A stretch of DNA of 64,000 nt from Gemmatimonadota bacterium (GTDB taxonomy: Bacteria; Gemmatimonadota; Gemmatimonadetes; Gemmatimonadales; Gemmatimonadaceae): NCBI GenBank assembly GCA_026387935.1, contig JAPLKU010000012.1, positions 124,001 to 188,000 of the forward strand, written 5' to 3'. A model generated the notes under the pieces. It was given only the letters and a program-made list of their open reading frames with translations. It was not told where the DNA came from and did not search any database. Below are positions 1 through 64,000 of the stretch, piece after piece (the first letter of the stretch is position 1; every line of letters begins with the position of its first letter). Made by a program: the position numbers and the translations under genes.

Positions 1-137
1 TGACGGACGCGCGCCGTGTCGCCGCGCATGGCCGCGTCGGCGACCGGGGAGTCGCCGAAGGCCGGAGCCGCAGCTGCAACGATGATGCCTGCGGCACCCA
101 AGACGGCCGCCGTTCGGAAAAATTCGCGGAATCGCAT
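1..137 (-). CDS. Ankyrin-repeat protein, exported, 5' part only
   Basis: The reading frame starts at an ATG 25 bases after the DUF1552 stop and runs off the window edge. The first 45 codons give a basic N-terminus (MRFREFFRTA), a hydrophobic Ala/Ile/Val stretch ending near APAFG, and then a segment beginning SPVADAAMRGDTARVR. The last part matches the opening helix of an ankyrin repeat (xxLxxAAxxGDxxxVRxLL). The protein is therefore probably an exported ankyrin-repeat protein. It is the third gene of a minus-strand set after the DUF1592 and DUF1552 genes. Only the start is visible, so total length and repeat number are unknown. Confidence 0.7.
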   Translation of the reverse strand, partial: MRFREFFRTAAVLGAAGIIVAAAAPAFGDSPVADAAMRGDTARVR

Positions 138-162
138 TCGATTTCTGGCCGGTCCGGAACGA

Positions 163-1563
163 TCAGTTAGAAACATGGGCGCCAATCGTCAACGGCTCGG
201 TGCTATCACCCAGCTGCTTGATGTCGTTCATGCCGAGCTTATGCATCATCGTGAGCATGGCATTCGCCATCGGCGTGCCGTCAGGTGTGATGATGTGCTG
301 ATTGCCGCCCAGCTGCCCATTCGCATGCCCGAGCACGATCAGCGGGCACCGGCGATGGTTGTGCAGGTTGGAATCGGCCATCGGCGACCCGTAGATGATC
401 ATCGTCTTGTCGAGCATGTTCGAGTCTCCTTCCTGAATGCTCTTCAGCTTGTCCAGGAAGTAGGGCAGCATGCTCACGTGATACTTGTTGATCTTCTGGA
501 AATCCTTGACGTTCGCTTCGCGACCGCCATGGTGCGACGCCGGATGGAACGGCTTGTCCGTGCCGCTCTCCGGATACGTCCGGCTCGAGCCATCACGGCC
601 CATCTTGAACGAGAAGACGCGCGTCGTATCCGCCGCGAATGCCAGCGCCTGGATGTCGAACATCATCTGCACATGCTCGGCGAACGAGTCCGGCACACCA
701 GCCGGTGCGCCCGGCAACTCACGCGGGTCACCGGTCTTGTTGCGCGCTTCCGTCCGCTCGATGCGGCGCTCCACCTCGCGAATATCGGTGAGGTAGCGAT
801 CAAGGCGGGCCTTGTCCTCTGCGCCGAGCGTGCCCTTCATCGTCGTCATTTCGCCAGCAACCCAGTCGAGGATGCTCCGGCGCGTCTGGCGGCGCTGTGC
901 ACGCTCCGCGGACGTCCCACCAACACCAAACAGCTTTTCGAACGCGACACGCGGGTCGCGGATGATCGGCAGCGGTTCTGTCGGCGATGCCCAGCTGATG
1001 GAGTCCGTGTACACGCAGGCGTAGCCGTACGCGCAACCGCCAGCCTGATCCACCGGCTCGATGCACAGCTGCATGGAGGGGATCGGATTGTCTTGTCCAA
1101 AGCGCTGCGCGTAGATCTGGTCCAGCGAAGTGCCGGCCCGGATGTCCGAGCCTTCGGTCTGCCGCGGATGCGATTGCGTCAGGTACACCGCGCTCGAACG
1201 GAAATGGTCGCCGCCGATTTCCTTGGGCGCTGATGGTTCCGCGTTCCGCACGTCAGTGTTGCTGACGATCGTGAGGTAGTCTCGGTATTTGTCGAGCGAC
1301 GTCATGGCGGTGGGCGCGAGATCGAACTTCGATCCTGCCGCCGCCGGCGACCAGAGGTTCATCTTGGCGCCGAGTTCGTTGCACCCGGCGGCGCCGTGCA
1401 CCATTTCAATCGCGACTAGGCGTGTGCGATCGTTCGCCTTCATCGCGGCGAGTCCGCGGAGTCCGCTGGGCACCATGGCATCGAGGAAGGGCATCGCCAC
1501 CGTAACGCCCATACCCTGGACGAAGGTGCGACGGGGGATCGACTTGCCGGTCAGATATTGCAT
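163..1563 (-). CDS. DUF1552 domain-containing exported protein
   Basis: 466 aa. The N-terminus carries a twin-arginine-like signal (SIPRRTFVQGMGVTVAMPFL), so export of a folded protein through Tat is likely. The rest is one DUF1552 domain: conserved-looking motifs include GDHFRSSAVYLT, SLDQIYAQRFG, and a C-terminal MIIYGSPMADSNLHNHRRCP block. Its general organisation resembles the alkaline-phosphatase-like DUF1501 proteins of planctomycetes, but no catalytic role is established. The start has a good GAGGAG ribosome site upstream. It lies 57 bases after the DUF1592/cytochrome gene, its usual partner in Planctomycetes, Acidobacteria and Gemmatimonadota, and is probably co-transcribed with it. 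Confidence 0.88.
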   Translation of the reverse strand: MQYLTGKSIPRRTFVQGMGVTVAMPFLDAMVPSGLRGLAAMKANDRTRLVAIEMVHGAAGCNELGAKMNLWSPAAAGSKFDLAPTAMTSLDKYRDYLTIVSNTDVRNAEPSAPKEIGGDHFRSSAVYLTQSHPRQTEGSDIRAGTSLDQIYAQRFGQDNPIPSMQLCIEPVDQAGGCAYGYACVYTDSISWASPTEPLPIIRDPRVAFEKLFGVGGTSAERAQRRQTRRSILDWVAGEMTTMKGTLGAEDKARLDRYLTDIREVERRIERTEARNKTGDPRELPGAPAGVPDSFAEHVQMMFDIQALAFAADTTRVFSFKMGRDGSSRTYPESGTDKPFHPASHHGGREANVKDFQKINKYHVSMLPYFLDKLKSIQEGDSNMLDKTMIIYGSPMADSNLHNHRRCPLIVLGHANGQLGGNQHIITPDGTPMANAMLTMMHKLGMNDIKQLGDSTEPLTIGAHVSN

Positions 1564-1620
1564 CGTGTTGCTCTCCTCGCGCCCAAAGGCGACGGGGTGG
1601 TTAAAAAGCCGGGTGCTGCG

Positions 1621-4077
1621 CTAGTACTGGGAACCGCTGGTGCTGCCGTCCATCGGAACGCGCTTTGACAAGAACGCATCGCTCTTCACGATGCCGTACA
1701 CAAAGTCCGTGAACTTGTAGCCGCTTGGGGCCGCGTCGCGCACGATGCGGCGAATCGCCGGCCCGTCGTAGGACTCCACGCGGCGGCCGAGTGCGTACGC
1801 CATCAGGTTTTCTGTCAGGGTGCGGAGCAGAGGCGTGGGGCGATTGAGCAGCGCCTTTTGCAACTCCGCCGGGCTCGAGACCGGCGAGCCGTCGTAGTAT
1901 GTGCCGTGCGTATCGAGATCCACATTGTTCTCACGAATACGCCACTGGCCCGTTACGTCGAAGTTGTCGAGGGCGAGGCCGATAGGATCCATGAACATGT
2001 GGCACGACCGGCACGCGGGATTGGCGCGGTGGATTTCCATCCGTTCGCGAGTCGTGAGCAGGCGACCGTCCTTGTTGCCCTTGGTATCCTCGAGATCAGG
2101 AACGTTCGGTGGCGGCGGCGGTGGCGGCGATCCAATGAGGACCTCCATCACCCATTTGCCGCGAAGCACCGGCGACGTCCGATTCGCATGCGACGTCAGC
2201 GTCAGGACGCTTGCATGGCCGAGAAGTCCCGACCGGCGGTTGTCGGGGTAGGCGACGCGCCGGAAGTGCGACCCGGTGACGCCAGTAAACCCATAGTGCT
2301 TCGCGAGTTCTTCGTTCACGAACGTGTAGTTCGCGCGGTACAGGTCGAGCGCGCTGCGGTTCTCGTGAACGATGCTGTAAAAAAACAGTTCCGTTTCGCG
2401 GCGCATGGCATCGGCCAGCTGCTCGTGGAAGTCCGGGAACTGGTTGGCGTCGGGATGGACTTTGTCGATGTCCTGCAGGCGCAACCACTGCGCGGCGAAC
2501 CGCGTGGCCAGTGCCTCGGAACGCGGATCGGCGAGCATCCGCTGCGCCTGGGCCTTGATGGTGGCCGGGTTCGAGAGGCTACCGGTGCGCGCCACCGCCA
2601 TCAACTGCGCGTCGGGAGGCGTACCCCAGAGAAAGAACGAGAGGCGCGAGGCGATGTCAATGTCGGCGATCGCGACCTTCTGCCCAGCCTTCGCGCCGAC
2701 CGGAACTTCTTCCGTCCGGAACATGAAGTGCGGGCTCGCAAGCAGCGCTTCGAGCGCGGTGCGCACGCCAATCTCGAATCCGCCGTCCTTGGCGCCCTGG
2801 TCGTAGAAGCCCAGCATCGGCTGAAGGTCGCGGCCCGTGAGGGGCCGGCGATACGCCACCTTGCCGAGCGCATTGATGATCTTCTCGGCGCAGGGCCGCT
2901 GTTCCGCCTTTGACATGGGGCGGCAAATGAAAATCCGCTTTCGACTCGGCGTATCCGACACGCCCGTTGGGTTGAATGGGCCAGTGACGGTGAGGTCGCG
3001 CAGGTGTGCGAACACGGTCACACCATTCTGCGATCCGATCTGCGTGTCGGCGAGACTGTGCCCCAGCGGAGCGACGAGGTCGTTGAACGGGCCATCAATC
3101 GTCTGCAGGAATGCGGCAGTGATACGCTGCGGGCCCGCGCGCACCGGAATGGCGACCGTCTTCAAGTCCATGCCGTTGGCATCGGCCTGCGACATGCCGC
3201 GGTCCACATCAATCACGGCAACACGCTCGCCATTCACGGAGACTTCAATCTTCTCGTCGAACGGCGCCGTAGAGGCAAAGAGCTGGCCCGTCGGAATCGC
3301 GTGCAACGCCACGGTGAACACGTATTCGCCGTCGGCAGGGAAGTTGTGCACCACGGATACGCCGCCGCGCGTGCCGAGCGGCGCGCCGTCCATACGCTCC
3401 CACTGCGACGCGAGGCGCGGGACGTTGTACGTGATGGACACCTTGCTCGCATGCGCATCACCGACGGCAAGTCGGCTGATTTCACTCGCGGCATCGAGGT
3501 ACGCGTCCAGCGTGGTGGCCGACGGGAGCTGCACATCGGCGACGTTGTCGAAATTTGCGCTCTTCGTATCGAGCGGGAGCCACTTGCCGGGATCCACGTC
3601 GAGGTCGAGGATCTCTTTGATGGATCGCTGGTATTCGACGCGGTTCAGGCGCTGAAAAGTCCGGCTGCCGGGATCGGGGCGGACGGCCGCCGCAGCGTCG
3701 AGGGTTCGCTCGAGCGCAGTGGCCAAGGCCATAAGCGTGTCTTCAGCCGGGCGTTTCTGGCCCGGGGGCGGCATCATGCCGGCCTGGAGCTTGCGAATGA
3801 TTTTTTCGGAAACGTCGGCATTCTGCGCGGCCTTGGCGACGTCGTACGTCTCGAGCGAGAGTTCGCCCATCCGCCGTTTGTCGCTGTGACAGGTGCCGCA
3901 CGACTTGCGAACAAGCACCGTGAGCTCGGGCGCACTGACCGTGAGCGCCGGCTTCTTGCCTTCATGCCGGATGCCCGGTGAGCGTGGCCGAGGCGCGGGA
4001 ATGCCGCCGTCGCCCGCTGCCGACCCGGCGAGGGTGAGGATGCCGCCAGAAGCCAACAGCGCGACGAAAAGCTTCAT
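1621..4077 (-). CDS. Exported c-type cytochrome / DUF1592 multidomain protein
   Basis: 818 aa from the ATG (MKLFVALLAS), which begins a clear Sec signal peptide; a TTG two codons upstream is possible but less likely. CGTCH at residues 60-64 is a covalent haem c site. The remainder matches the planctomycete-type DUF1587, DUF1595, DUF1592, DUF1588 and DUF1585 order: RTFQRLNRVEYQRSI near residue 140, RLSFFLWGTPPD mid-protein, CRSCHMFMDPIGLALDNFD and LTENLMAYALGRRVE near the end. The second CxxCH (CRSCH) belongs to the DUF1588 region and may also bind haem. The protein is predicted periplasmic and redox-active; its substrate is unknown. It is first in the minus-strand set with DUF1552 and the ankyrin protein. 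Confidence 0.9.
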   Translation of the reverse strand: MKLFVALLASGGILTLAGSAAGDGGIPAPRPRSPGIRHEGKKPALTVSAPELTVLVRKSCGTCHSDKRRMGELSLETYDVAKAAQNADVSEKIIRKLQAGMMPPPGQKRPAEDTLMALATALERTLDAAAAVRPDPGSRTFQRLNRVEYQRSIKEILDLDVDPGKWLPLDTKSANFDNVADVQLPSATTLDAYLDAASEISRLAVGDAHASKVSITYNVPRLASQWERMDGAPLGTRGGVSVVHNFPADGEYVFTVALHAIPTGQLFASTAPFDEKIEVSVNGERVAVIDVDRGMSQADANGMDLKTVAIPVRAGPQRITAAFLQTIDGPFNDLVAPLGHSLADTQIGSQNGVTVFAHLRDLTVTGPFNPTGVSDTPSRKRIFICRPMSKAEQRPCAEKIINALGKVAYRRPLTGRDLQPMLGFYDQGAKDGGFEIGVRTALEALLASPHFMFRTEEVPVGAKAGQKVAIADIDIASRLSFFLWGTPPDAQLMAVARTGSLSNPATIKAQAQRMLADPRSEALATRFAAQWLRLQDIDKVHPDANQFPDFHEQLADAMRRETELFFYSIVHENRSALDLYRANYTFVNEELAKHYGFTGVTGSHFRRVAYPDNRRSGLLGHASVLTLTSHANRTSPVLRGKWVMEVLIGSPPPPPPPNVPDLEDTKGNKDGRLLTTRERMEIHRANPACRSCHMFMDPIGLALDNFDVTGQWRIRENNVDLDTHGTYYDGSPVSSPAELQKALLNRPTPLLRTLTENLMAYALGRRVESYDGPAIRRIVRDAAPSGYKFTDFVYGIVKSDAFLSKRVPMDGSTSGSQY

Positions 4078-4160
4078 GCCCAATACTCCGAGTGAAATCG
4101 CACGGCGGTCAGCCCACGAGATGGCAGGCTGCCCCTATAGTTGTCAGTCAGAAAAGGCTT

Positions 4161-4217
4161 CGGCAAGGGGCTGCCCATCAACGAACCCTTGCCGGCCCCG
4201 TATGAGTACGCGATACT
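4161..4217 (+). promoter_or_regulatory. Inverted repeat overlapping a candidate sigma70 promoter
   Basis: CGGCAAGGG and CCCTTGCCG form a perfect 9-bp inverted repeat with a 16-base spacer (4161-4169 and 4186-4194) in the gap between the divergent DUF1592 and aldolase genes. The right arm contains TTGCCG (4189-4194). Exactly 17 bases later is GATACT (4212-4217), giving a 4/6 and 4/6 match to -35 and -10. A repressor or activator bound to the repeat would cover the -35 box of the aldolase promoter. The repeat is directly visible; the promoter and operator roles are inferred. Confidence 0.4.
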
Positions 4218-4250
4218 CGCGTTAGTCATTTACGATTTCAGGGCTCTCGG

Positions 4251-4271
4251 GTTGTGTTGTAGTTGTGTTGT
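4251..4271 (+). repeat. Tandem GTTGTGTTGT direct repeat, 11-bp period
   Basis: Two perfect copies of GTTGTGTTGT separated by one base lie about 60 bases before the aldolase start. They would be in the 5' untranslated region if the upstream candidate promoter is used. An 11-bp period is one helical turn, so this could be a protein site or an RNA element. It could also be a chance low-complexity tract. Confidence 0.45.
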
Positions 4272-4331
4272 TTTCGGCCGAATCATGGCCGGCATTTTCT
4301 CCCACTTTCGACTGAACCAGGGGATTTTCTC

Positions 4332-5348
4332 GTGCGAACACGTATGCTCGCGGTCGTTTCCGCGCTGACCTTTGTCGTTGCGGCTGAGCCGGCTCAGGCC
4401 CAGCATCTCAACCCGCTCGTGGACCTTCTTGCCGCCAAGAAGCCGGTGTTCGGCCTCTACGCTCCGGCGAATCCGCGCGGTCGTGGCGGTCGCGGTGGCC
4501 CGCCGGGTGCGCCTGGGGCTCCGGCTGCCGCGCCGGCTCCGCCGCCGGGCCCGGTGAAGACGCCCGCCGAACTCGCGAAGGACGCCATGATGCAGTCGCC
4601 GAACGACTACATCTTCGACGGCTCGATGGAAGGATTCGAGACCTTTGATCGTGCCTACGAGACGTTTGGTGCGTTCGCGAACGGCTACGCCGCGGCCGGC
4701 ACTCCTGCTGAGCGTTGGAAGCATCCGCTGGTCGTGAAGATGCACGAGATCGCGCCGAATCAGGAGAAGGCCCTCGTCAATATCGGTCGTCAACTGAACC
4801 TCGGCGTCTCGACCGTGGTCTTCGTCGGCGTGGAGAGCCCGGAAGAAGTGAAGGCTGGCCTGACGGCAATGCGCTTCAAGTCGAACGGTGGCACGCGTGC
4901 TGAAGACGTCGGCGGTGCGCCGGCATTCTGGGGCCTCTCTGAAAAGGACTACAAGGCCAAGGCCGATGTCTGGCCGCTGAACCCGAAAGGCGAAGTGCTC
5001 AACTGGACGATCGTTGAGAGCAAGCCCGGCCTCGCAAAAATTCGTGAGATCGCCGCCGTGAAGGGCATTGGCGTGCTTTTCCCTGGCGCCGGCACGCTCG
5101 GCGGCGTGTTCTCGCGCATCGACTCGACAGTGACGCCGCCGCGCCGCATTCGCGACGACGTCGCATGGGAGGCCGCGATCCAGCAGGTGCTCGCTGCGTG
5201 CAAGGAGTTCAAGGTGCCGTGCGGCTTTCCGGCCAACACGCCTGACGTGATGGAAATGCGATACAAGCAGGGCTTCAGCGTCTTCGTGATCGGTTGGGGC
5301 GAAAATGGATTCAAGACGGTCGAAGCCGGCGTGGCGCTTCGGAAGTAG
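4332..5348 (+). CDS. Exported HpcH/HpaI aldolase/citrate-lyase-family protein
   Basis: 338 aa from a GTG (MRTRMLAVVSALT); an ATG four codons on is also possible. Residues 1-24 are a Sec signal peptide ending AEPAQA. A Gly/Pro/Ala-rich linker (about residues 45-75) follows, then a TIM-barrel-like domain. Segments such as FDGSMEGFETFDRAYE, VFVGVESPEEVKAGL, IGVLFPGAGTLGG and FVIGWGENGFKTVEAGVAL resemble the HpcH/HpaI family, in which cytoplasmic class II aldolases cleave hydroxy-oxo-acids. Export and the low-complexity linker are unusual for this fold. I cannot confirm the metal-binding Glu/Asp pair, so aldolase activity is uncertain. The SnoaL-like gene follows after 3 bases. Confidence 0.7.
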   Translation: MRTRMLAVVSALTFVVAAEPAQAQHLNPLVDLLAAKKPVFGLYAPANPRGRGGRGGPPGAPGAPAAAPAPPPGPVKTPAELAKDAMMQSPNDYIFDGSMEGFETFDRAYETFGAFANGYAAAGTPAERWKHPLVVKMHEIAPNQEKALVNIGRQLNLGVSTVVFVGVESPEEVKAGLTAMRFKSNGGTRAEDVGGAPAFWGLSEKDYKAKADVWPLNPKGEVLNWTIVESKPGLAKIREIAAVKGIGVLFPGAGTLGGVFSRIDSTVTPPRRIRDDVAWEAAIQQVLAACKEFKVPCGFPANTPDVMEMRYKQGFSVFVIGWGENGFKTVEAGVALRK

Positions 5349-5351
5349 CCG

Positions 5352-5846
5352 GTGACACGATGCTTGCTGATTGGGCCGGCGCTGCTGAGCATACTCTCGG
5401 CGGCGCCGGCCCTTTCGCAGGCACCAACGGGAAGCGCGGAGCAGGCGATTCGCGCGCGACGGGAGTCGTCGAATCAGGCGATCGCGAAACACGACACCGC
5501 AGGAATCGGTAAAATTCTTGCTCCGGACGTTGTCGTGGTTTCGTCACGGTCCGACAAGACGTCAGGTCGCGACGCCAATGTGACGGCGTTCGTCGGACAG
5601 TTTCGCACGCGACCTGGCGTCGTCTACCGCCGCACGCCTGAGGTGGTCACCGTGTTCGCACCCTGGGCGATGGCGAGTGAGCGCGGTCACTGGGACGGAT
5701 CGTGGACCGACACCGACGGAAAAATCTCTATAGGCGGGAGCTACTTCGCCAAATGGCGACTCATCGGCGGCACGTGGTTCGTCGAGATCGAGACCTACGT
5801 TCCCGAGCGGTGCACCGGCGGCAAAGTGTGCACCACCGCGCCGTAG
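5352..5846 (+). CDS. Exported SnoaL/NTF2-like (DUF4440-type) protein
   Basis: 164 aa from a GTG start just 3 bases after the aldolase stop, so the two are co-transcribed. A signal peptide (MTRCLLIGPALLSILSAAPALSQA) precedes a small alpha+beta domain. The pattern of a helix with ANQAI/HDTAGIGKILAPDVVVVS and a C-terminal strand KWRLIGGTWFVEIETYVP fits DUF4440/SnoaL-like NTF2 folds. Such folds act as small-molecule binding proteins or enzymes. A ligand or reaction cannot be named from sequence. Two Cys near the C-terminus (CTGGKVC) could form a disulfide after export. Confidence 0.75.
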   Translation: MTRCLLIGPALLSILSAAPALSQAPTGSAEQAIRARRESSNQAIAKHDTAGIGKILAPDVVVVSSRSDKTSGRDANVTAFVGQFRTRPGVVYRRTPEVVTVFAPWAMASERGHWDGSWTDTDGKISIGGSYFAKWRLIGGTWFVEIETYVPERCTGGKVCTTAP

Positions 5847-5855
5847 CGCGGCGGG

Positions 5856-6755
5856 CTACGGCTTTCCGACGACAGGCAGTTCGCTCTTCCGGCTCCACTC
5901 CTCGAACGAGCCATCGTATACCGCTGTTTCGTAACCGAGGATTCGCGACGCGACGTAGAGCGCCGATGCCTGCATCCCGATGTGGCAGTAGGTGACGACC
6001 TTGTTGCCTTTTTTCACGCCCGCCTGATCGAAGAGCCGCTGGAGTTTGGCCTTGTCGCGGAAGATCGAGACTTCACCCGTCAGCCACGCGAACGGCACGT
6101 TGTTCGCACCCGGAATGTGCCCAGCGCGAGGTTGACCGCCCGACGATTCGCCCAGGTAGAACTCTGGTAAACGGGCGTCGAGAATCGAGACGCCGGCCGT
6201 CGAAGCGTTCGCATTCACAAATGCCGCGTCGGCGAGTTTCGATGCGACCGGGTGCACGGTGACATTTCCGCGCGTGACGGCCTTCGATTCCGTCCGCTCG
6301 GTGGGCCGCCCAGCCTCGCGCCATGCGTCAATGCCACCGTCGAGCAGTGAGACGCGTCCGGCCAGGCCCATGTATTCGAGGGTGTAGAATAGCCGGCCTG
6401 ATGTTTGAATCGGCCCGCCCGAAATCACGATGTGGGTTTCGTCGTTGATGCCAAGCGTCTTGAGCGCGGAGTCGAGCTGCTCAGGAGATGGCAGTTGCGT
6501 CGACAACCCCTGGGGGATCGAGACGGTGTAGGTCGTCCACGGGAGCCACCGCGAGCCGGGCACATGGCCCGCATCGTAGTCCGAGCGCTGCTGCGCCGAG
6601 TGAATAACGACGACCTTCGGGTCCTTCAAGTTCTTGGCCAGCCAATCGGCGGATACGAGAACGGGTGCGTTCTGTGCCGCCGTACGGTGCGGAGTGAGCA
6701 CGAAGGCGACGATGAGCGCGAGGGCCACCCGGATCTTCTGATCGGCGAAACGCAT
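5856..6755 (-). CDS. Exported thiosulfate/3-mercaptopyruvate sulfurtransferase
   Basis: 299 aa with an N-terminal signal peptide (VALALIVAFVLTPHRTAA) and two tandem rhodanese domains. The inactive N-terminal domain includes VVVIHSAQQRSDYDAGHVPGS. The C-terminal domain has EFYLGESSGGQPRAGHIPGA and the active-site loop YCHIGMQAS with the persulfide-forming Cys. The enzyme moves sulfane sulfur from thiosulfate or 3-mercaptopyruvate to thiophilic acceptors, here most likely in the periplasm. An AAGGAG ribosome site precedes the ATG. It converges tail-to-tail with the SnoaL-like gene and is divergent from the HisA-like gene. Confidence 0.9.
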   Translation of the reverse strand: MRFADQKIRVALALIVAFVLTPHRTAAQNAPVLVSADWLAKNLKDPKVVVIHSAQQRSDYDAGHVPGSRWLPWTTYTVSIPQGLSTQLPSPEQLDSALKTLGINDETHIVISGGPIQTSGRLFYTLEYMGLAGRVSLLDGGIDAWREAGRPTERTESKAVTRGNVTVHPVASKLADAAFVNANASTAGVSILDARLPEFYLGESSGGQPRAGHIPGANNVPFAWLTGEVSIFRDKAKLQRLFDQAGVKKGNKVVTYCHIGMQASALYVASRILGYETAVYDGSFEEWSRKSELPVVGKP

Positions 6756-6815
6756 TGGTTCAGCTCCTTGGGGTACGCATCAACGGTAACGCATCGGCGA
6801 ACCAAGCGTGAATCG

Positions 6816-6835
6816 TGCGGTGCGGTGCGGTGCGG
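6816..6835. repeat. (TGCGG)x4 simple repeat
   Basis: Four exact copies of a 5-bp unit sit between the divergent sulfurtransferase and hisA-like genes. They are followed at once by a GGCGCC-rich palindromic stretch (CAGGCGCCTG). Copy-number slippage here could alter promoter spacing, but no promoter can be assigned with confidence. Confidence 0.6.
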
Positions 6836-6879
6836 CGCCAGGCGCCTGTTAGTATCACCTCGAAGTACTATTCCATCAC

Positions 6880-7593
6880 ATGCTTGCGATTCCGGCGATC
6901 GTTCTTCGCGAGGGCCATGTGGTCCAGTTGGTCGGCGGCCTGCTCGACGCGGCTCAAGTTCGACTCGACGATCCGCAGCGCGTCGCGCGCGATTGGACCG
7001 CGCAGGGTTTCACACGCCTCCACGTCGTTGACCTCGACGCCGACACCGGCGCGGGGTCCAATCGCGAAGTGGTCAACACGCTGCTCGGTGATCTCGCCAT
7101 TCCAGTCCAGGCGGGCGGTGGCGTGCGTACGGACGCCGACGTTGCCACGCTTTTTGCGGCTGGCGCGGACCGCGTCGTGCTCGGCAGTCGGGCCATCGAT
7201 GATTCGGCGTGGCTCGCGCGCGTAGCATTTGCGAATCCTGACCGCGTCATTGTCGCTGCGGATGTCCGCGGGCGGCAGGTTGTGACGCGTGGGTGGAGCG
7301 CGACGACCGTTCGCGAAGTCACCGAGCTGGTCGCGGAGTGGGAAGGACTACCACTCGCTGCCGTACTCGTGACGGCGGTGCAGCTACAGGGCCGGATGCG
7401 CGGCGCCGACCTTCCCCTCATGCAGGCCGTTGTGCGGACGTCGCCATTTCCGGTCATCGCGGCCGGCGGAGTCAGTTCGCTCTCCGACATGTATGCGCTG
7501 GCCGAGTGTGGCGTTTCAGCTGTTGTCATCGGCACCGCGCTCTACACAGGCGCGATCGCCGCCGCCGCGCTCGCCGAGGAGTTTGCACAATGA
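6880..7593 (+). CDS. hisA: HisA-like (phosphoribosylaminomethylidene-amino) imidazolecarboxamide isomerase, catalytic residues altered
   Basis: 237 aa, the usual length for HisA, with a complete (beta-alpha)8 barrel pattern. Visible family features include IPAI at residues 4-7, LHVVDLDADTG, the phosphate loop QAGGGVR, GSRAIDD, ADVRG with Asp128 (the general-acid position) and AAGGVSS before IGTALY. HisA isomerises ProFAR to PRFAR in histidine synthesis. However, the general base Asp8 is Val8 (IPAIVL instead of IPAIDL). The conserved DG of the TDIxxDGT motif is QG (Gln170 in VTAVQLQG). No other his gene is adjacent. It may be a HisA with an altered mechanism or a relative with another function. 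The symbol is by homology only. Confidence 0.75.
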   Translation: MLAIPAIVLREGHVVQLVGGLLDAAQVRLDDPQRVARDWTAQGFTRLHVVDLDADTGAGSNREVVNTLLGDLAIPVQAGGGVRTDADVATLFAAGADRVVLGSRAIDDSAWLARVAFANPDRVIVAADVRGRQVVTRGWSATTVREVTELVAEWEGLPLAAVLVTAVQLQGRMRGADLPLMQAVVRTSPFPVIAAGGVSSLSDMYALAECGVSAVVIGTALYTGAIAAAALAEEFAQ

Positions 7594-7757
7594 ACCCGCT
7601 GGGTCGGCGCGAAGCGAAGCCGAAGTAACCGGCGTCGCAGCCGTTCCAGCCACCCCGACAGGCTCCCCGCAGGCACTCCGACACATCGCGTGCCGTTCTG
7701 GCGTAGGATTGGGGGTCCCAAAGTTGCTCTTGGTTCGCTCAACCCTCGCTACCCAAC

Positions 7758-10343
7758 GTGATCTCTCCCGACCGCCTCACCGTAAAGTCCGCCGAAGCCC
7801 TGAACGAGGCGGTCGCACTCGCGCGTCGCAACGGCAACCCCGTTGCCCATGACGTGCATTTGCTGCGCGCCCTGCTCGACCAGGACGAAGGTATTGTCAC
7901 CCCCATCCTGCAAAAGATGGGTGTCAAAATCGCATCACTTCGCGAAGCGATCGACGCCGAGGTCGCGCGATATCCCAAGCAGACCGACGCGAACCCGTCG
8001 CTCTCAAGAGAACTCAACTCAGTTATTGACGCCGCCGAGAAGCAGGCAAAGGCGATGGAGGACGAGTTCGTCTCCACCGAGCATCTGCTGATCGGGCTTG
8101 GCACAACCAAAGGCGCGGAGAGCGCCAATATTCTCAAGCAGCTGGGTGTCACGTCCAAGGCGCTGACCGATGCGGTCAAGGCGGTGCGCGGCGCGCACAA
8201 GGTCACCGACCAGACGCCGGAGAATCAGTTCCAGGCGCTGCAGAAGTTCACGCGCGATCTCACGGAAGCGGCGCGCAAGGGAAAGCTCGACCCGGTGATT
8301 GGCCGCGACGAAGAGATTCGCCGCGTCATCCAGGTGTTGTCGCGACGCACGAAAAACAACCCGGTGCTCATTGGCGAGCCCGGCGTGGGCAAGACCGCCA
8401 TCGCCGAAGGGCTCGCGCAACGCATCGTGAATGGCGACGTCCCGGAGTCGCTCAAGAACAAGCGACTCGTCTCGCTCGACATGGGCGCGTTGATCGCCGG
8501 CGCGAAGTTCCGCGGCGAATTCGAGGAGCGGTTGAAAGCCGTACTCAAGGAAATCACTTCAAGCGACGGGCTCTTCGTCGTCTTTATCGACGAAATGCAC
8601 ACGCTCGTCGGCGCGGGGAAGGCCGAAGGCTCGATGGACGCCGGCAACATGCTCAAGCCGCTGCTGGCGCGCGGCGAGTTGCGTGTCGTTGGCGCCACGA
8701 CTCTCGATGAATATCGCTTGCACGTCGAGAAGGATGCCGCACTGGAGCGACGGTTCCAGCCCGTGCTCGTGGGCGAGCCATCAGTCGAGAATACCATTGC
8801 GATTCTTCGCGGACTGAAAGAGCGGTACGAGTCGCACCACGGCGTGCGCATCACGGACGGCGCGATTGTCGCGGCGGCCACGCTGAGCAATCGCTACATC
8901 GGCGACCGGTTCCTTCCAGACAAGGCGATCGATCTTGTCGATGAGGCGGCGTCACGACTGCGGATTGAAATCGATTCGCTCCCACAGGAGATCGACGAAG
9001 TCGAACGGCGCATGGTGCAGTTTGAAATCGAGCGCACCGCGCTGCAAAAAGAAAAGGACGCCGCGTCCAAAGACCGGCGCGCTACACTCGAAAAGCAGAT
9101 CGCCGAGCTGAAGGAGAAGAGCGGGGCCATGCGCGCGCAGTGGCAGATGGAGAAGAACGTGCTCGGCGAAGTCGGCAAGCTCAAGCAGCAGATCGAGGAA
9201 GCGCGCACCGAAGCCGACAAGGCGACACGGGTTGGTGATCTCGGCAAGGCCGCCGAAATTCAGTACGGCACGGTGCCAAAGTTGGAGCGGCAGTTGAAAG
9301 ACACGGAGGCGCGGCTCGCGAGCCAGCAGGCCGGTGGCGCGCGCTTCCTCAAGGAGGAAGTGGCGGACGAAGACATCGCGGATATCGTCGCGAAGTGGAC
9401 CGGCATTCCGGTCACGCGCATGATGGAGAGCGAGAAGGAGCGGCTCACCAAGTTGCATCTCGAACTGGGCCGTCGCGTGATTGGCCAGCCCGAAGCCGTG
9501 ATGGCCGTCGCCGATGCCGTGCGACGTTCGCGCGCAGGCCTTCAGGATCCAAACCGGCCCATCGGGTCGTTCATCTTCCTCGGGCCCACCGGAGTCGGGA
9601 AGACGGAAACGGCACGCGCGCTCGCCGAGTTTCTCTTTGATAACGAGCAGGCGATGGTGCGTATCGACATGTCGGAGTACATGGAGAAGCACGCCGTCGC
9701 GCGCCTCATCGGTGCTCCGCCCGGATACGTCGGCTACGAGGAAGGTGGGCAGCTCACCGAAGCCGTTCGCCGTCGTCCGTATTCTGTCGTGCTCTTCGAT
9801 GAAATCGAAAAAGCTCACGCGGATGTGTTCAACATCCTCCTGCAAATCCTGGACGACGGGCGTTTGACCGATTCACAGGGACGCACCGTCGATTTCAGGA
9901 ACACCGTCATCATCATGACGTCCAACGTGGGCAGTCATGCGATTCTCGAATCCACCGGCTCCGACTGGGCGTTGGTCGAAACCCAGGTGTTACAGGCGCT
10001 CCGCTCGCATTTTCGTCCGGAGTTCCTCAACCGCGTGGACGACACGATCGTCTTCCACCCGCTCAGCGAGGCGGACATCGCCGTGATTGTCGGGCTGCAG
10101 CTGACCCGGATGGACAAACTGCTTGCTGATCGGAAGCTCACGCTCGAACTCACGGCGGAGGCACGGGCGCTGCTGGCCCGTGAGGGATACGATCCAGCCT
10201 TCGGTGCGCGCCCACTCAAGCGCGCCATTCAGCGTTTGGTACAGAACCCGCTGGCGATGGCCGTGCTCGAGGGCGGTTTTGTTGAGGGCGATACGATTCG
10301 CGCCGTGGTGGACGGCGAGGCGCTCAAGTTCACCAAGGCCTGA
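7758..10343 (+). CDS. clpB: ATP-dependent disaggregase ClpB
   Basis: 861 aa from a GTG ([15 protein letters not shown]). An N-terminal double Clp-N domain (1-150) is followed by AAA+ domain 1 with Walker A GEPGVGKT at 206-213. Then comes the long ClpB middle coiled coil (about 410-530, [16 protein letters not shown] onward). AAA+ domain 2 follows, with Walker A GPTGVGKT at 609-616 and [11 protein letters not shown] as Walker B. The middle domain and the absence of a ClpP-binding IGF/L loop identify ClpB rather than ClpA or ClpC. It resolubilises heat-aggregated proteins with DnaK in the cytoplasm. No CIRCE element is seen in the 164-base gap upstream. Confidence 0.97.
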
Positions 10344-10349
10344 TCGCGG

Positions 10350-12425
10350 CTACTGCGTCCGCACCAGAATGAAATCCACCGCGCTGGACAGCGCCGCGCC
10401 AGCTATGACGGTTCCCACGCCGGCGGTGGTGCCGGAGTTCACCCGAAAGCGCACGTAGGAGGCGCCGCCCGCCGGGAGCGTCAGCTGGAGCTGGACACCG
10501 CTGACCAGCGAACGCGTCAAGAGCGGAAACTTCGACGCGTTGCTGGTGAAGTGGGGCAGCCAGTCGCGGAAATTCCAGCTCGGATGCGTATACTGCGCGG
10601 CGATTCCGAAATCTGTATTGTCCGTGAAGTTGGCCACCAGATAGTTGCGCATCGCAGGCACGAACCCTCCGATGCCGGCGAACACGGTGGTGAAGTTCGG
10701 GATGCCCTCCGTGACCGCATTGACCAACGCCCGCAGATAGGTAGCGGGCGGATTCGCCGACTGATCCAGCGAATAGCGCAATAACGCCCACGTCGCGCCG
10801 CGCGTGGTGAGGTCATCGTTGTCGGCGTAGGCGGAGTTCGATTCGGGGGCGAGTAGATAGCTGTTATACCGGCCCATGTTGTCGACCTGATACCCATCCA
10901 TGATGGACTGGCGATTGTTCAGCGTTCGCGACGTCGCGAACGTGAGATCGGTCTTCGACGTCAGGCCGGCGGCCTTGTAATAGAGTAGTTCTTCGGCGAG
11001 GTGGCTCATGCCTTCGTTCAACCATGTCTCCTCGTCATTGACGAGTGCTGTCGTGACGTAGTACCGGCGCGAGGCATTGATCAGGTGCTGAAACTCGTGA
11101 ACCGTGGTTCCGTTGACGTCGATGAGCATCGACGCCTTGTCGGTGAAGAAGGGATTGAATTTCTTGGCAGCGTCCACGACGGGCAGGTAGAACATTTCGC
11201 CAAAATTGCTTCCCGCGCACGGTCCACCGGCTTCGGCATTGGCGACGAGTGGGGGCACCAGATCGCGTGAAAAGAAAAACCCGCCGATCACGCCGTTCGA
11301 TCCGCTGGGCGAGGTGAGCTGGTTGACGGCAGTCGTGAAGAACATCACAACGCGGCCATTGTGGTCGATGTCGGACGGCGCGCCGAACGCCGTTGTGTCG
11401 AGCGCGTAGATCAGCGTGTCAAAAGTGGTCGCGATGCTGAGGTACTCGGCCGCCGTAAAGCCGCCAGCTGGGGCCAGCGTGTCCTCCACGACGATGGCCG
11501 AGTTCGAAACGGCCATGACTTTTGCTACGCGTTTGATCGCCTTGGTGGAGTCGCAGGCGAAGTTGGCTTGCGCATTGAGCGTCACCAGCGTCCCGAGGGT
11601 TGGAGTGCCTGGCAGCGTTCCTACGGCGGCCGGCACGAACCGCCCGCCCGCCCGTCGCTGTGCTGAAATCGAAGCGCGTGCGGCCAGGCGCGCCGCGCGC
11701 ATCCCGCCCTGCATGTCCCGCTCGCGCGCACGAAGCGCACGCTCAAACGACAGGTTGCGAGGCAGGCGGCCGGTAACCGACTGCGGACTCGAGACGGCAT
11801 TCGCACTGACCGTCGCGAAAGGCACGCGTGACGCAGCGAGGCCCGCCGGCGCCGCTGACTGGCTGCTCGCCTGCGCGATGAACGGTGGCCCGCTTGCGGC
11901 CTGCGTATTGGATGAAATGAAACTGACGCTGGCGCCGACCTGGGTGGTGGAGAGGTTCGCCGGGATCAGCACGTACTCCGCTGCCGCCGCACCGCTTGCG
12001 AGGCAGAGCGTAGTGCGTTCCGCGCCACTGAGGACGCGCGCTTGGCCAAGCGTCAGCGAGATCGGCGTCACGCCGGTGCAATTCGGGCCGCTCTGCGACA
12101 CGACAATCGATGTGGTCGCGGACTTTGTCTCCACGGTTGCCGTGATGACGGCCGTGCCCAGCGAGACTCCGGTGACGACTCCAGCGCTCGATACGCTGGC
12201 GACGGCTGCGCTCGACGACGCCCACGTCACGGTGCGTCCGGTCAGGGCCTTCCCGCTGGCATCAAGGAGATTCGCGGTGATGGTCGCCGTGCCGCCAACG
12301 GCGACCACCGTCGCCGACGCGGAAAGTGAGACGATCGCCACCGCGGCCGGCCCGATGACTTTGTCGGCACCGCCGCCACTGCAGGCAGAGACCACTACGA
12401 AGAGCAGCGCGGCGAGACGTTTCAT
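10350..12425 (-). CDS. Lipoprotein zinc metalloprotease with Ig-like (BIG2) domain
   Basis: 691 aa from the ATG of MKRLAALLFVVVSACSGGG, a type II lipoprotein signal with lipobox VSAC; upstream in-frame codons are not needed. Residues about 35-115 form a bacterial Ig-like group 2 domain (GGTATITANLLDASGK, VTWASSS). The C-terminal half holds HEFQH, matching HExxH, followed about 25 residues later by NEGMSHLAEEL. That supplies the third ligand Glu of a gluzincin, as in M30 hyicolysin-like peptidases. The protein is therefore probably an outer-membrane or periplasmic zinc protease. It ends 6 bases from the clpB stop, in convergent orientation. Confidence 0.85.
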   Translation of the reverse strand: MKRLAALLFVVVSACSGGGADKVIGPAAVAIVSLSASATVVAVGGTATITANLLDASGKALTGRTVTWASSSAAVASVSSAGVVTGVSLGTAVITATVETKSATTSIVVSQSGPNCTGVTPISLTLGQARVLSGAERTTLCLASGAAAAEYVLIPANLSTTQVGASVSFISSNTQAASGPPFIAQASSQSAAPAGLAASRVPFATVSANAVSSPQSVTGRLPRNLSFERALRARERDMQGGMRAARLAARASISAQRRAGGRFVPAAVGTLPGTPTLGTLVTLNAQANFACDSTKAIKRVAKVMAVSNSAIVVEDTLAPAGGFTAAEYLSIATTFDTLIYALDTTAFGAPSDIDHNGRVVMFFTTAVNQLTSPSGSNGVIGGFFFSRDLVPPLVANAEAGGPCAGSNFGEMFYLPVVDAAKKFNPFFTDKASMLIDVNGTTVHEFQHLINASRRYYVTTALVNDEETWLNEGMSHLAEELLYYKAAGLTSKTDLTFATSRTLNNRQSIMDGYQVDNMGRYNSYLLAPESNSAYADNDDLTTRGATWALLRYSLDQSANPPATYLRALVNAVTEGIPNFTTVFAGIGGFVPAMRNYLVANFTDNTDFGIAAQYTHPSWNFRDWLPHFTSNASKFPLLTRSLVSGVQLQLTLPAGGASYVRFRVNSGTTAGVGTVIAGAALSSAVDFILVRTQ

Positions 12426-12495
12426 GGGGCGATTGAAGGGAGGGCGGAAAGTTCGGTGAAGTACCGCGAATTCGTCAACTATGGCGTGCCGGCAC

Positions 12496-12524
12496 TTCTT
12501 ATCTCGCATCATATCTCTTATAAC
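12496..12524 (+). promoter_or_regulatory. Candidate tadA promoter, possibly giving a leaderless transcript
   Basis: TATAAC lies 6 bases before the chosen tadA ATG, with TTCTTA 17 bases upstream of it (a weak 3/6 match to TTGACA). If transcription starts at the usual distance, the first base would be the A of the ATG. That would fit the lack of a ribosome-binding site there. Confidence 0.3.
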
Positions 12525-12530
12525 TCAAAA

Positions 12531-13055
12531 ATGTTTCCGCATTCAACCGGGCAGGATCTCCAGGGCCGCGAGGCAACCGACGCTGGATTCATGCGCGCGG
12601 CGCTTATGGAAGCGGCGGCCGCGGCCGCGGCAGACGACGTGCCGGTCGGCGCGCTGGTCGTGCGCGAAGGGGCCATCATCGCCACGGCCAGAAACGAGAT
12701 GAAGGCGTCTGGAGCGACGGCGCACGCCGAGCTGCGGGCGATCAATATTGCCCTGACGGTGCTCAAATCAGAGCGGCTCGATGGCTGCACGCTGTACGTG
12801 ACGCTAGAGCCCTGTGCGATGTGTGCCGGCGCGATCGTCCTAACCCGGTTGGACCGTGTGGTCTTCGGCGCCTGGGATCCGAAAGCCGGGATGGCCGGCT
12901 CTGTGGATGACCTCCTGCGGCATCCTCGGCTAAATCACCGCCCCGAGGTGAGGGGCGGGGTGCTGGACGGCGAATGCGGCGCCTTGCTGACCGATTTTTT
13001 CGCGAGGCGCCGCACATCGCCAGCGCCCGGTGAACGTCCGCGCTCCGTCAGCTGA
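12531..13055 (+). CDS. tadA: tRNA-specific adenosine deaminase TadA
   Basis: 174 aa from the ATG of MFPHSTGQDL; an upstream in-frame ATG would add 25 non-homologous-looking residues. The zinc and catalytic motifs are HAE (in GATAHAELRA) and PCAMC (in TLEPCAMCAGA), the signature of TadA/CDA deaminases. Val-Pro-Val-Gly-Ala and FGAWDPKAG are typical of TadA. It converts A34 of tRNA-Arg(ACG) to inosine. It is divergent from the metalloprotease and lies upstream of the tRNA-Ser pair. No Shine-Dalgarno is visible. Confidence 0.95.
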   Translation: MFPHSTGQDLQGREATDAGFMRAALMEAAAAAAADDVPVGALVVREGAIIATARNEMKASGATAHAELRAINIALTVLKSERLDGCTLYVTLEPCAMCAGAIVLTRLDRVVFGAWDPKAGMAGSVDDLLRHPRLNHRPEVRGGVLDGECGALLTDFFARRRTSPAPGERPRSVS

Positions 13056-13367
13056 CCGAAATTCTTCAAAGTTGTAGATTGACCGGGGAACCCGATTATT
13101 CCCGTTCACGTACACCTGTCCGCGTCGCGGGCCATTCGTGGCGTCCACGGCCACGTACTCCCGATCCAATAGGCGAAACCTGCGCCACCGGTCACTACCG
13201 CAAGCACGGAACGTCTCGGAAGCCTCTGCTCAAACCATGCCGCCGGGCCAAAAGTCACGCGTCGCGAGGAGTGATGGCCAACGACGCGGTTGGGCAGCAG
13301 GGCATTCGTTGACCCCACTGTGCCGGAAGGGTAATTTGAAGGGTTCCTGTGCAGTTTTTGCGCAGCA
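13056..13367 (+). other. Non-coding gap before tRNA-Ser
   Basis: This 312-base gap has no open frame with coding character. The only supported element is the tRNA promoter near its end. A CCGGAAGG string at 13323 recalls the SRP RNA loop, but the flanking GGTCAGG and AGCAGCC parts are absent. Confidence 0.5.
13309..13337 (+). promoter_or_regulatory. sigma70-type promoter for tRNA-Ser
   Basis: TTGACC, a 17-base spacer and TAATTT lie 31 bases upstream of the first tRNA-Ser, matching 5/6 and 4/6 of the consensus. Start of transcription would be near 13344. It probably serves both tRNAs. Confidence 0.6.
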
Positions 13368-13454
13368 GGACAGGTGGCTGAGTGGTTGAAGGCACCGGTC
13401 TCGAAAACCGGCGTACCCGTAAGGGTATCGTGAGTTCGAATCTCACCCTGTCCG
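13368..13454 (+). tRNA. tRNA-Ser (anticodon CGA)
   Basis: 87 nt. The acceptor GGACAGG pairs with CCTGTCC, and the discriminator is G. The D arm contains GCTGAGTGGTTGAAGGC. The anticodon loop CTCGAAA gives anticodon CGA, which reads UCG. The long class II variable arm (GTACCC-GTAA-GGGTAT) and T arm GTGAG-TTCGAAT-CTCAC confirm serine identity. CCA is not encoded. Confidence 0.95.
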
Positions 13455-13461
13455 TCACGAC

Positions 13462-13550
13462 GAGAGATACGAAGTAAGAAGCAAGGAACGACGGAGTAGG
13501 GCATGAGAGTCCGGGATCGCTCCTTTGCCTTAGGTCTTACTTTTCTTCTC
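13462..13550 (+). repeat. Imperfect inverted repeat in the tRNA spacer
   Basis: The spacer between the tRNAs can fold on itself. GAGA pairs at the base, AAGTAAGA (13472-13479) pairs with TCTTACTT (13535-13542), and AAGG (13483-13486) pairs with CCTT (13528-13531). The left half is purine-rich and unlike the GC-rich surroundings. It could be a processing signal in the precursor or a degenerate intergenic repeat. Confidence 0.45.
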
Positions 13551-13557
13551 ACTATTG

Positions 13558-13645
13558 GGACAGGTGGCCGAGTGGTTTAAGGCGCAGGCCTGGAAAGCTT
13601 GTGTACGTTTATAGCGTACCGTGGGTTCGAATCCCACCCTGTCCG
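13558..13645 (+). tRNA. tRNA-Ser (anticodon GGA)
   Basis: 88 nt. It has the same acceptor stem as the first tRNA-Ser (GGACAGG with CCTGTCC, discriminator G). The anticodon loop CTGGAAA gives GGA, which reads UCC/UCU. The long variable arm (GTGTACG...CGTACC) and T arm GTGGG-TTCGAAT-CCCAC are clear. CCA is not encoded. Confidence 0.95.
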
Positions 13646-13742
13646 TTGCCGTTACATCGTCGCACAGTCGTTACTCGACAGGTAAACCTTTTTGACTGTC
13701 GACGGTTCTCATTCAGTGAACCTCAGAGATGGATTTCACTGC

Positions 13743-13928
13743 ATGGAACGCCCGGAAAACGATACGCGGGTCATGGTCACCTCTGGTGGCACCTACTGCC
13801 TCTTTGATAACGGCGGACGACTCGTGGGCACCATCGATCATCCCGTTGAACGCCAGCCGCTAGGCCCTGGCCGCGACACGGTGTACCTCGCCCGCCCGAA
13901 CGACGCCAAGGCTCCGGCGGCCGCGTAG
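13743..13928 (+). CDS. Small hypothetical protein, 61 aa
   Basis: From the ATG the product is 61 aa (MERPENDTRVMVTSGGTYCL at the start); a TTG 17 codons earlier would lie in a hairpin and is less likely. I do not recognise a family. The sequence looks like a small beta-rich protein (MVTSGGTYCLFDNGGRLVG) with a Pro/Ala tail and plausible GC-rich codon use. It lies alone between the tRNAs and the GT87 gene. A 7-bp inverted repeat (CAGTGAA/TTCACTG, 13714-13741) ends one base before the ATG. It may not be real. Confidence 0.45.
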   Translation: MERPENDTRVMVTSGGTYCLFDNGGRLVGTIDHPVERQPLGPGRDTVYLARPNDAKAPAAA

Positions 13929-14022
13929 TTCAGCTTGACGCGGTGCCGGCAGGTAGGCGCCGGCAGCGCAACTCGACGGAGCTCGTTCCACTGGCCGCGT
14001 TCGGCCCGTAGCTTTGCAGGCG

Positions 14023-15264
14023 ATGACGCATCCTCCCACGCCATCGGCTTTGCGAGCGCCTGAATCCCGGCGCGCACTGCAGATCATCCTCGGCGTGTAC
14101 GTCGCGACGGCCATCGCGGTGGCTGTGCAGCGTACGATGCTCTCGCGCGAAAACAACTTCTGGATCTTTCGCGCGGCCTTTGCGCATTTGCGCGCGGGTT
14201 CGGACTTGTACGCGGCCTATCCAGACGTGCACGCGGACTTCTTCAAGTACAGCCCCACCTTCGCGCTGCTTTTTGGGCCGTTCGCGGTGTTGCCGCCGAC
14301 CATCGGCTATGCGCTCTGGGCGACGGTCTCTGCCGTCGCGGTCTGGTACGGTGTCGCGCGGCTACTTCCCGGACGCGCGGCCGTGATGACCTTGGCCATC
14401 GCGTGGATCGCAGTCGTGGGTGACCTCCAGCGCGCGCAGAGCAATGCGCTCGTCGCGGGCCTTATGATCATCGCCTGGGTGGGCTACGAGCGGGGCAAGC
14501 AGCTGCCAGCGGCGATGGCCGTTGCGGCGGGCGGATTCGTCAAGCTCTTTCCCCTCGCGGCGGGAATGGGCGCTCTGCTCCACCGTCGGTGGCTGCGCTT
14601 TTGCCTGAGTCTCGTTGCGGTTCTCGCAATTGGCGCCGCGCTGCCGCTGGTGGCTGCCGGCCCGGATTCGATTGCCGCGCAGTACCGCTCGTGGTACGCC
14701 CTCGAGACGCGCGACGCCGCACCAATGCCGCGATATGGCACAGGTGGCGCGGATCTCTACGCCGGGCTCATGGGGCAGTTTCGTGTCTGGTTCGGCGTGG
14801 ACTGGCCGCACTGGCCGGTGCAACTCGCCGGACTCGTGATCCTGCTGCTGCCGTTGCTCACCCAGCGCAATCGATTCGGCGAGCGCCTCTTTCGCATTCA
14901 GCTGCTCGCGAGCCTGCTCGTGTTCTGTGTGCTCTTCAATCACCAGGCCGAGTCGCCGTCCTACGTGATCGCGATCATCGGCGCAGCCATCTGGTTTGCC
15001 GCGTCCCAGCCGGCGCGCTGGCGTACGGCGCTCATCGTCGCGTGCATCGCCATCGTGAACCTGATGTCCACCGACCTGATGCCGCGCGCCTGGTATCGCG
15101 AGTACTACGTCCCGTACCTGCTGAAGACCATTCCGCTGATCCCACTCTGGATTCTCATGCAGTTCGAGCTGCATGGCATCGTGCAGAATCGCGGCTCGTC
15201 AGAGCTGATCGAAGCGGGCGAGGACGATGTCGCCTTCGCGGACCCGATCTCGCACGGCGGCTGA
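14023..15264 (+). CDS. GT87-family (DUF2029) polyprenyl-phosphate-sugar glycosyltransferase, membrane
   Basis: 413 aa from the ATG MTHPPTPSALR; a TTG three codons earlier is unlikely. The protein is polytopic with about ten hydrophobic segments, from LQIILGVYVATAIAVAV to LIPLWILMQFELHG. An early soluble loop with DLYAAYPDVHADFFKYSP matches the GT87/DUF2029 GT-C fold, where an acidic motif near the first loop is catalytic. Family members use polyprenyl-phosphate sugars as donors at the outer face of the inner membrane. Its last 66 bases overlap the convergent YdjC-family gene, which suggests a shared function with that gene and the adjacent GT2. Confidence 0.85.
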   Translation: MTHPPTPSALRAPESRRALQIILGVYVATAIAVAVQRTMLSRENNFWIFRAAFAHLRAGSDLYAAYPDVHADFFKYSPTFALLFGPFAVLPPTIGYALWATVSAVAVWYGVARLLPGRAAVMTLAIAWIAVVGDLQRAQSNALVAGLMIIAWVGYERGKQLPAAMAVAAGGFVKLFPLAAGMGALLHRRWLRFCLSLVAVLAIGAALPLVAAGPDSIAAQYRSWYALETRDAAPMPRYGTGGADLYAGLMGQFRVWFGVDWPHWPVQLAGLVILLLPLLTQRNRFGERLFRIQLLASLLVFCVLFNHQAESPSYVIAIIGAAIWFAASQPARWRTALIVACIAIVNLMSTDLMPRAWYREYYVPYLLKTIPLIPLWILMQFELHGIVQNRGSSELIEAGEDDVAFADPISHGG

Positions 15265-16065
15265 CGTCAGCGCGGCCAGTTCGCGTTCGCGTTGCCAGGT
15301 GTAGCCATCCACAGAGCGGAGCGCATCGTCCACGCGGCCCGGGTGGACCATCAACTCCACTGTGCCAGACGGCAGCGCAGCGAGCACCTGCGTGAGTTGC
15401 GCCTCGAATCGCTCGCCGCCTTGCATCGATACGCCGATGAAATGGTTCGGCGCGATCGTGGCCGCCGCGCCTACCGACGTCACCCGCCACGACCAGGCGA
15501 TGACGCCACGGTGCACCTGCGACGCGATGTCGTTTGGGAATCGGCGGTGTGATTCGACGGGCCGCCGCAGCGGAAGTTTCCGCGCCGCAGCCACCCGTGC
15601 CACCGCACCGCGCACTATGGGTAGCGCATGGGTGTGCCGATGCGAATCGATGTGCGTCAGCCGCACACCGCTGCCTTCGATCGCCGCGATCTGCGCCTCG
15701 GCTTCGGCTTCAACCTCCGCGCCGTCGAGCCGGCCCGTCAGCGCGCGCCGCACGAGCGCCGCGAGCGAGAGGAACTTGCCGGTGCGCCGGTCTACCATGG
15801 TCACTCCCGCGACGATCGGCGCGCCGACCAAGAGGTTCAAATGCAGTCCAACACCGAGCGTCGGTGCCGTTTTGACCGCGCGCGTTGCGTCGTCCCAGCC
15901 GGGGCAGTGCACCATCATCGACGTCGATGTGACGGTACCGGCCTCGTGCGCCTCGAGAATGCCTGCGCTCACCGCGGGTGAGATGCCGAAGTCGTCGGCG
16001 TTGATCACGAGCCGCGTACGTGCACCAGACGGCGTGATCGGCCTCCCGCTCGCCGGAACGGTCAC
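15199..16065 (-). CDS. YdjC/ChbG-family carbohydrate deacetylase
   Basis: 288 aa. The metal-dependent deacetylase motifs of the YdjC fold are present: RLVINADDFG (Asp-Asp, residues about 18-27), VGLHLNLL, and THIDSHRHTH (His ligands). A late MVHPGR block supplies a further His. Family members remove N-acetyl groups from sugars: ChbG acts on chitooligosaccharides, HpnK on hopanoid sugar and Francisella NaxD on undecaprenyl-phosphate-GalNAc. The start is one base after the GT2 stop, so the two form an operon. With a GT87 gene convergent next to it, a lipid-linked sugar substrate is more likely than chitin. Confidence 0.87.
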   Translation of the reverse strand: MTVPASGRPITPSGARTRLVINADDFGISPAVSAGILEAHEAGTVTSTSMMVHCPGWDDATRAVKTAPTLGVGLHLNLLVGAPIVAGVTMVDRRTGKFLSLAALVRRALTGRLDGAEVEAEAEAQIAAIEGSGVRLTHIDSHRHTHALPIVRGAVARVAAARKLPLRRPVESHRRFPNDIASQVHRGVIAWSWRVTSVGAAATIAPNHFIGVSMQGGERFEAQLTQVLAALPSGTVELMVHPGRVDDALRSVDGYTWQRERELAALTSAAVRDRVREGDIVLARFDQL

Positions 16066-16066
16066 G

Positions 16067-16822
16067 TCAGCGGTACCGGCCGCGCAGGTGGTTCACCCGC
16101 ACGTGCAGAAGGTCCGCCATCATCCGAAACACGCTCTGCGTGAACGTGATCGTCGTCGGCTCTTCGTCGTAGCGGAAGTGCACGGCAGTCTGCTTGACCC
16201 GAAAGCCGTGAAGCTGGGCGATGAACAACGATTCGACGTCGAACCCGAATCGCGGAATGGTGAGCCGAGGGAATACCACCGCCGCAGCCTTGGCGGTGAA
16301 TCCCTTCAACCCGGCCTGCGTGTCGAGGATGTCGCGCAGCAGCACCGCACGCACCATCAGGTTGAACACCCGGCTCATCACATGGCGCGTGTACAGATAG
16401 TGAAAGAACGACGGGCTCATCAGGTAGCGGGACTCTGGCAGCACGCGGCACGCAATCGCCACATCGGCGCCAGCTTCGAGATCGCCGAGAATCTTGCTAA
16501 TCTCTGCCGGCGGATAGGCGAGGTCAGCGTCGGTGAACACGCGAAAGTCCCCCGTTGCCGCCAGAAAGCCCTTCGCCACGCCGGTACCCTTGCCGAGATT
16601 GGTCTCGTTCCGGATCACGCGCGTGTTTGGGCGACTCGCCGCAAAGTCGGCGAGCACTTTTTGGGCAGGCGCGCGGCTGTGATCATCCACCAGAATCAGC
16701 TCGGTGGAGTAGGGAACGGAGTCGAGCCAGCGCCCCAGCTCCGCGAGCGCACCGGGAAGCCGGTCCTCGCCATTGTACGCTGGAACAATGACTGACAAAT
16801 GGGGTGTTCTGGAGGTTTCCAT
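16067..16822 (-). CDS. Family 2 glycosyltransferase, polyprenyl/dolichyl-phosphate sugar synthase type
   Basis: 251 aa from the ATG of METSRTPHLSVIVPAYN; 75 upstream in-frame codons have no GT2 character. Motifs: VIVPAYNGEDRL at the N-terminus, LILVDDHS, NLGKGTGVAKGFLAA, metal-binding FTDADLAYPP, and DTQAGLKGF followed by RFGFDVESLF. This pattern is typical of ALG5/DPM1-type synthases that charge polyprenyl phosphate with a sugar. There is no C-terminal membrane domain, so it is peripheral. It is first in a two-gene minus operon with the YdjC-like deacetylase. Confidence 0.88.
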   Translation of the reverse strand: METSRTPHLSVIVPAYNGEDRLPGALAELGRWLDSVPYSTELILVDDHSRAPAQKVLADFAASRPNTRVIRNETNLGKGTGVAKGFLAATGDFRVFTDADLAYPPAEISKILGDLEAGADVAIACRVLPESRYLMSPSFFHYLYTRHVMSRVFNLMVRAVLLRDILDTQAGLKGFTAKAAAVVFPRLTIPRFGFDVESLFIAQLHGFRVKQTAVHFRYDEEPTTITFTQSVFRMMADLLHVRVNHLRGRYR

Positions 16823-16871
16823 CGGAGTGGAAGCTCGCGGGAGCCGCCTGCGGGGGCAACTATTCCGCAGA

Positions 16872-16883
16872 ATGTGGCCACAT
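16872..16883. promoter_or_regulatory. Perfect 12-bp palindrome between GT2 and pyrR
   Basis: ATGTGGCCACAT lies almost midway (about 50 and 46 bases) between the divergent GT2 and pyrR starts. It could be an operator for either side. No intrinsic terminator or PyrR-type antiterminator is visible in this gap. Confidence 0.35.
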
Positions 16884-16928
16884 GGCGCTGCCATTCGTGC
16901 GTGTTCGCCAGCATATTTTACTCCCGAC

Positions 16929-17477
16929 ATGTCACCTTCACAGTCGGTCGTCCTCACTGCCCGGGCACTCGAGCGAACGCTCTCGCGCATGGCGGACGAA
17001 ATTGTCGAGCAGAATGACGGCACTGACGGCCTCATCCTCGTTGGCATCCAGCGCCGCGGCGTGCAAGTCGCTCAGCGGCTTGCCGCTGTGATCGCGACAC
17101 GCGAAGGCGTCGAAGTGCCGCGCGGCGCGCTCGACATCACGCTCTATCGCGACGACCTCCAGACCGTGGGTCCTCGGCCGGTCGTCGGCCGCACGGAAAT
17201 CCCGTTGACCATCGACGGCATGAACGTGGTCATCGTGGATGACGTGTTGTTTACCGGTCGCACGGTACGCGCGGCCCTCAACGAACTCGCCGACTTTGGC
17301 CGCCCGTCGCGCGTGCGCCTGGCCGTCGTGATCGACCGCGGTGGTCGCGAACTCCCCATCCAGCCCGACGTCGTCGGTAAGCACGTCGAAGCTGAACGCG
17401 GCGACCGCGTGGATGTCTTCGTGCAGGAAATCGATGGGCGCGACGAAGTCATCCTCGATACGGGGAAGCGCGCGTGA
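16929..17477 (+). CDS. pyrR: PyrR bifunctional regulator/uracil phosphoribosyltransferase
   Basis: 182 aa from the ATG of [18 protein letters not shown]. It has the PRPP-binding motif [18 protein letters not shown] (residues about 99-116) and [17 protein letters not shown] near the N-terminus, both diagnostic of PyrR. In Firmicutes, PyrR binds pyr mRNA and controls attenuation, and it has weak UPRT activity. Here it leads pyrB and pyrC with a 4-base overlap, as in other pyr operons. No attenuator is visible upstream, so its regulatory role in this organism is open. Confidence 0.95.
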
Positions 17478-18430
17478 CGAGCCCACTCGGCAAGGACCTG
17501 CTCGGACTCGAGCGGCTCACCGCTGAGCAGATTACGCTCATTCTCGACACCGCCGAGCCGCTCAAGGAAATCTCCGAGCGCGCGATCAAGAAGGTGCCGA
17601 CGTTGCGCGGCGCAACCATCGTCAATCTCTTCTTTGAAGCGTCGACGCGGACGCGCATTTCGTTCGAGTTCGCGGAAAAGCGGATGTCCGCCGACACGGT
17701 CAATGTCGCCACTGCAGGATCGAGCGTCACCAAGGGCGAAACGCTGGTGGACACGGCGCGAAATCTCGAAGCGATGAAGATCGACATGGTCGTCATCCGC
17801 CACGGTTCGTCCGGGGCTGCGCAGTTTCTCGCCGATCGCATCGAGTCGAACGTGATCAACGCCGGCGACGGCACGCACGAGCATCCGACGCAGGGGCTCC
17901 TCGATCTCCTGACGCTGCGCCAGCGGTGGGGTACGCTCAAAGGCAAGAAGGTCTGCATCTGCGGCGACGTGCTGCACTCGCGTGTCGCGCGGTCAAATAT
18001 CTGGGGCCTGCAGAAGATGGGCGCGCAGGTTGCGGTCTGCGGTCCGCGCTCGCTCTTGCCGAATGCCATCTCGGACATGGGCGTGACGGTCTTCGATCGC
18101 ATCGAACCGGCTATCGAGTGGGCCGACGCGTTGAACGTCCTCCGGCTCCAGCTCGAACGCATGCAGGCGGGGTACATCCCCTCGCTTCGTGAATACAACC
18201 GCGTCTTTGGCGTGACGAGCGAACGGCTCAAGCGAGCGCGCGAAGACATCCTCATCTTGCATCCCGGCCCCATGAACCGCGGCGTTGAAATCGATTCCGA
18301 TGTAGCGGACGGCCCGCATAGCGTGATACTCGATCAGGTGACCAACGGCGTCGCCGTGCGGATGGCGGTGCTCTACTTGCTCTCCGGCAACTCGCCGCGG
18401 CTGGCCGAAGCGGCCGCGGGGGGCACATGA
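17474..18430 (+). CDS. pyrB: Aspartate carbamoyltransferase catalytic subunit
   Basis: 318 aa from a GTG overlapping the pyrR stop. It carries the carbamoyl-phosphate motif [15 protein letters not shown], the 80s-loop [13 protein letters not shown] region, [12 protein letters not shown] and MHPGPMNRG-like [13 protein letters not shown]. It condenses carbamoyl phosphate with aspartate in step 2 of pyrimidine synthesis. No pyrI regulatory subunit is adjacent. It probably acts together with the neighbouring dihydroorotase, as in class A or B ATCases. Confidence 0.97.
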
Positions 18431-19716
18431 GCGCGCGCGATCTGCTGCTCAAGGGTGGGCGCGTCATTGATCCTTCCACAGGCATCGACAAGGTTGGCGA
18501 CGTCTTGCTGCGCAATGGCAAGATCGAGAGCGCGGGCGAAAAAATCTCTGCGCCCGATAGCGCCGAAGTGATCGATTGCAGCGGCCTGGTCGTGTCGCCT
18601 GGATTCATCGACGTGCACTGCCACCTCCGCGAACCGGGCCGAGAGGACGTTGAGACCATCGCGACTGGCGCCAGAGCCGCTGCGGCGGGCGGCCTCACGG
18701 CGGTCTGCGCGATGCCGAACACCGATCCGGTGACGGATAATCAGGCGGCCGTTGGTTTCGTGCTGAAACAGGGACGTGCGGCCGATGCCGCGCGCGTCTA
18801 TCCGATCGGTGCGATTTCCATTGGACAAAAGGGCGAGCGGCTCGCGGAGTTTGGCGAGATGGTCGGCGCGGGCGCCGTCGCGGTCAGCGATGACGGCAAG
18901 CCGGTCGTCAGTTCGCAACTCATGCGTACCGCGCTCGAGTACGCGCGCGCCTTCAACATTCCGGTCGCCGACCACTGCGAAGATCCGACGCTCGCTGACG
19001 GTGGACAGATGAACGAGGGCATCGTGTCGGCGCGGCTCGGCTTGCGCGGTATTCCGAACGAAGCGGAAGAGATCATGGCGATCCGCGACATTTTGCTCGC
19101 GCGCCGCACGGGTGGGCATGTTCACCTCTGCCACATGAGCACGAAGGGTTCGGTCGAGCTCATTCGCTGGGGCAAGGACCGCGGGATTCGTGTGACGGCC
19201 GAAGCTTGTCCGCACCATCTCTCGCTCACCGAAGACGCCGTCGAAGGCTACGACACGCACGCCAAGATGAATCCGCCGCTCCGCACCATGGCGGACGTCG
19301 AGGCGCTGCGCGAAGCCGTGCGCGACGGAACCATCGATGTGCTCGCGACGGATCACGCCCCGCACCACTACGATGAAAAAGCGCGCGCGTTTGCCGATGC
19401 GCCGAACGGAATCGTGGGGCTGGAAACCTGCCTCGCCGTTAACATCACCTGGCTCGTGAAGCCGGGGATTCTCTCGCTCGCCGTACTCATCGACAAAATG
19501 TCGTGCGCGCCGGCGAAGCTCTTTGGTTTGCCCGGCGGGACCTTCGCCCGCGGTGCGATTGGCGACGTCACGGTTTTCGATCCGACACGCGAGTGGAGGG
19601 TCGACCCGGCCGCGTTTCTCACGAAGGGCCGGAACACGCCATACACCGGACAGACGCTCACGGGTCGCGCGGTGGCGACGGTTGTTGCGGGGCGTGTGGT
19701 ATTCCGCGCGAACTAG
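18427..19716 (+). CDS. pyrC: Dihydroorotase
   Basis: 429 aa, ATGA overlap with pyrB. It is an amidohydrolase of the class I type (PyrC of Bacillus). Visible are the metal motif [16 protein letters not shown] (HxH), [20 protein letters not shown], and the catalytic Asp in [14 protein letters not shown] normal carbamate-lysine region is not obvious. It closes N-carbamoyl aspartate to dihydroorotate. The three genes pyrR-pyrB-pyrC form one operon. Confidence 0.97.
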
Positions 19717-19726
19717 AAACACGCAG

Positions 19727-20371
19727 ATGAAGCGCGCTCCCAGCGCTACCGTTCGGCGCGAGATCATCCGCGCCTGCAAGCGGCTGGATGCGAAGGGGCT
19801 CCTGGCGGGCGCAGAAGGGAACGTCTCCGCTCGGCTGGCGGCGAACCGAATCGCGGTGACGCCTGCGGGTCGGTGCAAGGCGGACTTGTCCGTCCGCGAA
19901 CTGGTCGAGACGACCCTCGACGGGCGGCCCGTGTCAGGCTTGACCTCGCCGTCCAGTGAGCTCCCGATGCACCTGGCGGTTTACCGCGCCCGGCCGGACG
20001 TCGGCGCCGTGGTCCACGCCCATCCTGTGGCGGCAACGGGGTTTGCCGTTGCGCAAAACCCCCTCCCGCAGGCTGCGCTCGCGGAAGCTGCCGGAGTGCT
20101 CGGACCGGTTCCGCTTGTCCCATTCCGAGCCCCTGGGAGCGCGGGCTTGGGGCTCGTCGTTGCCAAAGCCCTGAAGGGGGCGAATGTCGCGTTATTGGCC
20201 AATCACGGTGCGGTCGCCGTCGGACCAACTATTGACGTTGCGCTGCAACGAATGGAGAGTCTAGAACAGGCGGCCCGTATCGTGGTGGCTGCGCGTATTT
20301 TAGGAGGAGAACGGAACTTGAAAACCGCTGACCTGCGCGCGCTCCAGCGCGCCTGGCTGGCGGGCGCCTGA
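19727..20371 (+). CDS. Class II aldolase/adducin-family protein
   Basis: 214 aa from ATG MKRAPSATVRREIIRAC. Motifs are EGNVSARL, SSELPMHLAVY with the catalytic Glu, the zinc motif VVHAHPVAA, and LLANHGAVAVG with the third His. These place it in the FucA/AraD family of class II aldolases, which cleave sugar phosphates using Zn. The substrate (fuculose-1-P, methylthioribulose-1-P or another sugar-P) cannot be told from sequence. It follows pyrC by 10 bases and is probably transcribed with it. Confidence 0.85.
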   Translation: MKRAPSATVRREIIRACKRLDAKGLLAGAEGNVSARLAANRIAVTPAGRCKADLSVRELVETTLDGRPVSGLTSPSSELPMHLAVYRARPDVGAVVHAHPVAATGFAVAQNPLPQAALAEAAGVLGPVPLVPFRAPGSAGLGLVVAKALKGANVALLANHGAVAVGPTIDVALQRMESLEQAARIVVAARILGGERNLKTADLRALQRAWLAGA

Positions 20372-20415
20372 AGCGGCGCAGGGCCGCACCCGCGCGAAGC
20401 CGGAGGAGCTGACGA

Positions 20416-21429
20416 ATGCCCGATACACACAGCAAACAGCGCCAGGGAATCGAGTCGCTGCTTGTCGAACGCAAGAAATACGAAGCCTGGCTCGCCCAGC
20501 TCGAGATTCGGCGTGAATCCACCGCCGAGCATGTGTTTGCGCGCGTGCATGCCGATTATTCCAAGCGACTGGAGGACGTGCGTCAACGTCTCGGCGCCGA
20601 AGCCGACGGAATCCAGTCGCTCGTCTCCGACCTCGATGAGCGTTTGGCAACCGAGCAGCGGCTCGTAACCGAAAAGTCCGACGAGCGCGCCGAACTCGAA
20701 CTGCGCGCCACCGTTGGCGAGTTCTCGGAGAAGGAATGGACCGCAACGCGCGCCAAGCTCGACGGCGCGATCGTCGAGCTGCGCGGAAAGTTCGAAGCCA
20801 CGGAGCGCGATCTCGTCGAGATGCGCGAGATTGTGCGCAGTGTTATGGCGCCTGCGGCGCCGGTGCCAGAATCCGCCGCCGCGTCGCCGCGTGAGCCAAC
20901 GCCGCGCGTTTCTGCGTCAGTCACCGCGGCTCCATCCATGCCACGCGCTCGCACCCCGTTCGATGAGCTGGCGTTTCTCAAGTCCGTTGCCGGCACGCCA
21001 ACGACAGCCCCGCCGATGGCGCCTGTGGGTGAGACGGCTGTTGAGGCGCCGCCGGTTGCGGCAGCGGCTCCAGCACCCGAAACAGCACCCGAAACAGCAC
21101 CAGAAACCGCGCTCGAACCCGTTGTTGAGGCCGAAGGCAGACTCGCGGAAGAGGTGGCCGTCTCAGCTGCCGCCGCACGGGCTCCTGAAGACGTCTACGA
21201 CATGGCGCCAGCGCCGTCGTTTGCCGCGGAGCCGGAAGTCGAAGAGGAGCCAGATCCACCGCGCGGACGAGCGTCGTCGAGGACGTCGGTCGAGATGAGT
21301 GCACTTGGCGCGCCAACGCCGCGAACGTCGGAGGCGATTCGCTCCCTGAAGTGTCAGGAATGCGGTACGCTGAACTTCCCCACGGAGTGGTACTGTGAAA
21401 AGTGCGGCGGAGAGCTCGCCGCGTTCTGA
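20416..21429 (+). CDS. Coiled-coil protein with C-terminal zinc ribbon
   Basis: 337 aa with a GGAGGAG ribosome site. Residues 1-145 are highly charged and heptad-like, a long coiled coil (ERKKYEAWLAQLEIRRES...). Residues 150-300 are Ala/Pro-rich and disordered, with three APET units at 21073-21108. The end is a zinc ribbon, CQECGTLNFPTEWYCEKCGG (two CxxC knuckles). No enzyme domain is seen. Similar architectures occur in proteins of unknown function beside aldolase-like genes. A scaffold or nucleic-acid-binding role is possible but unproven. Confidence 0.75.
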   Translation: MPDTHSKQRQGIESLLVERKKYEAWLAQLEIRRESTAEHVFARVHADYSKRLEDVRQRLGAEADGIQSLVSDLDERLATEQRLVTEKSDERAELELRATVGEFSEKEWTATRAKLDGAIVELRGKFEATERDLVEMREIVRSVMAPAAPVPESAAASPREPTPRVSASVTAAPSMPRARTPFDELAFLKSVAGTPTTAPPMAPVGETAVEAPPVAAAAPAPETAPETAPETALEPVVEAEGRLAEEVAVSAAAARAPEDVYDMAPAPSFAAEPEVEEEPDPPRGRASSRTSVEMSALGAPTPRTSEAIRSLKCQECGTLNFPTEWYCEKCGGELAAF

Positions 21430-21454
21430 TGGCTGCGGGGTGCCGGCAAAACGA

Positions 21455-21481
21455 AAGGGCCGCGAACTGCTCGCGGCCCTT
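21455..21481. terminator. Bidirectional intrinsic terminator between zinc-ribbon gene and rpsT
   Basis: AAGGGCCGCGA and TCGCGGCCCTT form an 11-bp perfect stem around a 5-base loop. It is followed by TTGTTGTTT on the plus strand, and on the other side by an A/T stretch (CAAAACGAAA) that can act for rpsT. It sits between convergent genes. Confidence 0.85.
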
Positions 21482-21513
21482 GTTGTTTCTACCAGGTGCC
21501 GACCACCATCTGC

Positions 21514-21747
21514 TTACTTTTTCGTCGCCATCCGGCTCTTCACACGACCGGCTGCGTTCGCGTGAATGAGGCCCTTTCGCGCGGCACGGTCAAGCAAGCT
21601 TGAGGCCTGAAGCTTGTCGGCAGGCGTCGCGCCTTCCGAACGGGCCTTTTTGACGGCAGTACGGAGGGCAGCGCGCTGTCCGCGATTGCGTTCGGCGGCG
21701 GCGCGGGACTTCCGCATATTCTTCTTGGCTGATGCGATACGGGGCAC
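21514..21747 (-). CDS. rpsT: 30S ribosomal protein S20
   Basis: 77 aa from a GTG giving MPRIASAKKNMRKS, the canonical S20 start; upstream frame residues are non-homologous. The protein is rich in Ala/Lys/Arg and all-helical, ending GRVKSRMATKK, and of normal length. It binds 16S rRNA early in 30S assembly. A hairpin and promoter lie in the leader. The non-AUG start recalls E. coli rpsT, which uses UUG and is autoregulated. Confidence 0.97.
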   Translation of the reverse strand: MPRIASAKKNMRKSRAAAERNRGQRAALRTAVKKARSEGATPADKLQASSLLDRAARKGLIHANAAGRVKSRMATKK

Positions 21748-21813
21748 GACGACTCTCAGTGTTTCGGTTGACTCTGGCGCCGGCAGGCCGGTGGGCTCGG
21801 CCGGATGCGAAAT

Positions 21814-21836
21814 CGCCCGCGATACCGCCGCGGGCG
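21814..21836 (-). promoter_or_regulatory. Hairpin in the rpsT leader
   Basis: CGCCCGCG and CGCGGGCG form an 8-bp GC-only stem with a 7-base loop, about 67 bases before the rpsT start. It lies within the leader if the upstream promoter is right. It is not followed by a T run, so it is not a terminator. Confidence 0.45.
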
Positions 21837-21839
21837 AGT

Positions 21840-21868
21840 ACAATAAAGGTCAGCCGCCGGAGGCCCAA
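21840..21868 (-). promoter_or_regulatory. Candidate rpsT promoter
   Basis: On the minus strand TTGGGC, 17 bases and TATTGT (4/6 in the -35 and 5/6 in the -10) lie upstream of rpsT. A TTGACT is present 6 bases further up. Either way a sigma70 promoter is plausible here. Confidence 0.4.
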
Positions 21869-21924
21869 AGTCAAGCCGCCCAACGCTTTTGACTCACCTT
21901 CGGGAGACGTCTACCTTTCGCGCA

Positions 21925-22626
21925 GTGGATGATTTCAAGAAGTTCCTCCTCGTGGCTCCCGTCCTCCTGCTCTCCATGGTGGCGCACGAGTACGCCCATG
22001 GATTTGCGGCGCTCAAGCAGGGCGACGATACCGCCGAGTCGCTCGGACGACTGACCTGGAATCCGCTGAAACATATCGACCCGTGGCTCACGATCGTGAT
22101 GCCACTGGTCACATTCTTCGGATCCGGTGGAAGTATGGCCTTCGGTGGTGCAAAGCCGGTGCCGGTCGACCCGACGCGCTACGCCAACTATGTGCGCGGG
22201 GACATCATCGTTTCGCTGGCCGGCATCGCAGCGAATATTCTGCTTGCCGCGCTCTTCATGCTCGTCATCGTCGGGCTTGGATTGTTGGCGCGCGTGGCCC
22301 CAGCACTGACCGACACCGTGGCCTTGTTGCAGGTGATGACGTTGTACGGGATCTGGATCAATGTCATTCTCGCCTGGTTCAACCTGATGCCCATTCCACC
22401 GCTTGATGGTTCGCACGTCATCAAGCATCTGCTCCCAGGCCGCATCGCGATCGCGTATCAGCGACTCGCGCGTTTCGGACTGCTCATCGTGCTCGCGCTG
22501 GTGTCGTTTGCCCAGCCGGTGTTGAGCGCATGGATGATGCCGGCACGCTGGCTGATCGGGCATGCCAACACTATCGTCCTCCCCTACCTATCACTTGGGC
22601 GCTGGTCCGAGATGCTTCCGTCATGA
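21925..22626 (+). CDS. Site-2 protease family (M50) membrane protease
   Basis: 233 aa from a GTG (MDDFKKFLLVAPVLLLSM); a TTG 12 codons earlier lacks a ribosome site. It contains the zinc motif HEYAH within TM1 and the distal NLMPIPPLDGSHV (NPxxDG-like) in a later membrane segment, both diagnostic of the short S2P/FtsH-like M50 family. About six hydrophobic segments. Such proteases cut membrane-bound regulators or small remnants. It is first in the plus-strand set leading to scpA by a 4-base overlap. A target is not evident. Confidence 0.9.
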   Translation: MDDFKKFLLVAPVLLLSMVAHEYAHGFAALKQGDDTAESLGRLTWNPLKHIDPWLTIVMPLVTFFGSGGSMAFGGAKPVPVDPTRYANYVRGDIIVSLAGIAANILLAALFMLVIVGLGLLARVAPALTDTVALLQVMTLYGIWINVILAWFNLMPIPPLDGSHVIKHLLPGRIAIAYQRLARFGLLIVLALVSFAQPVLSAWMMPARWLIGHANTIVLPYLSLGRWSEMLPS

Positions 22627-23360
22627 CATCGCCACACCAGGGCGCCACGGGTGAAACCAGCTTTGTCGTCGAGCTGAGCGCCTTCAACGGGCCACTCGAC
22701 CTGCTGCTCTCGCTCATTCGCGACGAAAAGGTCGACATCTACGACATTCCGATCGCGAACATCTGCAAGCAGTTTCTCGAGCGGATGCACGAGCTCGCGC
22801 TGAACGACGCCGCGGATTATCTCGAAATGGCTGCGCGCCTGCTGCGCATCAAAACGCTGATGCTCCTGCCGCGGCACGAGGGATTGGATCAGTGGGAAGA
22901 TCCGCGCGCCGAGCTCGTTCGCCGCCTGCTCGAGTATCAACAGATGCGGGAAGTCGTCGACGTGCTCGAGCGACTCGGCGAAGATCGTCGCAATCGTTTT
23001 GCCCGTTCGTGGACCCAGACGCTGTCGGCGCCGCCGCAGGCGCCCCTCGCGCTCTCGCTTGCGGAGTTGTTGCTCGCCGTCGATCGCGTATTGCGACAGG
23101 CGAGGAAGCCGGTCATGCATGACGTTGTGCCCCGGGCCCTCGACGTGGATGGCGCGATCGCAATTGTGCGGGCCGTGCTCGCGCTCCGGGCGAACGCGCG
23201 CTGGCGCGACGTGGTCCGCCTTGATGCCGAACCCTGGGAAGTGTTGTCCGCGCTGCTCGCCCTCCTGGAGTTGGCGCGCCGCAGCGAGCTGAAGCTCGCA
23301 CAATCCCGACCATTTTCTGACGTGGAGATCTGCCGTGAACTCGCTGGCGAAGCTGCTTGA
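22623..23360 (+). CDS. scpA: Segregation and condensation protein A
   Basis: 245 aa from ATG MTSPHQGATG. The kleisin N-terminal block FNGPLDLLLSLIRDEKVDIYDIPI and LEMAARLLRIKTLMLLP are hallmark ScpA sequences. The C-terminal winged-helix (FSDVEICRELAGEAA) contacts the SMC head. It bridges SMC in chromosome condensation and segregation. It overlaps the M50 protease and scpB (26 bases). Confidence 0.96.
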   Translation: MTSPHQGATGETSFVVELSAFNGPLDLLLSLIRDEKVDIYDIPIANICKQFLERMHELALNDAADYLEMAARLLRIKTLMLLPRHEGLDQWEDPRAELVRRLLEYQQMREVVDVLERLGEDRRNRFARSWTQTLSAPPQAPLALSLAELLLAVDRVLRQARKPVMHDVVPRALDVDGAIAIVRAVLALRANARWRDVVRLDAEPWEVLSALLALLELARRSELKLAQSRPFSDVEICRELAGEAA

Positions 23361-23922
23361 AGCCGCGCTCTTCGCGAGCCCGCGCCCGATTCCTACTGAG
23401 GAACTGGCCGTGCTCGACGACGAAGCGTCGAAGGCCGCGGTGCAATCCGCGCTCGACGAGCTGCGTGAGCACTACAACGTCGATGGCCATGGCGTTGAAC
23501 TCGTGGAGCAGGGCGGTGGCTGGCAGATCCTGACCCGCCCTGAATACACCGAGGCGATTGAGCGGGCGCAGATGGCGATTCGCCCGCACCGGCTGTCGGG
23601 TGCGGCGCTGGAGACACTGGCAATCGTCGCCTACCGCCAGCCGATCGGGAAAGCCGAAATCGGGGAGATTCGCGGTGTGGACGTCGGGGCGATCCTCAAG
23701 TCGCTGCTCGAGCGCGGACTCGTCGAAGTCGTTGCGCGCGGCGAGGGCCTCGGACGACCACTGCTCTACGGCACCACGCCCCTTTTCCTCGAGCAGTTCG
23801 CGCTGCGCCACCTCGAAGAGCTGCCGCGCATTGACGAACTCGCGATTGCACTGCGAACGAGTAAGCCAGCCGAGGATGAGGCGGGCGCATCGACCGAGCC
23901 AGTCCCAGCGGGAAGCGCGTGA
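23335..23922 (+). CDS. scpB: Segregation and condensation protein B
   Basis: 195 aa from a GTG (MNSLAKLLEAALFASPRP). Two winged-helix domains: GGGWQILTRPEY and LSGAALETLAIVAYRQPIGKAEI are characteristic. ScpB dimers bind ScpA and stabilise SMC complexes. The C-terminus is an acidic tail (EDEAGASTEPVP). It overlaps scpA upstream and rluB downstream, the conserved scpA-scpB-rluB order of many bacteria. Confidence 0.96.
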   Translation: MNSLAKLLEAALFASPRPIPTEELAVLDDEASKAAVQSALDELREHYNVDGHGVELVEQGGGWQILTRPEYTEAIERAQMAIRPHRLSGAALETLAIVAYRQPIGKAEIGEIRGVDVGAILKSLLERGLVEVVARGEGLGRPLLYGTTPLFLEQFALRHLEELPRIDELAIALRTSKPAEDEAGASTEPVPAGSA

Positions 23923-24629
23923 CGGAATCCATGCGCCTGCAGCGCGCGCTGGCGCGCGCGGGCGTCGCGTCGCGACGGGCCGCCGAGGTCATGATCGTGG
24001 CCGGTCGCGTAAAGGTGAATGGCACGGTCGCGACGATAGGGCAGAGTGTGACACCCGGGAAGGACAAGATCACTGTGGACGGCGAGCCCGTCAGCGCGCC
24101 AGCGCCGGTCACCTGGTATTTGTTGCACAAGCCGTCCGGGACGCTCACGTCGAAGAGTGATCCGCGCGGCCGTCCCACGGTGTTCGGACTCGTACCGAAG
24201 GATCCGGGGCTCACGTACGTCGGGCGCCTCGACTACCTGACGGAAGGCGCGCTGTTGATGACAACGGACGGCGAGATGGCCCACAAGCTGACCCATCCAA
24301 GTTACGAGGTGGAGCGCACCTATTCGGCGTCTGTGAGTGGAGACGTACAGTCGGCAATGCGTGCGCTGCGAAAGGGCTTCGACCTCGAGGATGGTACCGT
24401 AACCGCCACCGACGTCTCGGCGACGCCCGAAGGCCATGGTCACTGGCGCCTGCAGCTGACCCTTACGGAAGGGCGCAACCGCGAGGTGCGCCGGATTTGC
24501 GAGGCGTTCAGCCTCGATGTGCATCACCTCGTCCGCGACCGGTTTGGGCCGATTGAGCTGGGCAACCTGCCGCGCGGCGAGTGCCGTCCGCTCACCAAGC
24601 GCGAACTTCAGCTGCTCTCCGCTTTATAA
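23919..24629 (+). CDS. rluB: 23S rRNA pseudouridine synthase RluB-type
   Basis: 236 aa from a GTG. An N-terminal S4 domain (MRLQRALARAGVASRRAAE with VKVNG) precedes the catalytic RsuA/RluB domain. The motif GRLDYLTEGALLMTTDG contains the catalytic Asp, and RQ/NREVRRICEAF closes the site. It makes pseudouridine in 23S rRNA (near 2605 in E. coli numbering) in the cytoplasm. RluB, RluE and RluF subtypes cannot be fully told apart here, but scpB context favours RluB. Confidence 0.92.
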   Translation: MTESMRLQRALARAGVASRRAAEVMIVAGRVKVNGTVATIGQSVTPGKDKITVDGEPVSAPAPVTWYLLHKPSGTLTSKSDPRGRPTVFGLVPKDPGLTYVGRLDYLTEGALLMTTDGEMAHKLTHPSYEVERTYSASVSGDVQSAMRALRKGFDLEDGTVTATDVSATPEGHGHWRLQLTLTEGRNREVRRICEAFSLDVHHLVRDRFGPIELGNLPRGECRPLTKRELQLLSAL

Positions 24630-24672
24630 TGATTGGTTCCTCCCGTGTGCCCATTTCCATCATCCGCGCGAC

Positions 24673-25650
<978 letters not shown>

Positions 25651-25668
25651 TCCAGCCGTGAAAACCCC

Positions 25669-26568
25669 ATGACCGCCATCTCGCCGGACATTCTCCGGCA
25701 GGTGAAGCGGATCGAACTGCGCACGCGGGGCCTGGTCAATTCCCAGTTCGTCGGGGAATACCACTCAGTGTTCAAGGGTCAGGGAATGGAGTTCTCCGAG
25801 GTGCGAGAATACCAGCCTGGAGACGAAGTACGAACAATCGACTGGAATGTCAGCGCGCGCATGCGCCGCCTGTTCGTCAAGCGGTACGTCGAAGAACGCG
25901 AACTGACCGTGTTGCTCATTGTGGATTGTTCAGGCTCGAGCCGCTTCGGCACCGGCGAGCGCGACAAGCAGTCGATGGCCGCCGAGCTCGCGGCCGTCCT
26001 CGCGCTCACGGCGACGCGCAATAACGATCGCGTCGGATTGATCCTCTGCTCCGATCAACCGGAACACATTGTTCCGCCACGAAAGGGACGGCGTCACGCG
26101 CTACGCCTCGTTCGCGATGTGCTGGCTTGGCCGACGTCCGCCAAGCCGACGAATCTTGCGACGTCACTGGACTATGCGGCTCGGGTGCTCCCACACCACT
26201 CCATCGTCTTCGTTATTTCTGATTTTGTCACGCCGTCCATCGATCGTCAGTTGCGGATGCTGTCGCAGCGCCACGACCTGGTCGCAGTCGTGCTCGACGA
26301 TCCCGGCGAACGGACGCTCCCTAATCTTGGGGTGAGCCGCCTCGTAGATGCGGAATCTGGCCGCCTCGTGGAGATCGACACGAGCGATGCCGGCGTGCGC
26401 GAGCGGTACGTCAGCGCCATTGACGGCGAACGCGCGACGCGAAAGCAGCTGCTGCGTCGCCTCGCGATTGACGAAGTCGTCGTGCGCACCGAAGACGGGT
26501 GGGCCGAGCCGCTGCTCCGGTTCTTCAACACGCGTGAGATCCGCGGACGGCGCCTCCGCCGCAGGTGA
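25669..26568 (+). CDS. DUF58 domain-containing protein
   Basis: 299 aa. The DUF58 signature REYQPGDEVRTIDWNVSA is followed by a VWA-like segment with IVDCSGSSRFG (MIDAS DxSxS) and YVERELTVLLI. DUF58 proteins pair with MoxR in operons and are implicated in envelope stress and periplasmic protein maturation. No membrane segment is seen. It lies 18 bases after moxR and overlaps the next gene by 4 bases. Confidence 0.93.
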   Translation: MTAISPDILRQVKRIELRTRGLVNSQFVGEYHSVFKGQGMEFSEVREYQPGDEVRTIDWNVSARMRRLFVKRYVEERELTVLLIVDCSGSSRFGTGERDKQSMAAELAAVLALTATRNNDRVGLILCSDQPEHIVPPRKGRRHALRLVRDVLAWPTSAKPTNLATSLDYAARVLPHHSIVFVISDFVTPSIDRQLRMLSQRHDLVAVVLDDPGERTLPNLGVSRLVDAESGRLVEIDTSDAGVRERYVSAIDGERATRKQLLRRLAIDEVVVRTEDGWAEPLLRFFNTREIRGRRLRRR

Positions 26569-27554
26569 TGGTGATGGCGCTCCGCATTTCACGATGGGCC
26601 CCGCAGATGGCGTTTGCGATCGTCATCGCGAACGTCGTCGGGTTCTCCGCGGGCGCGCAGGCGCCTGACGCCCGCGCAGCGCTTATCACCGTGACGGTCG
26701 CGCCGGACACGGTGACCATCGGCGAACTGTTCACCGTGCGCGTGCGAGTCCGCGCACCGAAAGTCGCGACGGTCACGTTCCCTGATGTCCCGGCGCGGAA
26801 TGGTACCGTTGATCCCATCGATCCACGCACAGTCGAGGAAGGGCCGCCCAGCGATCTGCTCGATCGTACCGCCGTCTATTCGTTCGTGGCGTGGGATGTC
26901 GGCGCGCGCGGCCCAACGCTCGGCCCGGTCGTCGTGTCCGTCGCCGGTCAGGAGCGTTCGTTCAACGTAGGTGCAGCGTCGGTGATCGTGCGGTCTCTGC
27001 TGCCGGCGGATACCACAGAACGCACGCCGAAAGACCTTCGCGCGCCGCTTCCGCTCCCCGGCAAGCTCTGGCAGTATCTGGTGGTCGGTGGTGCGCTGCT
27101 GTTCCTGCTCGCGTGGCTCTGGTGGCGCCGACGTGCCCGCAAACGGCTCGGACCCGTGGACGAAGCCCCAGAGGCGTGGGTGCTTGCGCGCGAAACGTTC
27201 AAGGCGCTCGACACGCTGGCGCTCGCTGACGCCGGCGAACCGGGCCGCCATGTCATTGCACATGTGGATGTGGTGCGCGACTACGTCAGTCGGCGATTTC
27301 CTGACCTGAAGGCCTCGCTTGACGGGGCGACATTCATGGCGGTGCTCACCACACTCGACTTTCCGATTCCCGCGCTGCGCATCGGCGCGCTCATTGATCG
27401 TGACGCCGCGCTGCGCTTCGCGCAGGCGGACATCACACCGGATGACGCGGCCGCGCTCGTGGCCGAAGCGCGCGACGTGGTGGGGCAGTTGCAACTGGCA
27501 CACGAAGCCCGCATGCGTGCCGTTGAGCGACCCCCGCGGCCAAAGCGGCGGTAG
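26565..27554 (+). CDS. BatD-like / DUF4381-type membrane protein
   Basis: 329 aa from a GTG overlapping the DUF58 stop. A signal segment (MAFAIVIANVVGFSAGAQA) leads to a periplasmic beta domain (about residues 35-150, with TIGELFTVRVRVRAP) and one TM helix (LVVGGALLFLLAWLWW). A cytoplasmic C-terminal helical domain (residues 200-329) follows. It resembles BatD-like proteins and DUF4381 domain proteins found beside batA/batB. It is distinct from the longer BatD homologue downstream. Its exact role is unknown. Confidence 0.7.
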   Translation: MMVMALRISRWAPQMAFAIVIANVVGFSAGAQAPDARAALITVTVAPDTVTIGELFTVRVRVRAPKVATVTFPDVPARNGTVDPIDPRTVEEGPPSDLLDRTAVYSFVAWDVGARGPTLGPVVVSVAGQERSFNVGAASVIVRSLLPADTTERTPKDLRAPLPLPGKLWQYLVVGGALLFLLAWLWWRRRARKRLGPVDEAPEAWVLARETFKALDTLALADAGEPGRHVIAHVDVVRDYVSRRFPDLKASLDGATFMAVLTTLDFPIPALRIGALIDRDAALRFAQADITPDDAAALVAEARDVVGQLQLAHEARMRAVERPPRPKRR

Positions 27555-27556
27555 CC

Positions 27557-28543
27557 ATGTTCGGGCGCATCGACTTTGGCGAGCCCTGGTGGCTCCTGCT
27601 CCTCGTGATCGCGGTCGCATGGATCTGGTGGCGCCGGAACCGTCATCCTGCGGCCATTCTCTTCTCCCGCGTGGACGTGCTCACGCGGTCGGCCTTCGCG
27701 GGCCGGTGGCTCGCGCGCGTGTTGCTCACGCTGCGACTTGTCGCGATCACGGGCGTCTGTGTTGCGGTGGCACGCCCCCGGGCGGGCGCGCGTGCCGAAC
27801 AGGTGGACTCCGACGGCATCAGTATCGTGCTCGCCATCGATCTGTCGAGTTCGATGCTCGCTGAGGATTTTCAGCCGCTAAACCGACTCGAAGTCGCGAA
27901 GGACAAGGTGAAGCAGTTCATCCTGGGCCGGACGGTCGATCAGGTTGGCATCGTCGCCTTTTCAGGCGAGGCACTCACGCAAGTGCCGCTTACCGTGGAT
28001 TATCCCGTGCTCCTTGCGGCGGTGGACAATCTGCAGCCCGGCCAGCTGGAGGACGGCACGGCGATCGGCACGGCGATCGCGACGTCCGCAAATCGGTTGC
28101 GCGATGCCCCCGGACGCTCAAAAGTGCTCGTGCTCCTGACCGATGGGGTGAACAACCGCGGAACGATCGACCCACGGACGGCTGCCGCTGCGGCGGCTGC
28201 GTTTGGAATCCGCATGTACACCATTGGCGTCGGCAGCGAGGGCATGGCCCCGGTTCCGGTTGGGCGCGGCGTCTTTGGCCTTCGGTACGAGAATCGCCCC
28301 GTCGAGATCGACGAGCCGCTCCTCGAGTACATCGCTCAGGTCAGCGGGGGACGCTACTTCCGGGCGCGCGACGGCAACGCGCTCGCGCGCATCTATCAAC
28401 AGATTGACCAGCTCGAGCGATCGCCGATTCGCGCGAAACGGTACGTGCGATTCCAGGAGCTCTATCGCTGGCCGCTGGCCGTTGCCATCGCCGCGCTCCT
28501 CCTCGAATTGCTCCTCGTCGCGTGGCGAGGGCCGCTGCCATGA
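27557..28543 (+). CDS. batA: BatA-type VWA membrane protein
   Basis: 328 aa. N-terminal membrane segments (WWLLLLVIAVAWIWW and LLTLRLVAITGVCVA) flank an N-terminal BatA domain. A VWA domain follows with MIDAS DLSSS (in VLAIDLSSSMLAED), TDGVNNRGTIDP and TIGVGSEG, and a final TM helix (LAVAIAALLLELLLVA). BatA of Bacteroides and related bacteria supports aerotolerance and stress survival. It is co-transcribed in the moxR-bat operon, with an ATGA overlap to the next gene. Confidence 0.92.
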   Translation: MFGRIDFGEPWWLLLLVIAVAWIWWRRNRHPAAILFSRVDVLTRSAFAGRWLARVLLTLRLVAITGVCVAVARPRAGARAEQVDSDGISIVLAIDLSSSMLAEDFQPLNRLEVAKDKVKQFILGRTVDQVGIVAFSGEALTQVPLTVDYPVLLAAVDNLQPGQLEDGTAIGTAIATSANRLRDAPGRSKVLVLLTDGVNNRGTIDPRTAAAAAAAFGIRMYTIGVGSEGMAPVPVGRGVFGLRYENRPVEIDEPLLEYIAQVSGGRYFRARDGNALARIYQQIDQLERSPIRAKRYVRFQELYRWPLAVAIAALLLELLLVAWRGPLP

Positions 28544-30201
28544 CGCGATTCGTGGACATTCCGTGGCTGGCGTTCGCGGCGCTTGCGGCACCATTTGTCG
28601 TGGCCGCCGTGTTCTGGTGGCAGCATCGGCGACGGTCTCGTCGCATCGCGGCACTGGGTGGCGAGGCGGCCATCGCGCGGCTCGCCCCACGTAGCGCGAG
28701 GAAACCACCGGTTGCCCGCGCCGTGCGCATCGGCGGCGCGCTCGTCTTCGCACTCGTCGGCCTTGCAGGGCCGCGGTGGGGCATGGGAACGGCGTCGATG
28801 CACCAGCGTGGACTCGACGTCGTGCTGGCGCTTGACGCTTCGCTCTCCATGATGGCCGAGGACGAGCGCCCCAGTCGCCTCGAACGGATGCGGCAGGAAG
28901 TGCGCCGGTATCGCGCGGCATCGCCCGGCGACCGCAATGCGCTGATTGCGTTTGCGGGGAAGAGTTACATACTCACGCCGCTGACATCAGACCACAGCGC
29001 CATCGAACTGTTCCTCGACAACTTCGACCCAAATATCGTCGGGTTGGCTGGCACCGCGCTCGCGCCGACAATTATCCAGGGCACGCAGTTGCTGCAGGCC
29101 GCGAATGGTTCGGCGAGCCGCGCGCTCGTCATCATGAGCGACGGCGAAGCGTTCGACGACCATGACGCGGCCGTGAGAGCAGCTGGCGCGGCGAAGAAAG
29201 CCGGCATCAGCGTAATCACGGTAGGATTTGGCACTGAGGACGGCACGACAATCCCCGTGCGGGAGGGCGCTGTGATGGCGCAGAAGCGTGACTCGGACGG
29301 TCAGATCGTCATCACCAAGTACGACCCGACGCTGCTCAAGGCAGTCGCCGCGGCGGGTGGCGGCGAGTTCATCGCCGCGACTGACGGCGATCGGGGAGGT
29401 CGCATTTCGCAGGCGCTCTCGCGCCTTGACGCCGAACAGCGCGAAGTGGAGGAAGGGCTGTCGCGACCGCTGCGGTTGAGCTGGTTCCTCGTTCCGGCGC
29501 TCTTGCTGCTGCTCCTCGACGCCTGGCACAACGATGGCGGCAATTGGGAACGCGCGCGGCGCTTGCTCAGGTTTGCCGCCCCGCTCATTATCGCGTTCCT
29601 GATTCCCATAGTGGCCCAGGCGCAGGATCCCGCGAAGCTCTACAAGGCCGGCCGTTTCGCCGAGGCGGCGCGCAAGTGGCGGCAGGCGATCAACAATGGC
29701 GATGCGCGTCCCGGTACGCTCTATGATCTTGGCACGGCGTTGCTCGCAGCCGACTCTCTGACGAACGCGGAGGAGGCGCTGGACCGCGCGACGGCGGCGC
29801 CGGATGCGCGGGTACGACGACTCGCACTGTACAACCTCGGGTTGGCACGCCTCAAACGCGCCATGCTGCCCGATGACCCCGATCGGCAGCGCGCCATTGA
29901 GGGTGCACTCTCAGCCTATCGCGCGCTGCTGCTCGAGCAGCCGGCCGACGGCGACGCGAAGTGGAACTACGAGCTCGCGCTCAGGCTCAAGAAGACGAAC
30001 AGCGGCGGCCAACGCGAGACGCCGCAGAATGCACCGCAACAGCAGCCGCAGCAGGCCCAGCAGCAGGAAGAAAACCGCCAGATGTCCAGGCAGCAGGCGG
30101 AACAGCTGCTCGCAGCCGCTTCGCGCGACGAGCGCGAGACGCAGGCCAGGAAGCAGGCCGGCACACGTGTTCAGCGCCCGCCCGGAGGCAAAGAGTGGTA
30201 G
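28540..30201 (+). CDS. batB: BatB VWA protein fused to BatC-like TPR domain
   Basis: 553 aa from the ATG overlapping the batA stop. The N-terminal part is BatB-like: TM, then VWA with MIDAS DASLS (in VLALDASLSMMAED), TLTSDHSAIELF and GTEDGTTIPV, then a second TM (LRLSWFLVPALLLLLLDAW). After about residue 365 a TPR-like region begins (KLYKAGRFAEAARKWRQAI, LYNLGLARLKRAM), with a Gln-rich tail. The TPR part corresponds to BatC, so one protein covers both roles. Gene fusion explains the absence of a separate batC. Confidence 0.88.
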   Translation: MTRFVDIPWLAFAALAAPFVVAAVFWWQHRRRSRRIAALGGEAAIARLAPRSARKPPVARAVRIGGALVFALVGLAGPRWGMGTASMHQRGLDVVLALDASLSMMAEDERPSRLERMRQEVRRYRAASPGDRNALIAFAGKSYILTPLTSDHSAIELFLDNFDPNIVGLAGTALAPTIIQGTQLLQAANGSASRALVIMSDGEAFDDHDAAVRAAGAAKKAGISVITVGFGTEDGTTIPVREGAVMAQKRDSDGQIVITKYDPTLLKAVAAAGGGEFIAATDGDRGGRISQALSRLDAEQREVEEGLSRPLRLSWFLVPALLLLLLDAWHNDGGNWERARRLLRFAAPLIIAFLIPIVAQAQDPAKLYKAGRFAEAARKWRQAINNGDARPGTLYDLGTALLAADSLTNAEEALDRATAAPDARVRRLALYNLGLARLKRAMLPDDPDRQRAIEGALSAYRALLLEQPADGDAKWNYELALRLKKTNSGGQRETPQNAPQQQPQQAQQQEENRQMSRQQAEQLLAAASRDERETQARKQAGTRVQRPPGGKEW

Positions 30202-32324
30202 CGCCGGTGCTCGGACTCGTGTTGCTGCTACAGGGCGCCGCACAGGGCGCCGCACAGGGCGCGAGCCCTGAAGTTGTTACGCGCTCGCGCGTTGACCATT
30301 CGCGTGGCGTGGATTTCCATGCGCTCGTCGTGCCCGAGACTGTGTATGTCGGTCAACAGGCGACCTACCAACTCGGCGTCTTTCTGGACCAGGACACTCG
30401 GCAGCGCATTCGGAGGAATCCCGAATTTCAGCCGCCCGAAACGCGATCGCTGATGTCGTACGACCTGCGCGAGCGCAGCGGATCGCTGAGTCAGAACGTT
30501 GATGGCCGTCCCTATGAGATCCACGTGTTCCGTCGGGCCGTCTTTCCGCTGACGCCGGGACGCTATTCGATTCCGCAGGCGCGACTCACGTACGCGCTCC
30601 CGCAGAACTCCAGCTTTTTCAGTCGCGAAGAGAGTTTTTCGCTGCGCTCGGAAGCCGTGTCCTTTGTAGCCATTGAGCCGCCGACCAGCGGTCGGCCAGC
30701 CGATTGGGCGGGCGCCGTTGGTTCGTGGACGGCGCGCGCACGGGTAGACACGCTCCGCGGCCGCACCGGCGAGCCGTTTGTGCTGACCCTGCGCATTGAA
30801 GGGCAGGGAAACGTCACGCTCCTGCCGCGCCCAAAGATTGCGATTCCCTGGGCCACCGTCGTGAACGCGGATGAGCGCGTGAAGCTCGACTCAACGCCGA
30901 GTCTGTTGGGTGGTGCAAAGGAGTTCGACTGGCTCGTCACACCGGCGACGCCTGGGGCGCAACGGGTTCCGCCGCTTCGGTACTCGTATTTCAACCCGCG
31001 CACAAAACGCTACGAATCGGCAGAGAGCAATCCCGTTGAGGTGCGCGTTGCGGTTGGTTCGGTTGCCGCGCCAATCGAAGGTCAGCCGGAAGCGGCGGCG
31101 TCAGACGCGGAGCTCGCGATTCGGCCTGTACTCGGAGATGACACGGCGTTGCCGCTGTCATCGAATCCCGTCGTACTGATTCTGCTCGCACTGGCACCGA
31201 TCGCGGTGCTTGCGAGTTGGATGGTGAGGCGCCCGCGTCGCGTCCGCGCTGCGCCAACGGCCAAGCAGCAACTCGCCTCGCTCGGCGACCGGGGCGATGA
31301 AGAAGCCGTGCGCGAGGTACGACGCGTTTTGGTGAGCGGCCTGCAAGCGCGGACCTCCCTCGACGCGGCGCGCCTGACGGCGGCCGGCGCATGGACGATG
31401 GCGCTGCGAAAAGCCGGTGTGACGCCTGAATCTTCCGCCGCGGTCGAGGGGTTGATGTTGGCGCTTGACGCGGCCTGTTTTGCCGGCAGTGCGCCAGAGC
31501 AGCCCGCGGGAGCTGGCTGGGCAGCGCAGGCGAGGGAAGCGCTTCGCCTCGTCGACGCGGAAGCCTGCGGGCCAACGCGCACGACGCGCCGAACCGCGAC
31601 TGCCCTCGTGCGCACCGTCGCTCCCGTCGCGGCCGTGCTGCTGACGGTGAGCACACTTGTGGCGCGCGAGCCTGCCGATGCCCGCGAATCATTTGCCCTC
31701 GGTACCACGGCGTATGCCGGAAATGACTTCGTGCGCGCCGCGCGCCATTTCTCGGACGCGGCACGCACCGCACCGCGCGCCGCCAACGCATGGGCGAACC
31801 TCGGGACGGCGGCATACCTCGCACACGATACGGCCAACGCTGTGCTTGGGTGGCAGCGTGCGTTGCGACTGGACCCGCTCGACGGCGAGACGCGGGCCCG
31901 GCTGCAGCGCATTCGCGCACCGCAGGAGTCTGGGCTGGCTCGCGTGCCCCCGGTGCCGGCGCGCTTGCCGTCCGTCCTCGCGCTGGTGCTCTGGGTCGCC
32001 GGGTGGACGGCTGCGGCGCGTCAGGCCTGGGGCCGCCGACCCGCCTGGCGGCTCGTGACGGCGACGCTGCTCGTCGGTGGTGCGGCAGTTTCCGGCGCGC
32101 GCACGCTCGAGCGCCGCCTTGAAGGGATTGGACTGGCGGTGGTCACCAGCCCAGCACCGTTGCGGGCAGTGCCTGCACTTGGAGCCGACACGCGTGCGAC
32201 GCCGATGGTGGGGGAGATCACCCAGGTGCTCGAGCGCCGCGGCGCGTGGGCGTTGCTCCGCCTTGATGGTGGTCGGGACGGCTGGATTCCCGTCGAGCGA
32301 ATCTCGCCACTCGGTCGCGATTGA
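30195..32324 (+). CDS. batD: BatD fused to BatE-like TPR and SH3 domains
   Basis: 709 aa from a GTG with a GGAGG site 7 bases upstream, overlapping the previous stop by 7 bases. The signal peptide is VAPVLGLVLLLQGAA. The BatD oxygen-tolerance domain follows (SREESFSLRSEAV, GQGNVTLLPRP), then a TM (NPVVLILLALAPIAVLASWMV). A cytoplasmic region and a TPR motif (FALGTTAYAGNDFVRAARHF) precede membrane segments. A C-terminal SH3-type domain (SPAPLRAVPALGADTRATP...) ends the protein, as in BatE. It closes the moxR-bat operon. Confidence 0.88.
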   Translation: MVAPVLGLVLLLQGAAQGAAQGASPEVVTRSRVDHSRGVDFHALVVPETVYVGQQATYQLGVFLDQDTRQRIRRNPEFQPPETRSLMSYDLRERSGSLSQNVDGRPYEIHVFRRAVFPLTPGRYSIPQARLTYALPQNSSFFSREESFSLRSEAVSFVAIEPPTSGRPADWAGAVGSWTARARVDTLRGRTGEPFVLTLRIEGQGNVTLLPRPKIAIPWATVVNADERVKLDSTPSLLGGAKEFDWLVTPATPGAQRVPPLRYSYFNPRTKRYESAESNPVEVRVAVGSVAAPIEGQPEAAASDAELAIRPVLGDDTALPLSSNPVVLILLALAPIAVLASWMVRRPRRVRAAPTAKQQLASLGDRGDEEAVREVRRVLVSGLQARTSLDAARLTAAGAWTMALRKAGVTPESSAAVEGLMLALDAACFAGSAPEQPAGAGWAAQAREALRLVDAEACGPTRTTRRTATALVRTVAPVAAVLLTVSTLVAREPADARESFALGTTAYAGNDFVRAARHFSDAARTAPRAANAWANLGTAAYLAHDTANAVLGWQRALRLDPLDGETRARLQRIRAPQESGLARVPPVPARLPSVLALVLWVAGWTAAARQAWGRRPAWRLVTATLLVGGAAVSGARTLERRLEGIGLAVVTSPAPLRAVPALGADTRATPMVGEITQVLERRGAWALLRLDGGRDGWIPVERISPLGRD

Positions 32325-32358
32325 CCCCTCGGTCACCAACCGGGAAATTGCAATCGAT

Positions 32359-34131
32359 ATGGCAACCCCAAGCATTGCCGTTCTGCCGTCGGCCGTCGCT
32401 GACCAAATCGCCGCCGGCGAGGTAGTCGAGCGTCCGGCCTCTGTCGTGAAGGAGCTCGTCGAGAATGCACTCGATGCCGGCGCCCAGAGCATCGAGGTCA
32501 CTGTCGCCGAAGGCGGGCGCACGCTCGTGCGCGTCGCCGACGACGGACACGGCATGGAACGCGCTGACGCATCGCTGGCGGTGGAACGCCACGCGACATC
32601 GAAGATCAAGGCGGCCGCAGATCTGGTCGGCGTTGCGAGTTTCGGATTCCGCGGCGAAGCGTTGCCGGCAATCGGGTCAGTCGCTCGGCTCGAAATCGAG
32701 ACCGCGACCGCTGACGGTGCAGGCACTCGCGTGCGCGTGGTTGGTGGTCGGCGCGAAGCCGTGGACACGGCAACACGCCGCCGAGGCACGACGGTCACGG
32801 TCGAAACCCTGTTCTTCAACACGCCGGCGCGACACAAGTTCATGAAGGGCGTGCGCAGTGAATGGCGTGCGATTCAGGAGACGCTGACGTCGGTCGCGCT
32901 CGCGCGGCGCGACGTTCGCCTGCGTGTCACGCACGATGGCAAGGAAGTCATGGCGCTGCCACCGTCGCCGACGCTTCGCGATCGCGTGGTCGCGCTCTGG
33001 GGCGCTCAGGCAGCCGAGTCCCTCGTCGGGGTGGATGACGTCAGCGGCCCGTATCGGACGGCGGGCCTCGTGGAGCGCCCGGCCGACGTCGGGCTGGCGA
33101 GCCGGCGCGTCTTCCTCTCCGTCAACGGCCGTGCGGTGCGTGACAACGGCATCGTACGCGCGGCGGAAGCGGCATACCGATCAACGATTCCCTCTGGTGT
33201 GCGTCCAACGGTGTTGCTCGAGATCACCGTTCCCGTCGGTGACGTGGACGTCAACGTGCACCCGGCCAAGGCCGAGGTCCGTTTCAAGGATCGCTGGCAC
33301 GTGGAGCGCGCCGTTGAGCGCGCGGTGCGTCACGCGCTCGGCACGGGAGAAAACGCGCCGTTTGTATTTGCGCCGAAGGGGCAGGGGAGTGGCTTCGTTG
33401 CTGATGCCGTGGACATCGAGGCGCTTAGATCGCCGGCCGTGGAGCCGACTCCGCTCTTCGCACAACCGGTGGGCGCGCCGGCATCGCGACCGTCAACGAC
33501 CGATCACGCGGTGCCGGGAACCGTTCACCCGACCGCCGGCGAGCAGGCCGCCCCCAACATCGTGGTGCCGTCGCTCATCCAGCTCAGGCGAACGTGGATG
33601 ATGTTTGAATCTGCCGATGGGGTCGTGCTCATCGATCAGCATTCGGCGCACGAGCGTGTCCTCTACGAGCGATTTATGCTCGGACTGGCCAATGGCGACG
33701 GCACGTCCCAGGCGCTGCTCTTTCCGCTCACCCTTCATCTCGCGCCCGCCGAATGGGAAGCGTTCGAGGAGAATCGTGATCAGCTGACCAAACTTGGTTT
33801 TCAGGCCGAGCCCTTCGGTGGCCACGCGCTCGCTGTCCACGCCGTCCCGGCTCCGCATCCGCGTTTTGACGCCGAGCGCTGTTTGCGCGATACCCTGTCG
33901 GCGCTCGCTGGCGATCGCACGGGATCGTCGCTCGCCCGGCACGAACGGCTCGCGGCGACGGTCGCATGCAAGGGCGCCGTGAAGGCCGGCGAGCTGCTTG
34001 CGCCGGATGAAATGCGCGGACTTTACCTCTCACTCGCACGGACGACATTGCCGGCGTACGATGTGCACGGGCGCAGCACGATCGTGCAGATGAGCTGGGA
34101 TGAACTTGAGCGCCGCTTCGGTCGGAAGTAG
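32359..34131 (+). CDS. mutL: DNA mismatch repair protein MutL
   Basis: 590 aa from ATG MATPSIAVLPSAVADQI. GHKL ATPase motifs are ENALDAGA, DDGHGME and GFRGEALP, followed by TTVTVETLFFNTPARHKF. The C-terminal dimerisation domain has DQHSAHERVLYERF, matching the nicking-endonuclease metal motif DQHAx2Ex4E with Ser for the Ala. The protein is therefore an endonuclease-type MutL that likely nicks the daughter strand after MutS recognition. It leads the mutL-miaA-bshA-uppP-birA-coaX set. Confidence 0.95.
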   Translation: MATPSIAVLPSAVADQIAAGEVVERPASVVKELVENALDAGAQSIEVTVAEGGRTLVRVADDGHGMERADASLAVERHATSKIKAAADLVGVASFGFRGEALPAIGSVARLEIETATADGAGTRVRVVGGRREAVDTATRRRGTTVTVETLFFNTPARHKFMKGVRSEWRAIQETLTSVALARRDVRLRVTHDGKEVMALPPSPTLRDRVVALWGAQAAESLVGVDDVSGPYRTAGLVERPADVGLASRRVFLSVNGRAVRDNGIVRAAEAAYRSTIPSGVRPTVLLEITVPVGDVDVNVHPAKAEVRFKDRWHVERAVERAVRHALGTGENAPFVFAPKGQGSGFVADAVDIEALRSPAVEPTPLFAQPVGAPASRPSTTDHAVPGTVHPTAGEQAAPNIVVPSLIQLRRTWMMFESADGVVLIDQHSAHERVLYERFMLGLANGDGTSQALLFPLTLHLAPAEWEAFEENRDQLTKLGFQAEPFGGHALAVHAVPAPHPRFDAERCLRDTLSALAGDRTGSSLARHERLAATVACKGAVKAGELLAPDEMRGLYLSLARTTLPAYDVHGRSTIVQMSWDELERRFGRK

Positions 34132-34142
34132 CGCGCGCACCC

Positions 34143-35087
34143 GTGGCCAACTCCGCGTGGCAGGCTCCAGAGAGAACGTCACTGCCCACGTTGCATGTGA
34201 TTTGCGGGCCGACGGGCGCAGGGAAGTCCGCGCTCGCCATGTCGCTCGCCTCGCGCCATGGTTTGACGATCGTCAGCGCCGATTCGCGTCAGGTGTATCG
34301 CGGCTTCGATATCGGCACGGCGAAGCCGTCACGGGCCGATCGCGCCGTAGTCCCGCATTTCGGCATTGATGTCGCCGAGCCACCCGAGCGCTGGTCGGCC
34401 GTGCGCTGGTCCGACAACGCGACGACGTGGATCTCGGAAATTGGTGCTAGGGGCGCGATTGTGGTCGGCGGCACAGGGCTCTACCTGCGCGCCCTCGAAT
34501 CTCCGCTCTTCGATGAGCCGCCCCTCGATCCTGCTGGCCGCGCCGCGCTCGCCAAAGAGCTCGACGGCTGGTCGGTCGCGGAACTTCGCCGCTGGGTGCA
34601 ACGGCTCGATCCACCGCGTGCGATGCTCGGGCGCACGCAGTTGCTTCGCGCCCTCGAGATCGCGCTGCTCACTGGCCAGCGGCTGAGCGATCTGCATCGG
34701 GCGTCCGAGCGAACGCCGCGTTTTCGCGTCCGCTGGCTCGTGGTGGATCCCGGCCCCGAGCTGCACAACCAGATCGCCGCACGGCTCGATGCCATGCTGG
34801 CATCCGGCTGGATTGCTGAGGCCGCCGAACTCGCGAAATCCGTTGATCCTGACGCGCCCGCATGGCAAGCCTGCGGGTACACCGCCGTTCGCGCGCTCGC
34901 ACTCGGGCAACGGGAACTGCACAAAGTGCGCGAGACTATACTTGTCGAGACGCGGCAGTACGCCAAGCGGCAGCGCACGTGGTTCCGGCACCAGCTCGAA
35001 GGCGCCGATGTCATGCGCATGGATCCACGCTCGCCGGGCGCCGATGCCGCAGTCCACACGTGGTGGGACCAGGAGGAATCGGCGTGA
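34143..35087 (+). CDS. miaA: tRNA dimethylallyltransferase
   Basis: 314 aa from a GTG. P-loop GPTGAGKSALAM, then ADSRQVYRGFDIGTAKP, VGGTGLYLRAL and the ALxLGQRELHKVRETI region, all MiaA motifs. It transfers the prenyl group of DMAPP to N6 of A37 in tRNAs that read UNN codons, the precursor of ms2i6A. The spacing to mutL is 11 bases, and the 3' end overlaps bshA. Confidence 0.95.
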   Translation: MANSAWQAPERTSLPTLHVICGPTGAGKSALAMSLASRHGLTIVSADSRQVYRGFDIGTAKPSRADRAVVPHFGIDVAEPPERWSAVRWSDNATTWISEIGARGAIVVGGTGLYLRALESPLFDEPPLDPAGRAALAKELDGWSVAELRRWVQRLDPPRAMLGRTQLLRALEIALLTGQRLSDLHRASERTPRFRVRWLVVDPGPELHNQIAARLDAMLASGWIAEAAELAKSVDPDAPAWQACGYTAVRALALGQRELHKVRETILVETRQYAKRQRTWFRHQLEGADVMRMDPRSPGADAAVHTWWDQEESA

Positions 35088-36208
35088 AAGTCGGCATTAC
35101 CTGCTATCCGACATATGGCGGATCCGGCGCCGTGGCCACCGAACTTGGCCTCGCCCTCGCGCATCGTGGGCACGAAGTCCACTTCATTACGTACCAGCAG
35201 CCCTTCCGCCTGCCAGTGTTCGTGCCGCGCGTGGCGTTCCACGAGGTGTCGATCGGCCATTACCCCCTCTTTCAATATCCGCCGTACGATCTCGCGCTCG
35301 CGGTAAAAATGCACGAAGTCGCGATGCAGCATGATCTCGACTTGCTGCATGTGCACTACGCCATCCCGCACGCCACGAGCGCCTGGCTCGCCAAGCAGAT
35401 GCTCGCCGAAATTGGCCGCACCATGCCGGTGGTCACCACGCTGCACGGCACGGATATCACCATCGTCGGTCAGGATCACTCGTATCACGCCATTACAAAG
35501 TTCTCGATCGAAAAGTCCGATCGCATCACGGCGGTGTCGAGTTGGTTGAAGGACGAGACCATTCGCGCCTTTGGCTGCGCCAATTGCCGCGTGGATGTCA
35601 TACCGAACTTTGTAGACCCGGCCGTATACACGCGAGCGGCGCACGACTCGGCGCTCAAGCAGGAGTTGGCGGGTGGCCGTCCGATCCTCATGCACATCTC
35701 GAACTTCCGACCGGTGAAGCGTGTACTGGACGTCGTCGGCGCATTCGCGGAAGTGCGACGCGAAGCGGCCGCGGTACTCGTGATGGTCGGTGATGGACCT
35801 GATCGGAGTGCGGCGGAAGACGAAGCGCGTCGCCTGGGCGTATTCGAGGATGTTCGGTTTCTCGGCCGCATTGATGGGGTCGCGCCACTCCTCGCGGTCG
35901 CCGACGTGTATCTGCTCACCACCGATCGAGAGAGCTTCGGACTCAGCGCACTCGAAGCAATGGCGTGCGGTGTGCCCGTCGTGGCGGCAGGCGTCGGCGG
36001 TATCGTCGAGGTCGTCGAAGACGGCGTCACGGGCTCGCTCCATCCGGTCGGTGACGTGAAAGCGATGGGCGCGGCCGCGCTGAAACTCATTCGAGACCAG
36101 GCGCACTGGCAGGGCCAGAGTGACGCAGCGATCGCCCGTGCCAAGGCGCATTTCGGAATTGATGATGTCGTCTCTCAGTATGAGGCGCTCTACCAGACCG
36201 TGAAATGA
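35084..36208 (+). CDS. bshA: N-acetyl-alpha-D-glucosaminyl L-malate synthase BshA
   Basis: 374 aa from a GTG with an AGGAGG site, overlapping miaA. It is a GT4 enzyme with BshA-typical start KVGITCYPTYGGSGAVATELG and FITYQQPFRLPVF, and IGHYPLFQYPPYDLALAVKMHE. The C-terminal nucleotide site is ESFGLSALEAMACGVPVV. BshA joins GlcNAc to L-malate, the first step of bacillithiol synthesis. bshB and bshC are not in this window, so a complete thiol pathway is not proven. Confidence 0.9.
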   Translation: MKVGITCYPTYGGSGAVATELGLALAHRGHEVHFITYQQPFRLPVFVPRVAFHEVSIGHYPLFQYPPYDLALAVKMHEVAMQHDLDLLHVHYAIPHATSAWLAKQMLAEIGRTMPVVTTLHGTDITIVGQDHSYHAITKFSIEKSDRITAVSSWLKDETIRAFGCANCRVDVIPNFVDPAVYTRAAHDSALKQELAGGRPILMHISNFRPVKRVLDVVGAFAEVRREAAAVLVMVGDGPDRSAAEDEARRLGVFEDVRFLGRIDGVAPLLAVADVYLLTTDRESFGLSALEAMACGVPVVAAGVGGIVEVVEDGVTGSLHPVGDVKAMGAAALKLIRDQAHWQGQSDAAIARAKAHFGIDDVVSQYEALYQTVK

Positions 36209-37008
36209 GCCTCTTTCAAGCGGTTGTCCTCGGTGTGCTGCAGGGGCTCGCCGAGTTCCTGCCCATCAGCAGCTCAGCGCACTTGGCGCTCGCGCCGTGG
36301 GCGTTCGGGTGGGAAGAGCCAGGACTCGCCTTCGACGTCGCCCTTCATGCGGGCACGCTCGTCGCCGTGCTCTGGTATTTTCGTAAAGACTGGATCGCGT
36401 TGACGCGCGCCGGATTCGATGCGCTCCGTACGCGCTCATTGGCGACGGAAGATTCACGCCGTCTCGCACTGCTCGTCGTCGGCACGGTTCCCGGCGCGGT
36501 GATCGGCTACCTGTTGCAGAAACAGGCCGAGTCAATGTTCCGCGCTCCGGTGCTCACCGGCGCCGCCTTGATTGTCATGGGCGCCGTGTTATGGCTCGTC
36601 GATCGGCGCGCCGACACGACGCGTCCGCTCACAACAATGAGTTGGAAGGACGCCGTGCTCATCGGGCTGGCGCAGGCGTGCGCGATTGTGCCCGGCGTTT
36701 CGCGGTCAGGCGCCACAATCACAGCGGGCCGCGCACTCGGATTCGATCGCGCCGGAGCGGCGACGTTCAGCTTCCTGATGTCCATGCCCATCACGGCGGC
36801 GGCGGCGGCGCTCAAGGCGCCCGAGGCACTGCGAGCGCCCGATCTGACACCGGTGTTTGTCGGCATGGTGACCGCCGGGGTGAGCGGCTGGTTCGCGATT
36901 AGGGTACTGCTGCGCTACGTACAGCGCCGCGGACTCGGCATCTTCGCGCTTTATCGACTCGTGCTCGGCCTCGTGGTGCTCGCCCTCGCCTGGTCGCGGA
37001 GCGGATGA
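36205..37008 (+). CDS. uppP: Undecaprenyl-diphosphatase UppP (BacA)
   Basis: 267 aa, about eight membrane helices. Two BacA motifs: LQGLAEFLPISSSAHLAL near the N-terminus and VPGVSRSGATITAGRALG mid-protein. It dephosphorylates undecaprenyl diphosphate so that the lipid carrier can be reused. It overlaps bshA and birA. Confidence 0.96.
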   Translation: MSLFQAVVLGVLQGLAEFLPISSSAHLALAPWAFGWEEPGLAFDVALHAGTLVAVLWYFRKDWIALTRAGFDALRTRSLATEDSRRLALLVVGTVPGAVIGYLLQKQAESMFRAPVLTGAALIVMGAVLWLVDRRADTTRPLTTMSWKDAVLIGLAQACAIVPGVSRSGATITAGRALGFDRAGAATFSFLMSMPITAAAAALKAPEALRAPDLTPVFVGMVTAGVSGWFAIRVLLRYVQRRGLGIFALYRLVLGLVVLALAWSRSG

Positions 37009-37751
37009 GCTTCCGCCTGGATGGAATGGATGAGGCGGCGGTGGCGTCGTTCTGCGTCGTGCCGCGCGTGGTGTTGCTCGACGAAGTGAGTTCGACCATG
37101 GATGAAGCGCATTGCCTTGCCGAGTCGGGGGCGCCGAACGGAACGGTGGTGATTGCCAATCGCCAGCTCGCGGGCCGCGGCCGGTTTGGCCGACGCTGGA
37201 CCTCCGAGCCAGGGCTCGGCCTCTGGATGACGGTTCTGCGTCGCGACGTTGAGGTCACGGGGCTCGATGTGCTGAGCCTCCGCATCGGGCTTCGGCTCGC
37301 TGCGGTGCTGGACCCGTTCAGCGACGAACGGGTCACCGTGAAGTGGCCGAACGACCTGCTCGTTCGCCGGCAAAAGCTCGCGGGCATTCTGGTTGAAGCA
37401 CGTTGGCGCGAGGCGGCGATTGAGTGGGCCGCGATTGGAATCGGCGTCAACCTCATCGCGCCGGCCGATCAGCCCGGTGCCATCGGACTGCGCACCGGCA
37501 CGCGACGGATCGATCTCGTTCGCGCGATCATCGGCCAGGTGGCCGAGGCCTGCATGGTGCCTGGGGAGTTCGCCGACAATGAATTGATGGCATTTTCATC
37601 CAGAGATGCCGCGGCGGGCGAGCTGCTGTCGGAGCCGGGCCGCGGGCGGGCCGCTGGCGTAACGTCCAACGGCGCGCTGATTGTCGAAACACCGGCTGGA
37701 CGAGAACTCTTCAGGCGTGGGTCGCTGGTTTTTGCTTCGGAGGCAGGATGA
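37005..37751 (+). CDS. birA: Biotin--[acetyl-CoA-carboxylase] ligase
   Basis: 248 aa. The biotin/lipoyl ligase catalytic domain includes GRGRFGRRWTSEPG and VKWPNDLLVRRQKLAGILVE. There is no N-terminal winged-helix, so it is the class I ligase and not a repressor. A short C-terminal domain follows (GRAAGVTSNGALIVETPAG). It attaches biotin to the carboxylase carrier protein. It overlaps coaX, the same order as in several bacteria. Confidence 0.94.
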   Translation: MSFRLDGMDEAAVASFCVVPRVVLLDEVSSTMDEAHCLAESGAPNGTVVIANRQLAGRGRFGRRWTSEPGLGLWMTVLRRDVEVTGLDVLSLRIGLRLAAVLDPFSDERVTVKWPNDLLVRRQKLAGILVEARWREAAIEWAAIGIGVNLIAPADQPGAIGLRTGTRRIDLVRAIIGQVAEACMVPGEFADNELMAFSSRDAAAGELLSEPGRGRAAGVTSNGALIVETPAGRELFRRGSLVFASEAG

Positions 37752-38548
37752 TTCTGGTCATCGATGCGGGGAATTCGGAAACTACCGTCGGCCTCTGCGA
37801 CGGACTCGCGGTGCGAGAGCGCTGGCGGCTCACGACGGATGCCTCGCGCACGCCCGACGAGGTATTCCTCGTGCTCCATGCATTGGTGGCGTCTTTGCCG
37901 ACACGTCCCAATCTGACCGGCGCCGCGATTGGGTCGGTTGTGCCAAGCGCCACGGCCTCTCTCGCGGGTGCGTGCGAAAAAATCACTGGCACACCGACCA
38001 TTGTGATTGACGGTCGGTCGCCGCTGCCCATCAAACTCGCGGTGGACGAGCCGCTGACCGTGGGCGCGGACCGGATCATCAATACGCTGGCCGCCAGTCG
38101 GATTCACAAACGCGATTGCATCGTGGTCGACATGGGGACGGCCACGACCTTCGACTGCATCACCGCAGATGGGACGTTCCTTGGCGGCGTCATCGCCCCG
38201 GGCGTGCAGATCGCCGGCGAGTCACTCTTTCGGCGGACGTCGAAGCTTCCTGCCACGGAACTCATCCCTCCGAAAAAGGTCATCGGCACGCGCACCGATG
38301 AGTGCATCAGGGCAGGGGTTGTACTGGGCGCCGCTGAGTCTATCGATGGCTTGGTTCGCCGAATCAAGATGGAATGGCCGAACAAATCCACGCCACTCGT
38401 GATTTGCACCGGCGGTCTCGCGGCGCGCTTTTCAAAGATTTGCAGCTCTTTTGATGTCGTCGATCCAGACCTGACACTGGTTGGCTGCGCGATAGCCTAC
38501 GAGCTTCTTGCTCCTTCAAGTAGTTCCAAGAAGAAGACTGCTAAGTAG
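37748..38548 (+). CDS. coaX: Type III pantothenate kinase
   Basis: 266 aa. ASKHA-fold motifs: MILVIDAGNSETTVGL at the N-terminus, GADRIINTLAASR, DMGTATTFDCI, and GGVIAPGVQIAGESL. CoaX starts CoA synthesis by phosphorylating pantothenate. It needs K+ or NH4+ and is not feedback-inhibited. It ends the mutL-to-coaX set. The C-terminal tail is Ser/Lys-rich. Confidence 0.95.
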   Translation: MILVIDAGNSETTVGLCDGLAVRERWRLTTDASRTPDEVFLVLHALVASLPTRPNLTGAAIGSVVPSATASLAGACEKITGTPTIVIDGRSPLPIKLAVDEPLTVGADRIINTLAASRIHKRDCIVVDMGTATTFDCITADGTFLGGVIAPGVQIAGESLFRRTSKLPATELIPPKKVIGTRTDECIRAGVVLGAAESIDGLVRRIKMEWPNKSTPLVICTGGLAARFSKICSSFDVVDPDLTLVGCAIAYELLAPSSSSKKKTAK

Positions 38549-38650
38549 TTGCAGCGTAGCCGCTTATAACGGCTGAAGAAGCTTACCGTACGGCAAACTG
38601 CCCGTGCTCGAATGCAGCGCGGACAACACAAATCAAGCAATAAACAATTG

Positions 38651-38677
38651 CTAGCACTCGTCAATGGCGAGTGCTAG
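38651..38677 (+). promoter_or_regulatory. CIRCE operator upstream of groES
   Basis: CTAGCACTC, a 9-base spacer and GAGTGCTAG form a perfect 9-9-9 inverted repeat matching CIRCE (consensus TTAGCACTC-N9-GAGTGCTAA) 54 bases before groES. CIRCE binds HrcA, so groESL is under HrcA heat-shock repression. The -10 and -35 boxes cannot be placed with confidence. Confidence 0.95.
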
Positions 38678-38731
38678 ATTCCGTGTCTGGTAGTTGTACA
38701 AGGCAATAACCAAACACGAGGAGCTCCGATC

Positions 38732-39040
38732 ATGGCAGCAAAGAGCGCATCAGCGCCGAAAGTCGCGCCGCTCGCAGACCGGGTTGTCGTCAAGCCGCTC
38801 GAAGAGACCGAGCAGATGCGTGGCGGACTGTACATCCCCGACACCGCGAAAGAAAAGCCGCAGCAGGGTGAAGTCATGGCCGTTGGCCCGGGCCGCACCG
38901 AAGATGGCAAGCGCGTAGTGATGGAAGTGAAGGTCGGAGACAAGATCCTCTACGGGAAGTACTCCGGCACCGAAGTGACGATCGAAAACGTGCAGATGCT
39001 GATCCTCCGCGAGACCGACATTCTCGCAGTCGTTGGCTAA
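38732..39040 (+). CDS. groES: Co-chaperonin GroES
   Basis: 102 aa. The mobile loop segment [19 protein letters not shown] and C-terminal beta hairpin [12 protein letters not shown] are typical of GroES. A GAGGAG site precedes the ATG. The heptameric ring caps GroEL. The short N-terminal extension [17 protein letters not shown] is slightly longer than in E. coli (97 aa). CIRCE-controlled, groEL 61 bases on. Confidence 0.97.
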
Positions 39041-39089
39041 GCTCGCGACGCCGTTCTTCCTTCGAATTTCCACCTTCTTTTTACACTAA

Positions 39090-40736
<1,647 letters not shown>

Positions 40737-40764
40737 ACATCAGAGGGTAGACAGGAGATCGTAG

Positions 40765-40797
40765 AGCGGGGGCGCCGAACTTCGGCGCCCCCGCTTT
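40765..40797 (+). terminator. Terminator of groESL
   Basis: AGCGGGGGCGCC pairs with GGCGCCCCCGCT (12-bp stem, 7-base loop GAACTTC) and is followed by TTGCTTGT. It lies 28 bases after the groEL stop. Confidence 0.85.
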
Positions 40798-40826
40798 GCT
40801 TGTGCTGCCGACGGCCAACCGTTTCT

Positions 40827-41621
40827 CTAGATTGCCAACGCGAGCTGTAGTCCGCTGTATTCACCGATCGGCGCGCTCGGGGCTCGGCGCAGCGCGGCAG
40901 CGAGTGACACTTTCCGCGCTCGGTGTGTGACGGCGCGCTTGGTTGCGTTGCACGCAACCTCCGGAGTGTTGTTCACTTCGCTCAAGTGGAGCAGCAGCAC
41001 CGCGCGCAGCGACGCCGTTCCGACGGCGGCAATGAACGCGAGCGTCTGGTCGTTGCTCAAGTGGCCGGTCTTGCTTGCGACGCGGTCCTTGAGGAACGGA
41101 GGGTAGGGGCCGTGCTTCAGCATCTCGGCGCAGTGGTTTGCTTCGATGCAGAGCAGGTCAACGCCCTGGAATGCCGCAACGAGCTGGTCCGACGGTTCGC
41201 CGAGGTCGTGTGCGACGCCCGCGCGCATTCCGGAGGAGCGGGAGGTGATCGCGTACGCGATAGGTTCGGCTGCGTCGTGCGAGACCGGGATCATCTCGAC
41301 ATCGAGCTCTCCAACCTGAATGCGCCCCTGCGCGGCCGTGGCATGCCGACGCATTTCGGCAGGAAGCCCGCGAACCGTTCCCGCGCTCGCGATCACCTGC
41401 CACTGCCAGTTCTTCACGGCCTGCCCAATGCCGCGGGTGTGATCGATGTGTTCGTGCGTCACGACAATCGCACTCACCTGGTCTGGTCGCACGCCGGCAA
41501 CTGCGAGCCGCGTCTTGATTGTGCGCGGCCCCAGCCCGCAGTCCACGAGAATGCGCGTGGTGCCATCGTCCACCAGTATGGCGTTCCCGCTGCTGCCGCT
41601 CCCAAGTGCGACGATTCGCAT
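40827..41621 (-). CDS. MBL-fold metallohydrolase, YycJ/WalJ-like
   Basis: 264 aa from the ATG of MRIVALGSGSSGNAIL, which overlaps the stop of the upstream gene by one base beyond ATG. The metal-binding motif is VVTHEHIDHTRG, followed by PVSHDAAEPIAYAI, AHDLGEP and EANHC, with HLS/EVNNTPE late. The start LGSGSSGNA is characteristic of the WalJ/YycJ group, implicated in DNA metabolism and cell-wall growth control in Firmicutes. It is last in a five-gene minus-strand set. Confidence 0.9.
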   Translation of the reverse strand: MRIVALGSGSSGNAILVDDGTTRILVDCGLGPRTIKTRLAVAGVRPDQVSAIVVTHEHIDHTRGIGQAVKNWQWQVIASAGTVRGLPAEMRRHATAAQGRIQVGELDVEMIPVSHDAAEPIAYAITSRSSGMRAGVAHDLGEPSDQLVAAFQGVDLLCIEANHCAEMLKHGPYPPFLKDRVASKTGHLSNDQTLAFIAAVGTASLRAVLLLHLSEVNNTPEVACNATKRAVTHRARKVSLAAALRRAPSAPIGEYSGLQLALAI

Positions 41622-42832
41622 CAGCGAGAATCCTTCGCGGCGGCCCAAGCGGCAACCAGCGTGTCGCGCATGCGGTCCGTCATCGTCACCTCTCGCCGTT
41701 GCATCACGTGCTTCGCGACGGAGAGGAACTTGTCGAGTGCGTAGGTTTCGAATGGCGCGCGGTCACCCCACGAAAAAGGCGGCACCCGTTTGTCCGGTGA
41801 ATGGTCGCCGAAGACGTTTGCGCCGGCGCCGACGGTAGTGCCAGTCATGAGTCGTGTACCGATCGCCGTTTTGGCGTGATCACCGATCAGCGAACCGAGA
41901 TACTGCATGCCGGTCGCCTGAACGCCGCGCGAGGTCTGCATCTGAATCGCGCCGTAGCTGTTTTTGAGATTGCTCGTCGTCGTGCCGGCGCCGAGGTTGA
42001 CCCACCGGCCGAGGATCGAGTGGCCAATGAAGCCCTCGTGCGCCTTGTTCGAGTGTCCGGTCACGATACTGACACTGATCTCGCCGCAGACGCGCGAGTG
42101 CTCCCCGATGGAGCAGCACGAAATCCGTCCGCCGGCAACTTGCGCACCTGCGCCGATCACGCATGGTCCAGCGAGGCGGGTAAACGCGTGGATTCGCGCC
42201 CCCGCCTCGACCACAACGTCGCCATTCGCGGTATCCACAACGACATGCGGTTCGAAGTATGAGCCGCGGGCCGCCGCGAGCCGATGCTCGCCTATCACAC
42301 TCACGTGTGCCGGTGGCGCGTCGTCACTCAAGTCGGCGAGCACTGAGGCATCCGCCGCCAGCATGTCAGGAAGCACGCGAATCGCATCCCAGCTCTCGGT
42401 CAGCCACCAACCAGCAATGTCACCGACGGTTTTCATCACGAACGCGGCCAGCCCGACGGTACCGTCGGTGTCCGCGGAGAGATCAGCACCCTGCGCCACC
42501 CGCACCGCGGCAATCGCGCCATTGTTCACGACCGCCTCGCCGGGCTTCAGCACTGGAATGAACGCATCCAGAGCCGGTGCAAACCGTGAGTTCACGAGGA
42601 GCGTGCCCCCCGCGACGGAGTGCGACACCGCTGGCGGCGAATCGAATTCCTGAAATGTCGCGAGATGCGGCGCACCGATGAACCCGGAGGCGCCGTGCCC
42701 CATCACGCGGTCCCAGCGGTGCCGGATGAGCGCCGCTCCTGCGCGCGTCTCCCCAAATGGCCGCGTGAGCGCAAAAGGCTCGGCTGCGCGCGCCTGAGCG
42801 TCGTCGTACAACACGTAACCGCTGCCGCTCAC
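41621..42832 (-). CDS. GlmU-like sugar-nucleotide/acyltransferase protein
   Basis: 403 aa from a GTG. The N-terminal part lacks a classic nucleotidyltransferase GGxGxR motif but resembles the putative GlmU-type sugar nucleotidyltransferases of Bacteroidetes. The C-terminal half is a left-handed beta helix of hexapeptide repeats (IGAGAQVAGGRISCCSIGEHS, VNLGAGTTTSNLKNSYG, IGTRLMTGTTVGAGANVFG). Acyltransferase of UDP-sugars is the usual role of this helix. It overlaps the mannose-1-phosphate guanylyltransferase gene by 4 bases. Role in envelope-sugar synthesis is likely; substrate unknown. Confidence 0.75.
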   Translation of the reverse strand: MSGSGYVLYDDAQARAAEPFALTRPFGETRAGAALIRHRWDRVMGHGASGFIGAPHLATFQEFDSPPAVSHSVAGGTLLVNSRFAPALDAFIPVLKPGEAVVNNGAIAAVRVAQGADLSADTDGTVGLAAFVMKTVGDIAGWWLTESWDAIRVLPDMLAADASVLADLSDDAPPAHVSVIGEHRLAAARGSYFEPHVVVDTANGDVVVEAGARIHAFTRLAGPCVIGAGAQVAGGRISCCSIGEHSRVCGEISVSIVTGHSNKAHEGFIGHSILGRWVNLGAGTTTSNLKNSYGAIQMQTSRGVQATGMQYLGSLIGDHAKTAIGTRLMTGTTVGAGANVFGDHSPDKRVPPFSWGDRAPFETYALDKFLSVAKHVMQRREVTMTDRMRDTLVAAWAAAKDSR

Positions 42833-43866
42833 CGTGCTTTTACCGATTCAGGGAGCGTGTCGAGCAGCGCCTTGAGATCGGCGGCGCGCTCAGCCGTCGT
42901 CACCAGGGTCATGCCGTTCAGGGCAACGACCACGAGCCCTTCGACGCCATAGCATACGACCGTGGTGCCTTCCGCATGCACGACATTGTCGCGCGAGTCG
43001 CGAAAGAGTACGCGTCCCGACGGCGTGTTGCCGTTGTCGTCACGCTCGCGGACTGCCGCCAGCGCCGCCCACGTGCCAACGTCGCTCCAGCCAAACGTGC
43101 CAGGCATGACCAGCATGCGCGAGCTGCGTTCGAGTACGCCAACATCAATCGCAATCGATTTCACCGCCGCAAAGAATGCGTCCGCGTCCGTCGGATGTGC
43201 GGCCAGCGCCGGCGCCACCTCCGGGCAGTGCACCTTGACCTCATCGAGAAGGTCTCCGGCCGTCCAGGCAAAAATGCCGGAGTTCCAGAAGCAACCGGCC
43301 GCGACAAGCGCTTCGGCGCGCGCTGCATCAGGTTTTTCAATGAATCGCTTGACGCGTCGCAGTGATCCGCGCACGACGTCGCCAGGTTCGATATAGCCGA
43401 GTCCGGTGTCCGCACGCTCAGGCACAATCCCGACGGTCACGAGCGCATGTTCGGCCACGGCCGCGTCGGCCGCCGCGATCAGTGTTGCGCGATATGCGGC
43501 CACATCGTGCACGGCCCAGTCGGCGTGCACCGACAGAATCGGCGCATCGACGCCGGCACGTTGCGCAATCAGGTTCGCGGCCCACGCGAGCGCCGCAGCG
43601 GTGCCCGCCGGTCGCGGTTCCGCGATGACATTGTCGGCCGGCAGTTCGGGCGCGACGGCGCGGATCGCCGGAACCAACGATGCGTTCGTCAGCACCAGCG
43701 TATGTGCCGCATCGGCCACGGGAGCCATTCGGTCCAGCGTATCCCGTAGCATCGGCTGCGATGACACGAGCGGCAACAACTGTTTGGGGCGCTCCGGTGT
43801 GCTCAGCGGCCAGAAGCGTGAACCCACTCCGCCCGCGAGGACGACGGCCCAGCGTGCCGAACTCAC
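42829..43866 (-). CDS. manC: Mannose-1-phosphate guanylyltransferase
   Basis: 345 aa from a GTG. The nucleotidyltransferase signature is VLAGGVGSRFWPLSTPERPKQ (here split as GGVGSRFWPLS, PERPKQLLPL), with WNSGIFAWTAGDLL, FIEKPDAARAEALVA and MPGTFGWSDVGTW. It joins GTP and mannose-1-phosphate to GDP-mannose for envelope glycans. There is no phosphomannose isomerase domain (as in dual-domain ManC). It lies between the response regulator and the GlmU-like gene. Confidence 0.9.
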   Translation of the reverse strand: MSSARWAVVLAGGVGSRFWPLSTPERPKQLLPLVSSQPMLRDTLDRMAPVADAAHTLVLTNASLVPAIRAVAPELPADNVIAEPRPAGTAAALAWAANLIAQRAGVDAPILSVHADWAVHDVAAYRATLIAAADAAVAEHALVTVGIVPERADTGLGYIEPGDVVRGSLRRVKRFIEKPDAARAEALVAAGCFWNSGIFAWTAGDLLDEVKVHCPEVAPALAAHPTDADAFFAAVKSIAIDVGVLERSSRMLVMPGTFGWSDVGTWAALAAVRERDDNGNTPSGRVLFRDSRDNVVHAEGTTVVCYGVEGLVVVALNGMTLVTTAERAADLKALLDTLPESVKAR

Positions 43867-43867
43867 G

Positions 43868-44254
43868 TCAGGAAACGCCCGGGGCGGTCGCGGTCAGTTC
43901 CGCGACGCGCGCAAAGAGACGCTTCGGACTGAACGGCTTCGTCAGGAAATCGTCCACATTCAGCTTGAAGGCTTCCTCACGATGCTGTTCATGCCCGCCC
44001 GCGGTCAGGATCATGCAGGGCAGGGCGGACCAACGCGCGTCGGCGCGAATCCGCGCCAGCACTTCAAGCCCGGTGAGGCCTGGCATCATCACATCGAGGA
44101 GCACCAGGGCGATATCGGGGTATTCCTCCAGAGCGCTCAACGCGGCCGGCCCGTCACTCACCAGCGTTACCCGGAATGGACCTTGCTCGAGCTTTGTCTG
44201 AATGATCCGACCGATGTGGGGCTCGTCATCGGCAACCAGTACATGGATGGTCAC
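43868..44254 (-). CDS. Single-domain response regulator
   Basis: 128 aa, receiver domain only. Acidic pocket DDEP (residues 9-12), phosphoacceptor Asp in LVLLDVMMPG, and the conserved Lys in DFLTKPFS. There is no output domain, so it works through protein contacts (CheY-like). It is 24 bases after the roadblock gene and one base before manC. No sensor kinase is adjacent on the same strand; the kinase on the plus strand is 2 kb away. Confidence 0.93.
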   Translation of the reverse strand: MTIHVLVADDEPHIGRIIQTKLEQGPFRVTLVSDGPAALSALEEYPDIALVLLDVMMPGLTGLEVLARIRADARWSALPCMILTAGGHEQHREEAFKLNVDDFLTKPFSPKRLFARVAELTATAPGVS

Positions 44255-44278
44255 TGGTGCCTGTCGACAGCGTCGGTG

Positions 44279-44632
44279 CTAGACCAGTGCCGCGATGTTG
44301 GCGCGGTTGCGGCGGAGTTCATACAACAGCTGCCCGAGGTTCGCCGACGGCTGCACCAGCACGAGCAGTACGGCGTCTGCCGACAGGCAGCATACCACGG
44401 CCATGCCGCGCTCATGCTCGAGGATCGCCGTCTGCAGGGCGCCGAGCTGCGCGGCCGCGCCAAACTCATCGGCGAACTGCACAATCGATGGGACATGCGC
44501 CGCAATGTGTTCAGCGTCCACTTCGTCCACCGTCTGGCTGTCGATCAGGAGCCCATCACGGCCAAGGACCACCGCCGCCTCGACTCCCTCGCGCTGCCGG
44601 ATGGCGCCAACAAGGTCGCGAATCGTGGGCAT
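44279..44632 (-). CDS. Roadblock/LC7-domain protein
   Basis: 117 aa. One roadblock/LC7 domain with the pattern IRDLVGAIRQREGVEAAVVLG, GLLIDSQTVDEVDAEHIAAH and AVVCCLSADAVLLVLV. MglB-type roadblock proteins regulate small GTPases such as MglA; no GTPase is in this window. A GGGAG site precedes the ATG. It is first in the minus-strand set and may link to the response regulator beside it. Confidence 0.85.
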   Translation of the reverse strand: MPTIRDLVGAIRQREGVEAAVVLGRDGLLIDSQTVDEVDAEHIAAHVPSIVQFADEFGAAAQLGALQTAILEHERGMAVVCCLSADAVLLVLVQPSANLGQLLYELRRNRANIAALV

Positions 44633-44721
44633 GCGCGCTCCCTGCAGTGAGGGTGGTGTTCGGGGTGAATCGACCGAGAAGTTGATCGAAGTGTACGCGT
44701 CATACGAATGAAGTCAAGCTT

Positions 44722-45219
44722 GTGATTCGCTTGAAGTTGGCTCTCCCAAAGGGTACACTACTCCTCCAGCCCATGACCACGGGCACGCCGACGAACTCGC
44801 CGGTCGCACTCAGTCTGACGAACAAGGCCATCACGCGGCTCGATGGCGGCTTTGACTTTGACATTGCGTTCGACCTGAATGCGCTTGGCAAGCCGGTCAT
44901 CCTGCCCATCGGGCTTGTGGGCACCCCGATCGGCGGCGCGCACTTGGTTGGCTTGAAGCGCATGTCGGGCGTGTTCGATTCGGTGACCGAAGCCCCGAAA
45001 TCCGGCTACGTATTCGATTCGACCGTTGTCGTCTCTGCCGGACAGGTCCTCGCAATTCAGGCGCAGGTGAGCATCTGCAGCTATTCGATCACCCCCTACA
45101 TCTTTGCGAAAGTCGTTATTGACTCCGTGCAGATGCCCACGCGCACGCTCTTTGGCCGCACGCTCATTAACCTGAACTGCGGTTTTCGCTCGCTGGTGCC
45201 GGGCACTCCGACGTTCTAG
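44722..45219 (+). CDS. Conserved-looking hypothetical protein, 165 aa
   Basis: From a GTG (MIRLKLALPKGTLLLQP); the ATG of MTTGTPTNSPVALSL 17 codons on is another possible start. I do not recognise a family. The protein is mostly beta-like (FDFDIAFDLNALGKPVILP, GLVGTPIGGAHLVG, YVFDSTVVVSAGQVLAIQAQ), with no signal peptide or membrane helix. It is 9 bases from serS, so it is probably co-transcribed. The regular hydrophobic alternation suggests a beta-sandwich, perhaps a phage-, lipocalin- or virion-like fold. That is a guess. Confidence 0.65.
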   Translation: MIRLKLALPKGTLLLQPMTTGTPTNSPVALSLTNKAITRLDGGFDFDIAFDLNALGKPVILPIGLVGTPIGGAHLVGLKRMSGVFDSVTEAPKSGYVFDSTVVVSAGQVLAIQAQVSICSYSITPYIFAKVVIDSVQMPTRTLFGRTLINLNCGFRSLVPGTPTF

Positions 45220-45228
45220 GCTGCTCTC

Positions 45229-46503
45229 ATGCACGACATTCGGATGGTTCGCGACGCGGCGGACGCGCTCCGCGATGGAATGCGCCGCCGCGGAAAGGCC
45301 GAGGCCTACGGTCCGCTCGTAGAGCGTGCCGTTGCGCTTGAGGCGGAGCGCCGCGCCGCGATTCAAGCCACTGAAGAGAAAAAGGCCGCGCGAAACATCG
45401 CGAGCCAGGAAGTCGCCAAACGCAAGAAAGCCGGTGAATCCGCCGATGATTTGCTCGCCAATGCGCGGGCGCTTGGCGACGAGATCGGCGCCCTCGAGCA
45501 GCGGCAAGCCGCCGCGCAGACCGAGCTTGATGAAATCCTGATGGGTCTGCCGAACGTCACCCTTCCGGACGTGCCGGAAGGCGATGAAACGGCCAATGCC
45601 GTTGTGCGCAGCTGGGGAACGCCGCGCGCCGCCGAAAGCGTGGCCCCGCATTGGGACGTCGGCGAGAAGCTCGGGCTCATCGATCTGGCGCGCGGCGCAA
45701 AGATCTCCGGCTCCGGCTTCGTCGTCTATCGTGGCGCCGGTGCTCGGCTCCAGCGCGCGCTGATCAACTTCATGCTCGACCTGCACACGTCGAAGCATGG
45801 CTACGAAGAGGCATGGGTTCCGTTGTTCGTCAATCGCGAATCGATGACGGGCACGGGCCAGCTGCCGAAGTTCGAGGAAGACATGTACGCCCTTCGCGAC
45901 GACGCGCTCTTTGCGATACCGACCGCAGAAGTGCCGGTGACGAATCTGTTTCGCGACGAACTCCTCGATGGTGCGCGGTTTCCGCTGGCGATGACGGCCT
46001 ACTCGTCGTGCTTCCGGCGCGAAGCGGGTGCCGCTGGCAAGGACACGCGTGGCCTGCTTCGGGTGCATCAGTTTGACAAAGTCGAGTTGGTCCGATGGGT
46101 CGCTCCTGAGGAATCAGCGGCGCAACATGAACTGCTGACAGGGCACGCTGAAGCAATCCTGCAGGCCCTCGAGCTGCCGTATCGCGTGCTGCTGCTCGCG
46201 GCCGGCGACACAGGATTTGCCAGTGCCAAGACCTACGACCTGGAAGTGTTCGCGCCGGGCATCGGTAGATGGCTCGAAGTGTCATCGTGCTCGAACTTCA
46301 CCGACTTTCAGGCCCGCCGTGCCAATATCCGTTTCCGTGGCGCGCCAGCTGAAAAGCCTCGTTTCGTGCACACGCTGAACGGGTCCGCGCTCGCGCTCCC
46401 GCGCGTTGTTGCGGCCATCCTCGAACATCACCAGCGGCCGGATGGGACCGTCGCCGTGCCGGCGGCTTTGCAGCCGTACTTCGGCGCCGCGAGCATCGGA
46501 TAA
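45229..46503 (+). CDS. serS: Seryl-tRNA synthetase
   Basis: 424 aa, usual length. Residues 30-105 are the N-terminal tRNA-binding coiled coil (ERAVALEAERRAAIQATEEKK). The class II core includes motif 2 around FRREAGAAGKDTRGLLRVHQF and EVSSCSNFTDFQARRANIRF, and motif 3 in GSALALPRVVAAILEHHQ. It charges tRNA-Ser, such as the two genes at 13.4-13.6 kb. Confidence 0.98.
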   Translation: MHDIRMVRDAADALRDGMRRRGKAEAYGPLVERAVALEAERRAAIQATEEKKAARNIASQEVAKRKKAGESADDLLANARALGDEIGALEQRQAAAQTELDEILMGLPNVTLPDVPEGDETANAVVRSWGTPRAAESVAPHWDVGEKLGLIDLARGAKISGSGFVVYRGAGARLQRALINFMLDLHTSKHGYEEAWVPLFVNRESMTGTGQLPKFEEDMYALRDDALFAIPTAEVPVTNLFRDELLDGARFPLAMTAYSSCFRREAGAAGKDTRGLLRVHQFDKVELVRWVAPEESAAQHELLTGHAEAILQALELPYRVLLLAAGDTGFASAKTYDLEVFAPGIGRWLEVSSCSNFTDFQARRANIRFRGAPAEKPRFVHTLNGSALALPRVVAAILEHHQRPDGTVAVPAALQPYFGAASIG

Positions 46504-46506
46504 CCG

Positions 46507-47667
46507 ATGCGTCGAAGCGCCCCGGTTGTCCTCGTTGCACTCGGGCTGCTGGCACTCCTCGGCTCATACGTGTGGTACACACAGCGGGTCGTGCGCGAGC
46601 TTCAGCGCGAAGCGCAGCAGACCGCGAAACTCTTCTCGCGGGTGTACGGGGCCGTCTCCACGCCGACGACCGTGGGAGACGATCAGGCGCTGCTTGAAGC
46701 GCTGACGACGCTACGCGAATTCCGAGTGCCGATCATCATTACCGATTCGGCGGGGCGTCCGACGGCCGCGGGCGACCTGCCCTTTGCGTACGACACGATC
46801 GGGATCGCCACTGATGCGACGGTCCTCAGCTATGTCGCGACGCTTGACCGCGAGAACCTGCCGGTCGGCAACCCGTCGGTGAACCTTGTCCATTTCGGGA
46901 AGACGCCTCTGGTCGCCGGGCTCGAGGTTATTCCCGTCCTGCAGGCCGCCCTCGTCGCGATGCTCATCGTCATTGGGGCGCTTGTGCTACGCACACGAAG
47001 TCGCGCCGACCGTGAGCGGGTGTGGGCCGGCATGGCGCGTGAAGCGGCTCACCAACTCGGCACACCGCTTTCCAGCCTGATTGGTTGGGTTGAACTGTTG
47101 AAGGACCGGGCCGCCAACGATCCGTCGCTTGCCTCGGCATTGCCGCATATCGCCAGCGATGTAGAGCGGCTCGAGCGTGTCGCGCATCGCTTCGAACGAA
47201 TCGGACGACCGCCACGGCGAGACCCGGTGGATATCGCCGATGTGGTCACGCAGGTCGCCCGCTACTATCGCGAGCGCCTGCCCACGCTCGCCAATGCCAT
47301 TGCACTCGACGTGAACCGTGCCGACGGTCCGCTCACTATTCCCGGCGACCGCGTATTGCTTGAGTGGGTACTCGAGTCCCTCGTGAAGAACGCGGTTGAC
47401 GCGCTCTCGGGGCAAGGCGGCGCTATTCATCTGACCGTCGAAGCCGCTGCGGGGAGTGGTGCGCGCATTCGAGTTGCTGACACCGGACCCGGCATTCCGC
47501 GCGAATTACGCGCCAAGATCTTTTCGGCGGGTTTCTCGACGAAGGAGCGCGGATGGGGGATCGGTCTCGCGCTCGCTCGCCGGATCGTTGAAGACGGACA
47601 CGACGGTCGGTTGGAGTTGGCGCCGTCGGATCGGGGTGCGGTGTTCGACGTTATTTTGCCCGGATGA
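46507..47667 (+). CDS. Membrane sensor histidine kinase
   Basis: 386 aa. A TM helix (VVLVALGLLALLGSYVWY), a short sensor region, a second TM (VLQAALVAMLIVIGALVL), then DHp with REAAHQLGTPLSSL (His-box) and the HATPase: NAVDALSG (N-box), DTGPGIPRELRAKIF (G1) and GWGIGLALARRIVEDG (G2). No adjacent response regulator is found on this strand, so it is an orphan. It overlaps pcrA/uvrD by 4 bases. Confidence 0.93.
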   Translation: MRRSAPVVLVALGLLALLGSYVWYTQRVVRELQREAQQTAKLFSRVYGAVSTPTTVGDDQALLEALTTLREFRVPIIITDSAGRPTAAGDLPFAYDTIGIATDATVLSYVATLDRENLPVGNPSVNLVHFGKTPLVAGLEVIPVLQAALVAMLIVIGALVLRTRSRADRERVWAGMAREAAHQLGTPLSSLIGWVELLKDRAANDPSLASALPHIASDVERLERVAHRFERIGRPPRRDPVDIADVVTQVARYYRERLPTLANAIALDVNRADGPLTIPGDRVLLEWVLESLVKNAVDALSGQGGAIHLTVEAAAGSGARIRVADTGPGIPRELRAKIFSAGFSTKERGWGIGLALARRIVEDGHDGRLELAPSDRGAVFDVILPG

Positions 47668-49937
47668 CGATCGAAGGCACTTCTAGTACGCTCAATCCGG
47701 CGCAGCGCGAAGCAGTCGAACATGGCGAGGGTCCTCTCCTCGTTCTAGCGGGCGCGGGCTCCGGAAAGACGCGCGTGCTCACCTCGCGTATCGCGCGGCT
47801 GGTCGAACTCGGCATGGCGCGCGCCGACCAAGTGCTTGCGGTCACCTTTACAAACAAGGCCGCGAAGGAGATGCGCGAGCGCGTCGCGCGCCAACTCGGG
47901 TACGAACCGCGCGGGATGTGGCTTGGCACGTTCCACGCGATTGGCGCGAGGATCGTCCGCGCGAACGCCGCGCGCGTGGGCCGCACGCCGACGTACACAA
48001 TTTATGATCAGGATGACACCCTCGGCGTCATCAAGCGGCTGATGGATCAGCACCGCATTTCCACGAAAACGTGGACGCCGCGACTGGTGTCGTCGGCCGT
48101 GTCAGAGGCGCGGAACGCGTTGGTGTCGCCCGCGGAGTACGAGGCGCTCGCGTTGACGCCGCTCGCCAAAGCTGTCGCGCCGCTCTATAAAGACTGGGAC
48201 GCGGCGTTCGTGGCGGCCAACGCCGTGTCGTTCGACGACCTGCTCTGGTTGCCCGTCGCGATCCTGCAGGCAAATGCCGACGTTCGCGGCCGCTACCAGC
48301 GCCAATTCGCGCACCTGCTGGTGGATGAGTACCAGGACACCAATCGCGCGCAGTACGAGTTGATCAAGCTGCTCTCGTCCGGCGCCCAGAACGTCTGCGC
48401 CGTCGGCGACGACGATCAGGCGATCTACGGATGGCGTGGCGCTGATGTGCGCAATATTCTCGACTTTGAGCGTGACTTTCCCGCCGCGAAGGTGGTTCGA
48501 CTCGAGGAGAACTATCGCTCGATCCCGCAAGTGCTCGAACTGGCGAACGTCGTGATTCAGGAGAACCGCGGCCGTCGCGGGAAAACGCTGCGGGCCACAC
48601 GGCCGGATGGCGAGCAGGTCGTACTGATTGGCGCTGCAGATGACCGCGACGAGGCCGAAGCGATTCTCGAAGAAGTCGAGCAACGCCGTGGGCGTGGCGA
48701 CATCGCGCTCGGAGATGTGGCGATCCTCTATCGGACCAACGCGCAGAGCCGGACGTTCGAAGAGGCCCTGCGTCGCCGCGGCATGTCGTATCGGCTCATC
48801 GGTGCCGTACGATTCTACGATCGACGCGAAGTCAAAGACCTGCTCGCCTGGTTGCGGTTGATTGCGAATCCGGCGGACGTGGAAGCGTTCACCCGAGCGA
48901 TCGCGTCGCCGCGCCGTGGGGTCGGTGACGCGACGGTCGAGCTGCTGGTCGCGGCTGCGCGCGAGGCAGGCGTTCCGATCCTTGAGGCCTGCGTAAACGC
49001 CGCGATTGTGGCCCCGGCGCGCCCGGCCACGCGCACGGCACTGGCGGCGTTCGTGGACATCGTGCACCGCATGCAGGAACTCGCGGCGGACTCCACGGTC
49101 GATCGGTTGCTCACCGCGCTGATCACCACGATCGGCTATGTCGAATCGCTGAAAGCCGAGCCCGACGCCGACGACCGGATCCAGAACATCGGTGAAATGA
49201 TTCGCGGCGCAACGGAAGCCGTCATTGATGAAGGCGGGGAAGTGGGGCTCCGTCCGCTCGATCGCTTCCTGCAGCAGGCGACCCTGGTGGCCGGCATCGA
49301 TCAAATGGGCCCCGATGCCGATGTCATCACGATGATGACGCTGCACACGGCGAAGGGGCTGGAGTTTCCAATGGTCGTGATTGCCGGACTTGAAGATGGA
49401 CTCTTCCCCCTGAGCCGGTCGTTCGACGATCCCGAGCAACTCGAAGAAGAGCGCCGCCTCTTCTACGTCGGAATCACCCGAGCGGAACGCACGCTGATTC
49501 TGACGTGGGCGCGCAGCCGCCGACGGAATGGTGAACTGATCTCGTCGCGTCTGTCGAGTTTTGTCACGCCCGCCGCTGAGAAACTCCTCGCCGTGCGTCA
49601 AACCGCTCGCCTACGATCCACGGCGCAGTCGCTTGGGAGCCAGCGCGGGCTTGGGAAGCGCGACGATTGGGATGACGACTCGTTTGGCTCGAATCTCCCC
49701 CAGTGGCGGCCGAGTCCGCGGCGCGAACATGCCGTTGAGGTTGAAGACGCATCGCAGGACATTCCATCATTCGCGAAGGGCGAGCGCGTAAGTCACAAGC
49801 GGTTCGGCGGTGGAGTCATCGAGGCGCTGAGCGGAACTGGCCGCGATGCCAAGGTGACTGTGCGATTCGACGATGAGGCAATCGGAACCAAGAAACTGGT
49901 GGTCGCATTCGCCGGCCTGGAACGAGGGTTTGACTGA
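47664..49937 (+). CDS. pcrA: ATP-dependent DNA helicase PcrA/UvrD
   Basis: 757 aa. SF1A motifs: Q-motif LNPAQREAVEHGEGPLLVLA, I GAGSGKTRVLTSR, Ia AVTFTNKAAKEM, II VDEYQDTNRAQYEL, III GDDDQAIYGWRGAD, IV LEENYRS, V LHTAKGLEFPMV, VI VGITRAERTLIL. A C-terminal Tudor-like module (VSHKRFGGGVIEAL, VTVRFD) is typical of PcrA/UvrD. It unwinds DNA 3'-5' in repair and replication restart. gatC starts on the last base of its stop. Confidence 0.96.
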   Translation: MTIEGTSSTLNPAQREAVEHGEGPLLVLAGAGSGKTRVLTSRIARLVELGMARADQVLAVTFTNKAAKEMRERVARQLGYEPRGMWLGTFHAIGARIVRANAARVGRTPTYTIYDQDDTLGVIKRLMDQHRISTKTWTPRLVSSAVSEARNALVSPAEYEALALTPLAKAVAPLYKDWDAAFVAANAVSFDDLLWLPVAILQANADVRGRYQRQFAHLLVDEYQDTNRAQYELIKLLSSGAQNVCAVGDDDQAIYGWRGADVRNILDFERDFPAAKVVRLEENYRSIPQVLELANVVIQENRGRRGKTLRATRPDGEQVVLIGAADDRDEAEAILEEVEQRRGRGDIALGDVAILYRTNAQSRTFEEALRRRGMSYRLIGAVRFYDRREVKDLLAWLRLIANPADVEAFTRAIASPRRGVGDATVELLVAAAREAGVPILEACVNAAIVAPARPATRTALAAFVDIVHRMQELAADSTVDRLLTALITTIGYVESLKAEPDADDRIQNIGEMIRGATEAVIDEGGEVGLRPLDRFLQQATLVAGIDQMGPDADVITMMTLHTAKGLEFPMVVIAGLEDGLFPLSRSFDDPEQLEEERRLFYVGITRAERTLILTWARSRRRNGELISSRLSSFVTPAAEKLLAVRQTARLRSTAQSLGSQRGLGKRDDWDDDSFGSNLPQWRPSPRREHAVEVEDASQDIPSFAKGERVSHKRFGGGVIEALSGTGRDAKVTVRFDDEAIGTKKLVVAFAGLERGFD

Positions 49938-50239
49938 TGGCGGTTTCGAAGGACGACGTGCGTCGTATCGCGGCCCTTGCGCGTATTGGCCTGCCTGAGG
50001 ACCGCGTCGAGGCGCTCGTCGCCGAACTGAGTGGCATCCTGGGTCACATGGATGTCCTGGCGAAGGTGGACACCTCCGCGCTGCAGGACGCCGAGTCCTT
50101 CGGCATGCCGCTCGCGCCTGACGAGCCCCCTGCAGTGCACCTCAACAGGTCGCGCGAGGAATTCGCGCCGCAGACACGCGACGGATTCTTCCTCGTGCCG
50201 CGGCTCTCAACGCACGAAGACGGCGAAGGCTCCGCATGA
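49937..50239 (+). CDS. gatC: Asp/Glu-tRNA amidotransferase subunit C
   Basis: 100 aa. Helical N-terminus VSKDDVRRIAALARIGL, ELSGILGHMDVLAKVDTS, and a C-terminal FAPQTRDGFFLVPRL belt. GatC wraps around GatA and stabilises the GatCAB complex. Overlaps gatA by 4 bases. Confidence 0.95.
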   Translation: MAVSKDDVRRIAALARIGLPEDRVEALVAELSGILGHMDVLAKVDTSALQDAESFGMPLAPDEPPAVHLNRSREEFAPQTRDGFFLVPRLSTHEDGEGSA

Positions 50240-51681
50240 CGGCCACGCTGCTCGCAGGCACGTCAGCGGGAATCGTTGCCGCGGTGCAGTCCGGCACGGC
50301 CTCACCGGAGTCCATGGTCGCGGCGGCGTTCGCGCGAATGCGAGTGGCGGATGCTGGAGCGTCGGGACTGAACGTATTCGTGTCGAGCGACGAAACGGCG
50401 AGCGGACGTGCAGCGGAGCACGCGCCGCGGACCGGCCCGCTCGCCGGCGTGCCTGTCGCGCTGAAAGACAATATCGCGACGCCATTTCTCACGACCAGTT
50501 GTGGCTCGCGCGTGTTGGAAGGTTACGTCAGTCCGTTCGAAGCCACGGCCGCGCGCAAGCTGCGCGAAGCCGGTGCGGTGCTCATCGGAAAGACGACGAT
50601 GGACGAGTTCGCGATGGGATCGAGCACCGAGCACAGTGCCTTCGGTCCGGCGCGGAATCCGCTCGATCGCGCGCGGGTGCCCGGCGGCAGTTCCGGCGGC
50701 TCGGCCGTTGCGGTCGCCGCCGGGATCTGCCCGATTGCGCTTGGATCGGAGACCGGCGGATCGGTTCGCCAGCCCGCTGCCTTCTGTGGAATCGTCGGCG
50801 TGAAGCCCACGTACGGCCGCGTCAGTCGGTTTGGTCTGGTCGCGTTCGCCTCGTCGCTCGACAACATCGGGGTCTTCGGACGGACCGTGGATGACGCGGC
50901 GCTCGCAATGGAAGTCATCTCCGGCGACGACACGCGGAACGATGCGACGTCGGCGCCGTCGTCGCAGGTGGCTCCAGCGCTTCGGTCGCAGCAGGCAGAC
51001 TTGCAAGGAGTGGTCATCGGCAAGCCGCGTGAGTATTTCCCTCCGACGCTCGATGCCAGTATGCGAGAGCGCGCGGAGCGCGGACTCGAAGCGCTGCGCG
51101 CTCGCGGCGCAGAAATCCGCGACGTCTCGCTACCGCACACCACGCTCGCCGTGCCGGCGTACTACATCATCGCGCCTGCTGAATGTTCTGCGAACCTCGC
51201 CCGCTTCGATGGGGCGCGATACGGTCTCCGCATTGAAGGCGATGGATTGCGTGCCATGTACGAGGCGACGCGGTCCAGCGGGTTTGGTGCTGAAGTGACG
51301 CGTCGGGTGCTGCTGGGCACGTACGTGCTCTCCGCCGGGTACTACGATGCCTATTACCGAAAGGCGATGCAGGTACGGCAGTTGATTCGCCAGGACTTTG
51401 ACCGGGTGTTTGCGACGGGCGTGCATGCGTTGTTCACGCTGACGACACCGACGCCTGCCTTCAAATTCGGCGAGTTGTCCGATCCGTATGCGATGTACAT
51501 GAGCGACATTTTCACGGTCACGGCAAATCTGGCTGAAGTGCCCGCAATGTCGGTGCCCATTGGCCGCGTGAACAATCTGCCAGTCGGCGGACAGGTCATC
51601 GCGCCCAAATTTTCCGAGGCCACGATGTTCCGCGTTTCCTACGCACTCGAGGCCGAACTCGGCGCGGCGGCACACCGATGA
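50236..51681 (+). CDS. gatA: Asp/Glu-tRNA amidotransferase subunit A
   Basis: 481 aa. Amidase signature: catalytic Lys in GVPVALKDNI, GGSSGGSAVAVAAG with the Ser pair, and YGRVSRFGLVAFASSLDNIG. It releases ammonia from glutamine and channels it to GatB, converting Glu-tRNA-Gln and Asp-tRNA-Asn. Organisms with GatCAB often lack glutaminyl-tRNA synthetase. Confidence 0.97.
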   Translation: MTATLLAGTSAGIVAAVQSGTASPESMVAAAFARMRVADAGASGLNVFVSSDETASGRAAEHAPRTGPLAGVPVALKDNIATPFLTTSCGSRVLEGYVSPFEATAARKLREAGAVLIGKTTMDEFAMGSSTEHSAFGPARNPLDRARVPGGSSGGSAVAVAAGICPIALGSETGGSVRQPAAFCGIVGVKPTYGRVSRFGLVAFASSLDNIGVFGRTVDDAALAMEVISGDDTRNDATSAPSSQVAPALRSQQADLQGVVIGKPREYFPPTLDASMRERAERGLEALRARGAEIRDVSLPHTTLAVPAYYIIAPAECSANLARFDGARYGLRIEGDGLRAMYEATRSSGFGAEVTRRVLLGTYVLSAGYYDAYYRKAMQVRQLIRQDFDRVFATGVHALFTLTTPTPAFKFGELSDPYAMYMSDIFTVTANLAEVPAMSVPIGRVNNLPVGGQVIAPKFSEATMFRVSYALEAELGAAAHR

Positions 51682-53108
51682 GCCACGATCGCTATGAAAT
51701 GGTGGTCGGGCTCGAGGTGCATGTGCAGCTCCGCACGCGAACCAAGGCGTTCTGCCGCTGTGCCACATCGTTCGGTGACGCGCCCAACCAGAACACGTGT
51801 CCGGTGTGTCTCGCCCTGCCCGGCGCACTGCCGGTGCTGAATAGCCGCGCCGTGGAATACGCCACGCGTGCCGGGCTTTCGCTCGGGTGCGCGATTCGCG
51901 AGCGCTCGGTGTTTGCGCGCAAGAACTATTTCTACCCCGATTTGCCGAAGGGCTACCAGATCTCGCAGTTCGACAAGCCGCTCGCCGAGCACGGATCGGT
52001 TGCGCTCGGTGATGGTCGTACGATTGGCATCACTCGGATGCATATGGAAGAGGACGCCGGCAAGTCGGTGCACGATCGGTTCGCGGGGGTCACGGCAATC
52101 GATCTCAACCGTGCGGGAACGCCGCTTGTCGAGATTGTGAGTGAGCCGGAAATTCGCTCGAGCAGGGAAGCCGGCGCTTACCTGAAGGCGGTTCGGGAGA
52201 TTCTGGTCTACGCGGATGTCTCGGATTGCTCAATGGAGGAAGGAAGCCTTCGTGTCGACGCGAATGTCAGCGCGCGCCTCCACGGCGAAACGGCGCTGCG
52301 CACGCGCACCGAAATCAAGAACCTCAACTCGTTCTCGAACGTTGAACGCGCGCTGGAGATTGAATTCGCGCGCCACTGCGCCGTGCACGATGCGGGCGGC
52401 AACGTGCGCCAGGAAACGATGCTGTTCGACGCCAATAGAAATGAGGTCCGTTCGGCCCGGTCCAAGGAGGAGAGTCACGACTACCGATATTTCCCGGATC
52501 CGGATCTCCCTCCGCTCGTGCTCACGGCCCAGTACATCGACGACATCCGGAACGCGCTGCCGGAATTTCCCGCAGCGCGCCGAGTTCGTTTTATGCGCGC
52601 CTTTGGCATTACCGCGACCGAAGCAGAAGTTCTCACGGCCGATCGCGATATCTGCTCGTACTACGAAACGGTCGCGACCGCGTCGAACGATGGAAAGGTG
52701 GCTGCCCACTGGGTCATGGGCGAGGTGCTCGCCGCCTGCAACGACGGCGCCATGGTGGCCTCTGCGATTCCGGTCGCACCGCAGGCATTGGCGGAACTCA
52801 TCGGCCTCGTCAGCGCCGGCACGCTCAGTAACAGCGCGGCGAAAACGGTGTTCGCGATGTTAGCCAAGGAAGGCGGATCGGCCCGTACGATCGCCGAGCG
52901 CGACGGCCTGCTTCAGATTGGCGACGACGGTGCGCTTCGTGCCTGGGTGGACGAGGTGTTCCGGGAGAACCCGGACGAGGCGACGCGCTTCTCCGGCGGC
53001 GAACGCAAGCTGCAGGGGGTGCTCGTCGGACTTGTCATGAAGAAGTCGAAAGGCAGCGCCGACCCCAAGAAAGTCAGTCAGCTGATCGGGGAACGCGCCG
53101 GCAAATAG
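51678..53108 (+). CDS. gatB: Asp/Glu-tRNA amidotransferase subunit B
   Basis: 476 aa. N-terminal YEMVVGLEVHVQL and CPVCLALPGALPVLN (zinc), DPDLPPLVL motif, and a C-terminal YqeY-like domain (LIGLVSAGTLSNSAAKTVF). It activates the mischarged tRNA for amidation. The 3' end overlaps the convergent phospholipase-like gene by 31 bases. Confidence 0.97.
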   Translation: MSHDRYEMVVGLEVHVQLRTRTKAFCRCATSFGDAPNQNTCPVCLALPGALPVLNSRAVEYATRAGLSLGCAIRERSVFARKNYFYPDLPKGYQISQFDKPLAEHGSVALGDGRTIGITRMHMEEDAGKSVHDRFAGVTAIDLNRAGTPLVEIVSEPEIRSSREAGAYLKAVREILVYADVSDCSMEEGSLRVDANVSARLHGETALRTRTEIKNLNSFSNVERALEIEFARHCAVHDAGGNVRQETMLFDANRNEVRSARSKEESHDYRYFPDPDLPPLVLTAQYIDDIRNALPEFPAARRVRFMRAFGITATEAEVLTADRDICSYYETVATASNDGKVAAHWVMGEVLAACNDGAMVASAIPVAPQALAELIGLVSAGTLSNSAAKTVFAMLAKEGGSARTIAERDGLLQIGDDGALRAWVDEVFRENPDEATRFSGGERKLQGVLVGLVMKKSKGSADPKKVSQLIGERAGK

Positions 53109-53995
53109 AGCGGTTCGGGTAGCGACGACGCATAAGAGAGCTGCGTCGCACGGAGGCCAAACTCTCGCGCGCCGACTTCGATCGCTGCGATGGGCCCGCC
53201 GGCTTTGACGGCGGCCGTGCGGATCTGCTTCGCTGCCCGCAACGCCTTTTCTCCGGACGGATCGTACGTGTACGCGACCGAGCCGGAGTCGCGAACCAGC
53301 AGGTCCATCACATAGTCGTACGACCGCGCGAGGTGTGCCCCCACCACCGCCTCAGCCAGGTCCCAACGGCTGTTGGCGGCCACGAGCGCGAACACGCGCT
53401 GCCACCCCGTGTTGTCGGTCGCGTGCACCATCCCGCGGAAAATCCGGCGGTTCGTTGCCGTCGAGAAAATCGTCGGGCTCAACACGCGGTCGAGGTGCGC
53501 GTCACTCGCCGAATGGTCGCGCTGAATGACTTCAACGGCGCGCCGCGGAAATCGCGCTGAGAGGTGTGTCTCGAAGCGGCTCTCCCAATAGCTGTGCCCA
53601 ATCGCCGTCGTGGACGAGGTCACCGCAAGTTGGTGCGGTACGAAGTAGTTGTGCGCGACAACATCGGCCGCGAGGTGCGAGAGGTACCCCCACGAGAAGG
53701 CTTGAAGCCGCTCATCCCGCGCACCGCCCAGGATCTCAAACCCGACCGCCCATGAGTGGCAGTGCCGCCCGAACCGCGCGTACTTCTTGGCGATGCTCGT
53801 GTCGGCCGCAATGGAGCCGTAGAGAAAATCCCAGGGGTGCTCCTGCAGCAGCGCCGCGATCGCCGCCGGCAGGAGAGCGGTGCTCCGGAGCACCGCCTCA
53901 CCCAGCAGGATGTGCGTGCCAGGCGTCCAGGCGAACGCGTCCGTCGGAAGCAGGGCGAGCAAAAGGGCAGCGGCGATCGCGCAACGAAGGATCAC
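53078..53995 (-). CDS. Exported zinc-dependent phospholipase C-like protein
   Basis: 305 aa with a signal peptide ([19 protein letters not shown]). Metal-ligand patterns of the alpha-helical zinc PLC / P1-nuclease-like fold are visible: [14 protein letters not shown] at mature Trp1-like start, [18 protein letters not shown], and [19 protein letters not shown]. The mature N-terminus begins with Trp after Ala-Phe-Ala, as in PLC where Trp1 is a zinc ligand. Activity on phospholipids is likely but not shown. Confidence 0.8.
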
Positions 53996-54106
53996 CCGTC
54001 AATGCTGATCTTCGGTTCAACCGGGGTCAAGCAACTTGCCCCAAGCACGCATGCGCCATCATCCTTCGGAATCTCTGCAGAATCCCCAACCCAAGCGCCC
54101 TGCGCC

Positions 54107-55402
54107 GTGCCCAGTCTTCAGTTCATCGTCGAAGGAAGCCGTCCCCTCTCGGGATCGATTCGTCCGAGCGGAAACAAGAACGCCGCGTTGCCGATTGTCG
54201 CCGCAGCGCTGCTCACCGATCAGCCGGTTACGCTGGAGAACGTTCCACGTATTCGCGATCTCGAGACGCTTGTCGAGCTCGTCCGCACCACCGGCGCGTC
54301 TGCCGACTGGAGTGGCCGGAACACCCTCCACATCCATGCCAAGACGCTCAAGAAGGGCGCGCTTGACCCAGCGATGTGCGCGCGGATTCGGGCGTCCATT
54401 CTGCTTGCCGCGCCGTTGCTTGCGCGCTGCGGCGAAGTCGAGCTGACCCCGCCGGGCGGTGATGTCATCGGCCGCCGCCGGCTCGACACGCACTTTCTTG
54501 CCCTCGAGCAACTCGGCGCTTCGCACGACTTCACCGATCGAATTCGGTTTACGACCAAGGGCCTCAAGGGCGCCGACGTGTTCCTCGATGAGCCAAGCGT
54601 GACCGGCACCGAGAACGCCGTCATGGCCGCCGTCGCGGCGAAGGGGACCTCGGTCCTCCGCAACGTCGCGTGTGAACCCCATGTCCAGGATCTCTGCCGT
54701 TTCCTCGTCGCCCTCGGCGCAAAGATCTCCGGGATCGGTACCAACGAACTCACGATTCAAGGCGGCGCTGCGCTCGGCAGCGCCACGCACGCCATCGGCC
54801 CAGATCACATCGAAGTCGGGTCGTTCATCGGTCTCGCGGCCGTCACGAAGTCGGAAATCCGCATTGAGGATGCCGGTGTCGAACACCTGCGCTCGGTTCG
54901 CATGGGATTTGAGCGACTCGGCGTCACCACCATCGTCGATGGGACGGCGCTTGTCGTTCCCGCGAAGCAGTCGCTCGAAATCCAGAGTGACCTCGGTGGG
55001 CACGTCCCCAAGCTCGAGGACCAGCCCTGGCCGGCATTCCCGGCCGACGTCATGTCAATCGCCATCGTAACGGCCACGCAGTGTAACGGGCTCATCCTCA
55101 TGCACGAGAAGATGTTCGAGTCGCGCATGTTCTTTGTTGACAAGCTCGTATCAATGGGCGCGCGCATCGTGCTCTGCGATCCGCATCGCGCGCTCGTCTC
55201 CGGGCCATCGCAACTGCGCGGTGCCACCGTCGAGTCGCCCGATATCCGCGCCGGCATGGCGATGCTGATCGCCGCGCTCTGCGCGAAGGGCACGAGTACA
55301 ATCAACAACGTTGGGCAGATCGAGCGCGGCTACGAGCGCATTCACGAGCGGCTCGGCGCACTCGGCGCGAACATTCGTCGTGTCGAGGACGGACAAGGGT
55401 GA
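54107..55402 (+). CDS. murA: UDP-N-acetylglucosamine 1-carboxyvinyltransferase MurA (Asp-type)
   Basis: 431 aa from a GTG ([16 protein letters not shown]), which aligns with usual MurA N-termini; earlier in-frame starts would add about 35 residues. GNKNAALP (Lys and Asn of the substrate site), [23 protein letters not shown]-like [27 protein letters not shown] and YERIHERL are typical. It adds PEP to UDP-GlcNAc, the first committed peptidoglycan step. The loop that carries Cys115 in E. coli (GGCTIGARP) has Asp119 here (GGDVIGRRR), as in fosfomycin-resistant Mycobacterium and Chlamydia. It overlaps pgeF by 4 bases. Confidence 0.95.
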
Positions 55403-56127
55403 ACCAGCCGGCTGGGCTGGGAGCGAGTCCCACCCTGGAACCTGTGGCCGAATTGGAGTCGATCGGCGTCACGGCGTTCACGACGACGCGCGCCCATGGG
55501 GATTTTTCGCTTGCCGTCCCCGACACCACGGAGGCCAACTCGCGGCGCTGGACTGAGCTCCAACGGTCCTTGGCTCCCACCGCAGCCGGTCTGATCAGCG
55601 CGCTGCAGGTGCACGGCGTGAGGATCGCCGAGCATTTGCAGCCGTTGGCCGGCTGGACTCGAATCGAAGGCGTCGATGCCCATGTGGTGCGGGCGCCGGC
55701 GTCTGCGGCGGCGGTCACGGTTGCGGACTGTGTCCCGGCGTTCGTCGCGCATCCATCAGGGAGCGTGGCGATGGTCCATGCCGGATGGCGTGGAACGGCT
55801 GCGCGAATCCTCGAGCAGGTGGTGGCGCGATTCGCTGAGCTGGGCCTGCCCGGCGGAGAACTGCACGTGCACCTCGGACCGGCGATCTGTGGACGCTGCT
55901 ACGAAGTCGGGCCCGACGTGTACGAGCAGTTGACCGGTTGGCAGACCACGCGTAACCGACACGTCGACCTTCGCGCGCTCTTGGCCGAACAAGCGAAGGC
56001 CGCAGGAGTCCGTCGTGTTTCCGTCAGCGTGTATTGCACGCGGTGCGACAATGACCGGTTCTACTCGCACCGAGCCGGGGATGCAGGGCGCCAGATTTCG
56101 GTTATTGCGTCTGGCGTACCGACCTGA
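55399..56127 (+). CDS. pgeF: Multicopper polyphenol oxidase/purine nucleosidase family (YfiH, PgeF)
   Basis: 242 aa from a GTG. YfiH motifs: [28 protein letters not shown] (Cys), [13 protein letters not shown] and [15 protein letters not shown] with [17 protein letters not shown]. These Cys/His residues bind zinc in family members. Reported roles are peptidoglycan editing (PgeF) and purine nucleoside phosphorolysis. Linkage to murA supports a cell-wall editing role. Confidence 0.9.
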
Positions 56128-56135
56128 CCGGTCAG
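56124..56135. promoter_or_regulatory. Perfect 12-bp palindrome at the end of pgeF
   Basis: CTGACCGGTCAG overlaps the pgeF stop and ends 12 bases before the -35 box of the rimP promoter. It could be an operator of that promoter or a chance palindrome. Confidence 0.35.
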
Positions 56136-56147
56136 AGTTTATTTGGC

Positions 56148-56176
56148 TTGACGGGGCTCAGCCCGGCCCGTATTAT
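56148..56176 (+). promoter_or_regulatory. Near-consensus sigma70 promoter of the rimP-nusA-infB operon
   Basis: TTGACG, exactly 17 bases, TATTAT (5/6 in both boxes). A start near 56183 gives an 80-nt leader before rimP. This is the best promoter match in the window. It replaces the apparent TTG start that the frame alone would suggest for rimP. Confidence 0.75.
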
Positions 56177-56211
56177 TGAAAGGTCCGGCGGTACCAAGAA
56201 CGCTGGCGGGA

Positions 56212-56239
56212 TGTGGGGGAAGTTGCCCCACATTTTTTT
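56212..56239 (+). terminator. Intrinsic terminator in the rimP leader (attenuator candidate)
   Basis: TGTGGGG pairs with CCCCACA (7-bp stem, 7-base loop GAAGTTG) followed by seven Ts. It lies about 30 bases downstream of the predicted transcription start and 25 bases before the rimP GTG. A second hairpin CCGGCG/CGCTGG (56185-56206) sits just before it. It can stop transcripts from pgeF. It could also attenuate those from the rimP promoter. Confidence 0.85.
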
Positions 56240-56264
56240 GTCTCCGAAAAAACGCAGAATCAAC

Positions 56265-56741
56265 GTGAATAGCAGTTTGCAAGTCGTTGTAGAGAAAGAA
56301 CTTGACGCCATCGGATTCGATCTGGTGGACCTCAGGATCGGCGGGAGCAAGTCTCGGCCGGTGCTGGACGTCCGGATTGACCGGAGGGATGGCGAAAAGG
56401 TACAGGTCGGTGATTGTGCGCGAGCCTCGCGCGCGATTGAGGCGAATCTCGACACGAACCCTGGTCTCATCGACGGGCGGTACGTGTTGGAAGTGTCGTC
56501 GCCGGGGCTCGAACGTCCACTGAGGACCTTGAAGGATTGGACGCGGTTCGTTGGGCGTCGCGCCACGTTGAAGAGTGCGCGATTCGCGGCGGTCGGCGGA
56601 CACGTTGAAGTGGAAATCGTCTCGACGAACGAACGCGATGACGATCCGAAAGTGATGGTGCGGGACCAACAAGGCACAGAACACGAGTTGGCGTTGGCGG
56701 AAATCGAGCAGGCCCGCCTCGCCGTTCATTGGCAAACCTGA
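56265..56741 (+). CDS. rimP: Ribosome maturation factor RimP
   Basis: 158 aa from a GTG (MNSSLQVVVEKELDAIG); an upstream TTG coincides with the -35 box and is rejected. The two-domain RimP pattern is visible: GFDLVDLRIGGSKSRPVLDVRIDR, then YVLEVSSPGLERPLR and C-terminal beta barrel. RimP helps 30S maturation around S19. It leads nusA with a gap of 11 bases, the standard rimP-nusA order. Confidence 0.92.
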   Translation: MNSSLQVVVEKELDAIGFDLVDLRIGGSKSRPVLDVRIDRRDGEKVQVGDCARASRAIEANLDTNPGLIDGRYVLEVSSPGLERPLRTLKDWTRFVGRRATLKSARFAAVGGHVEVEIVSTNERDDDPKVMVRDQQGTEHELALAEIEQARLAVHWQT

Positions 56742-56752
56742 GGCGTTCCTCG

Positions 56753-58132
56753 ATGGCCGGTTCAGCGGAAATCCTGACAGCGATTCGCGAGCTCGCGAAC
56801 TTGAAACAGATCGAACGCGGGGAGCTCACTGAGCTTCTCCGCGACGGTATTCATGCGGCGCTCGCAAAAAAGCATGGTCCCACAGTGCAGGCCGAAGTCA
56901 CGGTCGAGGAGGATCGCGGTGAAATCCGCATCGTCCTGCTCAAGACGGTGGTTGACACCGTCGTCGAAGACCCGGCCGCGCAGATTACGCTCGAGGAAGC
57001 GCGCTACGAGGACCCGGAGTACGAAGTCGGCGACGTGATGGAAATCCCGGTCGACTTCGCCGAGTTCGGGCGGTCCGCGGTACAGGCGGCCAAACAGCGC
57101 ATCATTCAGCGTGTCCGTGAAGGCGAGCGCACGAAAATCCGTGACGAGTTCGCGGGCCGCGTGGGTGACCTCCTCTCGGGCGAAATCCAGCAGATCGAGC
57201 GCGGCAAGATTGTCGTCATGCTCAACAAGTTCCGCGAAGCCGAAGCGGTCATCCCGTATCGCGAACAGAATCACCGCGAGTCGTACAAGCAGGGTGAACC
57301 GATTCGCGCCGTGCTCAAGAAGATCGAAGAAACGCCCAAGGGACCACGTCTCGTGCTCTCGCGCGGCGACGCGTTGTTCGTGAAGGCCCTCTTCCGCCTT
57401 GAAGTGCCGGAACTACAGCAGGGCATCGTTGAAATCCGTGCGGCCGCCCGCGAAGTGGGCAGCCGCACGAAGATCGCGGTGTTCTCGCGCGACGAAGCGA
57501 TTGATCCGGTCGGCGCGTGTGTTGGCGTAAAGGGTTCGCGCGTGCAGACGGTCGTGCAGGAACTTGGCGGAGAGCGCATCGATATCGTGCCCTGGTCGTC
57601 GGATCCGGAACGTTTCGCACGGCTGGCGCTCGCGCCGGCCAAAGTGGCCCGAGTCTTCAGTGACGCCGCGACCAAGACGATTCAGGCGATCGTGGACGAA
57701 GACCAACTCTCGCTGGCCATCGGCCGCAACGGACAAAACGTACGGCTCGCGTCAGAACTGACCGAATGGAAGATCGACCTGTACTCGAGTCGGGAATGGC
57801 TTGAGCGCGGCGGTGAAGTCCCGCTCTTTCAGCCGCTGCCGGAAGAGGAAAGCGTCGAAGCTGATCAGGGTGGCGGTGACGTCAAGCTCGGCGATCTCGA
57901 GGGACTGCCGCCGGCAACGGTGGCGGTGCTTGAGGCAGGCGGATATCGCACGCTCAACGACATCATCGATCTCGAAAAGGAAGACTTCATCCGGCTTCCG
58001 GGTATCGCGCCGGAAGAGGCGGATCGCATTATGAAGATGATCAACGAACTGACCGACGACGGCGCGGACGCCGCCGCTCAGGCCGCCGCTCAAGTCGAAG
58101 GCGCAGCTGAAGGCACGGAGCAGGGTGCCTGA
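56753..58132 (+). CDS. nusA: Transcription termination/antitermination protein NusA
   Basis: 459 aa from ATG MAGSAEILTAIRELANL; a TTG eight codons earlier overlaps rimP. N-terminal domain, S1 domain (IQQIERGKIVVML, EAVIPYREQNHRE), KH domains (VGVKGSRVQTVVQELGGERIDI and LAIGRNGQNVRLAS), then a C-terminal helix-hairpin-helix module (LEAGGYRTLNDIIDLEKED). Only one acidic/HhH repeat is seen, not the two AR repeats of E. coli. It controls pausing, termination and antitermination. It may autoregulate its operon. Confidence 0.95.
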   Translation: MAGSAEILTAIRELANLKQIERGELTELLRDGIHAALAKKHGPTVQAEVTVEEDRGEIRIVLLKTVVDTVVEDPAAQITLEEARYEDPEYEVGDVMEIPVDFAEFGRSAVQAAKQRIIQRVREGERTKIRDEFAGRVGDLLSGEIQQIERGKIVVMLNKFREAEAVIPYREQNHRESYKQGEPIRAVLKKIEETPKGPRLVLSRGDALFVKALFRLEVPELQQGIVEIRAAAREVGSRTKIAVFSRDEAIDPVGACVGVKGSRVQTVVQELGGERIDIVPWSSDPERFARLALAPAKVARVFSDAATKTIQAIVDEDQLSLAIGRNGQNVRLASELTEWKIDLYSSREWLERGGEVPLFQPLPEEESVEADQGGGDVKLGDLEGLPPATVAVLEAGGYRTLNDIIDLEKEDFIRLPGIAPEEADRIMKMINELTDDGADAAAQAAAQVEGAAEGTEQGA

Positions 58133-58481
58133 TTCGCAGGACGTCGCCGCCGGTGCATTGACCGCGGCGCAGTGGAAGAAGGTGTCGGCGTTGTTGGGGC
58201 TTGGAGTCCGTGCCCGCACTGCAGTGGTGGGCGTTGAGCTCGTACGGGGCGCAGCGCAGAAGGGCACGGTGGCACTCGCGGTCGTAGCGGACGATGCGTC
58301 CGTGAACAGCCTCGACAAAGTGGTGCCGATGCTCAGGGCAAAAAGGATCGCGATGGTGAATGGCGTGACGGCGCAGCAACTGGGCGCCGCGGTCGGACGG
58401 GAAACCACGGCGGTCGTCGCAGTGGTGGACGAAGCGCTGGCACGCGGCATTCGCGGGGCACTCGCCTCGTCGGCCTCGTGA
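58125..58481 (+). CDS. L7Ae/L30e-family ribosomal protein (YlxQ-like)
   Basis: 118 aa from a GTG 8 bases before the nusA stop. The sequence WKKVSALLGLGVRARTAVVG and VALAVVADDAS fit the L7Ae/L30e RNA-binding fold. YlxQ-type proteins normally follow ylxR in nusA-ylxR-ylxQ-infB. Here no ylxR frame exists between nusA and this gene, so ylxR is missing or displaced. Confidence 0.85.
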   Translation: MPDSQDVAAGALTAAQWKKVSALLGLGVRARTAVVGVELVRGAAQKGTVALAVVADDASVNSLDKVVPMLRAKRIAMVNGVTAQQLGAAVGRETTAVVAVVDEALARGIRGALASSAS

Positions 58482-58500
58482 CAGCACAACGGAGGATGGG

Positions 58501-61392
58501 GTGTCAACAAAGCTTCGCGTAACGGATCTGGCATCTGAATTCGGCATCTCGAGCGAGGACGTCGTGGCTATGCTGCGATCACTTGAGGTGGTCGTGCGCA
58601 GCCACATCACCCCGCTAACGGATGAACAGGTGGCGCGCGCCCGGACACGCTGGGAGCGCGAGAAGCGCACCCGCGCCGCCGCTTCGGCCACGCCGGCAGC
58701 TGCTCCAGCGCGCCGACGCCGTACGACTGGCGCAGAACCGGCCGCCGCTGCAGAACCGACAGCCGCTACAGAACTGTCAGCCGCTGCTGAACCGGCAGTC
58801 GCTGCCGATCCGTCACTGAAGGTGGTCACGGCAACGGCGAAGGCCGCGGATCCAGCCAAGCCCGCTGCGAAGACAAAGAGCGCCAAGGCCAAGGCCGTCG
58901 TCGAAGTGCCGCTGGCCCTGGAAGCCGATGCGAAGGCCGCAGCGACAACGCGCCGCCGAAAGGCCGCGCCGGTGCCGATTGAAGTGGCCCCTGAACCGAT
59001 TGCCGCGCCTGTCGCCGCGCCTGTATCGGTATCGCCGGTCGCGGCGCCTGTCTCGGTATCGCCGGTCGCCGCGCCTGTTTCAGTGCCGCGCGCCGCTGCA
59101 CCCGAAGTACCGGCGCCAGTCGCCGCGCCGATCTCGGTATCGCCGGTCGCCGTTGCTCCACCGAGTGCTCCACCGGTCGATCCGCCAGCTCGCCAGGCAC
59201 CGCCGCCGATGCAGCAGACATTCTCGTCGGCACCTTCCGCATTGTCGCGTCCGCGTCCGCGCCCAGTCGTGCCGGGTGCGCCACGTCAGCGTCCTCAGAG
59301 CGGTGGCAACCTGCCGTTCCCGCCACGCCCAATTGCGTCGGCGTCGCCCGGCGTGCCGGGTGGTGGCGCCCGTCGCGACGATCGAAGTGGCTCGGGTCGT
59401 AGTGGCCCGCCCGGCCCCATCAGCGGACCGATGCCCTCCAGCGGAGCCCGTCGCCGCAAGGGCAAGCGCGGTGCGGTGGATCAGGAAGCCGTATCGGCAA
59501 ACATCTTCCGGACGATGAAGCAGATGACGGGTGGACCGGCCAAGCGCCGCCGCCTTGATGAAGTCGATCGTGACGAGCTCGATGCGATTCGCGCCGCCGC
59601 GGCAGAAGTGGAGAAGAAACTCGTCCGCGTGAATGAGTTCATCACCGTCAGCGAACTCGCGGGCATCTTGAAGATTCCCGCGACGCAGATCGTCAGCTTC
59701 GCGTTCAAGCATCTCGGTCTGATGGTCACGATCAATCAGCGCCTCGACTTTGACCAGATCGAACTGATCGCGTCGGAGTTCGGCTACAACGCCGTACGCG
59801 AGCAGGAATACGCGGCGTCGGTTGAAGAAGCGCCTGTCGATCTTCCGGAGACGCTGAAGTCGCGTCCGCCGGTGGTCACGATCATGGGCCACGTCGACCA
59901 CGGCAAGACGTCACTCCTCGACTACATCCGCAAGGCGAATGTGGTCGCGGGCGAAGCCGGCGGTATCACGCAGCACATCGGCGCGTATCACGTCACGACG
60001 GAAAGTGGTAAGCAAGTCACCTTTCTCGACACGCCGGGCCACGAAGCCTTCACGGCCATGCGCGCCCGCGGAGCACAGGTCACAGATATTGTCGTCCTTG
60101 TTGTCGCGGCCGATGACTCCGTCATGCCGCAAACGATCGAGGCGATCTCGCACGCCAAGAATGCGGGCGTGCCGATCATCCTCGCCATCAACAAGATTGA
60201 CCTTCCCGCGGCGAACGCGATGAAGGTGAAGCAGGAGCTGCTCCAGCACGGCGTCGTGCTCGAAGAGTTCGGCGGCCAGACGCTGCATTCGGAAATCAGC
60301 GCGAAGAAGGGAACGAACGTCAGCACGCTGCTCGACCAGATTCTACTGCAGGCCGAAATCCTCGACCTCAAGGCCAATCCGGACCGCAAGGCTACGGGCG
60401 CTGTCGTCGAAGCGCAGCTCGACGCCGGCAAGGGGCCCGTCGCGACCGTGCTCGTCGAGAATGGTACGCTGCATGTCGGTGACGATTTTATCTGCGGTCT
60501 CTTCGCGGGTCGCGTGCGCGCGCTCCTCGACGAACGCGGAAAGGCCGTGAAAGACGCGGGGCCGGCGGTGCCGGTGCAGGTCCTCGGCATGAGCGGAGTG
60601 CCAATGGCCGGCGATCAGTTCCTCGTCGTTGAAGACTCGATGAAGGCGCGCGAAATCGCGCAGACGCGCGAGCGTCTGGACCGCGAGGCCAAGAGCCGGC
60701 GCACCGCGAAAGGTGCGGTGTCGCTCGAAGACTTCATGGCGCACGCGGCAAGCGGCGAACGTCGCACGCTCAAGCTCGTCATCAAGGCAGACCAGGGCGG
60801 TCCGGCGGAAGCGCTGGCCGACGCGCTGGCGGCACTCTCCACCAGCGAAGTCGCAGTCGAAGTGCTGCAGCGCGCCGTTGGCGCCATCACCGAAGGCGAC
60901 ATCCTGCTCGCCAAGGCATCCGGCGCGATCATTATTGGCTTCCACGTGCGCCCGGATAACAAGGCGCGCTCGGCGGCGGATCGTGAGGGCGTCGACGTTC
61001 GCCTCTATAAGATCATCTACGAGGCGGTCGCCGATGTGCGCGCGGCGCTCGAAGGCATGCTGCGCCCGGAAGAGAAGGAAATCATCCTCGGCGAAGCAGA
61101 AGTTCGTGAAGTGTTCAAGGTGTCGAAGATTGGCACCATTGCCGGCTGCCACGTGCGCAGCGGCAACATCAACCGGCAGGGCCGCATTCGCGTCATTCGC
61201 GACGGCAAGGAAGTCTACGAGGGCGCGATCGCGTCGCTTCGCCGCTTCAAGGACGACGTCAAGGACGTGAAGGACGGCTTCGAATGCGGTATCGGTGTTG
61301 AGAACTTCAACGACCTGAAAGTCGGTGACATGCTCGAGTGCTACAAGAAGGAAAGTGTGGCGCGCACCCTTCAGTCGGCCACAGCCAGCTGA
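58501..61392 (+). CDS. infB: Translation initiation factor IF-2
   Basis: 963 aa from a GTG with a GGAGG site. Residues 1-60 are an IF2-N domain ([19 protein letters not shown]), followed by a long Ala/Pro/Lys-rich linker with repeats. A second IF2-N ([19 protein letters not shown]) precedes the G domain: [21 protein letters not shown] and domains II-IV. IF-2 brings fMet-tRNA to the 30S. Length is at the long end because of the linker. The order nusA-L7Ae-infB-rbfA-truB is conserved. Confidence 0.98.
59017..59151 (+). repeat. 27-bp tandem repeat in the infB linker
   Basis: The linker contains repeats of APVSVSPVA (27 bp each): two exact tandem copies (59017-59070), a shortened copy (APVSVP) from 59071, and a variant APISVSPVA at 59125-59151. 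The codons are nearly identical, so slippage or unequal crossing-over is likely. It probably varies in copy number between strains. Confidence 0.8.
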
Positions 61393-61413
61393 TCGGAGCG
61401 TGCAAGGGTTCCC

Positions 61414-61818
61414 ATGCCGCCGCGTGACACGAGGCGCCCCGACCGCGTAGCTGAAGCGGTACGCGAGGAAATCGCGACCATCCTGACGGAAGGGGTGAAG
61501 GATCCGCGTGTCACCGGGTTTATCACCGTGACCGCCGTCGAGATGACGCGCGACCTGGCCGAAGCGGTGGTCTTTGTCAGTATCTACGCCGAGGAACCGG
61601 CGCGCAGCACCACGCTCGAGGGCCTCCAGTCCGTCGGCACCATGATGCGTTCGCGGATCGGCCGGGCGCTGCGCTTGCGTCTCGCACCGCGTCTCACCTT
61701 CAAAATCGACGAAAGCGTGGCGCGCGCCGCCCGTATTGAGGCGCTGCTCAGCAGTGTCCGGCCGGTCGATGCACCGGCGCCCAATAGCGGAAAGACTCCT
61801 GGCGCCGCCGCCGATTGA
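61414..61818 (+). CDS. rbfA: Ribosome-binding factor A
   Basis: 134 aa. KH-like fold with [26 protein letters not shown] and [22 protein letters not shown]. RbfA matures the 5' end of 16S rRNA and is needed in cold. Its 3' end overlaps truB by 50 bases, and a low-complexity tail follows. Confidence 0.95.
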
Positions 61819-62701
61819 CGGCCTGCTACTCGTCGATAAACCGGCGGGTATCTCGTCACACGATGTGGTCTCCGTCGCCCGGCGTGCGCTCGGCGAAAAA
61901 CGGATTGGACATGCGGGCACGCTTGATCCTTTTGCCACCGGCCTGCTCGTCTTACTCGTGGGCCGAGCGACGCGATTGCTCCAGCATCTGCCGCACGAAC
62001 CCAAACGCTACGACGCCATCGTACGCTTCGGCTTTGAAACCGAAACGGAAGACCTCGGCGGTGCCGTGAGTCGCGAGGCTCCGCTGCCGACCGTCGAGTC
62101 GCTGGAACTGGCGCGCGGTCCGCTCGTCGGTGATATCGAGCAGGTGCCGCCCGCCTACTCCGCCAAGCGTGTGGATGGCTCGCGCGCGTACAAACTCGCG
62201 CGACAGGGAATCGCACCAGTGCTGGCCCCAAGTCGGGTGCACATCAACTCGATTGACCTCAGCGATTTTGATTGCGATGCGGCTGGCGCCGTGGTGCGCT
62301 GCCGCATGCGGGTGGCCTGTGGTGGTGGCACTTACGTGCGCTCGCTTGCACGCGATCTGGCGCGCGCGGCCGGGAGCGCCGCTCACCTGGAGTCGCTTCG
62401 CCGAACTGAGTCAGGCCCATTCTCCGTGGCAAACGCCGTGAGTGTGGAAGCGCTCAAGGCCGGGGCAAAAGCGCTGCGTCCACCGGTTGATGCGCTCCCA
62501 GGGTATTCCCGCCAACACCTGACCTCCGACGAGGTGGCCCGCATCGTCCGCGGCATTGATGTTGCCGCATCCGTGCCGGGGGCCTACGCGGCCCTCCTTG
62601 GCGGCGACCTCGGATCCGAGGCGCTCGTGGCGTTTGCGGAGCGCCGCACGTCGGAACTGGGTGAACGGTGGCAGCCGCGCGTCGTCATGCATGAAGCCTG
62701 A
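61769..62701 (+). CDS. truB: tRNA pseudouridine(55) synthase TruB
   Basis: 310 aa from [14 protein letters not shown], overlapping rbfA. Motifs: [31 protein letters not shown] with the catalytic Asp, [19 protein letters not shown], and [14 protein letters not shown]. It makes psi-55 in the T loop of tRNAs. It overlaps ribF by 11 bases. Confidence 0.95.
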
Positions 62702-63620
62702 CACCGCAACGGCCCGCCCGAGCATCGTGACCGTCGGAACGTTCGACGGTGTGCACCGCGGCCATCGGCTGGTCCTCGATCGACTCGCCGAGGCCGCACG
62801 GAAGCGGGATCTTCGCGCGATCCTCGTGACCTTTGAGCCGCATCCGTTGACGGTGGTCAATCCGCCGTCGGCGCCGCGGCTGCTCAGCGCCGGTGATGAA
62901 AAAACGGAATCGCTCGCGGCAACGGGCCTCGACGAAGTGGCGGTCGTCCCGTTCACCACGGCGCTGGCTTCGTACAAAGCCGAGCAGTTCGTCGACCTGG
63001 TCTTGATCAAACGATTTGGCATGCGGGAGCTGTTCATAGGGCATGACCATGGGTTTGGCCGCGGGCGCTCGGGAAGTGCTGCGATGCTCGCACAGCTCGG
63101 ATCGATCCGCGGTTTTGGTGTTCACGTTGTTCCGCCCGTTGATGGACGGGATGGAAACCCCGTTTCCTCCACAGCCATCCGCCGCGCGATCTCCGATGGC
63201 GACCTCGCTCGCGCCGCGGATGGCCTGGGCCGACCGTATTCGATCTCAGGACGGGTCATTCACGGCGATTCACGCGGGGCGGACCTTGGTTTTCGAACGG
63301 TGAACCTTGGCGAACCCGCCGCCGAAAAGCTGCTTCCGCCGGACGGCGTCTACGCGGTCGCCGCGCAGACCCCCACGGGCCGGTTTGGTGGCATGATGAA
63401 CCTTGGTGGTCGTCCAACCTTCGGCGACGAGCGCCGGACCATCGAAGCGCACCTCTTTGATGCGCATGGGAACTGGTACGGCAGCCGAGTTCGGCTTGAT
63501 GTCATCGCCCGGATACGGGATATCCAGCGATTTTCAGGCCCCGAGGAGCTGACCCGCCAGCTTCGCCGCGACGAAGAGTCAGCACGGATCATCCTGGCCC
63601 GAAACCGGGCCGGTCTCTGA
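62691..63620 (+). CDS. ribF: Bifunctional riboflavin kinase/FAD synthetase
   Basis: 309 aa from [15 protein letters not shown]-terminal FAD synthetase: VTVGTFDGVHRGHR, TFEPHPLTVV and SSTAIRRAISDG. C-terminal riboflavin kinase: GDSRGADLGFRTVNLG and PPDGVYAV. It makes FMN then FAD from riboflavin. It ends the rimP-to-ribF transcription unit; truB-ribF order is typical. Confidence 0.95.
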   Translation: MKPDTATARPSIVTVGTFDGVHRGHRLVLDRLAEAARKRDLRAILVTFEPHPLTVVNPPSAPRLLSAGDEKTESLAATGLDEVAVVPFTTALASYKAEQFVDLVLIKRFGMRELFIGHDHGFGRGRSGSAAMLAQLGSIRGFGVHVVPPVDGRDGNPVSSTAIRRAISDGDLARAADGLGRPYSISGRVIHGDSRGADLGFRTVNLGEPAAEKLLPPDGVYAVAAQTPTGRFGGMMNLGGRPTFGDERRTIEAHLFDAHGNWYGSRVRLDVIARIRDIQRFSGPEELTRQLRRDEESARIILARNRAGL

Positions 63621-63654
63621 CCGCAGGCAAAGCGTTGTCAGGCCACAAGATCGC

Positions 63655-63684
63655 TTGACCCGAGCCTGCGCAAACGGCTAGACT
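63655..63684 (+). promoter_or_regulatory. Candidate secD promoter
   Basis: TTGACC, 18 bases, TAGACT (5/6 and 4/6) in the 105-base gap between ribF and secD. It gives a leader of about 35 nt. Confidence 0.45.
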
Positions 63685-63725
63685 TATTGTTTGCCCTCAA
63701 CTGACCCTTTTTCGCGTCTGACAGC

Positions 63726-64000
63726 ATGTCAAACCTGAAGTACCGCATTGCGCTGATCATCGGGCTCGTGGCGCTCTCGATTGGCGCACTCGTCCCGCGC
63801 ACCGTCATCGAGCGCGTTAAGCGATCTGACGGTTCCATCGGCTTCGACACCGTGAAGCGCGTGCCGCTCAAGCGCGGCCTCGACCTTCAGGGTGGCATGC
63901 ACTTGACGCTCGAGCCTGACGAGTCCAAGGCCGTCATCACCGACAAAGCGGGCGCAATTGACCGCGCCCTCAAAGTCGTGCGCACGCGCATCGACGAGTT
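63726..64000 (+). CDS. secD: Protein translocase subunit SecD, 5' part
   Basis: The first 91 codons start with an [22 protein letters not shown], giving TM1. The periplasmic domain follows with [19 protein letters not shown], the SecD P1 hallmark. SecD with SecF uses the proton gradient to finish Sec translocation. The gene runs off the window. secF would be expected next. Confidence 0.95.

Follow-up and report, generated by a model that had tools for sequence, protein, structure and literature searches.

An amino sugar on an envelope molecule renders that molecule more positive and is a known bacterial route to cationic peptide resistance. In the ArnC-ArnD-ArnT pathway, which places Ara4N on lipid A, a GT2 glycosyltransferase, an N-deacylase and a GT-C transferase follow the same logic as the gene trio described here, which differs in having a GT87 enzyme for ArnT and in a sugar that is probably a hexosamine. 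The Francisella FlmF2-NaxD-FlmK system resembles the trio in its combination of a GT2, a deacetylase of the YdjC family (NaxD) and a membrane transferase; FlmK is, however, ArnT-like where our locus has GT87, and GT2s of the ArnC/FlmF2 type have C-terminal membrane helices, whereas the GT2 studied here appears to be soluble. FlmK is reported to transfer galactosamine from C55-P-galactosamine to the 1-phosphate of lipid A (PMC6581854). For mycobacteria, two papers describe the synthesis of polyprenyl-phosphate GalNAc, which then loses its acetyl group before the sugar passes to the wall, a succession like the one proposed below for the trio; the acceptor of the PpgS-Rv3779 system is arabinogalactan, the deacetylase is the missing part, and neither a YdjC nor a CE4 partner is named there (PMC9671496, PMC5964476). 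For Acinetobacter, the missing part is reported to be the enzymes attaching the sugar after NaxD (PMC9431647). HpnI-HpnK, which serves hopanoid glucosamine, likewise pairs a GT2 with a YdjC-family deacetylase but differs from our locus in the type of its GT2. Our literature searches returned nothing on GT87 together with YdjC or with a polysaccharide deacetylase, nor on a GT87/deacetylase/glycosyltransferase operon, which does not prove absence in print.

The three genes and their products

The locus lies in a 64,000-nucleotide stretch of Gemmatimonadota DNA, which we call the window. Its features are as follows.

14023..15264, plus strand: GT87 polytopic GT-C transferase, 413 aa, proposed amino-sugar transferase (PF09594, 71.5 bits)
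14152..14157, plus strand: GT87 codons N44-N45; N45 occupies the column of the PimE catalytic Asp58
14950..14952, plus strand: GT87 codon E310, clade-invariant acid in the alignment (46/46), candidate replacement base
15199..15264, no strand assigned: 66 bases shared in antiparallel orientation by the 3' ends of GT87 and YdjC, from the gene coordinates
15199..16065, minus strand: YdjC-family deacetylase, 288 aa, proposed to be cytosolic with a lipid-linked HexNAc as substrate (PF04794, 204 bits)
16067..16822, minus strand: ALG5/DPM1-like GT2, predicted soluble, 251 aa, proposed polyprenyl-phosphate sugar synthase (PF00535, 88.5 bits)

Open reading frames and Pfam matches (cut-offs 25, 29.7 and 23.3 bits for GT87, YdjC and GT2, respectively) confirmed the coordinates, strands, families, 66-base overlap and one-base gap given in an earlier note on this DNA. 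The GT87 frame runs from an ATG at 14023 to a stop ending at 15264 and the GT2 frame from an ATG at 16822 to 16067, separated from YdjC by the single base 16066. It is uncertain whether the GTG is the true start of YdjC, as homology with its relatives sets in near residue 14-17. The overlap between GT87 and YdjC is not peculiar to the window genome, because 36 of the 42 convergent pairs examined have 3' overlaps (28/32 distinct genomes once ten rows repeating a genome are taken out), commonly of 57, 63, 66 or 71 bases.

Residues D46, D47, D98 and D100 of the GT2 and its QAGLK stretch are invariant across 19 sequences. The closest PDB match is dolichol monophosphate mannose synthase (5mlz, E 1.8e-14), no hydrophobic helix was found in the window GT2, and the ArnC model covers only residues 8-126 with 50.7 bits of a cut-off of 529. 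Judged from its sequence, the protein is a soluble ALG5/DPM1-like enzyme rather than one of the membrane ArnC type.

The deacetylase has D24, D25, H75, H142, H144, H146 and H241 invariant across 20 sequences, and its predicted structure (pLDDT 91.1) is nearest to ChbG (7vi8, Z 32.0) and EF3048 (2i5i, Z 31.7) among solved structures. The top NCBIfam model is chitin disaccharide deacetylase at 171.4 bits, under the cut-off of 227; the HpnK model scores 137.5 bits, under 232.6. In two trees the window clade stands apart from the HpnK and the three ChbG-type references, and the clustering with ChbG that the earlier note had named as evidence against its pathway was thus not found. In the first tree (95 rows; 15 of 80 genome-contig rows left out as fragments, mostly from Bacilli and Clostridia) the window protein falls outside the branch holding the HpnK reference. 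In the second (109 rows, by a quick method, with the 15 fragments restored and the long row L229 omitted) the trio clade remains a single group (SH-aLRT 95); of the restored rows, 13 group with the ChbG references and two, from Paenibacillus, stand apart. In both trees the trio label covers 20 rows, including one whose GT87 lies elsewhere (L020) and one without a trio-type GT2 (L027). A plasmid search with YdjC (15 records) gave no NaxD-annotated match.

GT87 was the only Pfam family found for the window transferase, which did not match an ArnT-like family, and its gene is the sole GT87 match within the source genome. The top fold match of the predicted structure (pLDDT 81.9) is PimE (9dm5, Z 25.4, 4.5 A, 350 aligned residues), an enzyme whose donor is polyprenyl-phosphate mannose. 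Further transferases with lipid-phosphate sugar donors follow, among them ALG3, ALG6, PMTs and ArnT, the last a weaker match (5f15, Z 12.4, 4.5 A, 266 aligned). A single-sequence search with GT87 gave no hit to PimE, which was recovered by a profile search. The window enzyme shares with PimE and the actinobacterial GT87s the Pfam family, the fold and the donor-phosphate residues: Y92, Q163 and K195 of PimE correspond to Y76, Q139 and K174, of which the first and last occur in 46/46 and Q139 in 44/46 rows of a Gemmatimonadota-Bacteroidota GT87 alignment. It differs from them at the canonical GT-C catalytic aspartate, Asp58 at the tip of the first juxtamembrane helix in PimE, where the window protein has Asn45 (42 of 46 rows have N, three D and one V), and in two extra acids of the Gemmatimonadota-Bacteroidota clade, namely E310, whose column is a gap in 6/6 actinobacterial GT87s, and D72, present in 44/46 rows. 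Since D58N renders PimE inactive (PMC12041525), it is not safe to assume that GT87 is active, and the suggestion in the earlier note that all three enzymes look active is not supported for this one. The alignment points to a catalytic base that has been relocated, or to a chemistry different from that of PimE; how GT87 activates its acceptor is thus a mechanistic question raised by the missing aspartate.

Occurrence in Gemmatimonadota and a counterpart in Bacteroidota

Among 395 Gemmatimonadota genomes (counts not corrected for relatedness), 49 carry the GT2, 51 YdjC and 63 GT87; GT2 scores are bimodal, with values of at least 362 bits or at most 186 bits. The co-conservation in related genomes for which the earlier note had proposed to look is borne out: YdjC lies directly downstream of the GT2 on the same strand in all 49 GT2 genomes, and all 51 YdjC genomes have GT87, adjacent in 43 (42 convergent, and one collinear, G036). 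In the other eight the two are apart, in G008 at a contig break, and in G037, G041, G067, G074, G364 and G369 GT87 is located elsewhere; 12 of the 395 genomes have GT87 without YdjC, and two (G074, G283) have YdjC without a trio-type GT2. Of the 17 other genomes in the genus, 16 carry the complete trio and one (G005) lacks it entirely. Outside the genus the flanking genes of the trio vary, and plain synteny is therefore rejected as the cause of its co-conservation. Among the best 80 of 537 genome-contig matches, a tight trio was found only at four loci (L036-L039), all from Gemmatimonadota; at four other Gemmatimonadota loci (L178-L181) a GT2 adjoins YdjC but GT87 is absent from the neighbourhood.

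Bacteroidota GT87s belong to the same clade as the window enzyme. In a survey covering 213 Bacteroidota genomes, GT87, a GT2 and a CE4 deacetylase form a tight collinear operon at 8 of 17 places examined, and at one GT87 is fused to a GT2; nine of the 17 lack the combination of GT2 and CE4 beside GT87. No homology was detectable between CE4 and YdjC, and what is kept is therefore the deacetylation step, not the protein. The Bacteroidota operons with CE4 are independent support for an amino-sugar pathway. One Bacteroidota GT2 (L213) scores 138.7 bits against the ArnC model (cut-off 529), in a match that spans its length. A broader proposal, which we find nearly as easy to believe as to doubt, is a modular amino-sugar transfer system common to both phyla, in which two parts would have been exchanged around a constant GT87: the GT2, soluble and ALG5-like in one form and a membrane protein of the ArnC kind in the other, and the deacetylase, either YdjC or CE4. 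The GT87 clade itself would have given up the GT-C catalytic Asp, with its base moved to E310 or D72 or with an acceptor that can do without one, e.g. a phosphate.

Proposed pathway and alternative readings

The trio is probably a cassette for building an amino sugar on polyprenyl phosphate and passing it on. On the cytosolic side, the soluble GT2 would charge polyprenyl phosphate with an N-acetylhexosamine taken from the UDP-bound form, and the co-transcribed YdjC would deacetylate the sugar while it is lipid-bound. A flippase, for which no gene was identified within the cassette, would then turn the sugar-lipid round, and GT87 would hand the free amino sugar to a periplasmic acceptor, perhaps lipid A or the LPS core. 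Each of these chemical steps is inferred, and so are the identity of the sugar (GlcN or GalN) and the side on which the enzymes act; the acceptor is a guess. The pathway outlined in the earlier note thus stands in part, backed by the co-conservation of the genes, the separation of YdjC from ChbG and the Bacteroidota operons, and gives way where it took all enzymes to be active. A cassette with all three functions, found in two phyla with two unrelated deacetylases, provides candidate enzymes and a search rule.

GT2 and YdjC might form the pathway by themselves, with the convergent GT87 merely adjoining and another GT-C enzyme using the amino sugar. GT87 is indeed on the opposite strand in a transcription unit of its own, it lies elsewhere in six genomes and occurs without YdjC in others, and some Gemmatimonadota loci pair GT2 and YdjC with no GT87 nearby. 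We nevertheless regard this as unlikely, given the presence of GT87 in every YdjC genome, mostly adjacent and once collinear, the retained 3' overlap, and the collinear operons and GT87-GT2 fusion of Bacteroidota. Even less probable is a pathway like HpnI-HpnK, in which the GT2 loads GlcNAc onto a membrane lipid other than polyprenyl phosphate, such as a hopanoid or a different glycolipid, and YdjC removes the acetyl group there. The HpnK model does match YdjC, and hpnI and hpnK adjoin in a known hopanoid cluster (L228), but the GT2 is ALG5/DPM1-like, YdjC lies outside the HpnK branch, and squalene-hopene cyclase exceeds the cut-off in only 3 of 119 relatives, none of them trio carriers. With a cyclase score of 22.6 bits, not over the cut-off, a hopanoid role is rejected for the source genome, although a glycolipid of another kind may still be the carrier; no HpnJ was seen beside the window trio. 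A further alternative, in which YdjC deacetylates chitooligosaccharides as ChbG does and has nothing to do with the adjacent genes, would agree with its nearest structures and top NCBIfam model, yet its score under the equivalog cut-off and its separate clade led us to reject this role, and its place directly beside the GT2 of trio type in 49 of the 51 YdjC genomes makes the reading very improbable.

With the cassette as the preferred reading, it is possible, if somewhat doubtful, that the same lipid-linked amino sugar goes to a polysaccharide or protein instead of lipid A or core. LpxC is present in the source genome (303 bits) and in 115 of 119 genomes of the order, near-universal and therefore no pointer to the acceptor. 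GT-C enzymes have many acceptors, and mycobacterial PpgS and Rv3779 are reported to place galactosamine on arabinogalactan (PMC9671496, PMC5964476). Nothing specific speaks against such an acceptor; one Parabacteroides operon, however, has group-1 glycosyltransferases and a Kdo/WaaP-family kinase gene in its neighbourhood.

Conservation of the trio

Three genes carry the reading discussed here, and the description of them in the earlier note, made from sequence alone, was right:

14023-15264, plus strand: GT87, a GT-C membrane transferase
15199-16065, minus strand: YdjC-family deacetylase
16067-16822, minus strand: soluble ALG5/DPM1-like GT2

Only one base separates GT2 from YdjC, and the two genes thus probably form a single transcript. 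GT87 is convergent to them, its 3' end lying 66 bases inside YdjC; pyrR is divergent on the far side of GT2, and two tRNA-Ser genes are located upstream of GT87. Between tRNA-Ser and GT87 there is also a 61-residue reading frame (13743-13928, plus strand), homologues of which (about 50% identity) were found in several genomes of the genus (loci L007, L010, L012, L018, L019). Elsewhere in the window, the minus strand at 1621-4083 encodes a protein with DUF1587, DUF1595, DUF1592, DUF1588 and DUF1585 in a row that also matches Planctomycete cytochrome C weakly. The genome carrying the window is 2.8 Mb in size, and its closest named relatives, among the best 80 of 537 matches, are Gemmatimonadota.

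The proposal that the trio constitutes a polyprenyl-phosphate amino-sugar pathway could be checked by asking whether the genes stay together in relatives, and they do. YdjC and GT87 (E up to 1e-10 each) were each detected in 36 of 119 relatives, as was GT2 (E up to 1e-30; 31 close matches with at least 53% identity and 5 weak ones with 36-38%). All three are present in 16 of the 17 other genomes of the genus, and G005 is without any of them. When 395 phylum genomes were searched, each gene with its own profile, the trio-type GT2 was recovered in 49, YdjC in 51 and GT87 in 63. YdjC lies directly downstream on the same strand for 49/49 GT2 genes, and GT87 is present in 51/51 YdjC genomes, adjoining YdjC in 43 (42 convergent, 1 collinear); in the other eight it is located elsewhere (G037, G041, G067, G074, G364, G369), the locus is split by a contig end (G008) or YdjC is near a contig start (G283). 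GT87 occurs alone in 12 genomes. Fisher values for co-occurrence across the 395 genomes were 1e-60 and 5e-53, a statistic that ignores relatedness. The antiparallel GT87/YdjC overlap is retained in 36 of 42 rows, corresponding to 28 of 32 distinct genomes. Since pyrR, pyrB and tadA were found on the stretch read at none of 22 loci outside the genus with both GT2 and YdjC matches, it is the trio unit that is conserved and not its neighbourhood. The pathway reading has thereby gained strong comparative support, while its chemical steps are putative.

Two local variants were noted. G011 (L156, C22:27033-29737) has a second GT87 copy in tandem with the trio GT87, and in G074 (L163, 8705-13470) YdjC and GT87 are separated by genes on one strand for another GT2, a nucleotidyltransferase and a GDP-mannose dehydratase-like protein, which may form a related sugar pathway.

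GT2, the deacetylase and a Bacteroidota counterpart

No membrane helix is predicted for the window GT2. Among solved structures, dolichol-phosphate mannose synthase is its best match; models for dolichyl-phosphate hexose transferase and for AglJ give near full-length matches, far below cut-off. The predicted YdjC model (pLDDT 91) is closest in fold to ChbG (Z 32.0, 2.1 A, 247 aligned) and EF3048 (Z 31.7, 2.3 A, 249 aligned), and the protein scores below cut-off for both ChbG and HpnK. Clustering with ChbG would have spoken against the pathway; instead, the trio YdjC proteins form a clade of their own, apart from three ChbG-type references in two trees, from the HpnK reference in the first tree, and also from YdjC of L178-L181. 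At these four loci from other Gemmatimonadota, YdjC stands beside a different, membrane-type GT2 (of the ArnC/PgfS kind in L178), with no GT87 on the stretch read, an arrangement closer to that of NaxD. The trio itself would be of the same kind as the Francisella and mycobacterial polyprenyl-phosphate amino-sugar pathways, but a variant.

A counterpart in Bacteroidota lends the pathway reading independent support. In one Parabacteroides distasonis record GT87, GT2 and a CE4 'polysaccharide deacetylase' are consecutive, another (L197, 5944-7842) encodes a natural GT87-GT2 fusion of 632 residues, and a third has GT87 alone. The trio GT87 clade was detected in 12 of 213 genomes of the phylum at 14 places, all of which were read: seven have a collinear GT87-GT2-CE4 operon and seven do not. 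Including the three Parabacteroides places, GT2 and CE4 accompany GT87 at 8/17 and the fusion occurs at 1/17. In each of four genome operons examined (L213, L215, L216, L221), GT2 has two C-terminal helices, and the two compared with PgfS and ArnC (L213, L221) match over the model length, below cut-off; no helix was found in the Parabacteroides GT2. Similarity between CE4 and YdjC was not detectable. That one GT87 clade is accompanied by two kinds of GT2 and by deacetylases of two unrelated types is the strongest argument for deacetylation as a step of the pathway. A GT87 partner with a swappable deacetylase across two phyla looks new; a literature search, with most subscription journals outside its reach, found no mention of the GT87-deacetylase combination. 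The Parabacteroides records (L196-L198) are labelled plasmids and contain the housekeeping genes pheT, hutH and shikimate kinase, and thus look like mislabelled chromosome pieces.

The GT87 active site and the acceptor

The GT87 model (pLDDT 81.9) has PimE as its closest fold (Z 25.4, 4.5 A, 350 aligned), followed by other lipid-phosphate sugar transferases; ArnT gave Z 12.4. In PimE, Asp58 has been proposed as the catalytic base, D58N being inactive, and Y92, Q163 and K195 are likewise essential (PMC12041525). In joint alignments, with PimE numbering anchored via a Nocardia homologue, Asp58 aligns with Asn45 of the window GT87. Asn occupies this column in 42 of 46 Gemmatimonadota and Bacteroidota rows, Asp in three that make up one small clade and Val in one, against Asp in 6/6 actinobacterial rows. 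Of the counterparts of Y92, Q163 and K195, Y76 and K174 are retained in 46/46 and Q139 in 44/46 of the former rows; E310 occurs in 46/46 and D72 in 44/46, and neither is found in the six actinobacterial rows. Because GT87s without a nearby deacetylase have Asn as well, this residue is a mark of the clade, not of an amino sugar. The base may have been relocated, or the acceptor may require none; that the enzymes are inactive would be the least likely explanation in view of the conservation. Lack of the canonical base in a GT87 clade likewise looks new.

LpxC is present in the genome carrying the window and in 115/119 relatives; lipid A can thus be made by the host, yet such wide occurrence does not single it out as the acceptor. 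By analogy with FlmK (PMC6581854), lipid A or core would be our first guess, and a polysaccharide, as in the mycobacterial systems (PMC9671496, PMC5964476), would be almost as likely. Hopanoids are an unlikely acceptor: hopene cyclase exceeds its cut-off in three of the 119 relatives, which are not trio carriers, and its score in the genome carrying the window is 22.6 bits.
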